This document shows, in pieces, positions 1-64,000 of a stretch of DNA of 64,000 nt (its first letter is position 1; each line of letters starts with the position of its first letter). The notes below the pieces were generated by a model. That model saw nothing but the letters and a program-made list of their open reading frames with translations, did not search any database and was not told the DNA's origin. The position numbers and the translations under genes are program-made. The DNA comes from Hericium rajendrae (taxonomy: Eukaryota > Basidiomycota > Agaricomycetes > Russulales > Hericiaceae). Location of the stretch: positions 434,001-498,000 of the forward strand of contig CM065887.1 of assembly GCA_033439255.1 (NCBI GenBank), given 5' to 3'.

Positions 1-3000
1 AGTGAAGCTCGTTTCCCCGGGCTGCCCAGGGCACAATAGCGAGCGAAAAGGCAGCCTCGTTGTTGTCCAGGTGCAGCATGTGCAGAGTCTTGCCCTACGC
101 AACTTGTTAGCTTCGATAAAAAGCACCCGATTGTATGCGCGGAAACAAACCTCTACAGGATCGATGATACGGATGCAAGATGCCCAGGTGCCAGCAGGAG
201 CCTTTGGCCGACCAATCTGGTCAGGTGGCAAGTTGAGGACTTCCTCGTCGATCTCTTTACCCTGAGAGCGCTAGCAGACAGGACGATGAATGGAAGATAG
301 CAACATATGACGATTCACGACTCACCAACTCCTGCAGTTTCTTCTGAGCCACAGACTCGCTCATGACCCGGTGATCTGCCTCGATCATGTAGAAATATCC
401 ATTGTTTGGATGCGAAATGAATTTGCGCGGCGTGTATGTGAGTGGCATCGCGTCCTGCTTGAGCTTGGTCCCTAGCTTTGGTATTTGGAAGATTCTGTTG
501 TGAAATTTGGTCAGTATTGGGTTTTCCAACGCGAAAATGGTAAAATTCGTTCAGCAGGAACAATTGGTTGCTATAGAGGTTTCGGCTGTGATCCTTTGGA
601 TCCTCCGATCCCTTGAAATCATCTCGCATAGAGCTGAGATGATGCAATTGACGAGCTCACCGAAGAACACTGCCTGTGATGCCGATCAAACCCTCAGGGG
701 ATAACTCAGCCGAGAAGCTCCACGCATAGTCCAGATTGTCAAAAATGAGAGGCGTGAAGTGCATCAGATTTTGATGGGTGTAGTTCAACCATGTCCGCGA
801 TGAGAGTGCCAGGATAGCAGGCTGGCGTTGTATTTGAACCCGGACAAGACGAATCGGTCGAGTTCCCAAGAACCTAAAGCGAGGAATCTATCAATTCAAT
901 GCTCTGATACGAAAGAGAGGGTGCTCACCGTGTCCGTGTATCGGTCAGCTGTCCGTTCACAGGGTCGAGAACTGTGCGGAGCAGAACACCATTCTGCAGG
1001 CCGATGTTGACGAACATGGTCGGCTGGCTCCTGTTGATACTGGCATCCAGCATGTCGGCGATGCAGATGGCAGAAGGCGGCGCAGTGAGTGCTTGCAAAC
1101 TGATTGTCTCCAGCGTGCTCTCTGGGTCCAGCGAGATGATGCGGACCGTTTGGTCCTCACATCCAACAGCCTGTCGAACGAGATGTGAATAAGACATCAT
1201 CGAGATGATAAAACACGAATCTCACTAAGTAGGGTGTGCGCTGTCTGCCCTCGGGTACTTCTCCAACACTGAGAGCAAGCACCGTACTACCCATAGCCTT
1301 CCGGTCTTGATACTCGTTCAGTTGACCATCGAGATCCAGCTCGAAGTACACAAGTTCCGCAGAGCTGAGGGCAACAACGACTTGGCGCTTGTTAGTCGTC
1401 GCGGCGACAATGGTCTTCCCTTGAGGCACACGCCACTCATTCACTCGACGATCGGCTAGAACATGTCGAATTCCATGTGGATGGACCTGCAGAAGAGCGT
1501 CCGCGCCAATTTGCTGCACAGCCAGAGTCGGTGCCGACGAGAGAAAGCCGGTATCTTGCACTTCCTCGATTGTCTCTCCGATGGAGAGCACCAGTGTACC
1601 GTTGACGAAGGACAGGATGATGTAAGAATCAAAAGCATCTGGAAAGAGAGGTATCAGAATCAATAGCAAGCAGTCGACAACCAAAAGGAAATCCCACCGT
1701 CTTCTTTGACCTTCGTCGTCCATACAGCGTTAGGAATACCAGGCAGGTCGGAGCTGACAGTCTCTTCAACGTCTAATCCATGGCGCAATGTGCGGAAGGT
1801 GCTTCGTGCGCCCCGTCCACAAGCCGTAAAGATTTGCGGCGTATCTGAGTTTGGCAACATGTTCATTACTTTCGCATCCAGGATTGGATTGAGTGATTCG
1901 AGCTCGTCGGCGAGCGCAAGATTATCAAGTGTGCGCGGGCGGAAATAAGCGCGCGGCAAGGCCATGTTTGGCTCGGCCATGCCAAACGAAGGGTAATCTG
2001 TTGAGCTGAACTCTGGCTCATTGTCATCGTCACCCAGCTTCTGGAACTGGTACAACTGGCTGGAGGCGGAAGGTGCATAGTCAATTACAGAACACATCGA
2101 CCGATGACTGTCACTCACTGGTTTCCAAACTCGGCCGCAACAAACAAGAAACCAGATTTCAGAATGCACAAGCTAGAAGCAACAGGCACAGTATCAAAGT
2201 ACTTGATTTTAAGCGCTTTCACTTCTTCATCTTCATGATCAATCGTGACTTTGAAGAGATCACCTTCCTCACTCTGCAGGAGGAAGAAGAAGGCACCCTG
2301 ATGGATGCGATGTTGAGTAATGCAACGCAGGATAGACTCCTGTTTGCTCACCTTCATTTTGTGCATAACGGCAGACGTTATGATGATGCCGCGATCTTTA
2401 TCTTCCAATGGATTCTTTCTTCGCGGTATTGGTACACGATGCTGACGGCTGTCCATATGGCGGTAGATGATGTAGTCTTCACAGCATACAAGGACACCAG
2501 ACGGGCCGTCATATCTCTCAGAGGAGGCTAACTGACCTCCAGGGACTTGCACAAGTAAATTCGCTCTTGGGTCGGTCGGTTCACTCCATTTTCGCACGAC
2601 GTGATTCAGGCCAAGATCAAGTTCGTAGTACGTCAAGACCTGCATGACACATGAACTGACGATTCCATGAAGCTCAAAAAGAGGTTGCGCACCTTCTCTG
2701 CATTATTAAATGCCTCGCCCGTAGGGTCCTGGTCCGACTCAGTGTAATCCACCTCCAGAGCTGCGAACATGGGATTTTCGAAGCCAACGTCGACGCCAAC
2801 GATGTGATGAATGATGGCGGCATTTCTATGCGCTTCGAGGGGCGACGATATGGTCAAATTGGCAGCGGCGTCGCGATTGAGAATGTAGACGAGTTTCGCC
2901 TTCTCCATAGCAGCAATCATGACACTGCGACCTTTAGGATCTACCGCGAGATATTGGCCAGGAACAATACGTCGCGCACCCGACTTTCCGAAGGTCTCTT

Positions 3001-3366
3001 GGTGCACCTTGACGAAGCTGCTTGTTTTCGGGTCATAGTCCAGGATGACAATGCGTCCTGAGTCGGATCCTACTATTGCGTAGTCTGAGAGGGGAGGGTG
3101 TGAACCAGGAAAATGAATGCAGATACGTACATATGCTCACCCTTATTGCCACCAGTTAGCCGAAAGGCAGCGAGTGAACGGATGGATCCAAAGACATCAC
3201 TCGCTATGACAGTCGAAAGCTTCCCTGTCTGCACATCCGGTCGTAAAAGCTCGAGACGACTGCCATGGGAGACGATGATTTCCTGCTGCCGCGCGCCAGA
3301 GAAGTTACCAACAATGGCTTGCGGAATGGCGGTCGGAGGTTGCAGAGTGAGGTTGTACAAATGCAT
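1..3366 (-). CDS. RSE1: Pre-mRNA-splicing factor RSE1 / SF3B3, 3' end beyond the window
   Basis: Large beta-propeller (CPSF-A type) scaffold of the U2 snRNP SF3b complex, acting in the nucleus in branch-site recognition. The start [12 protein letters not shown] and the blocks [72 protein letters not shown] and [10 protein letters not shown] follow the human SF3B3 order closely. Exons that restore one continuous frame: 3366-3141, 3084-2693, 2639-2352, 2297-2119, 2059-1698, 1638-1226, 1170-929, 873-661, 494-326, 261-151 and 94 to the window edge. Most introns are 50-60 nt; one is 166 nt (495-660). The visible part ends near [10 protein letters not shown], so roughly the last quarter of the protein lies outside. 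The intron at 2298-2351 is 54 nt, stop-free and in frame. Identification is very secure; exon borders were chosen by GT-AG signals plus homology. Confidence 0.97.
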
Positions 3367-3864
3367 GGCTGCTCGACACTGAACTCGACAGGGAGAAAAA
3401 TGGGGATGTCGGACGTGTGGAGCTGAGCGCGACCGTCCGTGAGTCGGGGAGCGCTGAACGATGACCGACGCGCAATACGACGCGTTTCAACTTTTCCGAC
3501 TCAGCGCCACATCTTATCTTATCAGAACGACATAAGTATTGTCGGGTAGCCGCACTCAGGCCTTCGTCTTTTATTCTTAAACTTATGCCATCGTAGGCCG
3601 AAAGCCTCATCATTTGCGGTGGAACACACAATGAAATCAGTCTCACGATGGGAGGCACAAATGTTCGCGTGACTTGTCTTCCTTCCCAGGGTGTTAGCAC
3701 GGTCATTGGTATCGTACACTGCTTCCAGCTATAACCTGCTAATTTTGCATGCTCTATATCAGTATCCCATCTTATAGTGTACCCTAGTCATAAAGGGGCT
3801 TCATTATATGACGTAGCTGTAAACGGCAAATTAGTGTCATGACGTTGTGAACATGAACGGATGT
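3367..3864. other. Intergenic: RSE1 5' flank and MFS gene 3' flank
   Basis: About 500 bp without a supportable gene. It contains TCTTATCTTATC near 3507-3520, which is two overlapping GATA-factor type sites (AGATAAG on the minus strand), roughly 145 bp upstream of the RSE1 start. Nothing else stands out. Confidence 0.5.
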
Positions 3865-6037
3865 TTACCGGAAGAGCGGGCTTGCATCGCCCATATCTCT
3901 GAATTCGTCCATCCTACTCATATCGATCCCCTCCCTCGCGCACAACTCGTCTTTCTGCCTGTTGATAACAGCGTATCTCCACATCAAGACAACGGAAGAG
4001 ACAATCCTGTATTGCAAGCATGCTGTGAGAATATGGTCGCTAAGCCATGTGAAGCACTCACGTCAAGCTCAACCAGCCCATCATGGTCCCATGCCCGTGA
4101 TGATACAACGGTGGGTCGTAATAAATGAAAGAAGAGCATATCCTGTGCCAGGAGTAAGCATCCGCATTCGTAGCCAAGACCGTACCACCATCTACTCACC
4201 CGCCGAGGTTTCCGATTCCGATGACCATTGCAATCACCACACCCCGCTTGAGAGCACCGCCTGCATTTCCGCCGGCCCAGGCCAGATTGACTGCAATCGT
4301 GGGGTACACGCCCATGCATGCGATGACCGCGCCAGCATACCCTGCTCCCGGGGCCTCCTGCGTATACAGCACAATGTAGCCAATGAGCGAGACAAAAGCG
4401 CCGCCAGCAATGAAGGGGCCGCGGAGGTTCAACTTGTCGGAATAAATGCCGACGACAATCGTGAAAAGACATCCGCAGACGAAAGGCGGTATTGACAGGA
4501 GCTGGGCGTTTGCAGCGGAGTACCCCAGTTCGTTGATGATACTCGGCGTGAAGAGCGCGACGGCGTAGACGGGTACCAGTACTCTGTTAATAATGAGCTG
4601 AAAATCCATCACTGTATGCATATATCAGTACTGACCCCATGTAAACGGTTATCTGCAGGTAAGTTTTGTAATCTAGCATAGCTTGCCAAAGGAATTTCAT
4701 GTCAAAGTGCGTGGCCAGGTTGTTTGAATCATCCTTGAGAAGTTGGATCACATAGTCTCTTTCCTTGACCGTTAGGAAGGTGGCGGTCTCGGGGTACTGT
4801 AGGCAATGTATTATCAGTCCGACAGACATCGAAGACCATTGTGGAATTTTCTCACATCATACATGAAGATGTAAGAAAGACCAGCGACAATGACAGTTAC
4901 TATGCCTTCCAGGCAAAACTAAGGCGCTGACTAGTCAATGGTTGCCGTCTCTCTGTGACAGTCAGACTTACGATCCACTGCCATCCATGCAAACCGCCAA
5001 TCCTTCGTAATCGTTGAGTAAATAACAAAGGAAGAACTAAATGACGACAACACATACCCTTCCATGTGCTCAATGCCATATCTGTATCCATAAATCTGTC
5101 AGACCACGGTCCGAGAGTAGAAAAATGCCACGCACGCAAGGATTCCTCCAAATGCGCCCGCGATCGTTGCGGCGGAGAAGAAAATGGCCACGCGCTTTGC
5201 TTGCTTCTGACGAGGATACCACAGCGAAATGTAATATGTGATCCCGGGGAACAGTCCTCCCTCGGTAAGACCAAGGAAGAAACGAGCCCTGGATGTATTT
5301 ATATGAGCGACGACCCAGGGGTTATTATGAACAGAGCGTCACCTACACTAGAAGCCCTTGGTAACTATTCACTAGACACATGAGGGTCATGACAATACCC
5401 CATCCGACCATAATAGATGGAACTGAAAAGAGAAATTAGCTCGTCATCCGTCCCAGGGATAACTTCACGCTTTCAACGTACTCCAACGTGAAGGCCGCAT
5501 GAGCTTCAAGATCACATTACTTTAACAAAGATAGATCAATAACCACGATGCCATGTAAGGTTCAGAGATAACTCACGATGGTACCTCTATGAGAGAGTAG
5601 GGTATCTACGACGCGTCAAAATTCGGTTGACAATCGATACAACGTTCACACTTACAAAGAAGATCGCGGCGGCGATGTTATAACGAAGGCCAAATAAATT
5701 GAGGTCTGTAGCCATACCAGCTATCCTGGCATTTCCTGGATATCGGAACATTCACCATGACATTTACATGCGACTCGATGCTTTAACGAACCAACATTGG
5801 ACCGGTCCCTGCAGAACAAAACTATCAGAGTGGAATAGCAAAACGATGATCCGAGACGTACAGGAATGACAGCAGATAGAGCAGGGACACGAATGGCAGA
5901 AGATATCAGTCTAGCTTCTTGAAGATACGACTCTCCTCGGCCCTGTCAGCCTCCACGAGTGCGCGCTCGTTTGAACCATGAGACGCAGTGTCGCGAATGG
6001 AAGCCGTGCCGGCTTTCTCGAGGGAATTCGCACCCAT
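3865..6037 (-). pseudogene. MFS anion:cation symporter (Dal5/Tna1-like) with in-frame TGA at codon 44
   Basis: Major facilitator of the fungal ACS family (nicotinate, allantoate and similar organic anions) in the plasma membrane. Conserved blocks in order: LLPFVSLLYLLSFLDRSNVG (helix 1), NIAAAIFFIPYSLIEVPSN, LVARFFLGLTEGGLFPGI, GGLHGWQWI, YPETATFLT, PVYAVALFTPSIINELGY, and a C terminus with INRQKDELCAREGID ending ASPLFR before TAA at 3865-3867. At least ten short introns can be spliced in frame across the gene. Starting at ATG 6035-6037, codons 1-43 run straight into TGA at 5906-5908, immediately before LLPFVSLLYLL, where relatives usually have KLDW or KLDL. A single TGG to TGA change explains it; everything downstream is intact. 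It may be a young pseudogene, a null allele, or a base-call error. Substrate cannot be told from sequence. Confidence 0.8.
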
Positions 6038-6853
6038 CTTCCTTGGAGAAGGGAACAGGGAGGAGGAAGATAGTCAGAGAAGGACGACACGAACACGGAC
6101 CGGCCGAAGAGTGGGGCGTCCTTTTGAATACGGCAGGGGTGCTATTGGAGGCGCCCATCTGCAGAATCATTGTCAGATCGAGGCAGGAACTGCACTAGTC
6201 GACGGCAGAAGCGAACGGGCTGTAATTCATTTCGGAGAACAATTCCGATGGAAGTCCGATGCACTTCAATCCTTGTCCAGTACTAGGCCGTCGATGCCCA
6301 TGCTGGTGTTATGCAGAGGTGTCGATGCCGGAGGAAAGCTTCCCGACTGTAGCGAGCGCGCTGCATCTGCAGTAGGAATAGTATAGACACCGGTGCTAAA
6401 TTTGGAGGAAAGTGAGGTTGAAGTATCATGGGTTCATTGGGCGTTCCGTTCAGCTGCTCTCCAGCGGAGCCGATGTGTATGTAACAACTGTGTGATGTGT
6501 GATGGGGTCATCAATCCGGTGGGGTAAATTTGAAATGGAGACTGCACCCCGTCAATGCGGGGTAACATTTTGGGTTTTGATCTGAGCCAATTATAATGAT
6601 GAGCATAGCTGTTTGCAAGATAATCACCTGTGTTGCTGCATTTTCCTCCAAGACAATACTTCTGAACTGGCATCTCAGTCATCACAGTGAGTAGAAGGAT
6701 ACATTACTGTATGTCAGATGTCTACCATCTTCAACATCATCGTCTTCTCTAATAACATATCGTGCTTGAGCGCCGGGATTCAATTGCCGAGATTGCGTCG
6801 TCGACATTGCATTTTCGGCATGAGCAGAATCACGCAGACAGCCTAGAACAGAC
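6038..6853. other. Intergenic between MFS gene start and TOP3 stop
   Basis: About 800 bp. It must hold the MFS promoter and the TOP3 terminator, since both genes are on the minus strand. Short open frames here (for example 6434-6685) have no recognisable domain and no supporting splice pattern. No clear TATA box or repeat was seen. Confidence 0.4.
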
Positions 6854-9800
6854 CTAGAACTCGTCTGCAGCACCGAACGCACTGAAGGAGCTCGACGGCT
6901 TCCCTCGAGACTTCGTCCCGCTGGCACTCCGTCCTCGTCCACGTCCTCGTCCCCTTTGGCCCTTGCTTCCTTTGGAGAAGGAGCCTGTGCGTGAGACCGG
7001 CTTCCCCGACTTGGTACATGCTAGCAACAGCATGAAAATGCAATTCTTTTTCCGAGACTGAACTGATATCACTTACAACTACTGTAATGACCTTCCTCTC
7101 CACATTTGAAACAAGAACCACCGGCGTTGCTCTTCGGCTTATCAGAGCTCTTCCGTCGTTTCGCAGTAGTACCTGCACCACCAGGACAAGCTGGACGAAA
7201 AAGAACGGCAATCAGCTTTGAGGATTCGATCCAGATACTTGCAATGTTCTTACCACTAGCCCAATGTCCCTCCTGGCCACACTACAATAACGATCAGCAA
7301 AGGTTTATGACGATTCACAATTCACAAGGGAATATCACCTTAAAGCATTCTCCAGATCCTTGACCTTGATTCTGACCAAAGCTCTGGGTCCTACCATTGG
7401 AAACGTTCGGGACGGAAGCCGCCTGACCGTCGATGCTATCATCCCATTCGAAGAATCCACATCTCGCTTTCTCCGAATTGGGACAAGCCCAGAACTTCTT
7501 GCCCTGGTTCGGACCTTCTTTCACAACTGTCTTAAGGACTGCAGTCATATCGCATCGACAGCGCTTCGGCTCGCCCGTCCCGGGCTCTGGTGCCTACCGC
7601 ATAGCTGAGCGAGAAACGATCATAGTGTGATAAAACAGCTCACCATGCGATCTGAGTATGTCCGTTTCGCCGGCACAGCAGAGGGAACCGTCGTGCTACG
7701 TGAACTCTGAGCTGTATCGCTCGACACCTCGTCCGCCCACTGGAAGAATTTGCATAGTTTGTCTTTGCCACAGGTACGGAACGGTCGACCTTTATTTACG
7801 GATTCTTTGGTGACGGTAAGCTCCAATGCGATCTCACCACAGTCGCAGCGCACTTCGACGACTGCGGAGGTACTAGATGTTTTACTGGGGCCAGCGACTG
7901 GACCCGCTAGCGGATCGGGTAGGCGAGAGTTAGGTGGTCTTGAGGTTGATGATCGTGAGTTCGGTGTTCGCTGTGGAGGTGCGTTGGCTGTCTCTGTCAA
8001 AAAAATCGAAATATGTGCATTTAAGATCGTAAGGAAAATATGTGACGACTTACGTCTAGCACTGGGAGGCGCCGGTGGCGGTGGTGGTGGAAAATTAGAA
8101 CCTCCGCCATCCCGGTTGTCCTGGTTGGCCGTGTTTCTTCTTCTCGGCGCGGCCGCAGTTGATCCACCACGAGCAGCTCCTCTGCCGGCCCCACGACCTC
8201 GAGCGGCTGGTCCGTTACCCCCGCCGCCGTGGCCTCCGCCGCCGCCGCCGCCGCCACCTCCACCACCTCCGCCTCCACCTCCGCCGCCTCCTGCGTGCCC
8301 ACCTCCACCAGGCCCACCATTAGCGCCTCCGGGACCACCCGCACCTGCGCCATTCCCTTGGACATATCTGCGTACGCTCTTGACACACCGATCAGTATTT
8401 TGTGAATTCGAGAATGAATGTCCATACCGAAATGACCTTGTCGAAGTCCCTGTTCGCCTTTACGAACATTTCCTTGTATTGCTCGACGCCCTCGGTAAGC
8501 ATATCGGCCTTGGTTTTCGTCCCTTGGCAGACCTGGACCATGTTGCGCTCCGTCTAAGACCATTCCAATGAGCGACAGACAAAGCGGCTTGGCTAGTGGA
8601 TAGTCGCGTACCTCGCGTCGCAGCTGTGGCTTACTCAGACTTCTGTCAAAGCCAATCTCGTTATAGCCATCGACAAGCCCGATTCCAAGAGTCGAAGGTA
8701 CAAGGTATTTCATTTGGCCTTCCATTCGTGCAATGACATATCCTCGATCAAGGATCGTGTCAATATGTTGCGCTATGGTAGCGTCCGTTCCTAATATATG
8801 CGACGATCAGCGTCAAGCCTCGTCCCAAGTGCTCCTGAGAAGAGCGACGCACCGATGCCATTCTTGTCCATCAATCCAACCAAGTCGGCTTCCGTGAGCA
8901 GGGCAGGCTTACAGGTTTGACCTTCTCGCAATTCGCATACTGATGGCCTAAAGCGTTGACCTTCCTGAAAATCCGGAAGTTCCTTCCCGTACCAGTTATC
9001 GTATACATAAACATCAAGATAGTTCCGCTCCAAGACGATAAGACCTTTAAGTGATTCAATGTAGAAGGTTCAGCAGGGTGCAGAGCCGAATGAATGATCA
9101 GGCATACCAGAGGCATGGAACTCCTCTCCGCCATAAAGAACATCCACCGTTGTCATGAATCCAAGAGCGTCTTTAGAGCAGCTTGCGAGGAACCGCCTGG
9201 TAATAAATTCGTAGACACGTTTCTCGTCACCAACTAGATTTCCGGCATGCGCAGTTGGGTGGATAGGTGGATGCGCCTGATCATTGTTCTTGCCCCTTCG
9301 AGGGGTGAAAAAGCCACCCTGCTGAAGACTGGAACGAATGGGGTCTTTAGTTTATTTTAGCGGCGATAGTGCTCTTCTGCACATACGACTGAGCGAAGGC
9401 ACCCCAGTTGGTATCTGGAGTCTGTTTGTCTATCAAGGACATGAAGTCGAACTGAGGGTCATACTGATCCGTCTCTGTGCGTGGGTATGACAGAAAACCT
9501 TGTTGATAAAGCTTTTCGGCTATCTGCAGTAGGATGTCTGAATAAAGGTCATATGAAGGGCTGAGCAACATACATCTAGTATCTTCTTAGGAGCAAGTCG
9601 AAGGAGCCGCGAGCCGGACTTTTGCAATTCAACTGTAGTAAGCGGAAGCGGCTTCCTGTAAGGCTGAATTAGCCCAATTCTTCGGGATATTCCTTGCACG
9701 CACCATTTCTTAGTTTCCTTCTTGGTAACCTTTGTGACAACGGCGTCGCTGTTCTGGCTTAGTACGTCTTCATATATCGCATAAGCGACCTCAAACTCAA

Positions 9801-10740
9801 ACAGATGGCCTCTCTTCCAATTAAATTGGACCTCTTCCGTTTTTTTCGAGGATCTATGGTCCATGGCAAAATATATGTACCAGAAGCTTTCCGGGACGAA
9901 CGACTGAACCTGGTTGTACCGCGACACCACGAAGCCCAAGGTCGGAAATTGACATGGCCCTGCCGATCAACTATTACGATATCGAGGAGAATCAAGGTAA
10001 AGAGACACCCACCATAAGATACAACAGACTCCTTGACTTGCTCCACTCGGGTCTGCAGGGCTAGCGTCTGCATGCGAGTAAATGCTGCACCAATGCGCAA
10101 GTCAAGCACAGTCCGAGCTTCAACGGCAGAAGCTTGCGCCATGTCCAATTGAACAGGGTGCTGCGCTGCGTTGTGTATCTGCCTGGCCGAACCGTTCACA
10201 CAACCCATAACAAAAGATGTTTCTCGAGACGTACTGTGCAATGATGGCACTAAACCTCGCTCGCTTCACTTGTATCGTCGGGTTTGCTTTGCGACAAATA
10301 CGAGCTATCTCCGCGCCAATATTCTCTCCCTCTCTATCACAGTCAGTCCAAATCATAAGTTGCTGGGCTTTCTTTGCTTCTGCGGTGAGGTTTCTCTCGA
10401 TGCCTTTCTTGTCAGGAACCACATAGGATATCACTTGAGCTTCGAAGAGAGCAAAAGGGTCGCAAGAATTCCATTTGCGATGAGTATCCGCGAAGTCGTA
10501 GTTCAACAGGTGACCTGCGACACAGGTCACAGTGAAAGCAGCTCTTGCTTGAGGGTAGTTGAAGTCATAATTCTTGACATAGTTTACAGATGTGTTGCGC
10601 TAGAGCAACGGGAGACTAGATCAGCCGAACGCTTGCAGACAGTGTTCAACGCAGCTCACAGAAGTGAATTGCCCGCCTGACAGTATCTGAGTTATCGACT
10701 TTGAAATGGATGGCTTCTCAGCGACGCATAGCACTCTCAT
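6854..10740 (-). CDS. TOP3: DNA topoisomerase III (TOP3A-type) with GRF and CCHC zinc fingers
   Basis: Type IA topoisomerase that decatenates single-stranded DNA and works with a RecQ helicase and Rmi1 to dissolve recombination intermediates in the nucleus. Start MRVLCVAEKPSISKSI is the canonical N terminus (ATG 10738-10740). The Toprim motif WTDCDREGENIG, LDMAQASAVEARTVLDLRIG, GPCQFPTLGFVVSRY, the active-site tyrosine in GFLSYPRTETD, and RRGKNNDQAHPPIHPT appear in order. A long glycine-rich linker (roughly 8080-8350) precedes two GRF-type zinc domains (about 7660-7860 and 7400-7570), then two CCHC knuckles, CFKCGQEGHWAS and CFKCGEEGHYSSSC, and an RG-rich tail ending GAADEF before TAG 6854-6856. 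Many short introns. Intact as far as I can splice it. Confidence 0.96.
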
Positions 10741-11188
10741 TGCTCAAACCAGATGCTCAGACGAGACTGGTAGAGATAAGAAACGAATAGGCTGTCAGAG
10801 AACAATCATAATATGACTGAGCTTAGGACAACGAACTCTCACCACGACTTGTTTGAATTCGAGCTCGCTTCGTCGAGAAGGTGAATGGTCACGGATGATT
10901 GGTATAGACAGAAGATAACAGGATGATTATAGAGAGAAAAAAAGCGTGATCCAATCCCGTCAGGTCTGGGTATATGTGGATGGCAAACAGTCGGCGAGTC
11001 TTGATGGTTGTGGTCAATGGCGCGGACGAGTTTTGCGAGTGGCCGCCGCGACGTCGCCGACAAGCGTGACGCGCCTCGACGCGCTATGTCACGCGTCGAA
11101 AGCAGCACGTGGGCCTACTGTCTGCAGATCTGAGATCTGGCCTTTGGTTTTGCTTCACGCAAGAAATCACTGTGCTCAGCTCAACACC
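10741..11188. promoter_or_regulatory. Bidirectional promoter TOP3 / UTP25 with MCB-like cluster
   Basis: 448 bp between divergent starts. Around 11066-11111 there is GTGACGCGCC, CGACGCGCT, a perfect ACGCGT (11091-11096) and an E-box CACGTG (11106-11111). ACGCGT is the MluI cell-cycle box bound by MBF in yeasts; TOP3 is a replication/recombination gene, so S-phase control is a reasonable inference, not shown. Confidence 0.45.
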
Positions 11189-13630
11189 ATGGACAAGGCA
11201 AATTCCCCGAAGACTCGTCTCTTAACACTTTTGAACGTATCTGCTGCAAAATCGACTAAGCGGAAGCGTATTTTTGACGAGCAGTCGCCTCGCAAGCTCA
11301 ACAAACGCCGAGGAGTATCATTTTCAGGCAGTGTGGACACGAGGGAACCAGAAGTCTCATTTCAAGAAGGGGAGCCTGAGGTCGAGACAGAAGAAAGCAA
11401 ACCCACAGATGGGGAGGGAGACGAGGAGGCAGAAGAGGAAGACTTGACGGCCATCGAAGGTGCGCCGATATATTTCTTCGGTACCAATCTATTCTCAAGG
11501 ATCTGTTTACAGACACGAAAGACCCATACGAACAGCACTTTGGTGCAGAATCATCTGCGCTCTCTGAAGCTGCGAAAGAAGCCGCAGATGCGAAGGAATG
11601 GACCAATTCTGTGGTTACACATCGAAAGCTCGGTACAGTCGCACTGTCTTTGCCATCTGGATCTTCAAGCCAAAACCCTTCAGGAGATTGGTCCTCAGCA
11701 GTGAGTTAAGGATCCTGCTATAATGGAGCGCTCATCAACGAGAGAATCAGCTTCTAGACCGACTGAAGGAGCCTATCCATGAACGGCAAAAAAAGCTTCG
11801 TCAAGGTGAATTCTAACCTTGGCTCATGGTCAATAGTTGTAAATGCCGTGCACAGAGCAGCGAGAGCTTCAAGACGATGTACTATCAACACTTTCAACAT
11901 ACCGCGACATATACGATCCGCATACCTCTCTCGACACCGCCCCGCATACGCGTGAAGCGATTGCTCTGCATGCTCTGAACCATGTATCTAAGTACGTGCT
12001 CCATTTTCTTCGCCAATGCACAACTCACCGGAACATAGAAAGCGTCGACGAGTCCTCAAAAACAACGAGCGTCTCGCACACGCCAGTAAGGCGGGTACGC
12101 CTCTGCCGGAAAATGTCCAAGATCAAGGCTTCACCCGTCCCTCTATACTCATACTTCTGCCGTTCCGCTCATCGGCGCTGAAATGGCTCGATGCGCTTAC
12201 GGTTCATACCCCAAGCCCGCATTGGCAGATAGAGAACCAGGCGCGCTTTAGGAGAGAATTTGGTCTGCCGGAGGGTGTGGTGGACAAGCTTGCCAGCGCC
12301 GAACCCGGAACTTATCCTCAGGACCACGTGGAAACGTTCAAAGGGAATGTTGACGATAATTTTCGAGTGGGCATCAAGTTGACTAGGAAAAGTGTTCGGT
12401 TGTTCTCCGAATTCTACGGCTCCGACATAATCCTTGCCAGTCCACTGGGTCTGCGGATGTCGATAGAGAAGGAGAAGTGAGACTCCCTGCTGAGCATGTT
12501 GAGCCACACCGTTAACACTTGATGCCCAGGAACTCCGATTTCCTTTCCTCGATCGAGATGCTCATCGTCGACCAAATGGATGCCCTGACCATGCAGAATT
12601 GGGAGCACGTGCAGGTTTGTCGACGCTTCACCTGATAACGCCTCCTCCGAAACTAATATAGGGACCTTTAGTTCGTCTTCTCTCATCTGAACCAACTGCC
12701 GAAGGAATCGCATGATACTGACTTCTCGAGAATCAAGCCATGGTATCTTGATGGAAAGTATGTCGCGTGTTTCTCAAAATCAACTTCATGTTGACGTCTA
12801 ATTCTGTCAGTGCTGCGTATCTCCGACAGACCGTCCTCCTCTCAGCATACGAGACTCCCGAGACTCGGAGTCTGTACAACGTACAACTGAAGAACGTCGC
12901 GGGGAAACTCCGGACGATCAGACAGTGTGCACCAGTACAAGTGCCGGAAGGAATTGATCAGAATTTCATGCATTTCGACTGTGTAAACCTCAAAGATGAG
13001 CCCAACAAGCGATTCAATTACTTTACGACCGAGGTTGGCGCCATCTTGTCATGTGTCTTCATCCGTAGCTCACTGGCTTTGTAGGTCCTGCCCGCCGTTA
13101 TGAAATCTGCAGTGCAGAGCACAAACACTGCCATTTTTATTCCTTCCTCATTTGATTTCATCCGAATCCAGAACCACTTCCGCAAGATGGGGTATTCGTT
13201 CACTGTGCTCTCTGAGTGAGATTCGTGTTTATTGATTCGCTTCAGTCATTTAATGTATATTCTGTAGATATTCCTCGAATCAAGACATCTCAAGAGCCCG
13301 ACAAGCCTTCTTCACTGGCAAGAAGGCATTCTTGCTTATCAGCGAACGGTTTCACTTCTATCGGAGGTGCGTCCTTGAGCTCTAGGTTTTTTCTGTCATC
13401 TTCTGACGCGCGCCTCCAGATACAAGATTCGAGGCATCCGTAACCTCATTTTCTACGGAGCACCGGATCATCCCCAGTTCTACACCGAGTTTCTCTCTTT
13501 CCCGTTCCTCGACGAGGACGTGGAGGCATCGGACGTCACATGTCGTGTTCTCTACTCGCGGTATGACTGGTTCAGGACGGAGCGGATAGCTGGTACAAAA
13601 GGCGCGGCGCAGCTCATCAAGCAGACATAA
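11189..13630 (+). CDS. UTP25: U3 snoRNA-associated protein 25 (UTP25 / DEF family)
   Basis: SSU-processome component for 18S rRNA maturation in the nucleolus; the fold resembles a DEAD-box helicase without the catalytic motifs. An acidic, lysine-rich N terminus ([12 protein letters not shown], then EEAEEEDL) leads to [14 protein letters not shown], then [131 protein letters not shown] and a C terminus with [16 protein letters not shown] and LIKQT before TAA 13628-13630. The first intron is 11460-11512 (53 nt, phase 1), which gives [13 protein letters not shown]; reading through it would put the downstream motif out of frame. About seven further introns. Divergent from TOP3, convergent with the ARFRP1-type gene on the other side of the Ngaro element. 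Confidence 0.95.
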
Positions 13631-13783
13631 TACCCTTTGCTGCACATCGACGAAAATTTGTACACCCCGAGCCATTTCGCGAATTTACACTTGGGAGCAA
13701 AAATGTAATGTTGATGTGACTGATGTATTTGAAGTGAGTGCAAGCTTGGCACGAGACAACTACCAATGGTCCGAGTTATTAAA

Positions 13784-13997
13784 TCAGGGTTAAAAAGAAT
13801 ATGTTTAACCTAGGCTAATGGTCCTAGCGCCCGGATATGCCTGAGCTCGGCCCGCTCTCTGTGAGCATCTGCCGTCCGTCCACACACGTACGCGCTCTTC
13901 GATCTTTTGCCTCCGTGCGTCCGTGCGCGAGCACTTTTTTGTATCACCTTCTGTCCCCAACCGTCGTACACCTACGACTTTGAGTCTGTTCAAGCAC
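13784..13997 (+). repeat. Ngaro left repeat A1
   Basis: 214-bp direct repeat, identical to A2 at 18391-18604 (offset 4607). Begins TCAGGGTTAAAAAG and ends GTCTGTTCAAGCAC. Probably holds the element promoter and 5' leader for the gag frame that starts at 14057. Confidence 0.95.
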
Positions 13998-14056
13998 TTA
14001 TCGAAATCTGCGATTTCCGTCGAGTTTGAAAACTCTCCATCAAAATATCAAGTTCC

Positions 14057-15334
14057 ATGTCCCGCGAATCGTCTCCGATATCAGCGCCGCCGCCTTCATC
14101 TCCACATGGACAACACGACGGAACAGAAAACCAACATACGGGGGAGGAAGCCTCCGATTCGACTCTTCAGACACCGGTTACTCAGCAACAGGCTGACCAA
14201 TCATCGCCTTTCAGCAGCGCCGTCGTCAATGAGTGCTTGCAGTCAGCTCAGCGCTTCAGGGGCGGGGAATACTCGCGAGAAGAAGCGTTGTTCCACATCT
14301 TCGATGCGCTCGGGAGCCTTAATCAGCCCAGCTCGCTCGTATTCCAGGCCGCGCGCCCGTATGTCGACATGTTGGACAAGATCGTCAACGAACAACGATC
14401 CGCCGAAGACAGAGGCCGCGTTCTCACCGGCGCTCCTGCCGAAAGTGAGCAGATCAGAGATATCGAGCCTCAAGCAGCTGTCGCCGACGTCGCAATTCCC
14501 GTTGCAAAGAAGCGACGTCGCCCCGAGGCCGACAACGACAGCGACAACGAAGAAGATCGCGCAAGCAGACGGCCCCTCGATCTCTCCGCTCTGCCTTGGA
14601 TGCAGAATGTCCGAGCAGTTCCACTGCCCCAGGACCTCACCGATACTCGACGCCTGCTCCTCTTGTTCGCCGAAGAACCCAAGAGGTGGAAGACTTTCTT
14701 CACCAACGAGCCCAACTGCCCACAGTTTCCTGACACCGAGTGGTCAAATGTGCTTCTCGGGAAACCCGTCAACCTCGATCTGGTCCTCGCCTCTATGTAC
14801 AACGTTTCGCTCGAGAGTAAACTCAAGGAACGACTCGGACGTGTCAGTCTCTCGCTCGATGACGTCGCACCGGCGAAGATCGTCAAGTCCCAAGGGGAGT
14901 GGATGTCTGCATGGACGCGTACGTCCGAAGCCACCGCCTTCGTTTTCCGCCATCGACGCGATGAGCTCGCGCAGTACAGCGCATACATTTCATCACTATT
15001 CACCTCCATCCTCGAAGCCAACCACAGCCGAGTCCTACAATACGACAGGGCCGTTCGACTTCGGGTCTCCAGCCGTCGGGACTTGTATCTCACCGACGTT
15101 CACCAATTCAGTGACCTCCACCTCCAATGGTTGTCACTTCTCGGTGCAGGACCCGGGTCTTCAACCCCGCGCTCTAGCGGAGCTCGCTCAGCTTCAAGAT
15201 CTGGGAAAAGGGATCCCTGCCGTCGGTGGAATGACGGTAAGTGCCCGTTCACTGCAACTACCTGCAACTGGGCCCACGTCTGCCTCAAATGCTCGGGCTC
15301 GCATGCCGCCAGCGCGTGTACTCAGCGCGGTTGA
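14057..15334 (+). CDS. Ngaro ORF1, Gag-like protein with C-terminal zinc fingers
   Basis: 425 residues. Serine/glutamine-rich N terminus, a middle helical region (RREALFHIFDAL-like and LLLFAEEPKRWKTFF), a basic stretch KKRRRPEADND near residue 150 that could be a nuclear localisation signal, and a C-terminal pair of zinc motifs: CRRWNDGKCPFTATTCNWAH (CCCH type) followed by CLKCSGSHAASAC (knuckle-like). This layout is usual for fungal YR-retroelement Gag proteins, which package the RNA. Stop TGA at 15332-15334 lies 32 nt inside the next frame. Confidence 0.85.
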   Translation: MSRESSPISAPPPSSPHGQHDGTENQHTGEEASDSTLQTPVTQQQADQSSPFSSAVVNECLQSAQRFRGGEYSREEALFHIFDALGSLNQPSSLVFQAARPYVDMLDKIVNEQRSAEDRGRVLTGAPAESEQIRDIEPQAAVADVAIPVAKKRRRPEADNDSDNEEDRASRRPLDLSALPWMQNVRAVPLPQDLTDTRRLLLLFAEEPKRWKTFFTNEPNCPQFPDTEWSNVLLGKPVNLDLVLASMYNVSLESKLKERLGRVSLSLDDVAPAKIVKSQGEWMSAWTRTSEATAFVFRHRRDELAQYSAYISSLFTSILEANHSRVLQYDRAVRLRVSSRRDLYLTDVHQFSDLHLQWLSLLGAGPGSSTPRSSGARSASRSGKRDPCRRWNDGKCPFTATTCNWAHVCLKCSGSHAASACTQRG

Positions 15335-17171
15335 CGAGGATTACACGGCAACCCCGCGGCATCGTCTAGGGCTCGGATGGGCTCTCGACGATCCATACAC
15401 CTACACACCGGCCGCGGACTGGTCTCTTACGGCACCACCCCTTCCTTCACCACCTGATAATGAACGAACGAATTTCGTACTTCATCGTACTATTTCCGAA
15501 CACCCCGAACTTTTCAAAAATCCATGTATCATTAATTGCGATCAATATGAGAATTTACTTGCATACCATCCTAATGTGCCTTTTGTCGAATCTGTTTGCA
15601 GTGGTCTGCGCGAGGGCTTCTGGCCTTCGGCTATCACTGACAGGCCAGGTTATCCAATCACTTGGGACAATTCTCATCGTCAATTATCCTCCGACAAGCA
15701 CCGTGCTTTCGTCGAAGAACAATGTCAAAAGGAAATCGATCTTGGCCGTTTCTCGGAGGCATGGATAGCCGATGAACTGTATCCCGGCATGTATAGCATG
15801 CCAATCGGCGTCGTTCCCAAGCCCAATTCTGATAAACTGCGCCTCATTACGGACCATAGCGCCGGGAAGTTCTCTTTGAACTCAATGATTCCCAAACCCG
15901 ATTTCGACGAGAAAGTTCAACTCGATAACGTTCAAGACCTCGGTCGCGTACTTCTGCGTGTTCACCATGACTATCCAGGTCGCAAACTCGTCCTTTTCAA
16001 ATCCGATGTTGCTGAAGCCTATCGTCAAATGCCAATGCACCCCTGGTGGCAAGCCCGTCAGATCGTCTCCATCGGAAATCGTCGAATGGTCGATCGTGCC
16101 AATGTGTTTGGAGGTTGTCGCTCGGGAAACATATGGTGCGCTTTCATGAGCCTCGTGCTCTGGATAGCCGTATACATTTGGCATCTTGCCGACCTCCTCG
16201 CTTACTCCGATGATACTTTCTCTTGGGAATTTGCCGACCATACATCTTGGTATGCTCCCTATGCATGTTTCTTGCCGACCAAGCAAGCTCGCCTGCTCCG
16301 CCTTTGGGATATTTTACGCATACCTCACAACCGTCCCAAACAAATCAATGGCTCTCCGCTACCCATCATTGGTTTCGAGGTCGATGCTAATTTATTGCAA
16401 ATTACGCTATCGGCTGAACGACGTGCTGCGCTCGTTGCTGCTATCCACGATTTCATCTCCGTATCAGCTGGCCGACACCGTCGGCCTCTTCGCCACTTCC
16501 AAGCCCTTGCCGGTTGGGTGCAATGGTCACTCAACGTGTTCCCCCTTTTGCGCCCAGGTCTTTCACGTTTGTATGCCAAAACACGAGGCAAGACCAACCC
16601 TAATGCCCCTGTGGAGGTCTCCGTCGCCCTGCGCCACGAGCTGACCTGGTTGGCCAATCATATCGAGCAAGCTTCTGGCGTCTTCATGCTGGAATCGCTC
16701 AACTGGCGTCCCGCTGATGCTGATCTCGTCCTGTTCACTGATGCCTCTCTCGAAGGCCTCGCCTTTTGGTCACCAGCACACTCCCTCGGTTTCCGCGCAC
16801 ATCCCCCTGACATTGCTGCCACGATTTTTTTCTGGGAAACTCTTGCGGTTGTGTCTGCAATCGACTGGGCATCACATCTCGAACCTGGACGACCACGCCG
16901 CCTCCTCATACACTGTGACAATACCAACACAGTTGATTTATTCAATACACTCCATGCTCAACCGCAGTATAACAGCCTTCTATTATATGCTGTTGATCGA
17001 CTTTTAGCTAGCAAGATTGACCTTCGCGTCCAACATCTTGCCGGTTCCTCCAATAGTGTTGCCGATGCACTTTCTCGCTTCCAAACCGATCGCGCACTTG
17101 CCTTGCACCCTGATCTCACCATCTTTACCTTTATTCCCCCTCGGGATGCGCTGGGGGCACCCAAGTTATGA
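15303..17171 (+). CDS. Ngaro ORF2, reverse transcriptase and RNase H
   Basis: From ATG 15303 the frame gives 622 residues. RT landmarks: IGVVPKPNSDKLRLITD, SDVAEAYRQMPMHP (catalytic Asp), GGCRSGNIWCAF, and the active site AYSDDTF with YSDD at 16203-16214. RNase H landmarks: LFTDASLEG, FWETLAVV, HCDNTNTV and SNSVADALSRF (the DEDD set). The frame is open far upstream, back to 13923, across the whole of ORF1 in the +1 register, so expression could be by +1 frameshift from Gag or by restart at 15303. The stop TGA 17169-17171 overlaps the ATG of ORF3. Confidence 0.93.
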   Translation: MPPARVLSAVDEDYTATPRHRLGLGWALDDPYTYTPAADWSLTAPPLPSPPDNERTNFVLHRTISEHPELFKNPCIINCDQYENLLAYHPNVPFVESVCSGLREGFWPSAITDRPGYPITWDNSHRQLSSDKHRAFVEEQCQKEIDLGRFSEAWIADELYPGMYSMPIGVVPKPNSDKLRLITDHSAGKFSLNSMIPKPDFDEKVQLDNVQDLGRVLLRVHHDYPGRKLVLFKSDVAEAYRQMPMHPWWQARQIVSIGNRRMVDRANVFGGCRSGNIWCAFMSLVLWIAVYIWHLADLLAYSDDTFSWEFADHTSWYAPYACFLPTKQARLLRLWDILRIPHNRPKQINGSPLPIIGFEVDANLLQITLSAERRAALVAAIHDFISVSAGRHRRPLRHFQALAGWVQWSLNVFPLLRPGLSRLYAKTRGKTNPNAPVEVSVALRHELTWLANHIEQASGVFMLESLNWRPADADLVLFTDASLEGLAFWSPAHSLGFRAHPPDIAATIFFWETLAVVSAIDWASHLEPGRPRRLLIHCDNTNTVDLFNTLHAQPQYNSLLLYAVDRLLASKIDLRVQHLAGSSNSVADALSRFQTDRALALHPDLTIFTFIPPRDALGAPKL

Positions 17172-18163
17172 ATTTTCCCTCGCGCTCGGCCCGGCAACCC
17201 GTTCGGGAACCCTGGTCACATGAGCGTCTTGTGCGTGAACGAGCCATCGCGCTCGGCTGCGCACTACGGAATTCATCTCTTCTCTCCTATTCGTCCGCCC
17301 TTCAATCCTACCTCAATTTCTGTCGCACACATAACATGCCAATCGAGCCCACCGAAGACACGCTCTCTTTCTACATTGTCTACACTTCCCACCACATTCG
17401 CCCGACCTCCGTCTCGAACTATCTCTCTGGTATCTGTAACCAACTTGAACCTTTCTTTCCGAATGTCCGTGCTGTTCGTCGCTCACAACTAGTTTCCCGC
17501 ACTATGCGCGGCTGCCTCAAGATCCACGCCTCCACTCCCACACGCAAAAATCCACTGTCTCGCTCTCAGCTCTCCGACATTCTTTTGCTTTACAGCACGA
17601 GCTCCTCGCTCGATGACCTTCTTTTTGTTGCCCTCATTGCCACAGGTTTCCACGGTCTCCTTCGGCTCGGCGAACTTGTCTGGCCTGATCGCATTGCTCT
17701 CCGCGACTGGCAACGTGTTACCACTCGCAGCTCCTTGCAATGGATGCCTAACGGCTACCGTTTTACATTGCCTACTTCCAAAACCGACCACTCCTTCCGT
17801 GGACACGACATCATGATCGCTGGTGTCCCTTCCTCATGTGACCCCGTACTCCCTTTTCGACGTTATCTCAACGAACGTGATCGCCTTTTCCCTTTCCACC
17901 CAAACCTCTGGGCTCGAACTTCTGGCGATGTTCCCACTCGCTCCTGGTTCATGCGTCGATTACGGGCTCATTTCCCGACCGACATTAGCGGCCATTCCCT
18001 ACGTGCTGGAGGCGCCACCGCTCTTGCCGAAGACGGTATCCCTCTTGACTACATTCAGTTTCTTGGCCGCTGGACTTCCGATACTTTCCAACTTTATATT
18101 CGAAAAAATCCCGTCATCCTATGTTCCCTTCTTTTCCAATCTCCGAATCCTGCTACATCATGA
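17168..18163 (+). CDS. Ngaro ORF3, tyrosine recombinase
   Basis: 331 residues. Integrates the double-stranded DNA copy in place of the integrase of LTR elements. An N-terminal SAM-like core-binding region (SYSSALQSYLNFCRTHN, SVSNYLSGICNQLEPFF) precedes the catalytic domain with the first Arg in GFHGLLRLGELVW, the HxxR box in SGHSLRAGGATALAEDG, and the nucleophile Tyr in TFQLYIRKNP. ATG overlaps the ORF2 stop as ATGA, which suits termination-reinitiation. All catalytic residues are present, so the protein is potentially active. Confidence 0.93.
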   Translation: MNFPSRSARQPVREPWSHERLVRERAIALGCALRNSSLLSYSSALQSYLNFCRTHNMPIEPTEDTLSFYIVYTSHHIRPTSVSNYLSGICNQLEPFFPNVRAVRRSQLVSRTMRGCLKIHASTPTRKNPLSRSQLSDILLLYSTSSSLDDLLFVALIATGFHGLLRLGELVWPDRIALRDWQRVTTRSSLQWMPNGYRFTLPTSKTDHSFRGHDIMIAGVPSSCDPVLPFRRYLNERDRLFPFHPNLWARTSGDVPTRSWFMRRLRAHFPTDISGHSLRAGGATALAEDGIPLDYIQFLGRWTSDTFQLYIRKNPVILCSLLFQSPNPATS

Positions 18164-18243
18164 TGCCGCTGTCATCCTACCTCCCTTCCACCACCTCTCT
18201 ATGCCACTCTTCCACTTTCCTTTTTCTTCCACTTATAGCTATA

Positions 18244-18391
18244 GGGATCGTTTCCGTGTGCCATGATCAATATACTCGGTTTCTTTTCGGGCCGCTCCGC
18301 ATCCGTGCGGAGGCGGTCGCGACATCCCTATAACTTCTTTGCCCGCTTTCTCGACTGAGCTCCGTCCGCGTCGACGTGCAAGACAATTAGT
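18244..18391 (+). repeat. Ngaro repeat B1
   Basis: 148-bp direct repeat starting GGGATCGTTTCC and ending CAAGACAATTAGT. It abuts A2 with one shared T. Contains a short GC hairpin, CCGCTCCGCATCCGTGCGGAGGCGG region. Matches B2 at an offset of 451 bp. Confidence 0.93.
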
Positions 18392-18604
18392 CAGGGTTAA
18401 AAAGAATATGTTTAACCTAGGCTAATGGTCCTAGCGCCCGGATATGCCTGAGCTCGGCCCGCTCTCTGTGAGCATCTGCCGTCCGTCCACACACGTACGC
18501 GCTCTTCGATCTTTTGCCTCCGTGCGTCCGTGCGCGAGCACTTTTTTGTATCACCTTCTGTCCCCAACCGTCGTACACCTACGACTTTGAGTCTGTTCAA
18601 GCAC
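18391..18604 (+). repeat. Ngaro repeat A2
   Basis: Second 214-bp copy of A1, identical over the full length. The B1/A2 junction reproduces the junction formed when the two element ends are joined in a circle. Confidence 0.95.
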
Positions 18605-18694
18605 CCACCCTTTCCCTCCCTTTGATCATGCTTTCCTTTCTCTTGTAAATACTCATCTATTTTCTACTTATGTCCTCATGTATTCTCTCCTCCG

Positions 18695-18842
18695 GGGATC
18701 GTTTCCGTGTGCCATGATCAATATACTCGGTTTCTTTTCGGGCCGCTCCGCATCCGTGCGGAGGCGGTCGCGACATCCCTATAACTTCTTTGCCCGCTTT
18801 CTCGACTGAGCTCCGTCCGCGTCGACGTGCAAGACAATTAGT
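18695..18842 (+). repeat. Ngaro right repeat B2
   Basis: 148-bp copy of B1 forming the right end of the element; the next bases AATAAGATAAG are host DNA. The 90 bp between A2 and B2 (18605-18694) is unique pyrimidine-rich sequence. Confidence 0.93.
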
Positions 18843-18931
18843 AATAAGATAAGTCCTGTATCCACATCCTCTAAGACGGATCATCACTGGAAACCGATGA
18901 GGATCAATAGCTAGAGAAAAATGACATTGAC

Positions 18932-19843
18932 TCACAGTCTCCGGCTGTTTTGCACCCGAATAAACAACCAGTCCACAGCCGCACGAACGCCGGTCCTGAG
19001 GTACATACATAGATGTAGCGTCGGTTAAGTCGGATAACCGCATGAGCTTACCCTTCCAGCGCAGACACGCCCATCACATCCAGACTCGCAATCCGCTCTC
19101 TGCGGTGCTCCATCGCCATCTCCTCACCATATCTCCGGCGCGCGCTCTCCATCTTGCGCTGGTACCACTCTTCATAGTCATGGCGAATCTCCTCCACCGA
19201 GAGGCTCTCCGGGCTGTCCTGCTTATTCGCAACTAGCAACAGCGGGACACCAAGAATTTGCGGCGCAGACAAGACGCTGTCTATCGGCCTGGCGCTCAGT
19301 CAAGGCCATTCGCACATCGTTAGAGTCAGAGAACGCACCGAATACCTCCCACCCCTCAGCGAGCCACTCGCGGTCCTCCGCATCGACGACGTAGACCACG
19401 GCATGGCAGTCGTCATAATACCGCGGCCATATTGACCGAATCCCCGTCTGCCCTCCGAGGTCCCAGAATTGCAGGATGGTGGACGGAAGACTGACCTTGC
19501 CCGCTACAGCAGATGAGAATAGAGCAGAGGCGCGAACTATGCGCAGTGCTCACTGTTCTGGCCGACCGTCGGGGCTATCTTGTCTGGGGATAAACCGGGG
19601 ACATCGTTGTATAATGTTTTGATCTTCTCTAGCAACGTCTGAAACAACGAACATGTTAGAACGTAGCGTTCCTAATTCCGTGTGGACATGACATAGACGC
19701 ACGGTCTTGCCAGCTCCGTCCAGCCCTATGATAATGACAGAAAACTCTTCCTTTCTTATTTTCTCATCAGCCCTGCCCAATGACCTATTTGGAAAGGCTT
19801 ACCTGGTCAGGTATTCATGGAGTCCCTTGAGGAGATGGTACAT
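18932..19843 (-). CDS. ARFRP1: ARF-like small GTPase, ARFRP1 / yeast Arl3 type
   Basis: Golgi-associated GTPase that starts the Arl1/GRIP recruitment cascade at the trans-Golgi. Start MYHLLKGLHEYLTR aligns with human MYTLLSGLYKYM; there is no Gly at position 2, and a Met-Tyr start fits the N-acetylated rather than myristoylated ARFRP1/Arl3 group. P-loop GLDGAGKT, switch region APTVGQNS, WDLGGQTGIRSIW, DDCHAVVYVVDA, LLVANKQD and SALEGTGVRAAVDWLF are present. The stretch between NKQD and SAL is longer than in human ARFRP1 (about 40 residues, charged: EEWYQRKMESARRRYGEEM). Five or so short introns; stop TGA 18932-18934. The Ngaro element ends 89 bp beyond the stop. Confidence 0.92.
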
Positions 19844-19971
19844 GAGCACGGTGGTGGTTGCGGCCTCACAGTCGCGGCGCGCGCCACGGGCAAACAGCCC
19901 CCAAACACGACCGACGCGCGCTCCGCATCTCAGAACCTCGTCACGTCTATGCAACCGTCCTGCGCAACATA
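19844..19971. promoter_or_regulatory. Compact bidirectional promoter ARFRP1 / VMA16
   Basis: Only 128 bp separate the two start codons. GC-rich, with no TATA box seen. If the VMA16 frame is taken to its first ATG at 19858 the spacer would shrink to about 14 bp, which argues for the 19972 start. Confidence 0.55.
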
Positions 19972-20956
19972 ATGGGCTTCTACACGAACTACTACGCCTT
20001 CGGGCTGCCCTCGTTTCTCGTAATCGTAATCGCACTATACCTTCTCTTCACCGGTATGTTTGACTTCGGCCCCGTCGCCAGCTACGGGTCGCTGAACACG
20101 CATCTCGTCCAGGTTCGGGAGAGGCATTCAACGTCGGCCGCTTTTTGGAGGAGACCAGTCCGTATGTGTGGGCATCTACAGGAATCGGCCTTTGCATAGG
20201 CTTCAGTGTGCTGGGTGCAGGATGGTACGTGTTTGAAGCCAGTTGCGCCCGGTGCCGCGACTGACTTGCAGTGCAGGGGTATCTTCGTGACGGGCTCATC
20301 AATATTGGGCGGCGGTGTGAGAGCTCCCCGCATACGAACCAAGAACTTGATCAGGTGTGCTGCATTTGCCCTGTGCCCGTAAATCTCATTTTAATTCGTG
20401 AATTCCAGTGTCATCTTCTGCGAGGTTGTTGCCATCTATGGAGTCGTACGTCCCATTCCGATTCTCTGCCTCCAGTCCTGGCATGCTCACATCATAATAA
20501 TTGCAGATCATGGGAATTGTGTATTCCGCAAAACTGGAATCCATTGCTGAGGATCTCATGTACACCAGGGAGAATTACTTTACCGGTGCGCGCCCTCTGC
20601 CTCTGCTCGATATCCACCGTGCTCATATACTCCACAGGTTACGCGCTGTTCTGGGGCGGCATCACAGTGGGCCTTTGCAACCTTCTGTGCGGTGTCTCCG
20701 TCGGCATCACAGGCTCGACCGCCGCGCTTGCAGACGCCGCGGATCCCTCGCTTTTCGTGAAGATCCTCATCGTGGAGGTATTCGGCAGTATCCTTGGTCT
20801 CTTCGGGCTCATTGGTGAGTCGGTAGACTCTTCGTCGCCTACATTGTTACTTAAAGCAACCTACCAGTGGGACTTCTCATGATCGGTAGGGCATCTGAGT
20901 TCCAAGCGGCACCGGCCGTCGAGGGCGCGCAGCTGGCAGGCGCTCTGTTCTCGTAA
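19972..20956 (+). CDS. VMA16: V-type proton ATPase proteolipid subunit c''
   Basis: Membrane rotor subunit of the vacuolar proton pump. Spliced exons give [18 protein letters not shown] (helix 1), [79 protein letters not shown] with the essential Glu, [36 protein letters not shown] and [18 protein letters not shown], ending LAGALFS at TAA 20954-20956. This matches yeast Vma16 throughout. Six introns, all short. An in-frame ATG lies 114 nt upstream (19858) but would add an arginine-rich segment not seen in relatives, so 19972 is preferred. Confidence 0.94.
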
Positions 20957-21198
20957 TGGGCATCGTTCGATCATGGTGTCTATTCCATGCACGCACGCCC
21001 CGCATAATTACAATCCCTGCGTTGCATATGCAGTCTTTTCCATGCGATGCCTCCTTCCGTGTCCCCACCGAGGTAGCATGATAGCCCTGATGAATCCAAG
21101 GTATACATACACATTACATCGAGTACAGCGAGTTCCGAAAAAAAATTACATTGTAAGTCAATAAACAGGAAGACATTCTATTTCTTTCCCGTAGCCGC

Positions 21199-22669
21199 CT
21201 ATTTGCGGCGCGTTTCTTCAAAGGGATTCTCCACATACTCGAGCTCCTCGTCTTCATCATCGTCCTGGACCGTAGCCCGCATAGTTTGCTCTGAATTGAC
21301 GAGAGAAACGGGGCGCTTGGGGAGCAGACCGAATTTACCTGGCACAGGTGTCATGCACAGCACAGACCAGCACATTTCGGGCATGCTTACCTGGACTGAT
21401 ATTGGATAAAGGGGGCCCGGCGTTTGTGCTCGGCGGAGGCGGCGTTTCTGGGTGATCTCGGCCTACTCCTGCACTCGAAGAGACGAGAGCAGGATGACCG
21501 TCACCCGGAGCACCAGCCGGAGATGACTTATTATCTGCGGATAGCTCAGTAAAGTCATAGCTAAGAAGCGCCTCCTACGAGCGTACCTCTATGTGGCACT
21601 ATATTCTGTTCAGGTGCCTCCTCATAGTCCCGCGTGCTGCTGCGTCTGGGACGATATTCACTGGTCGGTGCATAATATGCTGACTGCGCATGCCGGTCGA
21701 CGCCTGATGGACCAGACGGCGCTCCCCAAGACGGTTCAGTACCAGCCTCCGGTCCTTGACCGTTCCTGACAGACGAAACGCTCTCAGACAGCGTCCTGAC
21801 AGCTGACTGCTATGATAACATTACCTGTTCTGGTCATATTCTTGATACTTGGCCTTGACTTTGGACACTATGGAGCTGAATGTCCGCTTTCCACCTAAGC
21901 ATACCCATCAGACCGTAGCGAAGATAAGTTATGTGCGACACGCACTTTCAGCGATCTTCGTGAATTGCTCTTGGACGTCTGTCATAGTGTCTCTTTCGGG
22001 AGTTCCCTGACCCTGGTTCCTGCCCTGGGGCTGCCAAGTAGCACCTCGAGCTCGCATTTGGTACGGGGTCGGCTCGGCCGCGCGTCGTCGTTGTTCCTGA
22101 TCCTGCTCGTCCTCGAGCATCAACTGACGAGCGAATTCCTCATCAAGCTCGGTCTGCGACTTCTGTATGGCATGCTCCGTGAGTGACCATAGGTTACAAT
22201 TGAAGGACTATGAAACGCACCGAGACTTGCGGGGATGATAGCTGGGCTGTCGGTACATGGTCTGGATCGGTCATTCCAAGCAAGATATCCACAGCTCTGT
22301 CTTGACTGCCTCCGACAGACTCCAATACCGATATTCTGGTGATGAGTATTTAGTTGTGCTTAGACAACAGGATCATGACGAAGACACTCACAACAGCGCG
22401 GCATCGAAATCTGGGAAGATAGCATGGAGCGAAGCGATCTGAGGGTCTGCAAACTCGTCATCCTCATCCGGTCTCTCAGGGAGGCTTGGCGCTTCTGGAT
22501 CTTGGGTTGTGTTCTCTGCCTGCGGGGGTGGGCTTCTCTGGGCAGCAGGTGGCGTTACGGCGCTTTCAGGTCCTGGGCTGGTGCTGGACGGCGCAGGCCG
22601 GGCCTCAGCGGTGTGGACGACTGACTCGTCGTCGACGCTGTATCCGGGCGGAGGTTCGCTGGTGGGCAT
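21199..22669 (-). CDS. CUE-domain ubiquitin-binding protein (Cue5-like)
   Basis: Proline/glutamate-rich N terminus (MPTSEPPPGYSVDDES), then a CUE domain from about residue 75: DPQIASLHAIFPDFDAALL, continued after an intron by SVLESVGG and QDRAVDILLGM, with the FP and LL positions that contact ubiquitin. Next comes a charged helix EEFARQLMLEDEQDQEQRRR, a Q/R linker, KVKAKYQEYDQNR, and an acidic tail DDDEDEELEYVENPFEE with an NPF tripeptide that may bind EH domains. The order resembles yeast Cue5, a receptor for ubiquitinated cargo in selective autophagy. Function is inferred from the domain layout; the assignment to Cue5 rather than another CUE protein is moderate. Stop TAG 21199-21201. Confidence 0.82.
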
Positions 22670-22826
22670 GGTGGATGGTAGTAAGTCAAGTCTGGTTCTG
22701 CATTGGGTAACCTTGCAGGTTCACAGCAACTGTAGCCAATTGCAGTAAGTACAAGTCTTGTTGCTGTGATCAGCTTTCGGCATCCCCCGCCGCAGCAACG
22801 GAGTCTTCCAGCACAATGGCTACTTA

Positions 22827-23215
22827 CACTGGGTGCAAAATCCCATAACCTCAGACGAGATTGTGAGAAAATATGGAAAAAGAAGTACTGCTGATCTCAA
22901 CGTAATCAGACCGAAAAATAAGAAAGCTATCCTGAATAGCTTCAACATATACAAGTGCAGATATCAAGAAAAAATTGTAAGTACCATCTCAATATTTTCT
23001 ACATGATTAACATATCTTTAACATAAACCCAGTTATAAAGAACGTATGATGTTTGTATTCAAGATTCTCCAATGGATTGTAGCACTCAGAATACGTAAAT
23101 GATATTTACGATAATTTTCACTATTTCTCGCTCAGATTATGCAGAAATCAGTAGTACTTATCTTTCCATATTTTTTCACTAACTTGGTCCGGGTTATCAA
23201 GTTCTGCACCCAGTG
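22827..23215. mobile_element. 389-bp MITE with about 110-bp imperfect terminal inverted repeats and TTA target duplication
   Basis: Ends are CACTGGGTGCA (22827-22837) and its complement TGCACCCAGTG (23205-23215), flanked on both sides by TTA (22824-22826 and 23216-23218). Inner blocks also pair: ATAACC, TGAGAAAATATGGAAA / TGAAAAAATATGGAAA, AAGTACT and CTGAT, over roughly 110 bp at each end. The core is AT-rich and has no open frame. A 3-bp TWA duplication is the habit of PIF/Harbinger transposases, so this is probably a non-autonomous Harbinger derivative. No related copy was seen elsewhere in the window. Confidence 0.82.
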
Positions 23216-23402
23216 TTACTTGCCATTTAACACCATGGATCCATCGTCAACCTCTTTTCAAGTACCGGCCATATAAACCATGAATAAGTCTCGGTATCCG
23301 TCGCTGCACAGAGTGCATGATTTGGTCAATCAGGCGTGGTTTGGTTCTCGCGGGACGTACTGCGGGCAAGCTTACTCAGTGCTTACTCGTCATGCAATCT
23401 TC

Positions 23403-23426
23403 GAAGCCTTCAAGTTTGAAGGCTTC
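23403..23426. repeat. Perfect 11-bp inverted repeat (hairpin)
   Basis: GAAGCCTTCAA, a two-base gap, then TTGAAGGCTTC. Could be a palindromic factor site or an RNA hairpin; no gene overlaps it. Confidence 0.7.
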
Positions 23427-23844
23427 AGAATTGGTGCGTTCAAAATTACATCGTACCGACGGTCTGCTGTGATCCTTCAGGGCTACGCATCCAGCCTTGT
23501 TTTCTTCATGAAATAAGGCGTTGTTGGAGGGCGACTTCTCGGGACCGCCACGCAGCAACTCAGCGCATTCAGTCCTGGAGGTGGATGTGGAGCGCCATGG
23601 TTCCAGGTTGTGTATCCTACGCTTCTGCATCCAGATTCTGTATTGCAGGTGTGACGATGCTATTGATTGCGCTTTGACCATTCAATCATCATGATATGCA
23701 TGATCGTCGTCATCCCGCACGCTCACCTTCAGCAAACGTAGCACCACCGCTGCCTGAGGCAGATCGGGGTATCCGCATCGGCGTTGCGTCATTATCTGCG
23801 TCACGGCGAGCAACACTATACACTATATCCTCCGGGCGACGGCG

Positions 23845-23850
23845 TATAAA
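23845..23850 (+). promoter_or_regulatory. TATA box of the hemerythrin-like gene
   Basis: TATAAA 64 bp before the ATG at 23914, in a correct position for a core promoter. Confidence 0.55.
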
Positions 23851-23913
23851 GCTCTCACTGGTTCGCTTTTCCCGTCGAGCCCTCTGCCATCCACAAGCAG
23901 GCTTTTCACCACA

Positions 23914-24732
23914 ATGTCTCTCCTCGACACGGCTACCGAGATCAGAATTGATCATGACAACGTCCGCGAGCTCTTTGAGCGGTAAGTGGAATTGCCTGTC
24001 CTCTGTTAGTTTCTGACCCTCGGTTGTGTCTCCCAGGTACCAGTCAGCCTCCTCTAAGGATGAGAAGGCTGTAATTGCGAACACACTCGTTCGTGAGATG
24101 GCCATTCACGGCGATGCCGAGTGTGTATCATTGTCCTCTTTGCCCAGTGATCTAATCAATTTAAATTGGCCTATCAAGAGAAATCTCCGTCTATAACGAG
24201 TTTTCTAGATTGGGCCTCGGCCCTACTGTTGAACATAACAAAGGTGAGTGAATGCCTCCAGTGCTTTTCGTCTGGTCCCAGTGCAATACGTACTGAAGAG
24301 GATACATAGAGGAGCACGCTGAGATCAAGCGACTTGTATATTCGGCCGACTCGACACCCACGGATTCGGAGAATTACGATGAGGTCATCAAGCACGCCGT
24401 ACAAACTTTCATCCACCACGCAGAGGAGGAAGAAATCGATCAGCTGCCTGCCATCAAGAAAAAGGTTTCCGAAGAAGACAACGATGTGCGTGCCTCTTTT
24501 TTACCCCGTTGTGCATGTTCAGACAACCTCTAAATGCGTTGTCCAGAAAATGGCGCGTGCATTCCTGCATGCGCGTAGGATGGTTCCCACCCGTCCGCAT
24601 CCGATGGCGCCTCAGACCGGCGGCATCTCTCAGAAGGCTGCTGGAGTCCCTGCCGCACTGCATGACAAGATTGTCGAGACCATGAATACAAGAAAATTTG
24701 TCGACGTCAAGCAGCAACACCCCAACGCTTAG
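23914..24732 (+). CDS. Hemerythrin-like (HHE) cation-binding domain protein
   Basis: About 180 residues when spliced: MSLLDTATEIRIDHDNVRELF, then YQSASSKDEKAVIANTLV, MAIHGDAEEISVYNEF, EEHAEIKRLVYSADS, IKHAVQTFIHHAEEEEI, and MARAFLHARRMVPTRPHP, ending VKQQHPNA at TAG 24730-24732. The His/Glu pattern (DHDNV, IHGDAEE, EEHAEI, HHAEEEE) fits the four-helix di-iron HHE fold. Family members bind iron or oxygen and have been linked to nitrosative or oxidative stress, but no specific role can be given. Four short introns. TATA box at 23845. Confidence 0.88.
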
Positions 24733-24969
24733 GCTCGCGATAATATGGACGGGTATACTGAGCCTTTCAAAAATACGATCCTGTGTAGTCTTGCTCTCTG
24801 GTAGTATATCGTGAAGGAATAATAACGCTTTAAGTTCCACCCCGTCCCGCTCGGTGTTGCCGTGCCCCCGTCTAAAAACTTAGAGAAGATCATTGACCGC
24901 ACATTGCAACCACCCGTTGAAGCTTGAGTCACGCGTCGTATTGCCACCAACGTCGTTAACGAGCCCAAA

Positions 24970-26899
24970 TTACCGCTTAGAACGCCTCTTGTCCTGTCCA
25001 GCATCATCGGCCTTTCTCTTCTTTCCCATACGAGGGCCCTTGGCTTCAGCCTCCTCCAAGATCTTTTTCACGGCCTGTGCAGTACCCTGTATGATGCGTT
25101 TTTCTCCAAGGCGCACAATGACTGCGTGTCCCCGGTTCAGCTTCAGACCCGGGTCTGCAAGTATCTTTTCGTCCTCCTAAAAACCCATTTAGTTACTTAA
25201 CGCAGAGAGAGTGTCAACAGGTAAGCGTCCTCACCTTCAAGGTAGTGGAATACTCAGAAAGCCGTCTGCTCAGTACGTCGGCCGCTATCGACAAGACGGT
25301 ATCGTCAATCTTAGGCTTGGGTAGCTTGCCTTTGCTTTTGGTCTTCTCCCATTCCGGACCGCTTAGAAGAAGCAGTCTAATGAACGATACAAGTTCGTCG
25401 GGAAGATTGTGGTTAGTTTCAAGGACAAAGACACTGCAGCGCGAGTCATGTCAGGCAAGAGCAATATGCGGCAGTGATAGACCCACTCGTCGCCTCCTTC
25501 CTCCAGCCACCAGTCCACGCGTTCAGCGTAAGGCTCCGACGACCCACCAGAGCGGGTACTCGATACGGCAGCGACGGTCAAATCCGCGCGCACTTCTACG
25601 ATATCCGCGGGGTTGCCGAGGCCCCCTTGGGGAAGGGGGACAAGGTCAACGTGACCATAGCGGCGCAACAAATCCGAGTTCGGAGGATCGCCGTAGGTGT
25701 TCCACTGCAGCTAGTTAGTGCGAGAACTGGAATAACGAAACGATGGGACGTACGATCTGCTCTCCGCTGAATATGGCCTTCGTCGTGACCATGCGAAGAT
25801 CTCGTTCTTCATAGAATAGCTTCGCCTTAAGATGGGAAGAATGAGTCAATACCACTCGCCTGGGTGTCGTGTCAGGACTTGCATTTTCACTCTCATATCG
25901 CGCGTTAAGCATATCTGCCATGGGAACCATTGCCACGTCTGATGGGTCTTCGTTTTCATCGTCGCTGTCTTCATCCAACAAATCGTCTAGTTTGGCTTCA
26001 GCTTCGTCACTTTGAAGCGCGTTGTCTGAAGGCGGGACTTCCTCATCCACGTCCATCGAGTCAGGGTTTTGATGGGAACTGCCGGGCTCATTGGCTTTTT
26101 CGTCCTGCTCCTGCTCCCATTTTTCTACCTGAAAACTGCGAGACAGAATGCGGCTGCCCATGAGATGGTAGGCATGCAGGGAATAATGTTTCTCAAGAAG
26201 ATCAGGCGCAAAGAAGTCAGATCTGCTCTATACAAGCCGGCGTCAACTCCAACGCGTCCGAGCTCCAGAGCCTTGTACTTACCTGCAGAGCCGGAAGCAC
26301 CTTACCGCCATAGTCGTTCTCAGCTTGGTCTTTCCCTATTTTGTCTGCATACACGACGTCAAGCTATGTCAGACCATCACAGCAGACCAGCGACGGACCT
26401 ACCACAGAAGTGCCCTTCAATTCTTCAAGCTCTTCCTCGCTCCAGAACATCGGGGTATCAAAACTCTTCGGCAGGGACTCTGCAGTTTGGATCAATATCT
26501 GCATTCTCTGATACTCCTTCGTGCATACCTAGATATCCAGACCATTTTGATGACGCGCCCTGTGCCTCCTCCCACATCAAGCAGAGTATCAATCCCGCCC
26601 ATCCACTGTCGAGACCGTGCTTCTTCCATTCCGAAGAGCCCAGTATGCGGGGCAGGGACGATGTGCGCGTGGACAGCGTCAGGTCGCGCGGAATCGTGAA
26701 TAGCGTGTGCCCTTCCTAGTAGATGTTGAGTTCAGACACGTCCAGATGCTCGCAATTCAGATCAATGTGAGCATTCACGTACGGGCAGGTCGCGAAGGGC
26801 GAGCGCACCACGCCCATTGCCCTCAATTTCGGTAAATATCAAAGCAGATTCATCGAATGTGCCACCGCGGGCTTGAAACCAGGAGACCAGAGGGTCCAT
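24970..26899 (-). CDS. RKM4: Ribosomal lysine N-methyltransferase 4 / SETD6-like SET-domain protein
   Basis: SET methyltransferase of the RKM4/SETD6 group, which in yeast monomethylates ribosomal protein L42. Order: MDPLVSWFQARGGTFDES, GNGRGALALRDL, GHTLFTIPRDLTLSTR, SGWAGLILCLMWEE, FFAPDLLEKHYSLHAYHLMG, an acidic insert (MDVDEEVPPSDN to DEDSDDENEDPSD), MVPMADMLNARYESENA, FYEERDLRMVTTKAI, GEQIWNTYGDPPNSDLLRRY, then the Rubisco-substrate-binding-like C domain and a basic end GKKRKADDAGQDKRRSKR (likely nuclear signal) before TAA 24970-24972. NARYESENA and NTYG are the substrate and cofactor-pocket motifs. Several short introns, including one ending CTACTAG near the N terminus. Confidence 0.9.
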
Positions 26900-27163
26900 A
26901 ACGACGTTGAGGCGTCAAACAAGCTGCGTCTGCAGCTCGAAAATCACGAAGTTAAGAAAAACCAAAGAAGACTTCAATTCTAACTTCACGTCAGGTAACA
27001 CGTGGTAACACGTCAGGTAACACTCGGCATTTGCCGTATGTACTTTAAGTTCACATACAAGAAACTCTTCGTCGCCACGATTTACTGTACATTCCCCTAC
27101 ATACAATACCTCTGTAAAAATAGCGATACTATGCTATCGCACAGAAGGTGAGTCAGACATGGA
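26900..27163. promoter_or_regulatory. RKM4 promoter with repeated CGTCAGGTAACA and a CACGTG core
   Basis: 264 bp upstream of RKM4. At about 26985-27022 the word CGTCAGGTAACAC occurs twice, with GTAACACGTGGTAACACG between them; the palindrome CACGTG is centred on the array. This looks like a clustered binding site for a bHLH-type factor. The rest is also the 3' flank of the monooxygenase gene. Confidence 0.45.
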
Positions 27164-28960
27164 CTAGAGCTTTTGCGTGGAGCTCAGATCCCTCTTATGT
27201 TCCTCCCACCACTGTTCTGCCGCCAACTCTGCGTCGTGTCCAAACTGCTCAGCGTTCACTTTCTTATCCAGCCACAAGTTCGGATTTCCAGAGTTGTCTG
27301 CAGACGCGGAAGCCCTCGCGAGACGCATCGCCTCGGCCATCTTCTGATCGCGCGCGATCTGCTCAGGCCCGTCCTCGAGGTGAAATATGTGCCGGTTGGC
27401 TTGAGAGGCGTGCTGAGTCTTGGACGCCCGAGGATAGCGGATGTCTTGATACGCCTGCAGGAGGGGGCCTATCTCCGAGCGGCTGGAAAGATGTCCAAAA
27501 AGGACTCCAAGCACGGCGGCGTCTTCGACCTAGCACAAGACACGATTAGATCGACTTTCAACGCCAACAGAGCTGAAATGGTACGGACGGCCATGGCAGC
27601 GCCTTGGGACCGGTATGGCTGGGCAGAATTGTCAAGTTAGGATGCTCATGAGCGTGGACATAGACTCACTAGCATGGGATGGCAGGCATCGCCGAGGAGA
27701 GCGACTTTGCCATCATCATGCACCCATTTCGACAGTGGATCGCGAGCCACGAGCTTCCAATTCATAATACTAGGGACGAGGTCCAGGACCTTTCGAACAC
27801 TTCGCAAGCTCAGATCCTGTGTACAGAAGATAACTCAACACGAACCAAGGCGCAAAATCGCTGAATTCCTCTCGCGCTTTCGCGATATCTCCCTGGGCCG
27901 TCCACGATTCAGTCGAGCCGTCATCCGGATGAGCCATGACTATATTGTATACAGTAGAACGCTGTGAACATGTACAACCTCAGTGCAACGTAACTTGCGG
28001 ACAAGATACAAACGCACAATCTTGTACATGACGACGTGCCTTCTCGGACCAATGAAGACGTTCATCTGCGGGTTGTCCACGAGCCACTTAAGCTCCGGGT
28101 CCTTGACCATTTTTAAGATAGGAATGATAGCACGATAGGCAGCGTCGCCCGTTGGCACAGCTTTGTCGGGTGCCCCGACGACAATCTCGCGGATCATACT
28201 CTTCACGCCGTCGGCTGCAATGATGACGTCCCCCGTTAAGACTTCACCCGATTGCAAAGTGACGGCAGGGGTTGACGGATCGACTTTCACTACACGTGCA
28301 TTATTGCGAAATGTCACATAGGGCTTTGCAAGATCGTAGAGGATGCGGTGAATGTCTGCTCGCTATCAACCCAGATTAAGCCCAGATCCCAAAACAAAGA
28401 AATTGAAGACCGACATGAATGTGATAGTAAGGGAAACCATATTCCTTGACTACTGTGTCGCCCATAGGGCTCCAGCTAAGCTCCTGACCGGTGCAATCTA
28501 TTCAAGAAGGGTTCGCGAGGCTTAGATGGACTAGAATTGTCACTGGACACGTACACCTATATATGCCAAAACCCTGCGTCCGGATTCCACGTCTCTCTAG
28601 TTGTTCTCCGCCTCCCCATCTCTTGATCAGCCGAGTGAAGTTCGGGGATATCTGAATGCCTGCGCCAACCTCGCCAAAGCTCTGTGCCTGGTCGAGGACG
28701 GTAACTCTGTGACCAACCCGCCCCAGGCAGTGTGCGACAGCTAAGCCACCCAAACCGCAACCCACCACGATGATGTCCAGGGGTAAAGAGGTTCGCAATT
28801 CATCATGGGGAGTCTGAAGAGCACACATAAGTAGGTCTGTTAGTATGAGATGGGAAAGTGGTAACTTACTTACGGCTGATCCAGTCTCCCCCGGTCGAGA
28901 AGGGCTCGAGTTCGGAACATCCCTAATGGAGATTTTGGACGAAGCATCATTTGCATTCAT
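27164..28960 (-). CDS. FAD-dependent monooxygenase, salicylate hydroxylase-like
   Basis: Flavoprotein hydroxylase of the UbiH/salicylate-hydroxylase family using NAD(P)H and oxygen. N-terminal Rossmann motif VVGCGLGGLAVAHCLGRVGH with VTVLDQ following, then GAGIQISPNFTRLIKRWG, RADIHRILYDLAK, VIIAADGVKSMIREIV (DG motif), WLVDNPQMNVFIGP, and KVALLGDACHPMLPYRSQGA with AMAVEDAAVLGVLF (GD motif). C terminus EQWWEEHKRDLSSTQKL, stop TAG 27164-27166. First intron removes VSKLPLSHL and joins GETGSA to TPHDELRT. The substrate is not predictable; fungal relatives act on salicylate, other phenolics or secondary metabolites. No biosynthetic cluster surrounds it. Confidence 0.9.
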
Positions 28961-29370
28961 AGTAGCTTTGAAGGGTGGGAAGAAGGAAGACAGCTCATTG
29001 GTGACTTTATGCTCGCTGGCTGCTGCGTATGTTCCAATTTTCAGTTCGAGATCGTGCGGCGGCAGAGGCTAGGCAGACACTAGCTTCTGCAACAAATCCC
29101 GATCCCAACAGGGGCGGCATGATAAAGTACAGTCATGAAATACATCGTTGAGGCCCTGTGCAAACATTCTCATCTAGTGATGTCGAATCGTTAATGTTTT
29201 GGCCGAAACAACTTGGCAAGAGATGCAAGCAAGACTTGGATAACCCTAACCCTGATCTTACATCAGTGACGGTCCAATTGGCAATAACACATGCTAACTC
29301 ATCTGCAAGGCCTGTAGCAAGCTGGTAGCATGTACACTAGCAGGCAAGCGTCGTCGTCGTCTATTTTGCC
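28961..29370. promoter_or_regulatory. Bidirectional intergenic region, FAD monooxygenase / CRAL-TRIO gene
   Basis: 410 bp between divergent starts. No TATA box recognised. Contains AACCCTAACCCTGA near 29243, only two telomere-like units and so likely chance. Confidence 0.4.
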
Positions 29371-30858
29371 ATGAATCCGGATATTCAGAGGCGTATACAG
29401 TCTAATCATGACGCCTTGATGACACTTTACCGCGACAATCAGGACCACGTCTTGGGTCTGCAGGCCACTTTACTTCAGCGTGTGCTACCCGATGTGGTCG
29501 ATGAGCTCGAGCTGGATCTCGATGACGCTGAGGGCGCGAGAGAATGGGTGCAAGATACAGGTAAGCTTTTTCTGTCTAAATATGACCCTAATAACTCACG
29601 TTTGTGACGTTACAGATTCTCTCTTTCGCCTGCTGAAGGTGAGGCCAACTCGTTGGACCAGACGTCATCGCTCCACTGACTTTCAAGTAAAGAGGCATAG
29701 GTTCACGACCACCTTTTCCCTTGAGGCAGCGAGGGACATCCTCGTTTGGAGGCTCGAGGCTATGCATCATCATATGCGCTATCATAAATGGAACGGCAAC
29801 AACTCTCGTCTGCTCTTATGCCTTCCTCCTCCTGCTCACGATATCCTCGGACGGCCTATCCTTGTCTTGCGTGTCTCGGAGCTCAAAGAATGTTCTGAAT
29901 ATCTCAAAGACTGCCTAGTGGATTTTATAGAAAATTTAAGGATCCATCTCAAATTTCTTAATGCTGAAGCACGCGACCACGACCCAGACGCCCCTCCAAT
30001 ATTGCAGTATGTTTTGCTCCTTGATATGCAGGACGCTTCAATTTCGGACATCGTAAGGATTTCATTTTTTTTTTCCTCAGAAAGACTCGCATCATTCATC
30101 TTCGCTTCAGAGCGCCGACCTTCCGTCTTGGTATCTACGCGAGGTGGTGCCCCGATTTCCTGGACTCCTCGCCGGTGTCTTTATTGTGAACTATTCCTGG
30201 ACACATTCGGGGATATGGGGAGTCATGAGGTCGGGCTTCCTTATTCCATCAGTTCTTTTCCTACTCATACGCCGTGGCAGACACATTCTCCCGGACTCTG
30301 CACTCTCCAGAGTTTTCTTCCCGTCCCAAAGCGCGTTGCACCATGTCATGCCGCCATCATCTCTGCCGGAAGGTGATTTATACATGATTTCCTGGGCTTT
30401 GGCACCTTTGCTCACGATCATCGAATTAAGATTACGGTGGCTCCCTTCCTCCCTTGGAGGACATTCCTTCATTATACCCTTCTCGCCCGCCTTCACTTCC
30501 CTCAATTGAATTCATATCACATGCCATACAAGAGACGCCTTCCCGCCCATCACCAGATACCAATGGCTATGCCGCTGTACCGTGGAAAGTTTCTGCGATC
30601 TCCGACTCGAATCCTTTCTTCGGTTACCCCGTCGACTTTTCTTCGACAAAGAATACTCCTGCACGTACAGCTCAACTGCACTACGGGCGCCGGCGGAAAA
30701 GAGATCTTCTTCATACATTAGCCTTATTATGGTGGAAGAAATGGAAAGGCAGAATCTCTGTAGCCTTTCTCCTGCTCTTGACTTTGTTCCTCGTGAGAGT
30801 CGGGATCCGTAGACGACATCTACTATGGTCTCTTACGAAGAGGCTTAGAGGCAGTTGA
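29371..30858 (+). CDS. CRAL-TRIO (Sec14-like) lipid-transfer protein with C-terminal membrane anchor
   Basis: N-terminal helical CRAL-TRIO-N region (MNPDIQRRIQSNHDALMTLY, DSLFRLLKVRPTRW, FSLEAARDILVWRLEAM) followed by the lipid-binding lobe: HDILGRPILVLRVSEL, VDFIENLRIHLKFLN, PPILQYVLLLDMQDASISD, ADLPSWYLREVVPRFPGLLA, GVFIVNYSWTHSGIWGVMR, and LPDSALSRVFFPS with SLPEDYGGSLP as the usual end. After a serine/proline linker comes a hydrophobic helix ISVAFLLLLTLFLVRVGI with flanking lysines and arginines, then RLRGS before TGA 30856-30858: a tail anchor, facing the cytosol. Likely moves phosphatidylinositol or another lipid between membranes. Four or five introns. Confidence 0.9.
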
Positions 30859-31051
30859 GGTTCGGCATCCTTGACATGTTCGAAGGACAGCTTATCCACA
30901 TGGAGCAGGACGGTTACGAGTCGAGTCACCCTCATTTCAGAATACAACTCGGAATCAATAATAATTTCAAAACGTAAAATACAGTCTAATAATTGACTAT
31001 ACATAATCATCACAGTCGTAAGTGCTTGCCGTATACATCGTAATCACAGGT

Positions 31052-32381
31052 CTAGAGGAAATATTCCGGCAGCTGCACGTACAAGGCATGTTATCAGCAT
31101 GCGCATGTCGTCGGGATGAAGGTAGACGCACCTTCCCGCCAGCGTTCTGGGCTGCCTGTTGACTAGGGCCATCCCTTTCGTTCTCTGGCGCCGCCTCGAA
31201 AACATTGAAATGCATCGTTCCCCCGGGCCCCACCTCAAGTACACTCGCAGAGTTCCCACACCGGTAGCAGTAGTTCGGTGCAGACCACACTGTCGATAGA
31301 TGCTTGTCGAAAAGAGAGGCGTAGCCCTCCATGCATAGTTGGTGGGCGCGGAGGATGTGTGACATTTTATTTGTCTCGAGGAATTTGTGGACAACTCCCG
31401 AGCCGAAGGTGTAGCCGGCTCCGCTGAACGGCGATGAACATTAATGAATGAAAGCGCACATACAGAATGGATAGAAGAGGATGTACCGTGGTGATATTGC
31501 AAAATCTTCTTTCTCGGGATCAGGGTCCGACCATACCAGGTCTGCCATTGGCCCTTCATGGGGTATTTCTAGCCTGATGTTCAGCATTCCTGACAACATC
31601 TGAGTTCAAAATCTCCTACCTCGAAACCGGTCAACCACTTTAATCTGGTCGATGGAATGAATAGAAGGCGATAGACCTGTACCGTCGCGTCAACAATTGG
31701 TCAACCGGGAAAAAAAATGAGAGGACGCACCGCCGTGCACACAGAAAATCCTGTCGTCAATGACGACCGAGAGCGTCAGGAAGTCGAACATGTCGGTGAA
31801 GTACGTCCATACTCGCGACGTTCCATACTTCCGTACGCACTCTGTGTAAAAGCCATACGTCTATGGCGCGTTATGAGGGCGTGTGGAAAAGAACAGTAAC
31901 GACTCGAGGCCATACTTGAGTAACGGCCCTAGACTCGTGGTTCCCTCTAATGAGTTGTACTCGGTCGGGATAGCGGAGCTTCAAGCATGTCAGGAGCGAT
32001 ATAGTCTCTACGCTAAAGAGCCCTCTGTCGACATAGTCGCCTGCAAGTAAATCAGCTAATTTAAGGTGCGGCTGCACGAATAACACACACCGAGAAACAG
32101 GTAGTTCGTGTCCGGTGCGTAGCCACCTATGCGAAAGATCTCTATGAGATCGTAAAACTGACTTGGGAGTCGGTGAGTGGTTAGGCCACTGGGGAAGGTT
32201 CACGAGAGGCGCACCCGTGGATATCGCCGACCACAGTCACTGGGGCACTAACGTGGACAACATTGGACTCCCGCATCAGAACCTCCTTTGTTTTTTCACA
32301 TATCTCGCGCAGCAGGGCTTCGTGCAGCAGTTGTTTCCGTAGAAGTTGTTCAATACATGCGTCCAGGTCGAACGGAGCCAT
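31052..32381 (-). CDS. PPG1: PP2A-like serine/threonine protein phosphatase, Ppg1 subfamily
   Basis: Metallophosphatase with all signature blocks: [123 protein letters not shown] and [20 protein letters not shown]. It ends LPEYFL (TAG 31052-31054), the methylatable C terminus of the PP2A/PP4/PP6/Ppg1 group. [19 protein letters not shown] and the start [14 protein letters not shown] favour Ppg1, a phosphatase of the Far/STRIPAK-like complex in yeast, over PP2A, PP4 or Sit4. A further in-frame ATG upstream (32507) would add about 42 residues not found in relatives. Six or seven short introns. Confidence 0.88.
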
Positions 32382-34673
32382 GGGAGAGATCGGGAAAAGG
32401 TGGGAGCGAGGTGGGAGCTGGTGGGAGAGACATGTCTTGACGCGTGCGTGACTCGAAGGCTTACGCGCCCGGCGCTCTGCGGCGATGTTCTGCGCCACAC
32501 CAGGCAAGCAGCAAGCTTACTTTTACGGCAATACTACAGTACACCAAAAACACCGAAACTAACTGGAATCACTAGCAGGGGTCGTTACGTTGCAGATGCC
32601 ACAAAATTCAACCACCAGCAATACGAGACCAATGAAAGCGGTCTGTTCGATACCGTTCCCCGCGTTGACCTTGTTGAATAATGACTTTCTCAGTTCTGCT
32701 TTGTAGACCCTGTCTACGCCGCGCGATCTGTCGCGATATCGAAGCGGGATTCCCGTAGGGAACGAAAACTCGATGCGACCGGTGCTTTAGAACACCCGTT
32801 GACGTGTCGTGAAAGGATCTGTAGGCTCTTACCGCCGTGACACTGACAGCGGCGAATTTTCAGGTCAGCTGTGCTTGGATCTAGGTCGTCTCGTCGTTGG
32901 AGGCGCCGGGCTTCATTACCGAGCTCATGACTTTTTTCCAGGCTCACGGTGATTGGCCAGCATCCTCCACTGGACAGGGACGCGGCGTCTGGTTCGTCGA
33001 CCGGTTACGATACTGGCTCGACTGACCCACGTGCATCTGACAATGTCGGCCATTGTCGTATGTAGAACTTCCAAATCCTTCGTCATTCCAGACCCGTCTA
33101 CTTGTGCGCCTGATCCTTCGGGTTATATGTCTTGTTTGTCCGCGCAAGTCTTTCTCGCATCAGCGGGTGTTTCAAATTATGCCCTTCACTTCCCTTACCC
33201 ATACGACACTGTGGCCGGCCTCGCCTCGACTAGACTGGTCTTCCGCACTGCTTGGTCACGATAAATGGATCTCATCGCTTCCGACGGTGGCCCCGAAATG
33301 AAAGTTAAACGTCAAATTGAACATCTCAAGCGCCTATGGTTCTATTGTAATATCGCGGTACGGGCGCTGTCTGGCGCTGTGCGATCGTGTTGATCTGCCC
33401 CGATCCGTCTCACTCCGCCGTTCCCTCTATGCGCTCCTTCCTGGACCCAGCGGCACCCCAGATAGGCTTACTCATCTTTTATCTTAGCCTTACGGCATAG
33501 AGCCATCGATACTGCAACAAATCCTTAGATGTCGTGCAGCTTACATCCTCGGAGAGCGCTTTATCAGGTGAAGTAAAACTTCTTGCTCTGTCCTTGACGC
33601 CAACGACCACCCTCGTCTCATGTCTCCTCCTCAGGCCGCCGCCAACAGTTTTCAGACCGACTAGATGTAGTTGATCTCTAACCCAAATGGTTTGGCGCTC
33701 CTGCTTCCGCCTCCAGCTGTGCCTCTTAGTTGTCCAGGCATCGCGCCCCAGGAATCACGCTGCGGGAGGCTAGAACAGAGGAGCGTCGAAATCTACTATG
33801 TTCCATGCTTGTCGGACAGGAGTGGGTGTATCTGAGCGTATCACAAGTAAGTCCTGATGCCTCGGGATTTGCGGCATGTCATTGGTTGGGGCATACAATT
33901 GATTATGTTAGGCCGTTTTCTGCATGGCATATATCCGTCCACGCACTCGTGGATTTAATATTTGGCCTGGCTTAAGGTCGGTTTACGCCTCGTAAATAAA
34001 AAGTAACTGGACATGGATGTGTGCTCACGCAACGGACATCGCGATCGATCGATGAAAAACAACATGGCCGTCAACGGCGTGTCCTTCTGCGGTTGTGGAG
34101 CAGAAATCGCAGCTTTTTCCCTCTTTGGTACCCGCCGCCTCCGAAATACAGGCTTTCTATGAACGACCCTTTTTTCCGGGTCAAGTCGCATCCGTCATAC
34201 TGTGCCATTGTCAAGGTCCACATGGTTGTGACTTATCTCCAGAAGTGAAACATGGCAGGCCGGTCATCAAATCTCGTCATCCCTCGTTCGACAGCCCCTG
34301 CACCTTAATCGAAGGCGTTTTACCATTACCATCAAGAAGCGCGCCAACTTTCCGCATTGCCAGTCTCAGCGCTGCCTGCTTCCCAAAGCAGTTTTATGAG
34401 CAGCGCAGCGCGTTCGGCTCCCAATAGCTTGCATGACCACGCCCTTCGCCAGATCCCTCCAAATCTCGTTCTTGGACGCCATTCCCCCGTTAATTGTCCT
34501 TGTCCCCCGGCAGCGGCGAATTTGAAATGCAGCTGTATGTATCTTCAGCGCGATTTCGCCCTCCTCATCGTGATCTCGGTTTCACGACCTGGAAGTAACG
34601 GTATAAAATGTGAATCGAGTAGGTTGTCGAACTCTTATCATCCAAGACACCCTCACTCAGTTCTTCATCCACC
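32382..34673. other. 2.3-kb stretch without a recognisable gene upstream of the C2H2 gene
   Basis: Several short frames, none with a known domain. A short frame from ATG 33265 (MDLIASDGGPEMKVKRQ) ends in a possible GT donor but could not be joined to anything. The last part must contain the zinc-finger gene promoter. Confidence 0.4.
34602..34608 (+). promoter_or_regulatory. TATA box of the C2H2 gene
   Basis: TATAAAA 66 bp before the ATG at 34674. Confidence 0.6.
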
Positions 34674-35464
34674 ATGCAGCGGTCCAACTACCCCTACCAG
34701 CAGAGTCAGTACCCCCAGCAGCTGTCGACTACGCGTGCCACCCCGCAGGAGGGCAATGCATCCTACCCTCATGGACATTGGGGCCATACTCAACCGCAAC
34801 TATCCCAGCAAAGTGTCCACTCCAGTGGTAATTGTCGCTCTTCATCGTTCACGGTGCAAGCATGCTGAACCTACCATCTGTTTCAGCTGTAGCCGGCGTT
34901 GTGAGTCTTCAGCCCATCCCATTTGCCCAGAATCACGGCAATATGGGCGGTGCCCAGAACTCCCCTGTCCAATACCAGCAGGCTTATCCCGCTGCCCATT
35001 CGAACCAACCTGCGCTCGATCCCAGCGTTCCCCCGCACTACGCGAACTACCAGTATCTCGATCACGGCCACCCCATCGTCCCCTCCCAGCAGCCCTCCGG
35101 CGGCCATCAGCACTTCATCCCCACCCCGTCGCAGTTAGCGAACACGTACCATATGACTCCGGCTCAAGGCCACCACGGCTACGATCATACATCCACTTCC
35201 ACTCCGATACATTCATCTTCGTCGTCTCTAGCGGGAGCATCGGTTTCCTCCCGCTCTGCATTGGAGAGTCAGCACCGGTGCGAGCTGTGCGGCCAAACCT
35301 TTACGCGCAACTACGATAAGAAGCGTCATCTCAACAGTAGTCACAGTGAGCAGGTGCACCGCTGCCTCTATTGCGGGAGCCCATTTTCCAGGCCTGACTC
35401 CCTCAAACGCCACCTTGACAAGCCCTGCGACCAGGACCCCAACAACGGAGGAGGAACGGTCTGA
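34674..35464 (+). CDS. Two-finger zinc-finger transcription factor (C2H2 plus C2HC)
   Basis: Two exons, 34674-34827 and 34887-35464, giving 243 residues. The first 165 residues are a low-complexity Q/P/S/H-rich region (NYPYQQSQYPQQL, VQYQQAYPAAHSNQP), a probable activation or interaction segment. The C terminus carries two zinc fingers: CELCGQTFTRNYDKKRH, completed by LNSSH, is a standard C2H2; CLYCGSPFSRPDSLKRH, completed by LDKPC, is a C2HC variant with Cys as last ligand. The protein ends NNGGGTV (TGA 35462-35464). Probably a DNA-binding regulator; the target is unknown. Preceded by a clear TATA box and 2.3 kb without other genes. Confidence 0.85.
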
Positions 35465-37345
35465 GCGTCCTAGGAGGCTCGCGTGCACAGAGGCATGCCA
35501 TGGCAGGGACAGGATTTTTGGCGTTAATGACGCAGAGTGTTGTCGAAGTTTACGTATCGGCTGGACAATGTTGCTTTCTTCGTATTTTCGCTTTCCTGAA
35601 GAGTAACGCTTTTATGTGCGTATTGATGTGCTCATTCGGCGCAGTTTCCTTGCTCAAATTGCCACCTACATTAAATAACACGGCGATCCGCACCTATTCC
35701 TTTGGACATCATTCATCTGTACCAGTGCTACCGTATCGTCCGCAATCATAGGATCGATTATCTCTCCTCGTCACATCATGATGTGCGTCGTTGCGTTTGC
35801 GCTGCGTTGTCGACATCAGTCCGACAGCATCGCGACATTTTCGAGCAACTTTGACAACTGCTCTTCGACTTCCCGATTGGGTCATGCACCGGACAAGTGG
35901 ACTTTCGCAGACGTGTACTTAAATAAACCGACGGCAGCTCATCTTAATAACCCAACAAGATTCGCACAGCTTCATGCAAGACAAGCACAGATGAAAGACA
36001 GCTGCATAATTTTCGAGCCAGCCGGACGTAGCTGAGGAGCGTCGACCAGGCTGGCATTATTCCAGTCCGTGAATTCAGGCATGTCTGGCATGGCGCGACA
36101 TCGCGCTTCTCTTCTATCGAGATTCTGAGTACGAAGGCAAAAAGCCCGATTTCATGATGATCGTCGCCCGATATCAACTGGTCCACCAGGCGACGTGACT
36201 TCTGAGCCCGGGGGTTACCCAGCCCGGAAACCAATCATCGTCTCCACCGTGGACGTATTGCGCGATTTCCCCGCCAATGGAGGTCAGAATGCCATTTTCT
36301 GTCGAGGAGGCAATGCTCATTGATCACGAATATAGACTAGCATGCGAATTCCGGACGTTGCGTGGTTCGGATCTATGATTCCCCTTAACCTGTGGGGCTC
36401 CGCGACCGAGTCCAAGAACTGGGTGCCGTCGGCACAGGCAGCATTGTTGCGGGAGGCCAGCCAAAATCAAAGAGCTGCGTCCGAGGAAGATGCCACGCCG
36501 TCAGGCAGGGCATCGCATCTCCGATACGCGTGGAGCTTCCTCTTCGACTAAGTCTCTCTGAAGATTGGCATCCAGCGATGCATTTCCATTTCTCTATACC
36601 TGTGCCATCATTCAAGGGATCTGCGCGACCGTATCCTATCTAGCAGATCGTGAAATTACCCACCGCTGCCACGCATTTCATTCCGGAGAGATCCTGCTGA
36701 CGCTTCCGCGTTTGCGAAGCTGCGCTATGGTTGGACTGTGCGCGTTCCTGCATCTGCATTTCTTGCCGATCCTTAGAGGATTCCAATGCAATATTGTCGG
36801 GAGTCAGATTCAGGGCTCCCCAGATTCTAAAATTCATTTCGTCAGTTGTGTTTCAAGGTCCGTCACTTATTGACCCTTTTGATCAGTGCGGATCTATCCA
36901 ACGAAGATCACATATTTCTTCTACGCGTTAGCACTGCCTATCTTCTATGAAATCATTGTCAGTAATCATTCATGGATATGGAAAGGTTTATTTTGGTTTG
37001 TTGGAACCGATATATCTTGCGTAATCCACTGCATTTGTTGTTGTGCTGGCCTGCAGATCCATCGTTGGGCGATCCGGCAGTCTTGACATATAGTTGACGG
37101 AGTCGCGTTTTCTCATCACGAGTAAAAGCCAATAATGATGACAGTTGCGACTGAAGCGGGCTAAAGTCAAGAGCACAGTCGATCATCGGCTCTTTATGCA
37201 AGCAATCGTCCGCCTTTCCTAGCACCTCACAGCCATGGAGTCTCGCAGAAAATCAATAATTCATGACAAGAGTAGCACAATGGTAACTATCGCCCATCGA
37301 TGAGGATCCATCGGAGAAAATGCAAGTACGTATAGACAAACTCAG
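35465..37345. other. 1.9-kb stretch without a recognisable gene
   Basis: Contains only short frames with no known domain on either strand (for example 36342-36551 + and 36959-37225 -). No repeat or RNA gene was recognised. Confidence 0.4.
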
Positions 37346-38461
37346 CTAATCATCGTCGCTATCGTCGTCATCGCTGTCCGAACGCTCTCCTTTAGCATCG
37401 CCGCCGTCTCCAAGGCCCTCGATCTTGACACCATTCTGTTCTCCACCATCGTCAGAACCTTGTTCGTCTTCCTTGGCTTTCTGCTTCTTCCTGATCTTCT
37501 CTAGCACTTTCTCCGCTCTATTGAAGATCCCACCCGTCGGCGCCCCACACGCGGCGCACTTCGGCGTCTTCGCAAAGCGCTTGATGGCGCATGCCGAGCA
37601 GAAATAGTGGCCGCAGCGAGTCACAACGGGTTCTGTGTAAGGTTTGCGACAGATGATACATGCGAACGGGATGTCCTCCTCGTCCGAGTCGGAGTCAGAT
37701 TTATCGTCGATCTCCTTTTTCGGGTTAGCTGCGAGCTTGTCCAGCTGCCAGCCTTGAAGATCTGTGGCAAGGTCAGTAAAGAATTAAAATGGAGAAGCTG
37801 ATTAGGACTTACATGTGCCACGATCGTGCAAGAACTTGCAGGTATCGCCAAAACCGCAAAAGCCAGTTTCTAAAGAAATGAATGTCAGTTCGTCGCTCAT
37901 TTGACAGCCGAAATAATCAAACGTACCTTTATAGTCTTTACACACATCGGGCTGATAATCAACGATAGTCACAGTCCGTATCGTGCTGCCACTGCTCCGT
38001 TGAGGACCTGTCCGCATCGACTTGGGCACCTCCTGGCTTTTCTTGATATGAGTCTTGTACGCCTTCTGCCCATGATATAACCCATCGTCCGGCGCAACCA
38101 CCTCATCCTCGTCAGTTCTAGGCCTCTTCTGACGCTTCGCCAGCATCTCCTCTGCCTCGTCACCTTCCAAGATGTCCTGCACGGCTTTGATGTGTCCGTC
38201 CGTCGACGACCAGTTGATGCCTGGCCCCTCGTGTCGCGATTCGTCATCGTCATCTCCATCAGCATGGCGCTGAGAAGCTGTACGTTTCGTTCCCGCACTC
38301 AGTAGGTTCGTATTTGCTTTTCGCGTTGGAAGAACGACCTCGGATTTGGACGAAGAAGGGATGGGAGCAGTGACAGCGGAGGGCGGTGGTGAACGCTGTC
38401 GCGTCGTTGTTGGCCGTGCGCGCTTTTTCTTGAAGAAGGGTACGTTCTCGGTGGATGCCAT
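37346..38461 (-). CDS. CWC24: Pre-mRNA-splicing factor CWC24 (CCCH zinc finger plus RING)
   Basis: Spliceosomal factor that joins the activated complex and protects the 5' splice site. N terminus MASTENVPFFKKKRARP with further basic stretches, then VTIVDYQPDVCKDYK, and after an intron ETGFCGFGDTCKFLHDRG, forming a CCCH finger (C-X8-C-X5-C-X3-H), followed by YLQGWQLDKLAAN. The RING finger is CIICRKPYTEPVVTRCGHYF and CSACAIKRFAKTPKCAACG. The tail is acidic (GERSDSDDDDSDDD, TAG 37346-37348). Two introns, near 37866-37926 and 37762-37812. An in-frame ATG upstream (38518) gives an unlikely extension. The order CCCH then RING with the conserved GWQLDKL block is diagnostic. Confidence 0.95.
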
Positions 38462-40244
38462 GATGGTATATGTTAGGTTCGACACGAGTGTAAGACCAGC
38501 TCGTCGAGATGTTATCAAGTCTACGGTTGACTACAGTTAGCAAGCGGTCAGAAAGGAAGGCCGAGATACCATGAGTAAGCTGAGTCATCAAGTACCCCGA
38601 GGGCCGCTGAGTTTGAATTCATCACTCCTTCGGGCTTCGCTAATTTCTCCACATCTCAGTTGCTTTTAACCATCTTCTGCTTTGCTAGTCCCGTCCATCT
38701 CATCGCGTCGAATGCTGCAGGTCGTGCGTTTCTTCTGGCTTGCATTAATGTTACTATATATCCTTTCGTAGTCTTGAGGACTTTTCCGCATTTTTGCCTC
38801 ATCGATCACGAGCTGCCGGGTCTTGCGCAATGCAAAGAATGGCGCAAGCGCCGCGAGCTATTGGGGTAAGCTTTCCGCTCACCAAGTGGCGACAAAACGA
38901 CGCAAAGTCGTGCAATGCAGATGCTTCATATAGCCAAGTGCAGGATGTTTTTGGCTCTTTCACTCTCTTTTCGCATCTTCAACCATCCATTTATCAATCT
39001 CTCTCGCCCTCGTCAGGTATATGGACCACCACGACGCCCTAGCTCACGATCCTTGCCGGCATCCCGCATGATCCTGATGGCGCATCTCTTCAGCTATGTC
39101 ACACACCGTGTAGCCGCCTTAGATAACATGAGTTGAGAACGCTAGCGCTGGATTCAGCTGTGCATTTTGGGTGAAAGGCCTAGGTGGGCACCATTCGCTT
39201 CTACCGTCGTTGGGCATCTGTCGCCCAGCGTGGAATCAAGGCTGGCCCAACATAAGTCTCGGCGGCCAGCAATGCATAATTTCGCTGACCAGTTGCTTTA
39301 AATTCGACCTTCTCGCACCCATGCACATCTCCATCGGTGCAGAATGTCATCGATTCTCGAGGACTCTCGTCGCCGATAGCCCAAAGTCCTCGGACGTAGG
39401 CAATGCTCTGTCCTGTACGTGATCAGTGGTATCTCTCCTTCACACCGATAACCCATCTCTGTCCTTTTCTTAGGATGACGTCACGTACACGGCGCAGATG
39501 ACCTGCGGTTCATGTCTGCTTTCCAATCTCCCCATCCTCGAACGTGACTTGGTTCGCACCTGATGCCAACGCGTATCCGCCTTCGACGTCGGCGGCGACA
39601 CGCATCTGTCGCATTGTCTGCCCATTCGAGCGTGGTTTGTCACTGTTCTCATGCGAAGTGTCGACCCTGCAGACTGCTGCGCCAAACCGACACAGCTTCG
39701 ACCCCGCATCGACCCCGCATTTGCGTTGAGCACGGAGCAGCTGAGCTCGTCCTGCGCGCCTGATGCTGGCGACGAGGACCTAGTCCACTGGTGGCGCTGC
39801 CGATGCGCCGTCGACATTCACTTTTGTCTTCCCATGGATGTCGCGCCCATGTGAAGCAATTCCGAATTCATGTCTGCGATGCAGGTTTGGTGCGTCGCTA
39901 TGGACCTGGATTGATAGGAATTTCGCGCTGCGGAGTTCTATGACGCAGACTTTGGTGAACGTGGGTTGTACACTGACGTTCACAGCGCGACTTTAGTACT
40001 CAATGGAGGATTTTAGCGGGCGCTTAGGGCTCGGGGATATCACCGGGGCATGTGATGATGACCTGGAATGGCAGGATGCTTTGTCAGACGAGGATTTTTC
40101 AGGCACGGGGCCGTAGAGTAGTATCGAAATGCGTTGTCTGTCCGTCTTATCTCCTCCTCCATCCTCGTTCGCAACGTCAGGCCAAAGCGCTCTCATTCTG
40201 TATTTAACGCGCCCGTCTCGCGCTACCATTTCCAGACTAACGCC
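38462..40244. other. 1.8-kb stretch without a recognisable gene, upstream of the bZIP gene
   Basis: Short frames only (for example 39470-39817 -). CGACCCCGCAT is repeated in tandem near 39697-39720. TATTTAA at 40201-40207 is the likely bZIP core promoter. Confidence 0.4.
40201..40207 (+). promoter_or_regulatory. TATA-like element of the bZIP gene
   Basis: TATTTAA 38 bp before the ATG at 40245. Its position makes the upstream in-frame ATG at 40134 an unlikely start. Confidence 0.5.
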
Positions 40245-41198
40245 ATGAGCCCGCCAAACTTGCAGGGCCTCAATATCGTGCATCCTGCCCAATCATCCAA
40301 TCAGTATCTCTCCTCCGACGACCTGCTCACGCTGCCCCACTACCCCGAGCTCAGTGCGCAGCTCGATTTATGGACGAATCTTTCGTTCGAGACCGATGAA
40401 CCTCTCGTCCACCATAAAAAGGACAAGGACAGTGAGCAATCCCCCGCGTCGCTCGATGACCTGGACAGGGAGGACGAGGAGGAAGTCGCTGGGCCAGCTC
40501 GCGCTGAAAACCACGACAATGTCGTTCTCGGGCACCCCGTTCATGAATCCCGATCTGCCGAGCAGAAGCAGCAGCAGCAGCCTCAGCCTCCACTGGACCT
40601 CAGCGCTATTCTTGCCACGTTCGGTGTGGACCCCTACACGATCCCCGCTTCTTATCAGCAGCCGCCCCCGTCCGCCGCACCTTCGCTCGCACAGATTTTA
40701 GCACTTTACCCCGGCCACACGAATGGATTCCCCGGACCGTTGCCGCCGCTCCTTATTCCCCCTTCGGATGCTCAGCAGGAGCTGGACTCCCAGAACCCGC
40801 AGCCGGCCAACAAGCGAGCCCGCACCCGCAAGGTGTCTATCTCCACCAGCATCTCTGCTGATGACACGGCGTCTCCCAACACGATCGCTTTTCCGAATGG
40901 CTCCGAAGGCTCCTCGAACAGTTCATTGACGCCTGCGGAGGATAAGCGCCGGCGGAACACGGCCGCGTCGGCCCGGTTCCGGCTGAAGAAGAAGGAGCGT
41001 GAGGCGGCGCTGGAGAAGAAGGCGAAGGAACTTGAAGTGCGGGTCACTGAGTTGGAGAGAGAGTGCGAGGGACTGCGACGCGAGAATGGCTGGCTGAAGG
41101 GGCTCGTGGTCGGTGTGACGGGCGTTGGCGCACAGCAGGCAACCACTTCGGGACCGGGCTCGGGGACGAAGAGAGCAAGAGAGGAGGAAACGAAGTAA
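40245..41198 (+). CDS. bZIP transcription factor, CYS3/Met28-like
   Basis: Single exon, 317 residues from MSPPNLQGLN. The N-terminal two-thirds is acidic and proline/glutamine-rich (LDDLDREDEEE, EQKQQQQPQPPLDLSAILAT), then a nuclear-type stretch NKRARTRKVS. The basic region EDKRRRNTAASARFRLKKKE carries the NxxASxRFR signature of the sulfur regulators CYS3 (Neurospora) and Met28/Met4 relatives, followed by a zipper KAKELEVRVTELERECEGL with LRRENGWLKGLVVG. The tail ends GSGTKRAREEETK (TAA 41196-41198). Likely controls sulfur assimilation genes by binding a palindromic site as a dimer; that role is inferred from the family. Confidence 0.88.
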   Translation: MSPPNLQGLNIVHPAQSSNQYLSSDDLLTLPHYPELSAQLDLWTNLSFETDEPLVHHKKDKDSEQSPASLDDLDREDEEEVAGPARAENHDNVVLGHPVHESRSAEQKQQQQPQPPLDLSAILATFGVDPYTIPASYQQPPPSAAPSLAQILALYPGHTNGFPGPLPPLLIPPSDAQQELDSQNPQPANKRARTRKVSISTSISADDTASPNTIAFPNGSEGSSNSSLTPAEDKRRRNTAASARFRLKKKEREAALEKKAKELEVRVTELERECEGLRRENGWLKGLVVGVTGVGAQQATTSGPGSGTKRAREEETK

Positions 41199-41610
41199 AG
41201 TATTGCGCGATTCTGACTTTTCTTGTCCCCACTTCTATGGCCATCCTTTTCCATTCATTATGCATTAAGCTTGGTATGGCCATCTCTCCGTAAAATTATC
41301 CATCTTCCCCTCCCCTCCCCACCTTTGAGCTTGGATTGCTATGACCGTTGTCTTGTAGGGCAGTATGAACGCGTGTGGCGTCACTCGTGATATATCAAAC
41401 GTACCAAATATATTTTTACACGTCGAGACTGGTGGCGAGTCGAGATGAAACTACAGACAGACTGAGAAAACGAAACTGCGAGCAGAACAGGAGATTCCGT
41501 AAAAGGAAGTTGAAAGAATTGGGAGATTTAGAGCGCCGGACGCTATGCCGGCCGTCAACGAGCAACAGCTCTACAGATGATGACCATCCCCTCCCCTCAA
41601 CGCTGTCCTT
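41199..41610. other. Intergenic between bZIP and LysM genes
   Basis: 412 bp holding the bZIP 3' flank, with a C-rich run near 41305-41325, and the LysM gene promoter. No element recognised. Confidence 0.4.
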
Positions 41611-43393
41611 ATGCCGTCCAAAGCTGACGGCTCACTTCTCTACGGCTCTCATGCTCGTAGTTCTAGCCCAGAAGACTTCGACGAGCTTGTGTACAATCCC
41701 TTTGACGACCGCGATGGTCATCAGTACGCCAGCACCAGCTCCAAGCCATTCACATCCGCCATTGCGTCGTCGTCCTCGCACTCATCTTTGCGTAGACGTG
41801 GGTCAGACGGCGCACTGTCAAGCAAGGGAGTCGCCTCGGAATCCACGACGCGTACCGGACACTCGAGATCTCGCACGGCAGACGGAGCTCACCACCCATT
41901 GAGTCGTGCGACCAGCTCTTCCAGCTCTACGTCCAGCAGACGACAGTCCCCTGGGAACACTCGTCCAGGACTTGCCCGTCTGCTTACTTCTTGGAACATA
42001 GACACATCGTCTTTCGTCCGCTCTACATCGGATCCGGAAAGGAAGACTCACAGGGCGGAGTCTCGAGAGGACTCCTCAGACGACGACATCAGAACCAAGT
42101 CTTCAGTCCGAACAGAAGAGAAGGTTGTTCTGGTACATGAGGTGAGAGCCCTCTGTCTATACGTCACTTGCGCCCCTTCCGTCCTTTCCACGGGAGGCGC
42201 CGCAGGATAGGCTACCTGCCCACGGGCATGCTCACGTCGGCCTTCTCTCCGTGCCCTCCGTTCAGCAATTGTCGATCTCCGTCTGACTGCGTCTCTTGCA
42301 TCTCCTCATTCGCTGATCGCACATCCGCTCATTACCACAGGTAGCGCCGAAGGATTCGCTGGCGGGCGTCGCGCTCAAATATGGCATATCCATTGCTGAG
42401 CTTCGCCGCGCGAACCAGCTCTGGACTTCGGATTCCATACACCTTCGCAAAGTGCTATACATCCCTGTGGAGCAAGCGCGGCTGGCGAAGGCGAAGCTGG
42501 CGCTCGACTCTGCAGGGTCGGGCCCTTCGCAGCCTCCGTCGACTTCACTGGACCAGGCCTACGAATCCAACGGCGGCGTCGGTATAGCCTCGGACACTAT
42601 CCTTCATGACCCTGAAGTATCTGAATCTGCATCATACGTCATCCGCCGAATACCCGCGACACAGCTGTCCTACTTTCCTCCCCCACACACCGACGCGCAT
42701 ACCCAATATTCCCATCTCTCTGCGCTACACACACGGTCACCTGCATGGTCGAATTCGCCGCCTGCATCTGATCGTCGGTCCGCCGATTATTTCTCACGAG
42801 CAGCTCGTCCCGCCCACCGCCGAGCGCATACCCTATCCAGCACAACAGGCTCCATGCCTAATCTACCCAATCTTCGCGCTCCCGTCCGTACCTTGTCTTC
42901 GCTCTTCTCCGCGCTCCCCATTTCCGCCGCCACCCGCGATGGGCTTCTTTCTCGTCTTTCCATCGACTCGGCGTCCACATCCACCTCCAACACGGCCAGC
43001 GACGAACCGGAGCATGAACTAGCAACAGTGCCTACGACTCCGAAGTCGCGTACTATACTCTCTACTGCGTCACCTATCCCATTCGCCAGCACCGGTACTC
43101 CCCTCAATGGCTCCACACAGACATCACCATCCTCGTTGCCTTCACTTTCTCTGCTCAGTCGCACGCCTTCCTTTGGCAGGAGAAAGGGGAACAGATCGCC
43201 AATAAAGCAGCCGCCAGAGCTAATTCCCCTATCCAGCAACGGTATACACACGATGCAGATGCAGCCTGCTCCCACCATGGAGCTTCCCCCACTCATTTCG
43301 AAGACGCCATCGAAAGGCAGTTCGAATTCGGGCGGTGCTACTGGACCACTACCTCCAGGAATCGAAGCCCAAGGACGCCTTGGTCAAGCTTGA
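41611..43393 (+). CDS. Intracellular LysM-domain protein
   Basis: Exons 41611-42141 and 42341-43393 joined across a 199-nt intron give 527 residues. The N terminus is serine/arginine-rich and without a signal peptide (MPSKADGSLLYGSHARSSSP). The only domain is one LysM, spanning the splice: VVLVHEVAPKDSLAGVALKY, then GISIAELRRANQLW and DSIHLRKVLYIPVE, at about residues 171-220. The rest is disordered and Ser/Pro-rich (RRAHTLSSTTGSMPNLPNL, LPPLISKTPSKGSSNSGG). Without a secretion signal it resembles the LYSMD1/2 type of eukaryotes rather than secreted chitin-binding effectors. Role unknown. The single intron is four times longer than the window norm. Confidence 0.85.
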
Positions 43394-46300
43394 CGTCCGG
43401 CTGCAAGATGATGTATTCAAGATACACGCTCTCTTTCTCCGCGATTTATTTGCCTCGGCTTATCTATGTCGACATCGATATATTTTTCGTTGACAAGTTG
43501 GGGGCACATCCTACTAGAGCATGACGTCTCCGAATCTCGCAGGGGTTACATCGATGTATTTCTACCCATTCCATCTCTTATCACCCCGTCGGCAGGAGCC
43601 TGACTAGAGACGCATCGGATGGGTGAGTTCTATCTCTCATGCCGTCATTTGTGCTGGATGCTGACCGAGTTTTCAAGTTCAGGATTGTGTTATAGATCAT
43701 ATACCGCCAGTCGCTCTTTTGACGTTTATTTATTCGCATGCACAATATTTCGGAGACATCAATGCATTTTGTATTTGTTCGCATCGTGATGGCTGTGTGG
43801 TGACTCCATCTTTCGCTCAGGCTTGGCCATTTGTCAATCAAGGGGGAGCGCGGAGACGTTGTTCTCATCGCAACCCGGAATGTAAATGTTCGTCGATGTA
43901 GGCATCGTTCCGTTCCCTAGCGTCGTTTGTCGTAGAGCTGCCAGCTCATCACCAACACACTTCAACTGTGAGAACGCCACGGTGGTTGAGGTGGGTCGCA
44001 ATCTCTTGTCATCCCTCGAGACTTACGTCGCCATAGCAGACTGTGATCGCGGAACGCTTTTACAACTGGCACGCGATATATGTCGGGTGTTGTCTGCGCT
44101 TTGCGCCCCTCCTTTACTTTTTTCTACCGCAAACGTTCGTCGGGAAGGTGTTGCCTCATTAATCAACGTACGTCGACCCTGAACATCACCGCTGAGGTAG
44201 GTCGCAATTTCGATAGTCCCGAGCCTTACGTCGCCTTACAGAATGTGATGCACGGAACCCCTCACAACCACTACGTACCATGCGTACTCATGTGTTGCGT
44301 CTATTGTTCTGCTTTCGTCACGATCAACGATCTCGGACATACCTCAATGCCTGAAGACCATATTTGACTGCGCAGCTTTCCTTGATGACGTGAACTGACG
44401 ACTTAGCGCGGCGCTCGATGCACGTTCCATCCCGAGATGCCCGCTGATAGCAAATCCCTCGATGACACCTAGCAATCACTGTTCTCTTCTCGAGTCTCAA
44501 TGGCACCGACGTTCCTCGAGGCAGGTTCCCACATTAGGTGCACTTCGTTTCTCGCTTGCTCAAAAATCAAATTTATTGACTTGTCTATCTGGGTTGTGAG
44601 TAGCTAATGGAGATTTCATATTGCAGCTCAAAGTTGGAGCGCCGCTGCCAGTGAGGGAGAAACTTGTTTCGACTCGCACGATCTACACTGACCGTATTCA
44701 CCTTTTAGCGGTCTCATCATCATCAGTGAAGCGATACATGTCAACACTATTACATCTGAGCGATGCAAATGAAGGCGGCGTTCACTCTCCGGGTGTGCAC
44801 TGTTCTCCAAGGCAATGAGAGTCATCGTGGTGATAAGCATTCGATATAGTACTGCACTGGCCATTTCGAGAGCTAACGTTACTGGCCATGAGTCGTTCTC
44901 AGACGCTCCATGGCGAGGGTGCCTGGATCCTCTGTTCCGCTCCTGCCACATCATGTTATCCGCGCGACCACATCATCTCTTGTCAGAGTGCCTTCTGATC
45001 CCGTCCTCATCGTGTTTCAGCGCAGGAATATCCTAACGCCGCGGCTTTCTGTAGCGCGCAGAATCCCGAGCGGCACATTATGGCACGGACGGCACGCGTG
45101 CGCGCGAACCGCCGCGCTTCCTGAAGAAGTGTCCGGACTGCCTTCCGCGCGTTCTCACCAGCGACGTGCGGTGGCATGCTTAAGGTACGGCATGCCGTCG
45201 ATCGTCGCCACCGAATTTTAAGTCTCTTGACCATAGAATGCCTTCTTTTCTCGTGGAACGCTGTCTTCGTCTGCGTAGAGGGCACGTCGGCAAATGGCGG
45301 TGTGAACGTTCCTGAAGAGCTTAGGGATCTTTATCCACGATCCCGCTTGTTTCCTGGACTTGTACTTGGCGACTGAACACCGCGCCGTTCCAAAGCGCGT
45401 GTTTCCGGCTCCTCCGACCTCATGTCTTGCGCCACACGGTGAGGCATCAGCGGTGCTGCCTATAAAGTAACTATCCCAGCATTTCTGGAATCGTGGGTCG
45501 AGTTGAAGATCCCCGTCCTACCTTCTGGTTCTATGCTTTGTTCTGATCAGCGCAGGACGTGCAGTGTGAATGTGATCGGGGGCTTTCTCGAGTAAGCTGC
45601 CTGATAACTCTACTGGACGTTTCTCACAAATTGTTGTTGGGATCGCAGACTACAGTAACCACACGCCGTGATGCATTGCATTTTGCTGTCCCCGCATGGC
45701 AGACTACAATTCCGGCCTTCTCGGTGGTGCACCGCCCGTCCGAGGACACAGCAGTCAAATCCGATCTCATATGCGTATCTTGTTGACTGCGTTCCTCTAT
45801 TTACGCGTATTAGAAGCATCGAAGCCATTAACCTGGCCGAGTCGAGACAATAATAGGGACCGTCTAGGTGAAATCGAAGGCGTCTCTGCCAGATCTAACA
45901 TAACACATTCTCCCACATGACTCAACGCCGCTGTCTTCCTCGAAGCCTGCGCCTTCGAGCCTCCCTGCACCGCCGACATACGTGCGATGCACGCTCGGAA
46001 GCATCCAGTCGAGAGCGCAATGGCAAGATCGATGCATGAGCGACACCCTCGCTGAGTGTCAATCGCACGGTCGCTGTTTCAAATGATTAAAAGATTCTCA
46101 CCGGATTTGGCCGTCCCGTCGGGAGGCTTCAAACCCCGAGGGCGCGAATCCACCACTAAATGAAGGCCGCATGCACAAGGATGCGCAGCATCATGGCTGT
46201 ACGACACCGTCGAGGGAGGGTACTAGACGCAAGTCGTAATGGTATGTCGGCAACCACGCATCGTACAATTGTTTTACGAACAAAGCCAGCTCCTATCATA

Positions 46301-46942
46301 TCTGTGGCGGCCTCGATAAACTGCCGCATGGTACAGCAGAGCTTTCTGTGAAGAGTAGCCTGGAACATCGTCCTAGGCATCAGAACAGATTGTGGGCTAG
46401 TTCCGCTGCACAGCGTACGTGAAGATCTCACAATGGCCATCCGGCGATTGATGGATCACTGAGCAACACGCATGCCTTGGCTAAGTACGTCACGAGAACT
46501 TCATTAGATGGGCGAGACGCCAACAGCGTGGCGTTGTTCTTTTCATTGTGTTTGGGCCCAGACTCGGGTAACGATGTAAGTTACAGAAGCTGGGCAAGTG
46601 GGTCAACCACGCTTCGTGGGATATGATCCCCGGCTTTGTCGGCGATGCCGATATTGTGACAATGCCATGCCAATAGATGTTAGATTGAGGACGCAATCTG
46701 ATTGAAATAAGTAATGCAAGAAATGGATACAAAGTTTGTGTGGTAATAAATAACCCAAGATAGTCTACAATAGCGCTGTCCCTGTCAAACGCAAGACATA
46801 GTAAAGCAATCCGCAGACAATAGCATGACATCTATGATGAGTACAATGTTCGCCGTATTTTCCCAGCGTCGAACCCTGACAGTTGGAGAGAGTGCTGATG
46901 GTGTCGATGAAGGTTTGACAGCATGACAGTATTTGGAATGTC
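43394..46942. other. 3.5-kb gene-poor stretch
   Basis: No frame with a recognisable domain. Holds a degenerate two-copy repeat (43988 to about 44340), an inverted GGCATGC pair near 45176-45195, and an isolated TATAAAG near 45460 followed by a 20-codon frame (ATG at about 45534) that ends in a possible splice donor; not strong enough to call. Confidence 0.4.
43988..44340. repeat. Degenerate direct repeat, two copies about 206 bp apart
   Basis: GAGGTGGGTCGCAATCTC at 43988 returns as GAGGTAGGTCGCAATTTC at 44194, each followed by a related stretch: CTTACGTCGCC (in both, after CGAGA or CGAGC), then CAGA-TGTGAT and CGGAAC. An old tandem duplication, not coding. Confidence 0.65.
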
Positions 46943-48000
46943 CTAATAGTAGGCGGTGTTAAGAGCCCTGAGAGCCACTTCCGCGACGGGGTCTCGACGT
47001 AGATGTCTGATACCCTCGAGCTCTTCCAATGGGGCGAGGCGAATACCGTTCGGATCGTGGCGAGGCGCGGGCGGAAAGTAAGATGGCATCTCTTCTGCGG
47101 CAAACTATTAGCCCGCGATGGACACCTGGCGGGATGTTGCGTACCTCTAAAATCACGATGGTGATGCATCTGAAACGCAGTGTACTCAGGCGGAACACCA
47201 GTATGTGATCGTGCAGTTGGTGAATCTTCGTCTGATGGCGTCCCACGGGCGACATGAACCATATTCTCCCGTATGCGACTTGTCCGTGCGCAGACGTATC
47301 GGCCTATGGGAACCATGATCGATCTGAATTCGGGGATATCATCTACGGTTAATAGCTGATTGAGGGTTTCTTGGGTCCAATAGGCATCTGCACGTTGCTG
47401 TGTGAGAAGTCGACGACACAGCAAGAGGAAAAAGGACCCACTCAAATGCCATTTTCGCAGGGTCGGCGTGTTCGTCACATAGACGGAATAGGTCTGCTTG
47501 ATCATACGCTCGCCTTTGCGCCGTGGGTACATCCAAGTCGCTCCGGACGGATCCTCTGAGTATCTGCGGATATTGTGTAAACATACGAGCAACGGGGAAG
47601 ATGTCAAAAAAAAAGTCCGCACCTTATCGCTCTTGTCCTTTCAACCATGAGGGATTTTGGTGCGTTGTCTTTTTCGTGGTAATACAAGAAATCCTGGCGA
47701 AAAATGCATAGTATAAGTGATGGATGAACGAAAGGCGCGGACATCACTTACGTCTCGGGCGCGAGAAGGGCCCCAACTCCTACCCTCTGTGAAGCGCTCG
47801 ATCCCTTGCTCGGGGGATTCGGAAATGTTGCTTGTTCTCTCCTCCCAGACATAGATGCATCCTGAACAAAGCGCCATGCGCTCTTCGCTGTCGAGGCGTC
47901 GCGACACCATTGGCAACAGGCCTTGTGCGACAGCATGGAAAATGATATCTGCGTCCCTCGTAGTGCGAATGTGAAGTCCGGTGTATGTGGGCTGCTGCAT
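46943..48000 (-). CDS. WOPR-domain regulator of the Gti1/Pac2 family (copy 1)
   Basis: Fungal WOPR DNA-binding protein (Wor1/Ryp1/Gti1/Pac2 family, morphology and development). Exon 1 (48000-47752): MQQPTYTGLHIRTTRDAD, LPMVSRRLDSEERMALCSG, IYVWEERTSN, GIERFTEGRSWGPSRARD (WOPRa). Exon 2 (47693-47623): DFLYYHEKDNAPKSLM. Exon 3 from 47563: KGERMIKQTYSVYV, KWHLNAYWTQETLNQLLTVD, DIPEFRSIMVP (WOPRb). The last exon has HDPNGIRLAPLEELEGIRH and ends ALNTAYY (TAG 46943-46945). The arrangement and even the C-terminal tail follow copy 2 at 57631, so the two are paralogs. All splice sites restore the frame; it looks functional. Confidence 0.9.
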
Positions 48001-50647
48001 AGCGGCGCTGACGGGAGTAGAGAAGGAATAGTGGATATCGAGAAGGGATAGGCGAAGCACTTATGCAAACGTCGGCTTTGAGGAAGTTCGCCTGATGGAG
48101 GAACCTGAGGCAGATGGGCGGTGAGGGATCCGACGAAAGAGTAATAAAGCACCTACGGGGACCAACCATACAGGTATAAGGGCGGCTCCCACCGTGACGC
48201 CGGTAGGTTCAGTTTGGCATCAAAAGGTTGTTTCTTAAAATGCAAAGGGATCGCTGAACTCTATCTGTCATTTGGAAAATGCACGGGCCGCGACAGCTTG
48301 ATGGAGGAATCCTGGGTATCGATGAGGTTCTCAGAATCCATACCGAAGCACCTTACGCCCTCTTAGCCGCATGAAGCGTTCCGAAGACGCGTATCAGAAT
48401 TTCATAAGGGCTGCTGGAAAGGGAACAATGATAGTTGCGAGATCTGTTGACAGTAACCGGAAATGATACGAGGCTGTTTTAACTTACTAATGATTGCGGA
48501 GAGCTAACCGACTGAACATTACATCTTTAGCAATGGATTACCACGGAGGGAAAGACGAATAGACCAGCACCGCGCCCGGCGTCGGGGATTTCTCACAAGA
48601 TGGTAGAAAGGGCAGATGGCCGTGCACTGTTCTAGCGTCGATACGGCACGGAGGGTTTCATTTTACGGCTGCTCGCATTCGCTGGCATTGAATCGATCGT
48701 AATCACACCGAATATGGCAAGTCTCATTTGAGCCTCTCGTCAACGTCTTCTGCAACCGCAACGCTCTACATACCATAAGTATGTTTTTGCTACTGCCGTC
48801 TCCGTGTCTATGGAAGCAGCGTCCCTTATGGAGCTGTGGTCTCAGCGCTTCACCCTCATCACCTTTGACGGCGCTATCCCCAATTTCTCAGGACTCGCTG
48901 TGTGGCTTCTCAGCCCAAGCCCATCGTCGCCTGCAGCGAAGACCCTGAATCTGTCCTCGCGGAACCACGTCAGGTACGGTTGGCGAGCTTTCCCATGTAT
49001 TCAACGGTGCCCGTCAGTTGCTCTGCCGGGAGCTCTTCGGGCTCGGCGCACAAGCATCCGCCTGGTTCGTATGCACCTGCGGGTCCGCCCGGTGCCTCGT
49101 CAGCGCTGGTAATGACTATCCCTAATCCATGACTCTACAGGAGAACACACCCTCCTCATGGTCTGATGGCTGCGAAGTGCCCCACATCTCGCACTGACCC
49201 CGGAACGTCATCGAGAGGTACATACCCAAAGCAGCAGCGCAGACGGCACGCACGCCTCCGGCTCGTTGACAGTTAATTTCCAGTCATCCATGCCAACTAG
49301 CCTTTTTCGAAGGGAAGATAACCCATCTGAAATCTAGGGCCCTTGCCTACCTTACGGCAAAGCTATCCATGACGTTGGGATCTGCGTTTCAAATGAGAGG
49401 CAATAATGTGGTGAACCTAGTTGCATGCTAATCAGTCCGTCGCCGGTGTCTCTGTGAAACCGAAGGCTAACAATCACGGCATATATATGCTTCATGCCCA
49501 TCTTGCTCTTCTTTCTCAGCTTCGAAACGAGGTCCCCGCGTGCAACCATGTGACAAGTGTCCTTGAAAATTGGGGAGCAACTTGATAATCAAGCTTTCTC
49601 TTGAAGAGGAGCATCAAACTGAAGGTGCGATCGATACCTTCCGAGACAGCTAGCTGGGACTGCTCGCCCTGTGGTACCTACAGGATGTACGTACTGGATA
49701 CAACCGCCGCATCGATCCCGACGCCCACAAGGTTGCCAGAGAGATATGTGTATGCTTTCTGAACATCGCGCAACACCCTTCGTTCGTTGAAATTTCGGTC
49801 GAACCCAGGTGTCTTCTTCGTGTGGTGACCGCGCAGCGTTTTCTGCTGATGCGTTCTCATCGCGCCGTGGAATAATTGTGGCCCGGACCCATCGATCCCG
49901 AGCCCCTTCATCATCGGCGAAGCCTCTCACAATGTCTGTGCCCTCGCTTCGGCTGGGGGAGACACACGGCTAGCTTCTCATCCTTGTGGTGCGACCTGGG
50001 AACTTCCAGTATGCGTGCGGTAAAGGCTTCAATGGAAAGTCTGTCACCTTCCACAGAGAGCGGGGACATATCTCCGTTACTATCGCATGTACTCGATACC
50101 GCATGAATCGCCAGTTACCGCTTGTGTGAAGCTCTTCAACTAAGCGCTGGGCTTTCTGTGGGATACCCATTGGTAAGACAACGACGCCAAGGACGGAGTG
50201 GGAGTGGCCGAGTGCATTCCGGCCGCTATTCAATTATGCAGAGGCTTCCATCAGCTGTCGTGTAATAAAGAAAAAGCTACTTCCCATCGAACCACACCAG
50301 TCGGTCGGCTACCGCTACAAATCTATTGAGTCTATAATTAATTTAATTATCGCATGGAGCCATCTCTCGAGGCGGACCAGTGGAATAGACGCACGTCTGA
50401 GAACTATCCAAAAGTTGACAGTGCCGGTCGAGACAGCTGTTGTCCACCGACGGTAGCTCAGGGCAGACAGTCGGAGTTACGCCCTAGCGCGGCAAACTCT
50501 GACACCTTTCTGTTCACAGAGCCCAATCAATAGCACCCGTCTCAATAAGCATTGAAACTCCATTTATAGACTGAAAGCAATCGGGCCTGCCCGTCTGCGA
50601 TCCCGTCCATCTCGAGAAGCGGCGTGTAAATTGTGTAATCTATCTGC
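48001..50647. other. 2.6-kb stretch without a confident gene, upstream of WOPR copy 1
   Basis: No recognisable domain. A short plus-strand frame at 48902-49132 (MASQPKPIVACSEDPESV, then GSSSGSAHKHPPGSYAP) has protein-like composition but no start context, partner exons or homolog that I can name. The WOPR copy 1 promoter lies at the left end. Confidence 0.4.
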
Positions 50648-51479
50648 TTACAGTCCCTTGTCATAGCCACCCTCCACATAGAATGCCTGCACTCTGGCCA
50701 CGATGGCGTCGAGCGCGGCAAGCCATTTGTCAAGATCGTCGTCGAGTTTGGCTTGCGCCACCTCGACACCTCCAGCTGGGTCTGCCCTGAGCTTACCAAA
50801 GAAGTCTGCGCGGTATGGGCACGCCTTCAACGCGACCTGTCGGCAACATAACATCGATCAGCAAGGCGGACGAGGTGCGGATTTCGCGTACGCACGGAGA
50901 ACACGCCCTTGACGACGAAGTTATGGAATTTCTTCAGAGTCACCTCGTACGACTTGGCAAAGGCGGCCGCAAGCTCTTCCGATTTGTTCTGTTGCGCGTT
51001 CTGTAGAGCCTTGCATGTGAACAGCAGCCCGCGCAGCAGCCACATAAGGCCCTCAGTCGCCGTCCGCTTCTTCTCGCCCTTCTCGTTTATGACTAGCTTC
51101 TCCAGGGTGTCTGACAAAGCGGGCGTAGCGTCGTATCGGGCGCGTACTTTCTGGAAGTGAAATTCAGAGATGGGACTTTCTTTACGGCCTTTAGAAATCT
51201 TACCGTGATGTTGCCTTTCAGGTCAGCCTGGACCATGGCAAAGGCGGTGGATCCGAGTAAATCTACAGCGCTTGAGCATCCAGAACATGGGCACCATTAA
51301 CACAGACACTTACCAAAGAGACCCACGACACCCTCCGCTGCACTCAGAAAAGCCAGCGTGTCCACTCCATCATCCGTCACCGGGACATCTGCGAATGACT
51401 GACCATACAACGTCAGTTCAGAAATTGTCACCACGTAAACATGTGTACAAACCGTGACAGTTTCGAGATAGGGGGCCAT
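50648..51479 (-). CDS. Glycolipid transfer protein (GLTP fold)
   Basis: Cytosolic protein that moves glycosphingolipids between membranes. Start MAPYLETVT, then after a short intron SFADVPVTDDGVDTLAFLSA, FLSAAEGVVGLFDLLGS and the head-group box VQADLKGNITKV (Asp, Asn and Lys ligands), LMWLLRGLLF (stacking Trp), KKFHNFVVKG (His ligand), and a C-terminal helix LDKWLAALDAIVARVQAFYV ending GGYDKGL (TAA 50648-50650). All sugar-binding residues of the family are present. Length of about 205 residues is normal. Four introns. Divergent from the fRMsr gene over a GATA-rich promoter. Confidence 0.93.
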
Positions 51480-51821
51480 GTCCTTCGCTGAGTGCTCAAA
51501 AAGTCGAGATGATAGAGAAAAAGATGTTGTGGTATAAGTATGCGTGTCGGCCGCGTTGCCAATTGCAAGCTGGCTTGATCGAGCGCTACTGCGACTAAGA
51601 TCTTATCTTATCTAAGCATGCGATCTCCATACTCTCAATTTTATCTTATCTATTCACTCAATTGTGCAAGATGGCGAGATAGATCTCTGCCAGAGGCTAA
51701 CGAAACTCGTTTTCGAGTCTTTTCTTCCTACCGACGTCTCTTTCTTAGTGAGAGTTTCGTCACTTTTTGACTTCATTATGGTGACATATTTTTTAGGGCC
51801 TTACTTTCATTATAGGTAGAC
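51480..51821. promoter_or_regulatory. Bidirectional promoter GLTP / fRMsr with four GATA sites
   Basis: 342 bp. TTATCTTATCT occurs at 51603-51613 and again at 51641-51651, four overlapping-pair WGATAR sites within 50 bp. Typical of GATA zinc-finger targets (nitrogen, iron or light regulators in fungi). Confidence 0.5.
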
Positions 51822-52603
51822 ATGCCTCACGCGGACAGTTCCCTGGTTCCTGCGACCATAAAGACGCGTCCGGAGTTTTGGTCTCATGTCTATGAGCAAC
51901 TGTCGTTTCTGATCGATGGTCAGAGAGACTGGGTGTGTTCTGTTCCTTCTATATGATATTCCTTAAAATGGGAACTCTCGATATAGGTGTCAAATCTTGC
52001 AAACGCCTCTGCGCTAGTTTACAACACATTACAGTCCTTTGCACCGTTCGGCAGCGGTGATACGGCGGTAAATTGGTGTGGTAAGTGACACATCCCCTTC
52101 AAAGCCAGGCCATCTTGTCTCCCGTTCCGAACGCTATGCCGGAGCAGCCAGGCCTACGGTCATTCCTTGAGAATCTGACTGACCAGTTCGGTATAGGTTT
52201 TTACATCGATGCTGCTCTGTTCCCAGCCCCGAAGTTCACACCTTCATCCGCCTCGAACTTTCCCCCTGGATCGAGCCGCATGCTTCTAGGCCCATTCTGC
52301 GGCAAGCCAGCCTGCCAATTCATTAATACCACCCCCGGGAAGGGCCGTGGGGTCTGTGCGGATGCCTTCATGTCTCGCAAGACTATACTTGTGACCGATG
52401 TTAATGCATACCCCGGACACATCGCATGCGACGGCGACACCAACAGCGAGATCGTATGTCCACTTGTGCTCAAGATCGAGGGTAAGGACGTGCCGCTCGG
52501 CGTTTTTGACTTGGACTGTCTGGCACTCGGAGGGTTCACGGAGGAGGACAAAGAGGGTGTGCAAAAAATCACCGAACTGCTGGTGGGGGCATGTGATTGG
52601 TAG
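51822..52603 (+). CDS. Free methionine-(R)-sulfoxide reductase (GAF-domain fRMsr)
   Basis: Reduces free methionine-R-sulfoxide with thioredoxin, in the cytosol. Start MPHADSSLVPATI, then SHVYEQLSFLIDGQRDWVSN, NASALVYNTLQSF and, after an intron, NWCGFYIDAALF. The GAF core has LGPFCGKPACQFI and GKGRGVCADAF, supplying the conserved catalytic and resolving cysteines, and LGVFDLDCLALGGFTEED near the C terminus, like the yeast YKL069W family. Stop TAG 52601-52603, after GACDW. About 180 residues, three introns. The serine/threonine-rich insert before GPFC is longer than in yeast. Confidence 0.9.
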
Positions 52604-52699
52604 AAGACGCCCGCCGGAGGTATCGCATAAATTTTCTATACAAATGTAATCCTACGGAATGTGTCGCTGGTCTCAGATAGGACACAGAATTCGGTAAAT

Positions 52700-55600
52700 T
52701 CATTGACCGCCTCCCTGTTTCCAGGCTAGGAAATCTTCATGCAGCTTCTTCTGCCTTGTCCATTCTTTCTGCACGTTCTTCCCCTGGTTCTTGCTGAGCT
52801 CTTTGCCTTCTCCATCGGTCAGCGGCAGGCCGTCGCTGTCCCAGCTACCATAAGTGCCCTCCGGAACATTCGGCGGTTTGAACATCTCCTGCGGAGGCAC
52901 CCGGCCTTTCTCGAGCTTCTGTATCCGCTTTTGTCGCTCGGCCTCAACAGCAGCGGCCTTCTTCGCAGCCTTTGCTTCCACCTGCGCCTTCTTTTCATCC
53001 CGTGCCTTCATTAGCTCTGCAGGGGGCACAAGCTTCACAAGGGCTTTCCCATCTAGCCGCGCACGATGTTCTGTCAATCACAATGCGCAGATTCCCACCG
53101 GGCGGTACGTACCCTCCTGATCATCAAGCGCGACACCCAAGGGCACCATGTCGACGTCTCGTAATCTGTCGCACAGCTTCAGGATCTCTTTGGCTGCTCC
53201 GTCGCCCTGGGACATTGCCAATTGTCGCACCCCATCCCTGAATGACGACAGAGCTCGGAGATACGGCATGAGAACCTCCTCGCGCTGAGGTGGTGGTGTA
53301 AGTTCACGAGCGTTTGCGTCAGGGCATTTCAAACACGTACGTTGGCGGCGCCTTGTCCGTCGACCTGTTCTTGACCCCACCCGATTTCCGAACTTTGTCC
53401 CTCGCCCAGGCCGAACATACGGAGCATGTTGCCCACCCATCGGGCGATCCGTTCGACGACGCCCACGTTGAGCGCCTTCCCGCGCGAGTTGATGTAAACA
53501 TTCGTACGCGACACCAGGTCTCGCAGCACACTCAGTGCCACGGGGGTGTTGAACGAATCGCATAATGCCGCTCTGAACGCAATTTGACTCTGATGAAGCC
53601 TGCAATCACGATGAGCGCGGAAGCCTAAGTGATGGTCTTGCGAAGTGTTGTATGAATTGTACGTACACATCTGTCAACTCGCGCGTTCGGGCTCTTCAAT
53701 GCCATGTTTCCCACTGAGGCTTGGCCCATCTGTGCGCGCTTGGCTGACGAGGGCCTTTGCCGTGGTGAAGAAGTTCTAAAGTAAAACTACTGTTAATGGG
53801 TCGAACAATCCCACACGGAGTGGAGCGCGAGCGGAGGGCGTAAAGTTGAACAACGACTGACATTTAGGGTAGCCTCGATGGTTCGCACCTCGCCGGTCAT
53901 CAGGGCGTCTGAGAAGTCCATTTTTGCGTTCCAAAGCTGTGTGAGGAAAACGAGGCGCATTTGTCTTGCCGAGTATTTCTGCAGAACCTCCTGTGGATCA
54001 TGAACTCAATTCAGTTCACTCCATTTCCAATACCCAAATGCTCGGAAGTGTCAGGGTAGCTTCACTCACGTCAATGGTGATGAAATTTTTCAAAGACTTG
54101 CTCATTTTCAAACCCTCGATGTTCAGATGACCCGTATGAAGGAAATAATTGACCCATGCTTCGCAATTGTGATAGGCCTAGACGCCAAAGACGTTAGCAC
54201 CCACGCGTATAGATAGGATGCAGGCGTTTATACCTCTGATTGAGCCATCTCGTTGTCGTGATGTGGAAATGCCAAGTCAATGCCTCCCGAATGGATGTCC
54301 ATGTTCTCGCCAAAGACGGCGGAGGCCATCACCGAACATTCGATATGCCATCCAGGGCGCCCTTGGCCCCACGGTGATGGCCAGGATGGCTCGCCTGGTT
54401 TTGACGCCTTCCACAGGGCGAAATCAGCGGCCGAACGGCGGCTCGTTGTGCTGGATAGCGCGCCTAAGGACGAATACGCCCACATGCGCAGACATGAGTC
54501 CACATTAATACGACATATGGATGCGTCAGGGCCGACCTTCGCCTTCTTCCAGAAGTTCCTTGTTGCCCTTACTCCAAGGCTCCAGCTTCGCGTAGAAGTG
54601 ATTTTTGCTCTGGTCAAACGCCCGGGTGTCGAAATAGACACTCCCGTCGACCTCGTATCCGAAGCCGTTCTTGATGATGCGCTCGACGAACGACACGATC
54701 TCCGGCACGTATTCGGTGACTCGCGTGAGGGTATCTGGTTCCCGCACGCGCAAGCGGGCCATGTCTTCGAAAACTTCCCTTCCCAGAACGCGGCCAGAGA
54801 GCGGGAGATAGAAGGATCTGTTACTGTAGCGCCATACTGCACAGGTGATGAGCGTTATGATCTTGCCGATCGGGAGATAGATCAGACCTGCTGATCTAGA
54901 GACAAGGCGAGGACATCCGAAGCTTCGTCTATGAGCTGCTGCGCGATATCTGTACTTGTATGACCTGACTTGAGCATGCCCTTTGCAACTTCTAGCGCCG
55001 AATACGTGCGTGACTGGTATAAAGCACTTAGAACGCGTATTTGACACATGTAGATGGAGACACGTACAGATATGGCTAGATGCATGTCAAATTTCGGGTC
55101 CCGTCTAGAGCCTTCCGCCCTCCAAGCTGTCTCCTGAGCTTTGCCAGCAATACTCGGCCAGGATTCCCATTCGGACCCAGGCGCTGGCGCATCGTGGGGT
55201 GATAGCCCTTTGGCCACTTTAGACTGGAGATACGAGGACCACGATGCTTGTACCTGGTCGATCAGATCCTGTGAGAGCGCTGGCACCTCTGAGCGGAATT
55301 TTTGGACAAGATAATTCTGGCGCGCTCTCAGGATGATCTAGGCTGTATCAGATGCAGCACAGGAAACGTAAGGATGGGGAGATGGTGGGACGCACCTTGT
55401 CGTCGATATCTGTGATATTCATCACAAAGTGCACATCATAGCCGAAGTAGTCCGTCATGATCCTGCGCAGTATGTCTTGGGTGACATAGTTTCTGGATGA
55501 TAGCAAGTATAGCTCAAGCACTGATCCATTGATGAACAGTGGCCGCTGCGCACCTTGCATGACCCATGTGCGATGCATCATAAACGGTAGGGCCGCAATT

Positions 55601-55952
55601 GTACCACTTTACATGGCGTGCTTCCCTGGGGACAAACTCATTCTAGGACGTAACCTTCTCAGCAGCGCAATCGAATGATGATTCAAAGAGTACGAACTTT
55701 GGACTTGGTCAAGCTGTTATACACTTTGAGGACGGGCTCTTCGGTCTGCTTTGCAGGGACGTGCCATGGCGGCTGTGTGGCCATATTTCGGCGAGTTTCT
55801 AATGGCAGGGACCTAAAGAAGGATATGCGCCAAAGGTGAAGTGGCCGGTAGTGATATTTACAGAGATGAAGACGATGGCCAGCAAAACGTTGAAGCATTG
55901 GAGATCCAGAAACTGATCGAGTCGATGAAGTAGATGCGACCACGTGCACCAT
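52700..55952 (-). CDS. CARS: Cysteinyl-tRNA synthetase, probably cytosolic and mitochondrial
   Basis: Charges tRNA-Cys. HIGH box [17 protein letters not shown] after [14 protein letters not shown], then [19 protein letters not shown], a fungal insert, [20 protein letters not shown] and [20 protein letters not shown] (zinc-binding His/Cys), KMSKSLKNF (KMSKS loop), and a lysine-rich C terminus with [20 protein letters not shown], ending KQGGGQ (TGA 52700-52702). Two starts are plausible: 55784 ([10 protein letters not shown]) gives the usual cytosolic form, while 55952 adds 56 residues with many Arg, hydroxylated and hydrophobic residues and a single acidic residue, as in a mitochondrial presequence. 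More than ten short introns. Intact in every block I could splice. Confidence 0.93.
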
Positions 55953-57630
55953 GTCTGAGTCACTGCCGCGGCGTCAGCGAGTATTGCCGTAATTAATTCT
56001 TGCTCTCACTTGGACCTACAACTCCCCTGCCAGCGGACTGCCACGCTTCGCATCTCCTCCGCCGCGATCGAACAACGCAAGTGGCATCCTATGAATGAGG
56101 CCGGAAATGCCTCAGGGCTCAGCGTTCATTTGTCTTTTACTCCGTGATACCCTCGGCGGCTTTCATCCCACTCGCTGGTATGCCCCTCGGCGGCTTTCCT
56201 TTCCTCAGCGATTCCTTGTTTATGCTTCTATCTCGTCTCGACAGTCGTGCGCCTTCCCGAGCGCCCAATGCACACACGCATTCATTCCCGCTGTGTGCTC
56301 TCCTGTGTTCATCTCAGATGCCGGGCGCTCAGGAGATCGCCGTAGCATGCCAGCTGCACTCGATGTTGTTGGCCGGTCAACTACGAAGGTGCTTTCCTGT
56401 CTGCAAAAGTGCCTAACCCTACCACAGCTACACCGCTACGCTTTTGGACTGTCTGTAATTGTCGGCAGAACTGACGAGATGCCAACGAGTCCCTGTGCTC
56501 GTGAACTTGCGGAGACACCCGCCCTTATCCTCGGGAGCGCTCGATGGTTCTCTTTCTGAATGTGCCAGGCAAGCCGGCTACTTTGTTCTTCCTCGGTGGG
56601 CTTACGGCTTCAGACGCCACGACTGAGAACATGTCTGCCTGTCAAGGAAATTTGCAGTACCGTCATGCTCATCGAAGATGGTGTCGCAAATTCCGACTTC
56701 GCCGTGAACCAATGCTGCCTCAAGGATCTGACACCACAGGCGGTTCGTGTGTCTCAGCGAATCCGCGATTCTAGGAAACCTCACGGAACTGTCACGGCTG
56801 CAATGAGTACTTTCAGCGCTCATATACGAACCATCCCTCCTGCCGTCAGGGAACGGCGCCGCTTGGATGCGGATTCGCGGCGCTTGTACTGCAGGCGCCA
56901 GGAGTGCGCCAGGCCATCTGGAATCTAACACCTGCACAGGGCGCATAGCAGTGCAGCACAAGTACGTCGATTCTGTTCTGATATGTGTTTACGTGGCTAT
57001 GCTAACAGTCACTTAGTTGTCTTAATTTGTACATCGAAGATGCTTAGCACATCCTACTGCATCGGAATAAGCTGATCAGATTTAACGTGCGCATCCTTCT
57101 GGGAAGCAGGGAAGCAATCGAGCGTTCATGGAGGCCAAACATGGTCCGCCATTATCGCTTGTGGAGCCAATGCCATGGATCGGTACAGCCAATGGATGAT
57201 GGAGATGATAAGTTGTCGTTGGACAACGGATATACGCGTGCGGTGCACCCAAACCGCGTCGATCGATGCCGAGGGGACGTCGTCCAAGCAAAGGCGGCAA
57301 GGGTTGGACGGTGTTGGTCTCCTTAGCGTGCTTCTGATTGATGCAAGGCAGTAGATGGACATGTAGGGTCGACAGCCGCGCTAAGGCGCTTATGATTAGA
57401 CGTATAAAGTTTCGTTCACACGCCAGACAAGGTGTTTTCATTCATGCTGTCCGGTAAGTTTGACGCTCCCGTCCGGTTTTGCGCCCCCAACCCGTCCAGA
57501 AATATAACGAGCCAATCATAGATCTTCCCGGGCGTCTGTACTATGATTCCTTCTTATCACTGACGCCTGCAATATAAGACGCCTCCCTCTCTTCCGACCC
57601 ACTTCACGCATCCCAACATCATTTCCTGCT
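55953..57630. other. 1.7-kb stretch without a recognisable gene, CARS / WOPR copy 2 divergent region
   Basis: Open frames at 56095-56559 and 56560-56928 (+) have no known domain and look like chance. The right end contains the WOPR copy 2 promoter, with pyrimidine-rich CTCCCTCTCTTCC after the TATA box. Confidence 0.4.
57572..57577 (+). promoter_or_regulatory. TATA box of WOPR copy 2
   Basis: ATATAA 59 bp before the ATG at 57631, followed by a pyrimidine-rich tract. Confidence 0.55.
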
Positions 57631-58749
57631 ATGCAGCGACCAACTTGCATTGATATCCGCGTCAGGTCCATCGCCGACGCACAGGTCATCTTTTACGCTG
57701 TCTCTCAGCACATCCTGCCCATCGTCTCTCGTCGCCTCGACAGTGAAGAACGGCGGCGCATCCGCTCTGGCTCTGTCTTCGTCTGGGAGGAGAGAGGGCC
57801 AGATGCGGAGGCCACAGGCGTAAGTCCCCAACATGTCCCCGCTCAAATGAACTTCCCTGATTTGTCGTCGTGCACAGCTCGGCATCGAGCGCTGGACCGA
57901 CGGAATTCGGTGGGGCCCGTCCCGAGTGCGAGACGTACGTGCCAGTCTTCTTCGGCTCTGTACGCACTTCTGACGCCGTTTTTCTTTAGGAATTCCTCTT
58001 CTACAATGAGAAGGAGTCTGACATGGACCTTGACGTCTTGGGCCACGCGTCTGTTTCCCTGCCTGTCACGTCTTAGCCGTACCATTCTGACGTTTCGAAC
58101 CCACAGGTTTAACGTGCAACTACAGGGAGGATCCTTCTACGGCCGCCCTCGGGAGCGACTTGTGAAGCAGACGTACTCCGTCTTTGTGGAAACACCGCGT
58201 GGCCGGCGAAAGTGGCATCTCAGTCAGTCACGCCACATCGATTCCTCCCGCCAGAACCGACCCGCTGATCCTCACCCTTCAGTTGCATACTTTACCCAGG
58301 AGAGCATCGACTCGCTCTACACGATCGAAGACTTTCCCGAGCTCGCAAGTCTTCGAGTTCCTCCGGGACGTTTCCGAAGCGCGCGCTCGGCGAAAGGGCG
58401 TCCGCGCGAGCCCGAACATGGCGTCGACCGTCATAAGCGGGCCTCACCTTCCCCCCGTCATGCAGCTGTATACGCACCCTACAGCTACACTCCACCCCAT
58501 CCGGAGAACAATGACATGCGCGCCGACATATCCCCACCACCGTCACCGATGGATCCACCTCCCTGGCCTGATCAGGAATGCCTGCAGACCCGCCGCGCAC
58601 GATCGTCCAGCCAAAGCCACAGCCAGCTCTTCACATGCAATCCCGAGGGCATTCAGATCCTTGCCCCATTGGCCTTCCTGGAAAGCACCCATATCCCCAA
58701 GCGTCATCCCATCGACGATCGCGCCCTGCGCTCCTTCACAGTCAACTGA
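57631..58749 (+). CDS. WOPR-domain regulator of the Gti1/Pac2 family (copy 2)
   Basis: Paralog of copy 1. WOPRa: MQRPTCIDIRVRSIADAQ, LPIVSRRLDSEERRRIRSG, SVFVWEERGPDAEATG, then GIERWTDGIRWGPSRVRD joined across an intron near 57822-57877. After EFLFYNEKESDMDLDV and another intron comes WOPRb: GGSFYGRPRERLVKQTYSVF, RKWHL, AYFTQESIDSLYTIEDFPEL. A basic Ser/Pro-rich tail ends NPEGIQILAPLAFLESTHIP and LRSFTVN (TGA 58747-58749), echoing the copy 1 tail. Reading straight through the introns also stays partly open, so exon limits in the middle are uncertain: the donor before GGSFYG could be any of three weak GT sites. Likely a developmental or morphological regulator. Confidence 0.9.
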   Translation: MQRPTCIDIRVRSIADAQVIFYAVSQHILPIVSRRLDSEERRRIRSGSVFVWEERGPDAEATGVSPQHVPAQMNFPDLSSCTARHRALDRRNSVGPVPSARRTCQSSSALYALLTPFFFRNSSSTMRRSLTWTLTSWATRLFPCLSRLSRTILTFRTHRFNVQLQGGSFYGRPRERLVKQTYSVFVETPRGRRKWHLSQSRHIDSSRQNRPADPHPSVAYFTQESIDSLYTIEDFPELASLRVPPGRFRSARSAKGRPREPEHGVDRHKRASPSPRHAAVYAPYSYTPPHPENNDMRADISPPPSPMDPPPWPDQECLQTRRARSSSQSHSQLFTCNPEGIQILAPLAFLESTHIPKRHPIDDRALRSFTVN

Positions 58750-61732
58750 CTCCTCACCCACGCCTGCCAGGCTGCTTCGCGTAGTCTATTAGACAGCTTT
58801 CCAACACGCTTTGATCACCCTGGGTACGGCCCAGGACTGTATCCTGTTATTGCCCCATATAGCCGTCGCCATGTCACCCCTGCGGTGCGGACACTGTTGT
58901 TGTATGTACGAAAGCTCGCGGACCAGATATCCCATTTAAGTAGTCCATGTAATGCACGCCTGTATCGCTCTGTCGCCTGTAGATGGGATCGGGTCGCCGA
59001 GTCTCGATCCAGGCATACCACGTCTGTTTAACCAATCAGTTCGTTGTTGTCACGCTTCCGTGTATCTTCGTAGTCGAGACGCATTTACTCCGCTTCTGTA
59101 CCGCTGCCATGTATTCTACGCAGTCTGATTAATATCGCATTGCCGCCTCGAGCCCGACAAACCCCTGGAATAACGAAATGAACGGCGCCTGTGCCCAGCC
59201 GCACTTAAATCACTGGAGCTTCCGACTCAGTACCGTGACCCCACATGCCGCATCCATTGACTTCGCGAAGCGAAACGGCGCAGCGACCCTGATGGGGAAT
59301 AGACGCGCCTGCTTGTGTACACAGATCTGACACGTGTGGCCCGCGAGCGCGCAGACGATAGAGACGCATGTACCTGGCCTTGAGCTTGCGCGGTGGATGT
59401 GCGCCATGATGCATGAAGCTCGAGATGCAGCTCCAACTGGCAGGGTCACATCGGCGGTCCAGACGCCACCATCGATGGGATGCAATCATAAGCTTGCATG
59501 GCAGATTTCAAACAGACTTAGAGTGCGTCCCAGGCCCATCATTCGCATCCTGGGAGCCCGTACGTGACCCACGCTACACGATATTATTATTGTCAGGACG
59601 GACATCCGCCCTCGCCCGCTGCAGACGAAGGGCACACCGCGACAGCCGAGCCGGAGGCTTTTGAAGTGCATATATAGAATTATCCAGATTGCCTGTAAAA
59701 GCTGCGAATGCCAATTAGACCCGATCCAGTAACATGGCACAGAACTATCGCACCCGTCCGCGTTGGTGTCCAGCCTCGCACGGTCTAGCCTAGTCTCCGA
59801 GCAGCCCTTACACAGAAGATAGTCGTTCTGTGTTAAAAAGTCTAGCCTGGGGCGGCCAGCAGAGTTCAGGTGTGCTCCAAGGACCAAGAATGGCGGTTGC
59901 AGACCGCAGCCGCATGCAGCACGCTTCCATGTACCGGCTGAGGCTAGCATGACGCAGCACGTTCCCTCTGCCAACCACAGCGCGGGCCAGCAGCGCGGGG
60001 ACGCCCTGCTGCGTCAGCCCTAGTCGTGCCCCCGCATGCGGTCGGGGCTTCTCGAAGCGCGACATCGATGAGGGGCGCATTTCGGATGTCGACGCTTACC
60101 GCCGTAATCTCCATCCGCTATTTTGGCAGGGGTCGTCGGCAGGCGCAGGAATCACTGCGATCCCTAAAGCCAATCAGCGCGTACGGTATCGCGAGTGACA
60201 AGCGCACCTGGAGAACATGGCTTCGTGCTTCGAGCCGCCGTATCCCCATGATTCCCCATCCATCCGCCGGCGCGTCCCAGCGGTGCGTCGCAATTGCCGG
60301 GATCTCCGATGGGACGATACAGGGTCTGCCTCCGACTGCACAACGAGCAGCTTCGGAAGGATCAAGCAGGCCAGGTCCCACATTGGCCTGCGCGAGACCG
60401 GTGTCGGCGAACGAGTCGTGTACCGGGTCGAAGGCCGATGGTGAAGCATGGTCGAAGCCTGGGCGTTTTGGCTGTCCCTAGGCTTGAGCGGGTAGACGCT
60501 CACGTCCAGCTGGTCGCGCGGCCAGGCCAGTAGCTTGTCACAGGTCCGTCAGCTGTCAGCGACTGTGTTGTGCTGGCCCTGGAGATACGTAGGAGAGCCA
60601 GCATGCAAAGCATCCGGTGCGGCTTTGTTCTAGAAGAGTGAACCATTACGAAAGGGTGGGGGTCTAATTCAGCAGGCCCACTGACATCTGCACGGGCCAT
60701 GAGCTTGATAAGGAATAGGTCGTAAGCCACGCCAGTCATCCGTGGTTAATATTTGAGGCCTTGATTGTCAGCCTCCGACACACGTCAGAGATGGATGGAG
60801 AGCTGGCTGATTGGGTAAAATGCGGTTCGGCCGAGAGGGGGCGGCGCGGAGGGCGCGCGACGGATCGTACTCCGGCCGCGCACGAAGGGTGCCAGCGACA
60901 GATCATGTCACCGTTCCTATTCCTATAATACACACCGCACCTTACCTCAAGTCGCAAGGAATCCGCGCCCGCATTACCGCCCATAAACGTAACGAACGCG
61001 CCGGGCGTCGCACGAAGTATGCCTCCCAATTCATTCCTTTGTTCACTATGCCGTTGCGTCGGGATGCGAGTGGTCCGCCACAAGGGAGACGCCCCGCCGT
61101 CTTCTAGTCTCGAGAGCTGTCGACTGATACACCTTATTTCGGCGTGTGCCAGGGGACGACCGCGCAAAGCCCGGCGCCCTAAGCCAGCCCCACGGGAACT
61201 GCAAAACAACGATGCATGTCAGCGTTGATCGCAGTCTATAGCTAATGTCGCCTGGGCCAACGTACGTCTGTCACGGTATAAGGACCCCAGCCTCCGTGTA
61301 GGCAGCTCTAGAGCTGCTGTTCGCCGTTATATATGCGTTCCATTAGCATGGTCCAAAGTGTCCCTTGATATGGTACGAAGTGGAGGAGTAGAACGCACGT
61401 GGCCCCACAACGATCAGCCTTCTAGTTGGGTGTAGACTGCAATAAGAATGTATGAAGCATTCTGTCCACGGTTGATGATCTACCCCGTGGCTTCCGTTCG
61501 GACACACGAAGCACCCACAACCCATCCTATTTCGGTGCGCAGATCATTGAAGGAGTTCTTGGTGCTATGTGCTCCTGGGAGCCTCAGAAGCCCGCAAAGG
61601 AAAGCCTCGCGAATACAGCCCAGCGCGATCCACCCGAGAAGCAGGCTATGTTCTAGAGAAGGATGAATTAAGTATCGGCGACGGCGACGCGAAGCTCGCC
61701 GTGTCGAATGTTTCAAGACTGTGAGAGCGGTG

Positions 61733-61850
61733 TTAGCTCACCACGGAGAATGCTTGTGTGCGGTATGAGGTCAGCAACGGAGAGTATTTGTGAAACAGTT
61801 TTTGGTCATGACAACGAATAAGGACTGTCTGAGGTCAGCAACGGAAACGA
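61733..61850. repeat. Three degenerate short repeats around GGTCAGCAACGGAGA
   Basis: TGAGGTCAGCAACGGA occurs exactly at 61766-61781 and 61830-61845; AGCTCACCACGGAGAATGCT at about 61735 is a weaker copy sharing the following TTGTG. Confidence 0.6.
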
Positions 61851-62633
61851 CTGCCTATAAGTAGGTGACCCAGTTTGACTGTTGACCGCGAAGACGCAAG
61901 GACCATTCATGCCCCGTCAACGTCGCGCTGCGCTTTGAGTTGCAAGATGCGGTCCAGCGTTGAGATGGAGCAGAAATTGTAATCACGATGCGCTGATACC
62001 TGACCTCCCAAATAAATGAGTCGTGGATTGGATACACAGATCACGAACACTTACAGCAGCCCCTCGATCGCCAACCAAAATCTGTCGCATTTGCCCGGGA
62101 CCCAGGGCCAGAATAGCGCTTTAGAGTAGAATTGATGCGAAATTGATGCGCCGCACGCGGGGGCGCCCGAGACAACCTTTGCATGTGGCCGCGTGGACGA
62201 GGAGCAGGCCCCCACCGCAACCTGGGTCGCAGCGCAGAGAGCCGAGCCGAGATGACGAGAAAATTACGCTCTCGCTACTTAGTCCAAGAGAACGAGGGCC
62301 ACTTAATTGACGGGATCAACGTTACCGCCGATCGCACTAGCGAAGTCAAAACCGCAAACGCTATATCGTGTCGCGCCGATCTGGCCTCGTTTACCATCGC
62401 GAACGGGAGACAGACGTAGTACGCGTCGGGCGGCCGTGTCGAGGAAGCTTGAGTCGTCTGCGACCCCGCGGCGGCCTGCTACGGCGGCCTTCAGTGCGGA
62501 GGCTGACGCAATCGGGCCGAGGGTGCAGGTGCATCGAACGAGCGAGTGGACATCTTCGCCCGTTAAGTGCATATTAAACCTCGGGTGCAGATCCAAGCGA
62601 CGATTGCGTTGGCACTGACCGGTACCCTCTATT

Positions 62634-62663
62634 AAGGGCGCCACAACCAAGGGCGCCACAACT
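62634..62663. repeat. Tandem 15-bp duplication
   Basis: AAGGGCGCCACAACC followed directly by AAGGGCGCCACAACT. One difference in 15. Confidence 0.75.
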
Positions 62664-64000
62664 AGCGAGCTGCAGGATTCAATTCAGAGTGTGACTGAAA
62701 AGATGCTCTCTTCACGCAGACCCTGAGTTGGACGTTCTGTATGGACTACAGGGCCCGAGGCAGCAGACCGACATTCGTGGCTAGAACGGCTGTCAAGCGT
62801 CAGGCTGCGAAGTGAGCGCAAAAACCGGCAGGCACGTTTCCGGATGGATATTTTAGCAGGATACGCGGGGGGATAATACTGACGCCTTGAATTTTCTCTA
62901 TAAATGCCGAAATCGCGACGAACAGAGGAATAACGAATTGTGGGCGACCTGGTCTGCTGCTGGAGCGATGGATTGCAACGGCCGCATCTGATTCGATCGG
63001 CGACATCGCGTGTAAGAGCGTGCGGGGATGACGTGGTGAAGGTGGCCGGGGTCTAGAGTGGAAACGTATGGACCTTGGCAGGGCAGGCGCTGACGCAAGG
63101 TTAATGAACACCTGGATGGGGGTTAAGGTTGCGCGCAGCTGTCCAAAAATACACGGTGATTCTCCATGGGGAAGCGTGCGCTGCTGGAGTGCTGCTGGGT
63201 TGGACATGCGACCAGTGACAAAAACAGCGACGCGGTCTAGACAGTGAGGAAGACACGAAGAGGTGCGAGGACCGGGTGGGGGCTAGGCTGGACACGTCTG
63301 TGATGGGCTCCACAAGACAGATATGTACATAGATGTTACGCGATATGTACGATGTCAGCTTGAATGTTGACGCTGGAAAGGTAATCTGGAAAGGTCCCCA
63401 ATCGCGCGGAAGGACACGAGGTAGGGGAAAGGGGGGATGGCCATGATGGGAAGCGATGCGGGTGGGGTGAGTTTGAATTGGAGACGGTGGCTGCCGTATA
63501 CGGATGGGGGAAGGAAGCGATCGCGAGGCCAGAGCAAGGTGGGTCGGGGCGTAGGCGAGCTCGTGAGCGCACACGAGTGGATCGACCTGCAAGCGTGCCG
63601 AAGATGAGATTTTTGGAGGTGCATAAACAGAGTTTTGGCTTCTCTTGGCTGATATTAAAAACGAATAATCGGATCTGGCCGAAGAAGGTTGAGTCAGCAT
63701 CAGGAGAACACGAGAGGGAGGGTCTTCGAATTCGGAAATCGTCATGGGAGAGAGGAGGTGTGAGAGGCGCAAGCAGGAGAGGAGAAGACGAGAATTGGAG
63801 CGCATAGGAGGAGAGAGAGATGGGGTGTATTTTAGAGTGATAGAGTTGGATGGGAGGGTGAGGAGGGAGACGTAAACGGGGGCATCGAGATTAGATGGCC
63901 GGGCAGTCGGGCAAGGGACCCGGTGGGCTGAGATCCTCGCCCGATGTGCAGGTGACCGGTAATTGCGCCCACAGGCTCGCAGTCTTCCCCTCCTCCTCCC

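Follow-up and report, generated by a model that had tools for sequence, protein, structure and literature searches.

The 64-kb window analysed here, by which we mean the whole stretch of DNA, contains a structurally complete Ngaro-type (tyrosine-recombinase) retrotransposon, E0, spanning 13784-18841 on the forward strand (5,058 bp). Its Pol frame is open across gag, and from the arrangement of its frames and start codons we consider it probable that Pol is reached by leaky scanning past the gag AUG and that the tyrosine recombinase (YR) then follows by stop-start reinitiation, all on one RNA. The broader proposition, that a whole group of fungal Ngaro elements is dual-coding over its entire gag, with a Pol of about 1000 aa made by leaky scanning to the AUG immediately following a conserved weak gag AUG and a recombinase made by stop-start reinitiation, is one to which we would give even chances.

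The full-length Ngaro anatomy proposed by the initial annotation could be observed directly. Repeat comparison gave the split direct repeats A1-B1-A2-B2, in which A1 (13784-13997) and A2 (18391-18604) share 214 bp with 0 differences, and 18244-18391 matches 18695-18842 over 148 bp, again with 0 differences. Identical pairs of these lengths, which had also been noted before, cannot be due to chance. The last common base of the 148-bp match is a T (18391/18842); as judged from the empty site of a relative, T 18391 is the first base of A2 and T 18842 is flank, so that B measures 147 bp and the element ends at 18841. B1 thus occupies 18244-18390 and B2, the right end of the element, 18695-18841, with an A2-B2 spacer at 18605-18694; the two pairs together show 0 differences over 361 bp. 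The A1-[ORFs]-B1-A2-B2 layout is shared with 10 relatives in the same genome (relatives are given C-numbers below), and the complete layout was not found in C5 and C15.

All three ORFs are open and, as the initial annotation stated, keep their catalytic residues. The gag ORF (14057-15334, 425 aa) begins at a weak-context AUG and ends in CCCH and CX2CX3HX4C zinc-finger motifs. The conserved RT and RNase H region of Pol (15348-17168, the frame extending up to 17171) carries YSDD at 16203-16214 and RNase H at about 16722-17081, where the acidic residues D465, E497, D524 and D573 (numbered from 15348) are invariant in 8 aligned Pol proteins; the last RNase H motif, DALSR, sits 30 residues before the Pol end. 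Downstream on the same strand lies the YR (17168-18163, 331 aa) with R166, K205, H276/R279 and Y310, the first codon bases being 17663, 17780, 17993, 18002 and 18095, respectively. Eight of nine aligned YRs matched Phage_integrase (best E 7.8e-6; 3.5e-4 for E0 itself), and matches to Cre were weak. With Pfam at E 0.1, RVT_1 was detected in four of eight Pols (best 7.4e-5), E0 not being among these; its Pol stayed below every cut-off, with RVT_3 at E of about 0.1. A Foldseek search with an RT model hit RT-RNase H structures of retroviral, Ty3 and caulimoviral origin (best 1.8e-9), only one of the five RT structure models being good (mean pLDDT 68) and the remaining four falling below 47. No methyltransferase family was found in Pol at the same Pfam threshold. 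Absence of a methyltransferase separates Ngaro-like elements from DIRS and PAT. Near the ends of E0 no inverted pair of at least 20 nt was found and the long repeats are direct, which sets the element apart from the DIRS1-like type.

E0 appears to have inserted recently. With a fungal substitution rate of 1.05e-9, as stated in the part of PMC4905642 available to us, hand arithmetic converts the 0 differences in 361 bp into an age below about 4 million years at 95%; since this is an upper bound, the earlier description of the element as probably young holds in that sense only. A search of the host genome for other copies carrying its A1, a check proposed at the outset, returned a next best-scoring match of only 74% identity, and no second copy of E0 was found there. 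E0 is therefore the lone copy of its own lineage, which neither refutes its youth nor reveals the siblings of a burst. Its nearest relative has 83% DNA identity and a dS of about 1. The lack of a close sibling would also suit an older insertion whose A1/A2 and B1/B2 pairs were homogenised by gene conversion, an account that we find distinctly unlikely, given that E0 combines identity of both repeat pairs with intact ORFs, and that more damaged relatives retain differences between their own repeats (15/329 in C14, 6/331 in C8, and 6/298 and 6/154 in C11).

The initial expectation was that decayed copies would greatly outnumber intact ones. For this genome the argument is weak: of the 15 group loci with a YR (identity of at least 49%), 5 have preserved each of the three frames along with the two repeat pairs; these counts are lower bounds, and further fragments without a YR make decayed loci somewhat more numerous. 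Outside the host genome, the RT alignment gave 75 and 86 pattern matches in viral_contigs and genome_contigs, respectively, of which 0 were confirmed. Every comparison consequently rests on one genome, and the relatives compared are not independent. This genome also harbours many old, selected, mostly single-copy Ngaro lineages that include recent insertions; turnover or removal, and not bursts, would suit such a pattern.

The mode of insertion can be read directly from a relative. C14 occupies a tandem repeat and interrupts a single unit; the other unit provides an empty site that is uninterrupted at the insertion point; compared with it, the insertion is exact, with no base gained or lost and no target duplication. 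The flanks of E0, examined by themselves, likewise lack a duplication. The 5 bp adjoining A1, TTAAA in E0 (13779-13783), consist of A or T at 51 of 55 positions in 11 elements as scored, or 53 of 55 when C11 is re-registered by 7 bp by eye. The empty site and this A/T target rule together show how Ngaro elements integrate. Replication in the Ngaro group proceeds by RNA copying, formation of a circle and insertion by the recombinase. Carried over to E0, this cycle would have the RT/RNase H copy the element RNA, the internal B1-A2 junction (ATTAG/TC, the presumed circle-junction template) permit the ends to be restored in circular form, and the recombinase insert that circle beside a short A/T stretch without target duplication.

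A possible recombinase-binding site is the subterminal inverted repeat GGTTAAA...TTTAACC (13788-13810; arms 13788-13794 and 13804-13810). Measured on the A2 copies of 11 elements, it is paired in 73 of 77 cells (94.8%), and one pair covaries (A-T in 4, G-C in 4 and T-A in 3). Three of five measures exceeded shuffles (0 of 500 reached them), and two, the pairs changed on both sides and the number of pair types, did not (450 and 427 of 500); the register was picked from a slide table, so the gain over slides is partly selection.

The initial annotation had placed a gag/RT boundary at about 15300. The Pol frame, +1 relative to gag, is in fact open through the whole of gag, and the proposed full Pol ORF of 1021 aa would start at the second AUG and occupy 14106-17171, overlapping gag for 1229 nt (14106-15334). 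In 10 largely intact gag genes, this frame is closed at 0 of 129 NTA/NTG codons; the 10 include C6 and C8, with one gag-frame stop each, and C11, whose inserted sequence, containing two closures, was omitted from the count. In contrast, the corresponding frame is closed at 97 of 433 codons (22%) in nine RT genes and 23 of 182 (13%) in eight YR genes. Synonymous shuffles of nine gag lineages, excluding C6 as the closest to E0, predicted 22.6 stops, with 12 as the lowest of 2000. Decayed gags outside the 10 do have Pol-frame stops (4 of 16 in C14 and 3 of 17 in C18, which carry 3 and 9 gag-frame stops), indicating that openness goes with gag intactness. Among the 11 listed gag pairs other than E0-C6, dS ranges over 1.04-1.89.

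Could codon and dinucleotide bias in gag have produced the open frame incidentally? RT and YR also fall below their shuffles (97 vs 116 and 23 vs 45.9), and part of the gag deficit is thus general. RT and YR nevertheless retain 97 and 23 closures, against 0 in intact gag and several in the decayed gags; even a halved shuffle expectation of 11.3 gives 0 with a probability of about 1e-5 (by hand, assuming independence), and the AUG layout is left unexplained. We therefore hold this explanation to be quite improbable. A functional overlap peptide was also considered and is not needed: the peptide is rich in S/T/R/P and poorly conserved (pairwise identity 0.41-0.47 vs 0.56-0.64 for gag, in the five pairs tried), and mean synonymous constraint (kappa) in gag, 0.21, is only slightly higher than in RT (0.16) and YR (0.08). 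In four of nine elements the open Pol frame also continues on the 5' side of the second AUG, for 132-327 nt.

The start codons are arranged with similar regularity. In all 10 elements the first AUG after that of gag is in the Pol frame, and the gag start is flanked by a pyrimidine at -3 and T at +4. Around the Pol AUG, seven elements show a purine at -3 or G at +4, and in the other three its context is no better than that of the gag AUG; the Pol AUG lies at +49 in E0 and C6, compared with +10/+13 in the others. C4 has an additional earlier ATG in the open Pol frame, and E0 has three earlier ATGs within A1 (13801-13839). An overlap between the Pol stop and the YR start, ATGA at 17168-17171 in E0, is common to all 11 elements compared. 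From this layout we infer a translation route in which Gag would start at its weak-context AUG, ribosomes skipping it would initiate at the following AUG, which lies in the +1 frame, and translate through the entire gag region into RT/RNase H, giving a single protein of about 1021 aa, and the recombinase would come from reinitiation at the overlapping ATGA.

Retroelements usually make gag-pol by frameshifting, and gag and Pol do overlap near the gag end. An ordinary Ngaro element using a programmed +1 frameshift or equivalent there, with the openness further upstream incidental, is unlikely in our view, as it explains neither the stop-free frame over earlier gag nor the Pol-frame position of the second AUG, each present in 10 of 10, and no common signal was seen by eye at nine gag ends. 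Splicing might instead yield a Pol RNA lacking all or part of gag, and a GTAAGT was noticed by eye at about 15238, in the zinc-finger region of E0; by the same inspection it was not seen at the corresponding place in eight other gag ends, and splicing does not require an open +1 frame across gag, which makes this a very improbable source of Pol. If leaky scanning and reinitiation do operate, the Gag, Pol and recombinase ratio would be set by initiation alone, on one RNA and without frameshifting or splicing. For tyrosine-recombinase retrotransposons, we found no answer to how this ratio is set in the portions of the literature examined. The layout is retained across lineages near synonymous saturation, which makes the prediction precise and cheaply testable.

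Ngaro elements as a type are known, and we found no description for the group of a Pol frame running through the whole of gag. The literature search yielded no paper joining Ngaro, or tyrosine-recombinase retrotransposons, to leaky scanning; among the matches listed from the broader literature, titles and abstract openings held nothing on a gag-overlapping Pol, subscription and original Ngaro papers lying mostly outside this coverage. In the sections available, Ngaro-like elements of fungi (PMC3783388) and Xenopus (PMC9210276) share with E0 the order gag, RT-RNase H, YR, the split direct repeats A1-B1-A2-B2 and the lack of a methyltransferase. The split repeats of Xenopus DIRS-53_XT, 236 and 152 bp, are both 100% identical (PMC9210276), and potentially active domains occur in all four fungal clades (PMC3783388). 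As in E0, YR may be frame-shifted relative to RT (PMC3783388, PMC9210276). E0 differs in that no fourth ORF, for an SGNH hydrolase, follows YR before B1. These sources describe overlapping frames in general, whereas E0 has a Pol frame through all of gag and the second-AUG layout. DIRS1-like elements, in the material seen from PMC3266345, resemble the E0 group in their tyrosine recombinase, absence of target duplication and long ORF overlap (in half of 28 elements), but have inverted terminal repeats and a methyltransferase, and their overlap joins pol and YR instead of gag and pol. Stop-start termination-reinitiation, with experimental support cited in the consulted part of PMC5972666, is found in SART1, a non-LTR element, and in hypoviruses and victoriviruses, which are RNA viruses; the reinitiation proposed for E0 shares with these systems overlapping stop and start codons that link two ORFs on one RNA.

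The Ngaro-type retrotransposon E0 carries split direct repeats in the order A1-B1-A2-B2 and three open frames (gag, RT and tyrosine recombinase, YR). Its relatives are designated by the contig on which they lie (C6, C12a and others). ORF reading confirmed the frames, and the repeats are identical pairs, as the initial annotation held: A1 (13784-13997) matches A2 (18391-18604) and B1 (18244-18390) matches B2 (18695-18841), with 0 differences over 361 bp. The catalytic residues are likewise retained: the RT/RNase H protein (Pol) has YSDD along with four RNase H acidic residues that are invariant among aligned Pols, and YR has Arg, Lys, His-x-x-Arg and Tyr. It should be noted that RVT_1 was matched by 4 of 8 aligned Pols, that of E0 not among them, and Phage_integrase by 8 of 9 aligned YRs, the E0 score being 20.8 bits, under the curated cut-off of 27.1 bits; an RT-RNase H fold is predicted for Pol by one good model out of five. 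Gag (14057-15334) ends in a CCCH motif together with, in E0, a CX2CX3HX4C motif, and the Cys and His of these zinc-finger-type motifs are invariant across 8 aligned gags.

The Pol frame, proposed to span 14106-17171, lies +1 to gag and is open throughout it. We counted the NTA/NTG codons of each gene that are followed by a base closing the +1 frame. Across ten elements with largely intact gag, E0 included, this occurred at 0 of 129 gag codons (stops near the gag break of relative C11, which fall inside its insert, were set apart), vs 97 of 433 in nine RT genes and 23 of 182 in eight YR genes. Fisher P values were 4e-8 (NTG) and 5e-4 (NTA) against RT, and 0.007 and 0.02 against YR, all of them overstating significance because the elements are related. 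Outside the ten, the decayed gags of C14 and C18 had 4 of 16 and 3 of 17 closures, respectively. Gag dS was 1.04-1.89 in 11 listed pairs, E0-C6 apart. A protein- and codon-preserving shuffle of nine lineages gave 22.6 expected gag stops and never fewer than 12 in 2000 runs; since the same shuffle overestimates the controls (RT 116 expected vs 97 observed, YR 45.9 vs 23), the actual expected number may be roughly half of 22.6. Conservation of the overlap peptide, which is S/T/R/P-rich, is poor, so it seems to be the openness of the overlap, and not its peptide sequence, that selection maintains. Pol might also be reached by a frameshift near 15300 or by splicing, but neither requires the +1 frame to be open along the whole of gag.

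The layout of start codons is evidence separate from the stop deficit. In all ten elements (C11 taken from its separate 5' piece), the first AUG of any frame after the gag AUG is in the Pol frame, at +10 in five, +13 in three and +49 in two (E0 and C6), and the gag AUG stands in a weak context, with a pyrimidine at -3 and T at +4. Upstream of this second AUG the Pol frame is closed within 21-84 nt in 5 of 9 elements and open further in the other four, including E0; C4 has an earlier ATG there in the Pol frame. The Pol stop overlaps the YR start in 11 of 11 elements (ATGA in seven, ATGTTGA/ATGTTAG in four), the YR frame begun there being soon broken in C11. Frame openness, AUG layout and stop/start overlap fit a scheme in which Pol would be initiated by leaky scanning past the gag AUG to the second AUG, and YR would be produced by stop-start reinitiation.

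We searched the 46.8 Mb genome (19 contigs) for further copies with the A1 repeat, as had been proposed, and the only 100% matches were the two repeats of E0 itself, followed by C6 at 74% and short matches in C14 at 79-81%. A YR search found at least 15 loci with identity of at least 49%, E0 counted in (pieces of one locus counted once; counts are lower bounds). C6 is the nearest relative (83% identity across 2.7 kb), and among the Ngaro-type loci compared only C5-C12b pass 90% (92%). E0 and C6 show a synonymous divergence of 1.04 for RT, 1.12 for YR (dN/dS 0.06 for each of these two) and 0.67 for gag (dN/dS 0.10), values that point to long purifying selection between lineages, each now at about one copy. 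The YR of C6 has Cys in place of the catalytic Arg, and its gag, RT and YR are interrupted, yet its paired repeats differ at 1 of 440 positions.

Intact copies had been expected to be much rarer than decayed ones. Here, five elements (E0, C12a, C2a, C4 and C2b) keep all frames and both repeat pairs, so a recent, intact single copy is no exception in this genome. C5 has open frames and an A1-like stretch, and no repeat pair was found in it; C15 is decayed. Differences in the A and B pairs, respectively, were 0/214 and 0/148 in E0 (B scored here over 148 bp), 0/288 and 0/152 in C12a, 0/335 and 1/156 in C2a, 1/338 and 0/161 in C4, 1/380 and 0/134 in C2b, 1/367 and 1/137 in C9, 1/286 and 0/154 in C6, 2/381 plus one gap and 1/124 in C12b, 6/331 and 2/49 in C8, 15/329 and 5/149 in C14, and 6/298 and 6/154 in C11. 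At 1.05e-9 per site per year, a rate taken from a passage of PMC4905642, the 0/361 of E0 gives, by hand arithmetic, an age below about 4 million years at 95%; its presumed youth thus stands as an upper bound alone. A copy with near-identical repeats contains a 66-bp tandem duplication (98.5% identical) within its YR gene (locus L017 2171-2301; C9:148047-148177), and a diverged tandem array of ~144-bp units (L065 1-617; C2:4172046-4172662) lies immediately left of one intact copy.

The element ends were set by C14, which occupies one of two units of a ~160-bp tandem repeat (L005 1350-1492, L006 2058-2200). The second unit runs uninterrupted across the insertion point, a natural empty site that splits element from flank exactly: C14 begins with TCG and ends with ATTAG, with neither target duplication nor base loss relative to the empty unit. 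Applied to E0, this boundary places the right end at 18841, the extra matching base 18842 lying outside. Within the 5 bp immediately left of A1, A/T occupies 51 of 55 positions over 11 elements in the original scoring (expected 0.47, P 5e-13), and re-registering C11 by eye raises this to 53 of 55; on the right the figure is 26 of 50 in 10 elements. The A end has an inverted repeat that is paired at 73 of 77 cells over 11 elements. One of its pairs takes three forms (A-T, G-C and T-A), and 2 of 5 measures do not exceed shuffles; this repeat is a putative recombinase-binding site.

E0 seems to have inserted between convergent gene ends, as the 3' end of UTP25 lies on its left (three Pfam-matched pieces, of which two reach the cut-off; stop at about 13630, read by eye) and a minus-strand gene, read as small-GTPase-like, apparently ends near 19050 on its right. 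Each 400-bp flank matched once in the genome. Other host genes in the window encode an ATP synthase subunit C-like protein (20271-20879, plus strand) and a Toprim-domain protein (10120-10527, minus strand).

More distant YR retroelements were also seen. At L026 1453-3757 and L059 3-3651 (C3:3049k and C8:1061k; YR 26-34% identical), the RT/RNase H frame shares ~1 kb or more with another long frame, which in L026 holds YR, and these elements are possibly DIRS1-type; a distant pair, C13/C15, shares 99.5% identity across 1.7 kb. According to passages of PMC3266345, DIRS1 elements may have pol overlapping YR, while Ngaro and Viper elements usually lack ORF overlaps. Passages of PMC9210276 describe two Xenopus Ngaro families in which all frames overlap, the extent not being given there, and a passage of PMC3783388 states that the YR frame may differ from the RT frame. 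The A1-B1-A2-B2 structure is documented in passages of PMC8547959 and PMC6681497, and no description of full gag-pol overlap or leaky scanning was found in the available passages of these five papers. E0 is a further member of the known Ngaro-type elements, and the expression layout that it shares with relatives in this genome is, as read from sequence, a candidate for a feature new among Ngaro elements.
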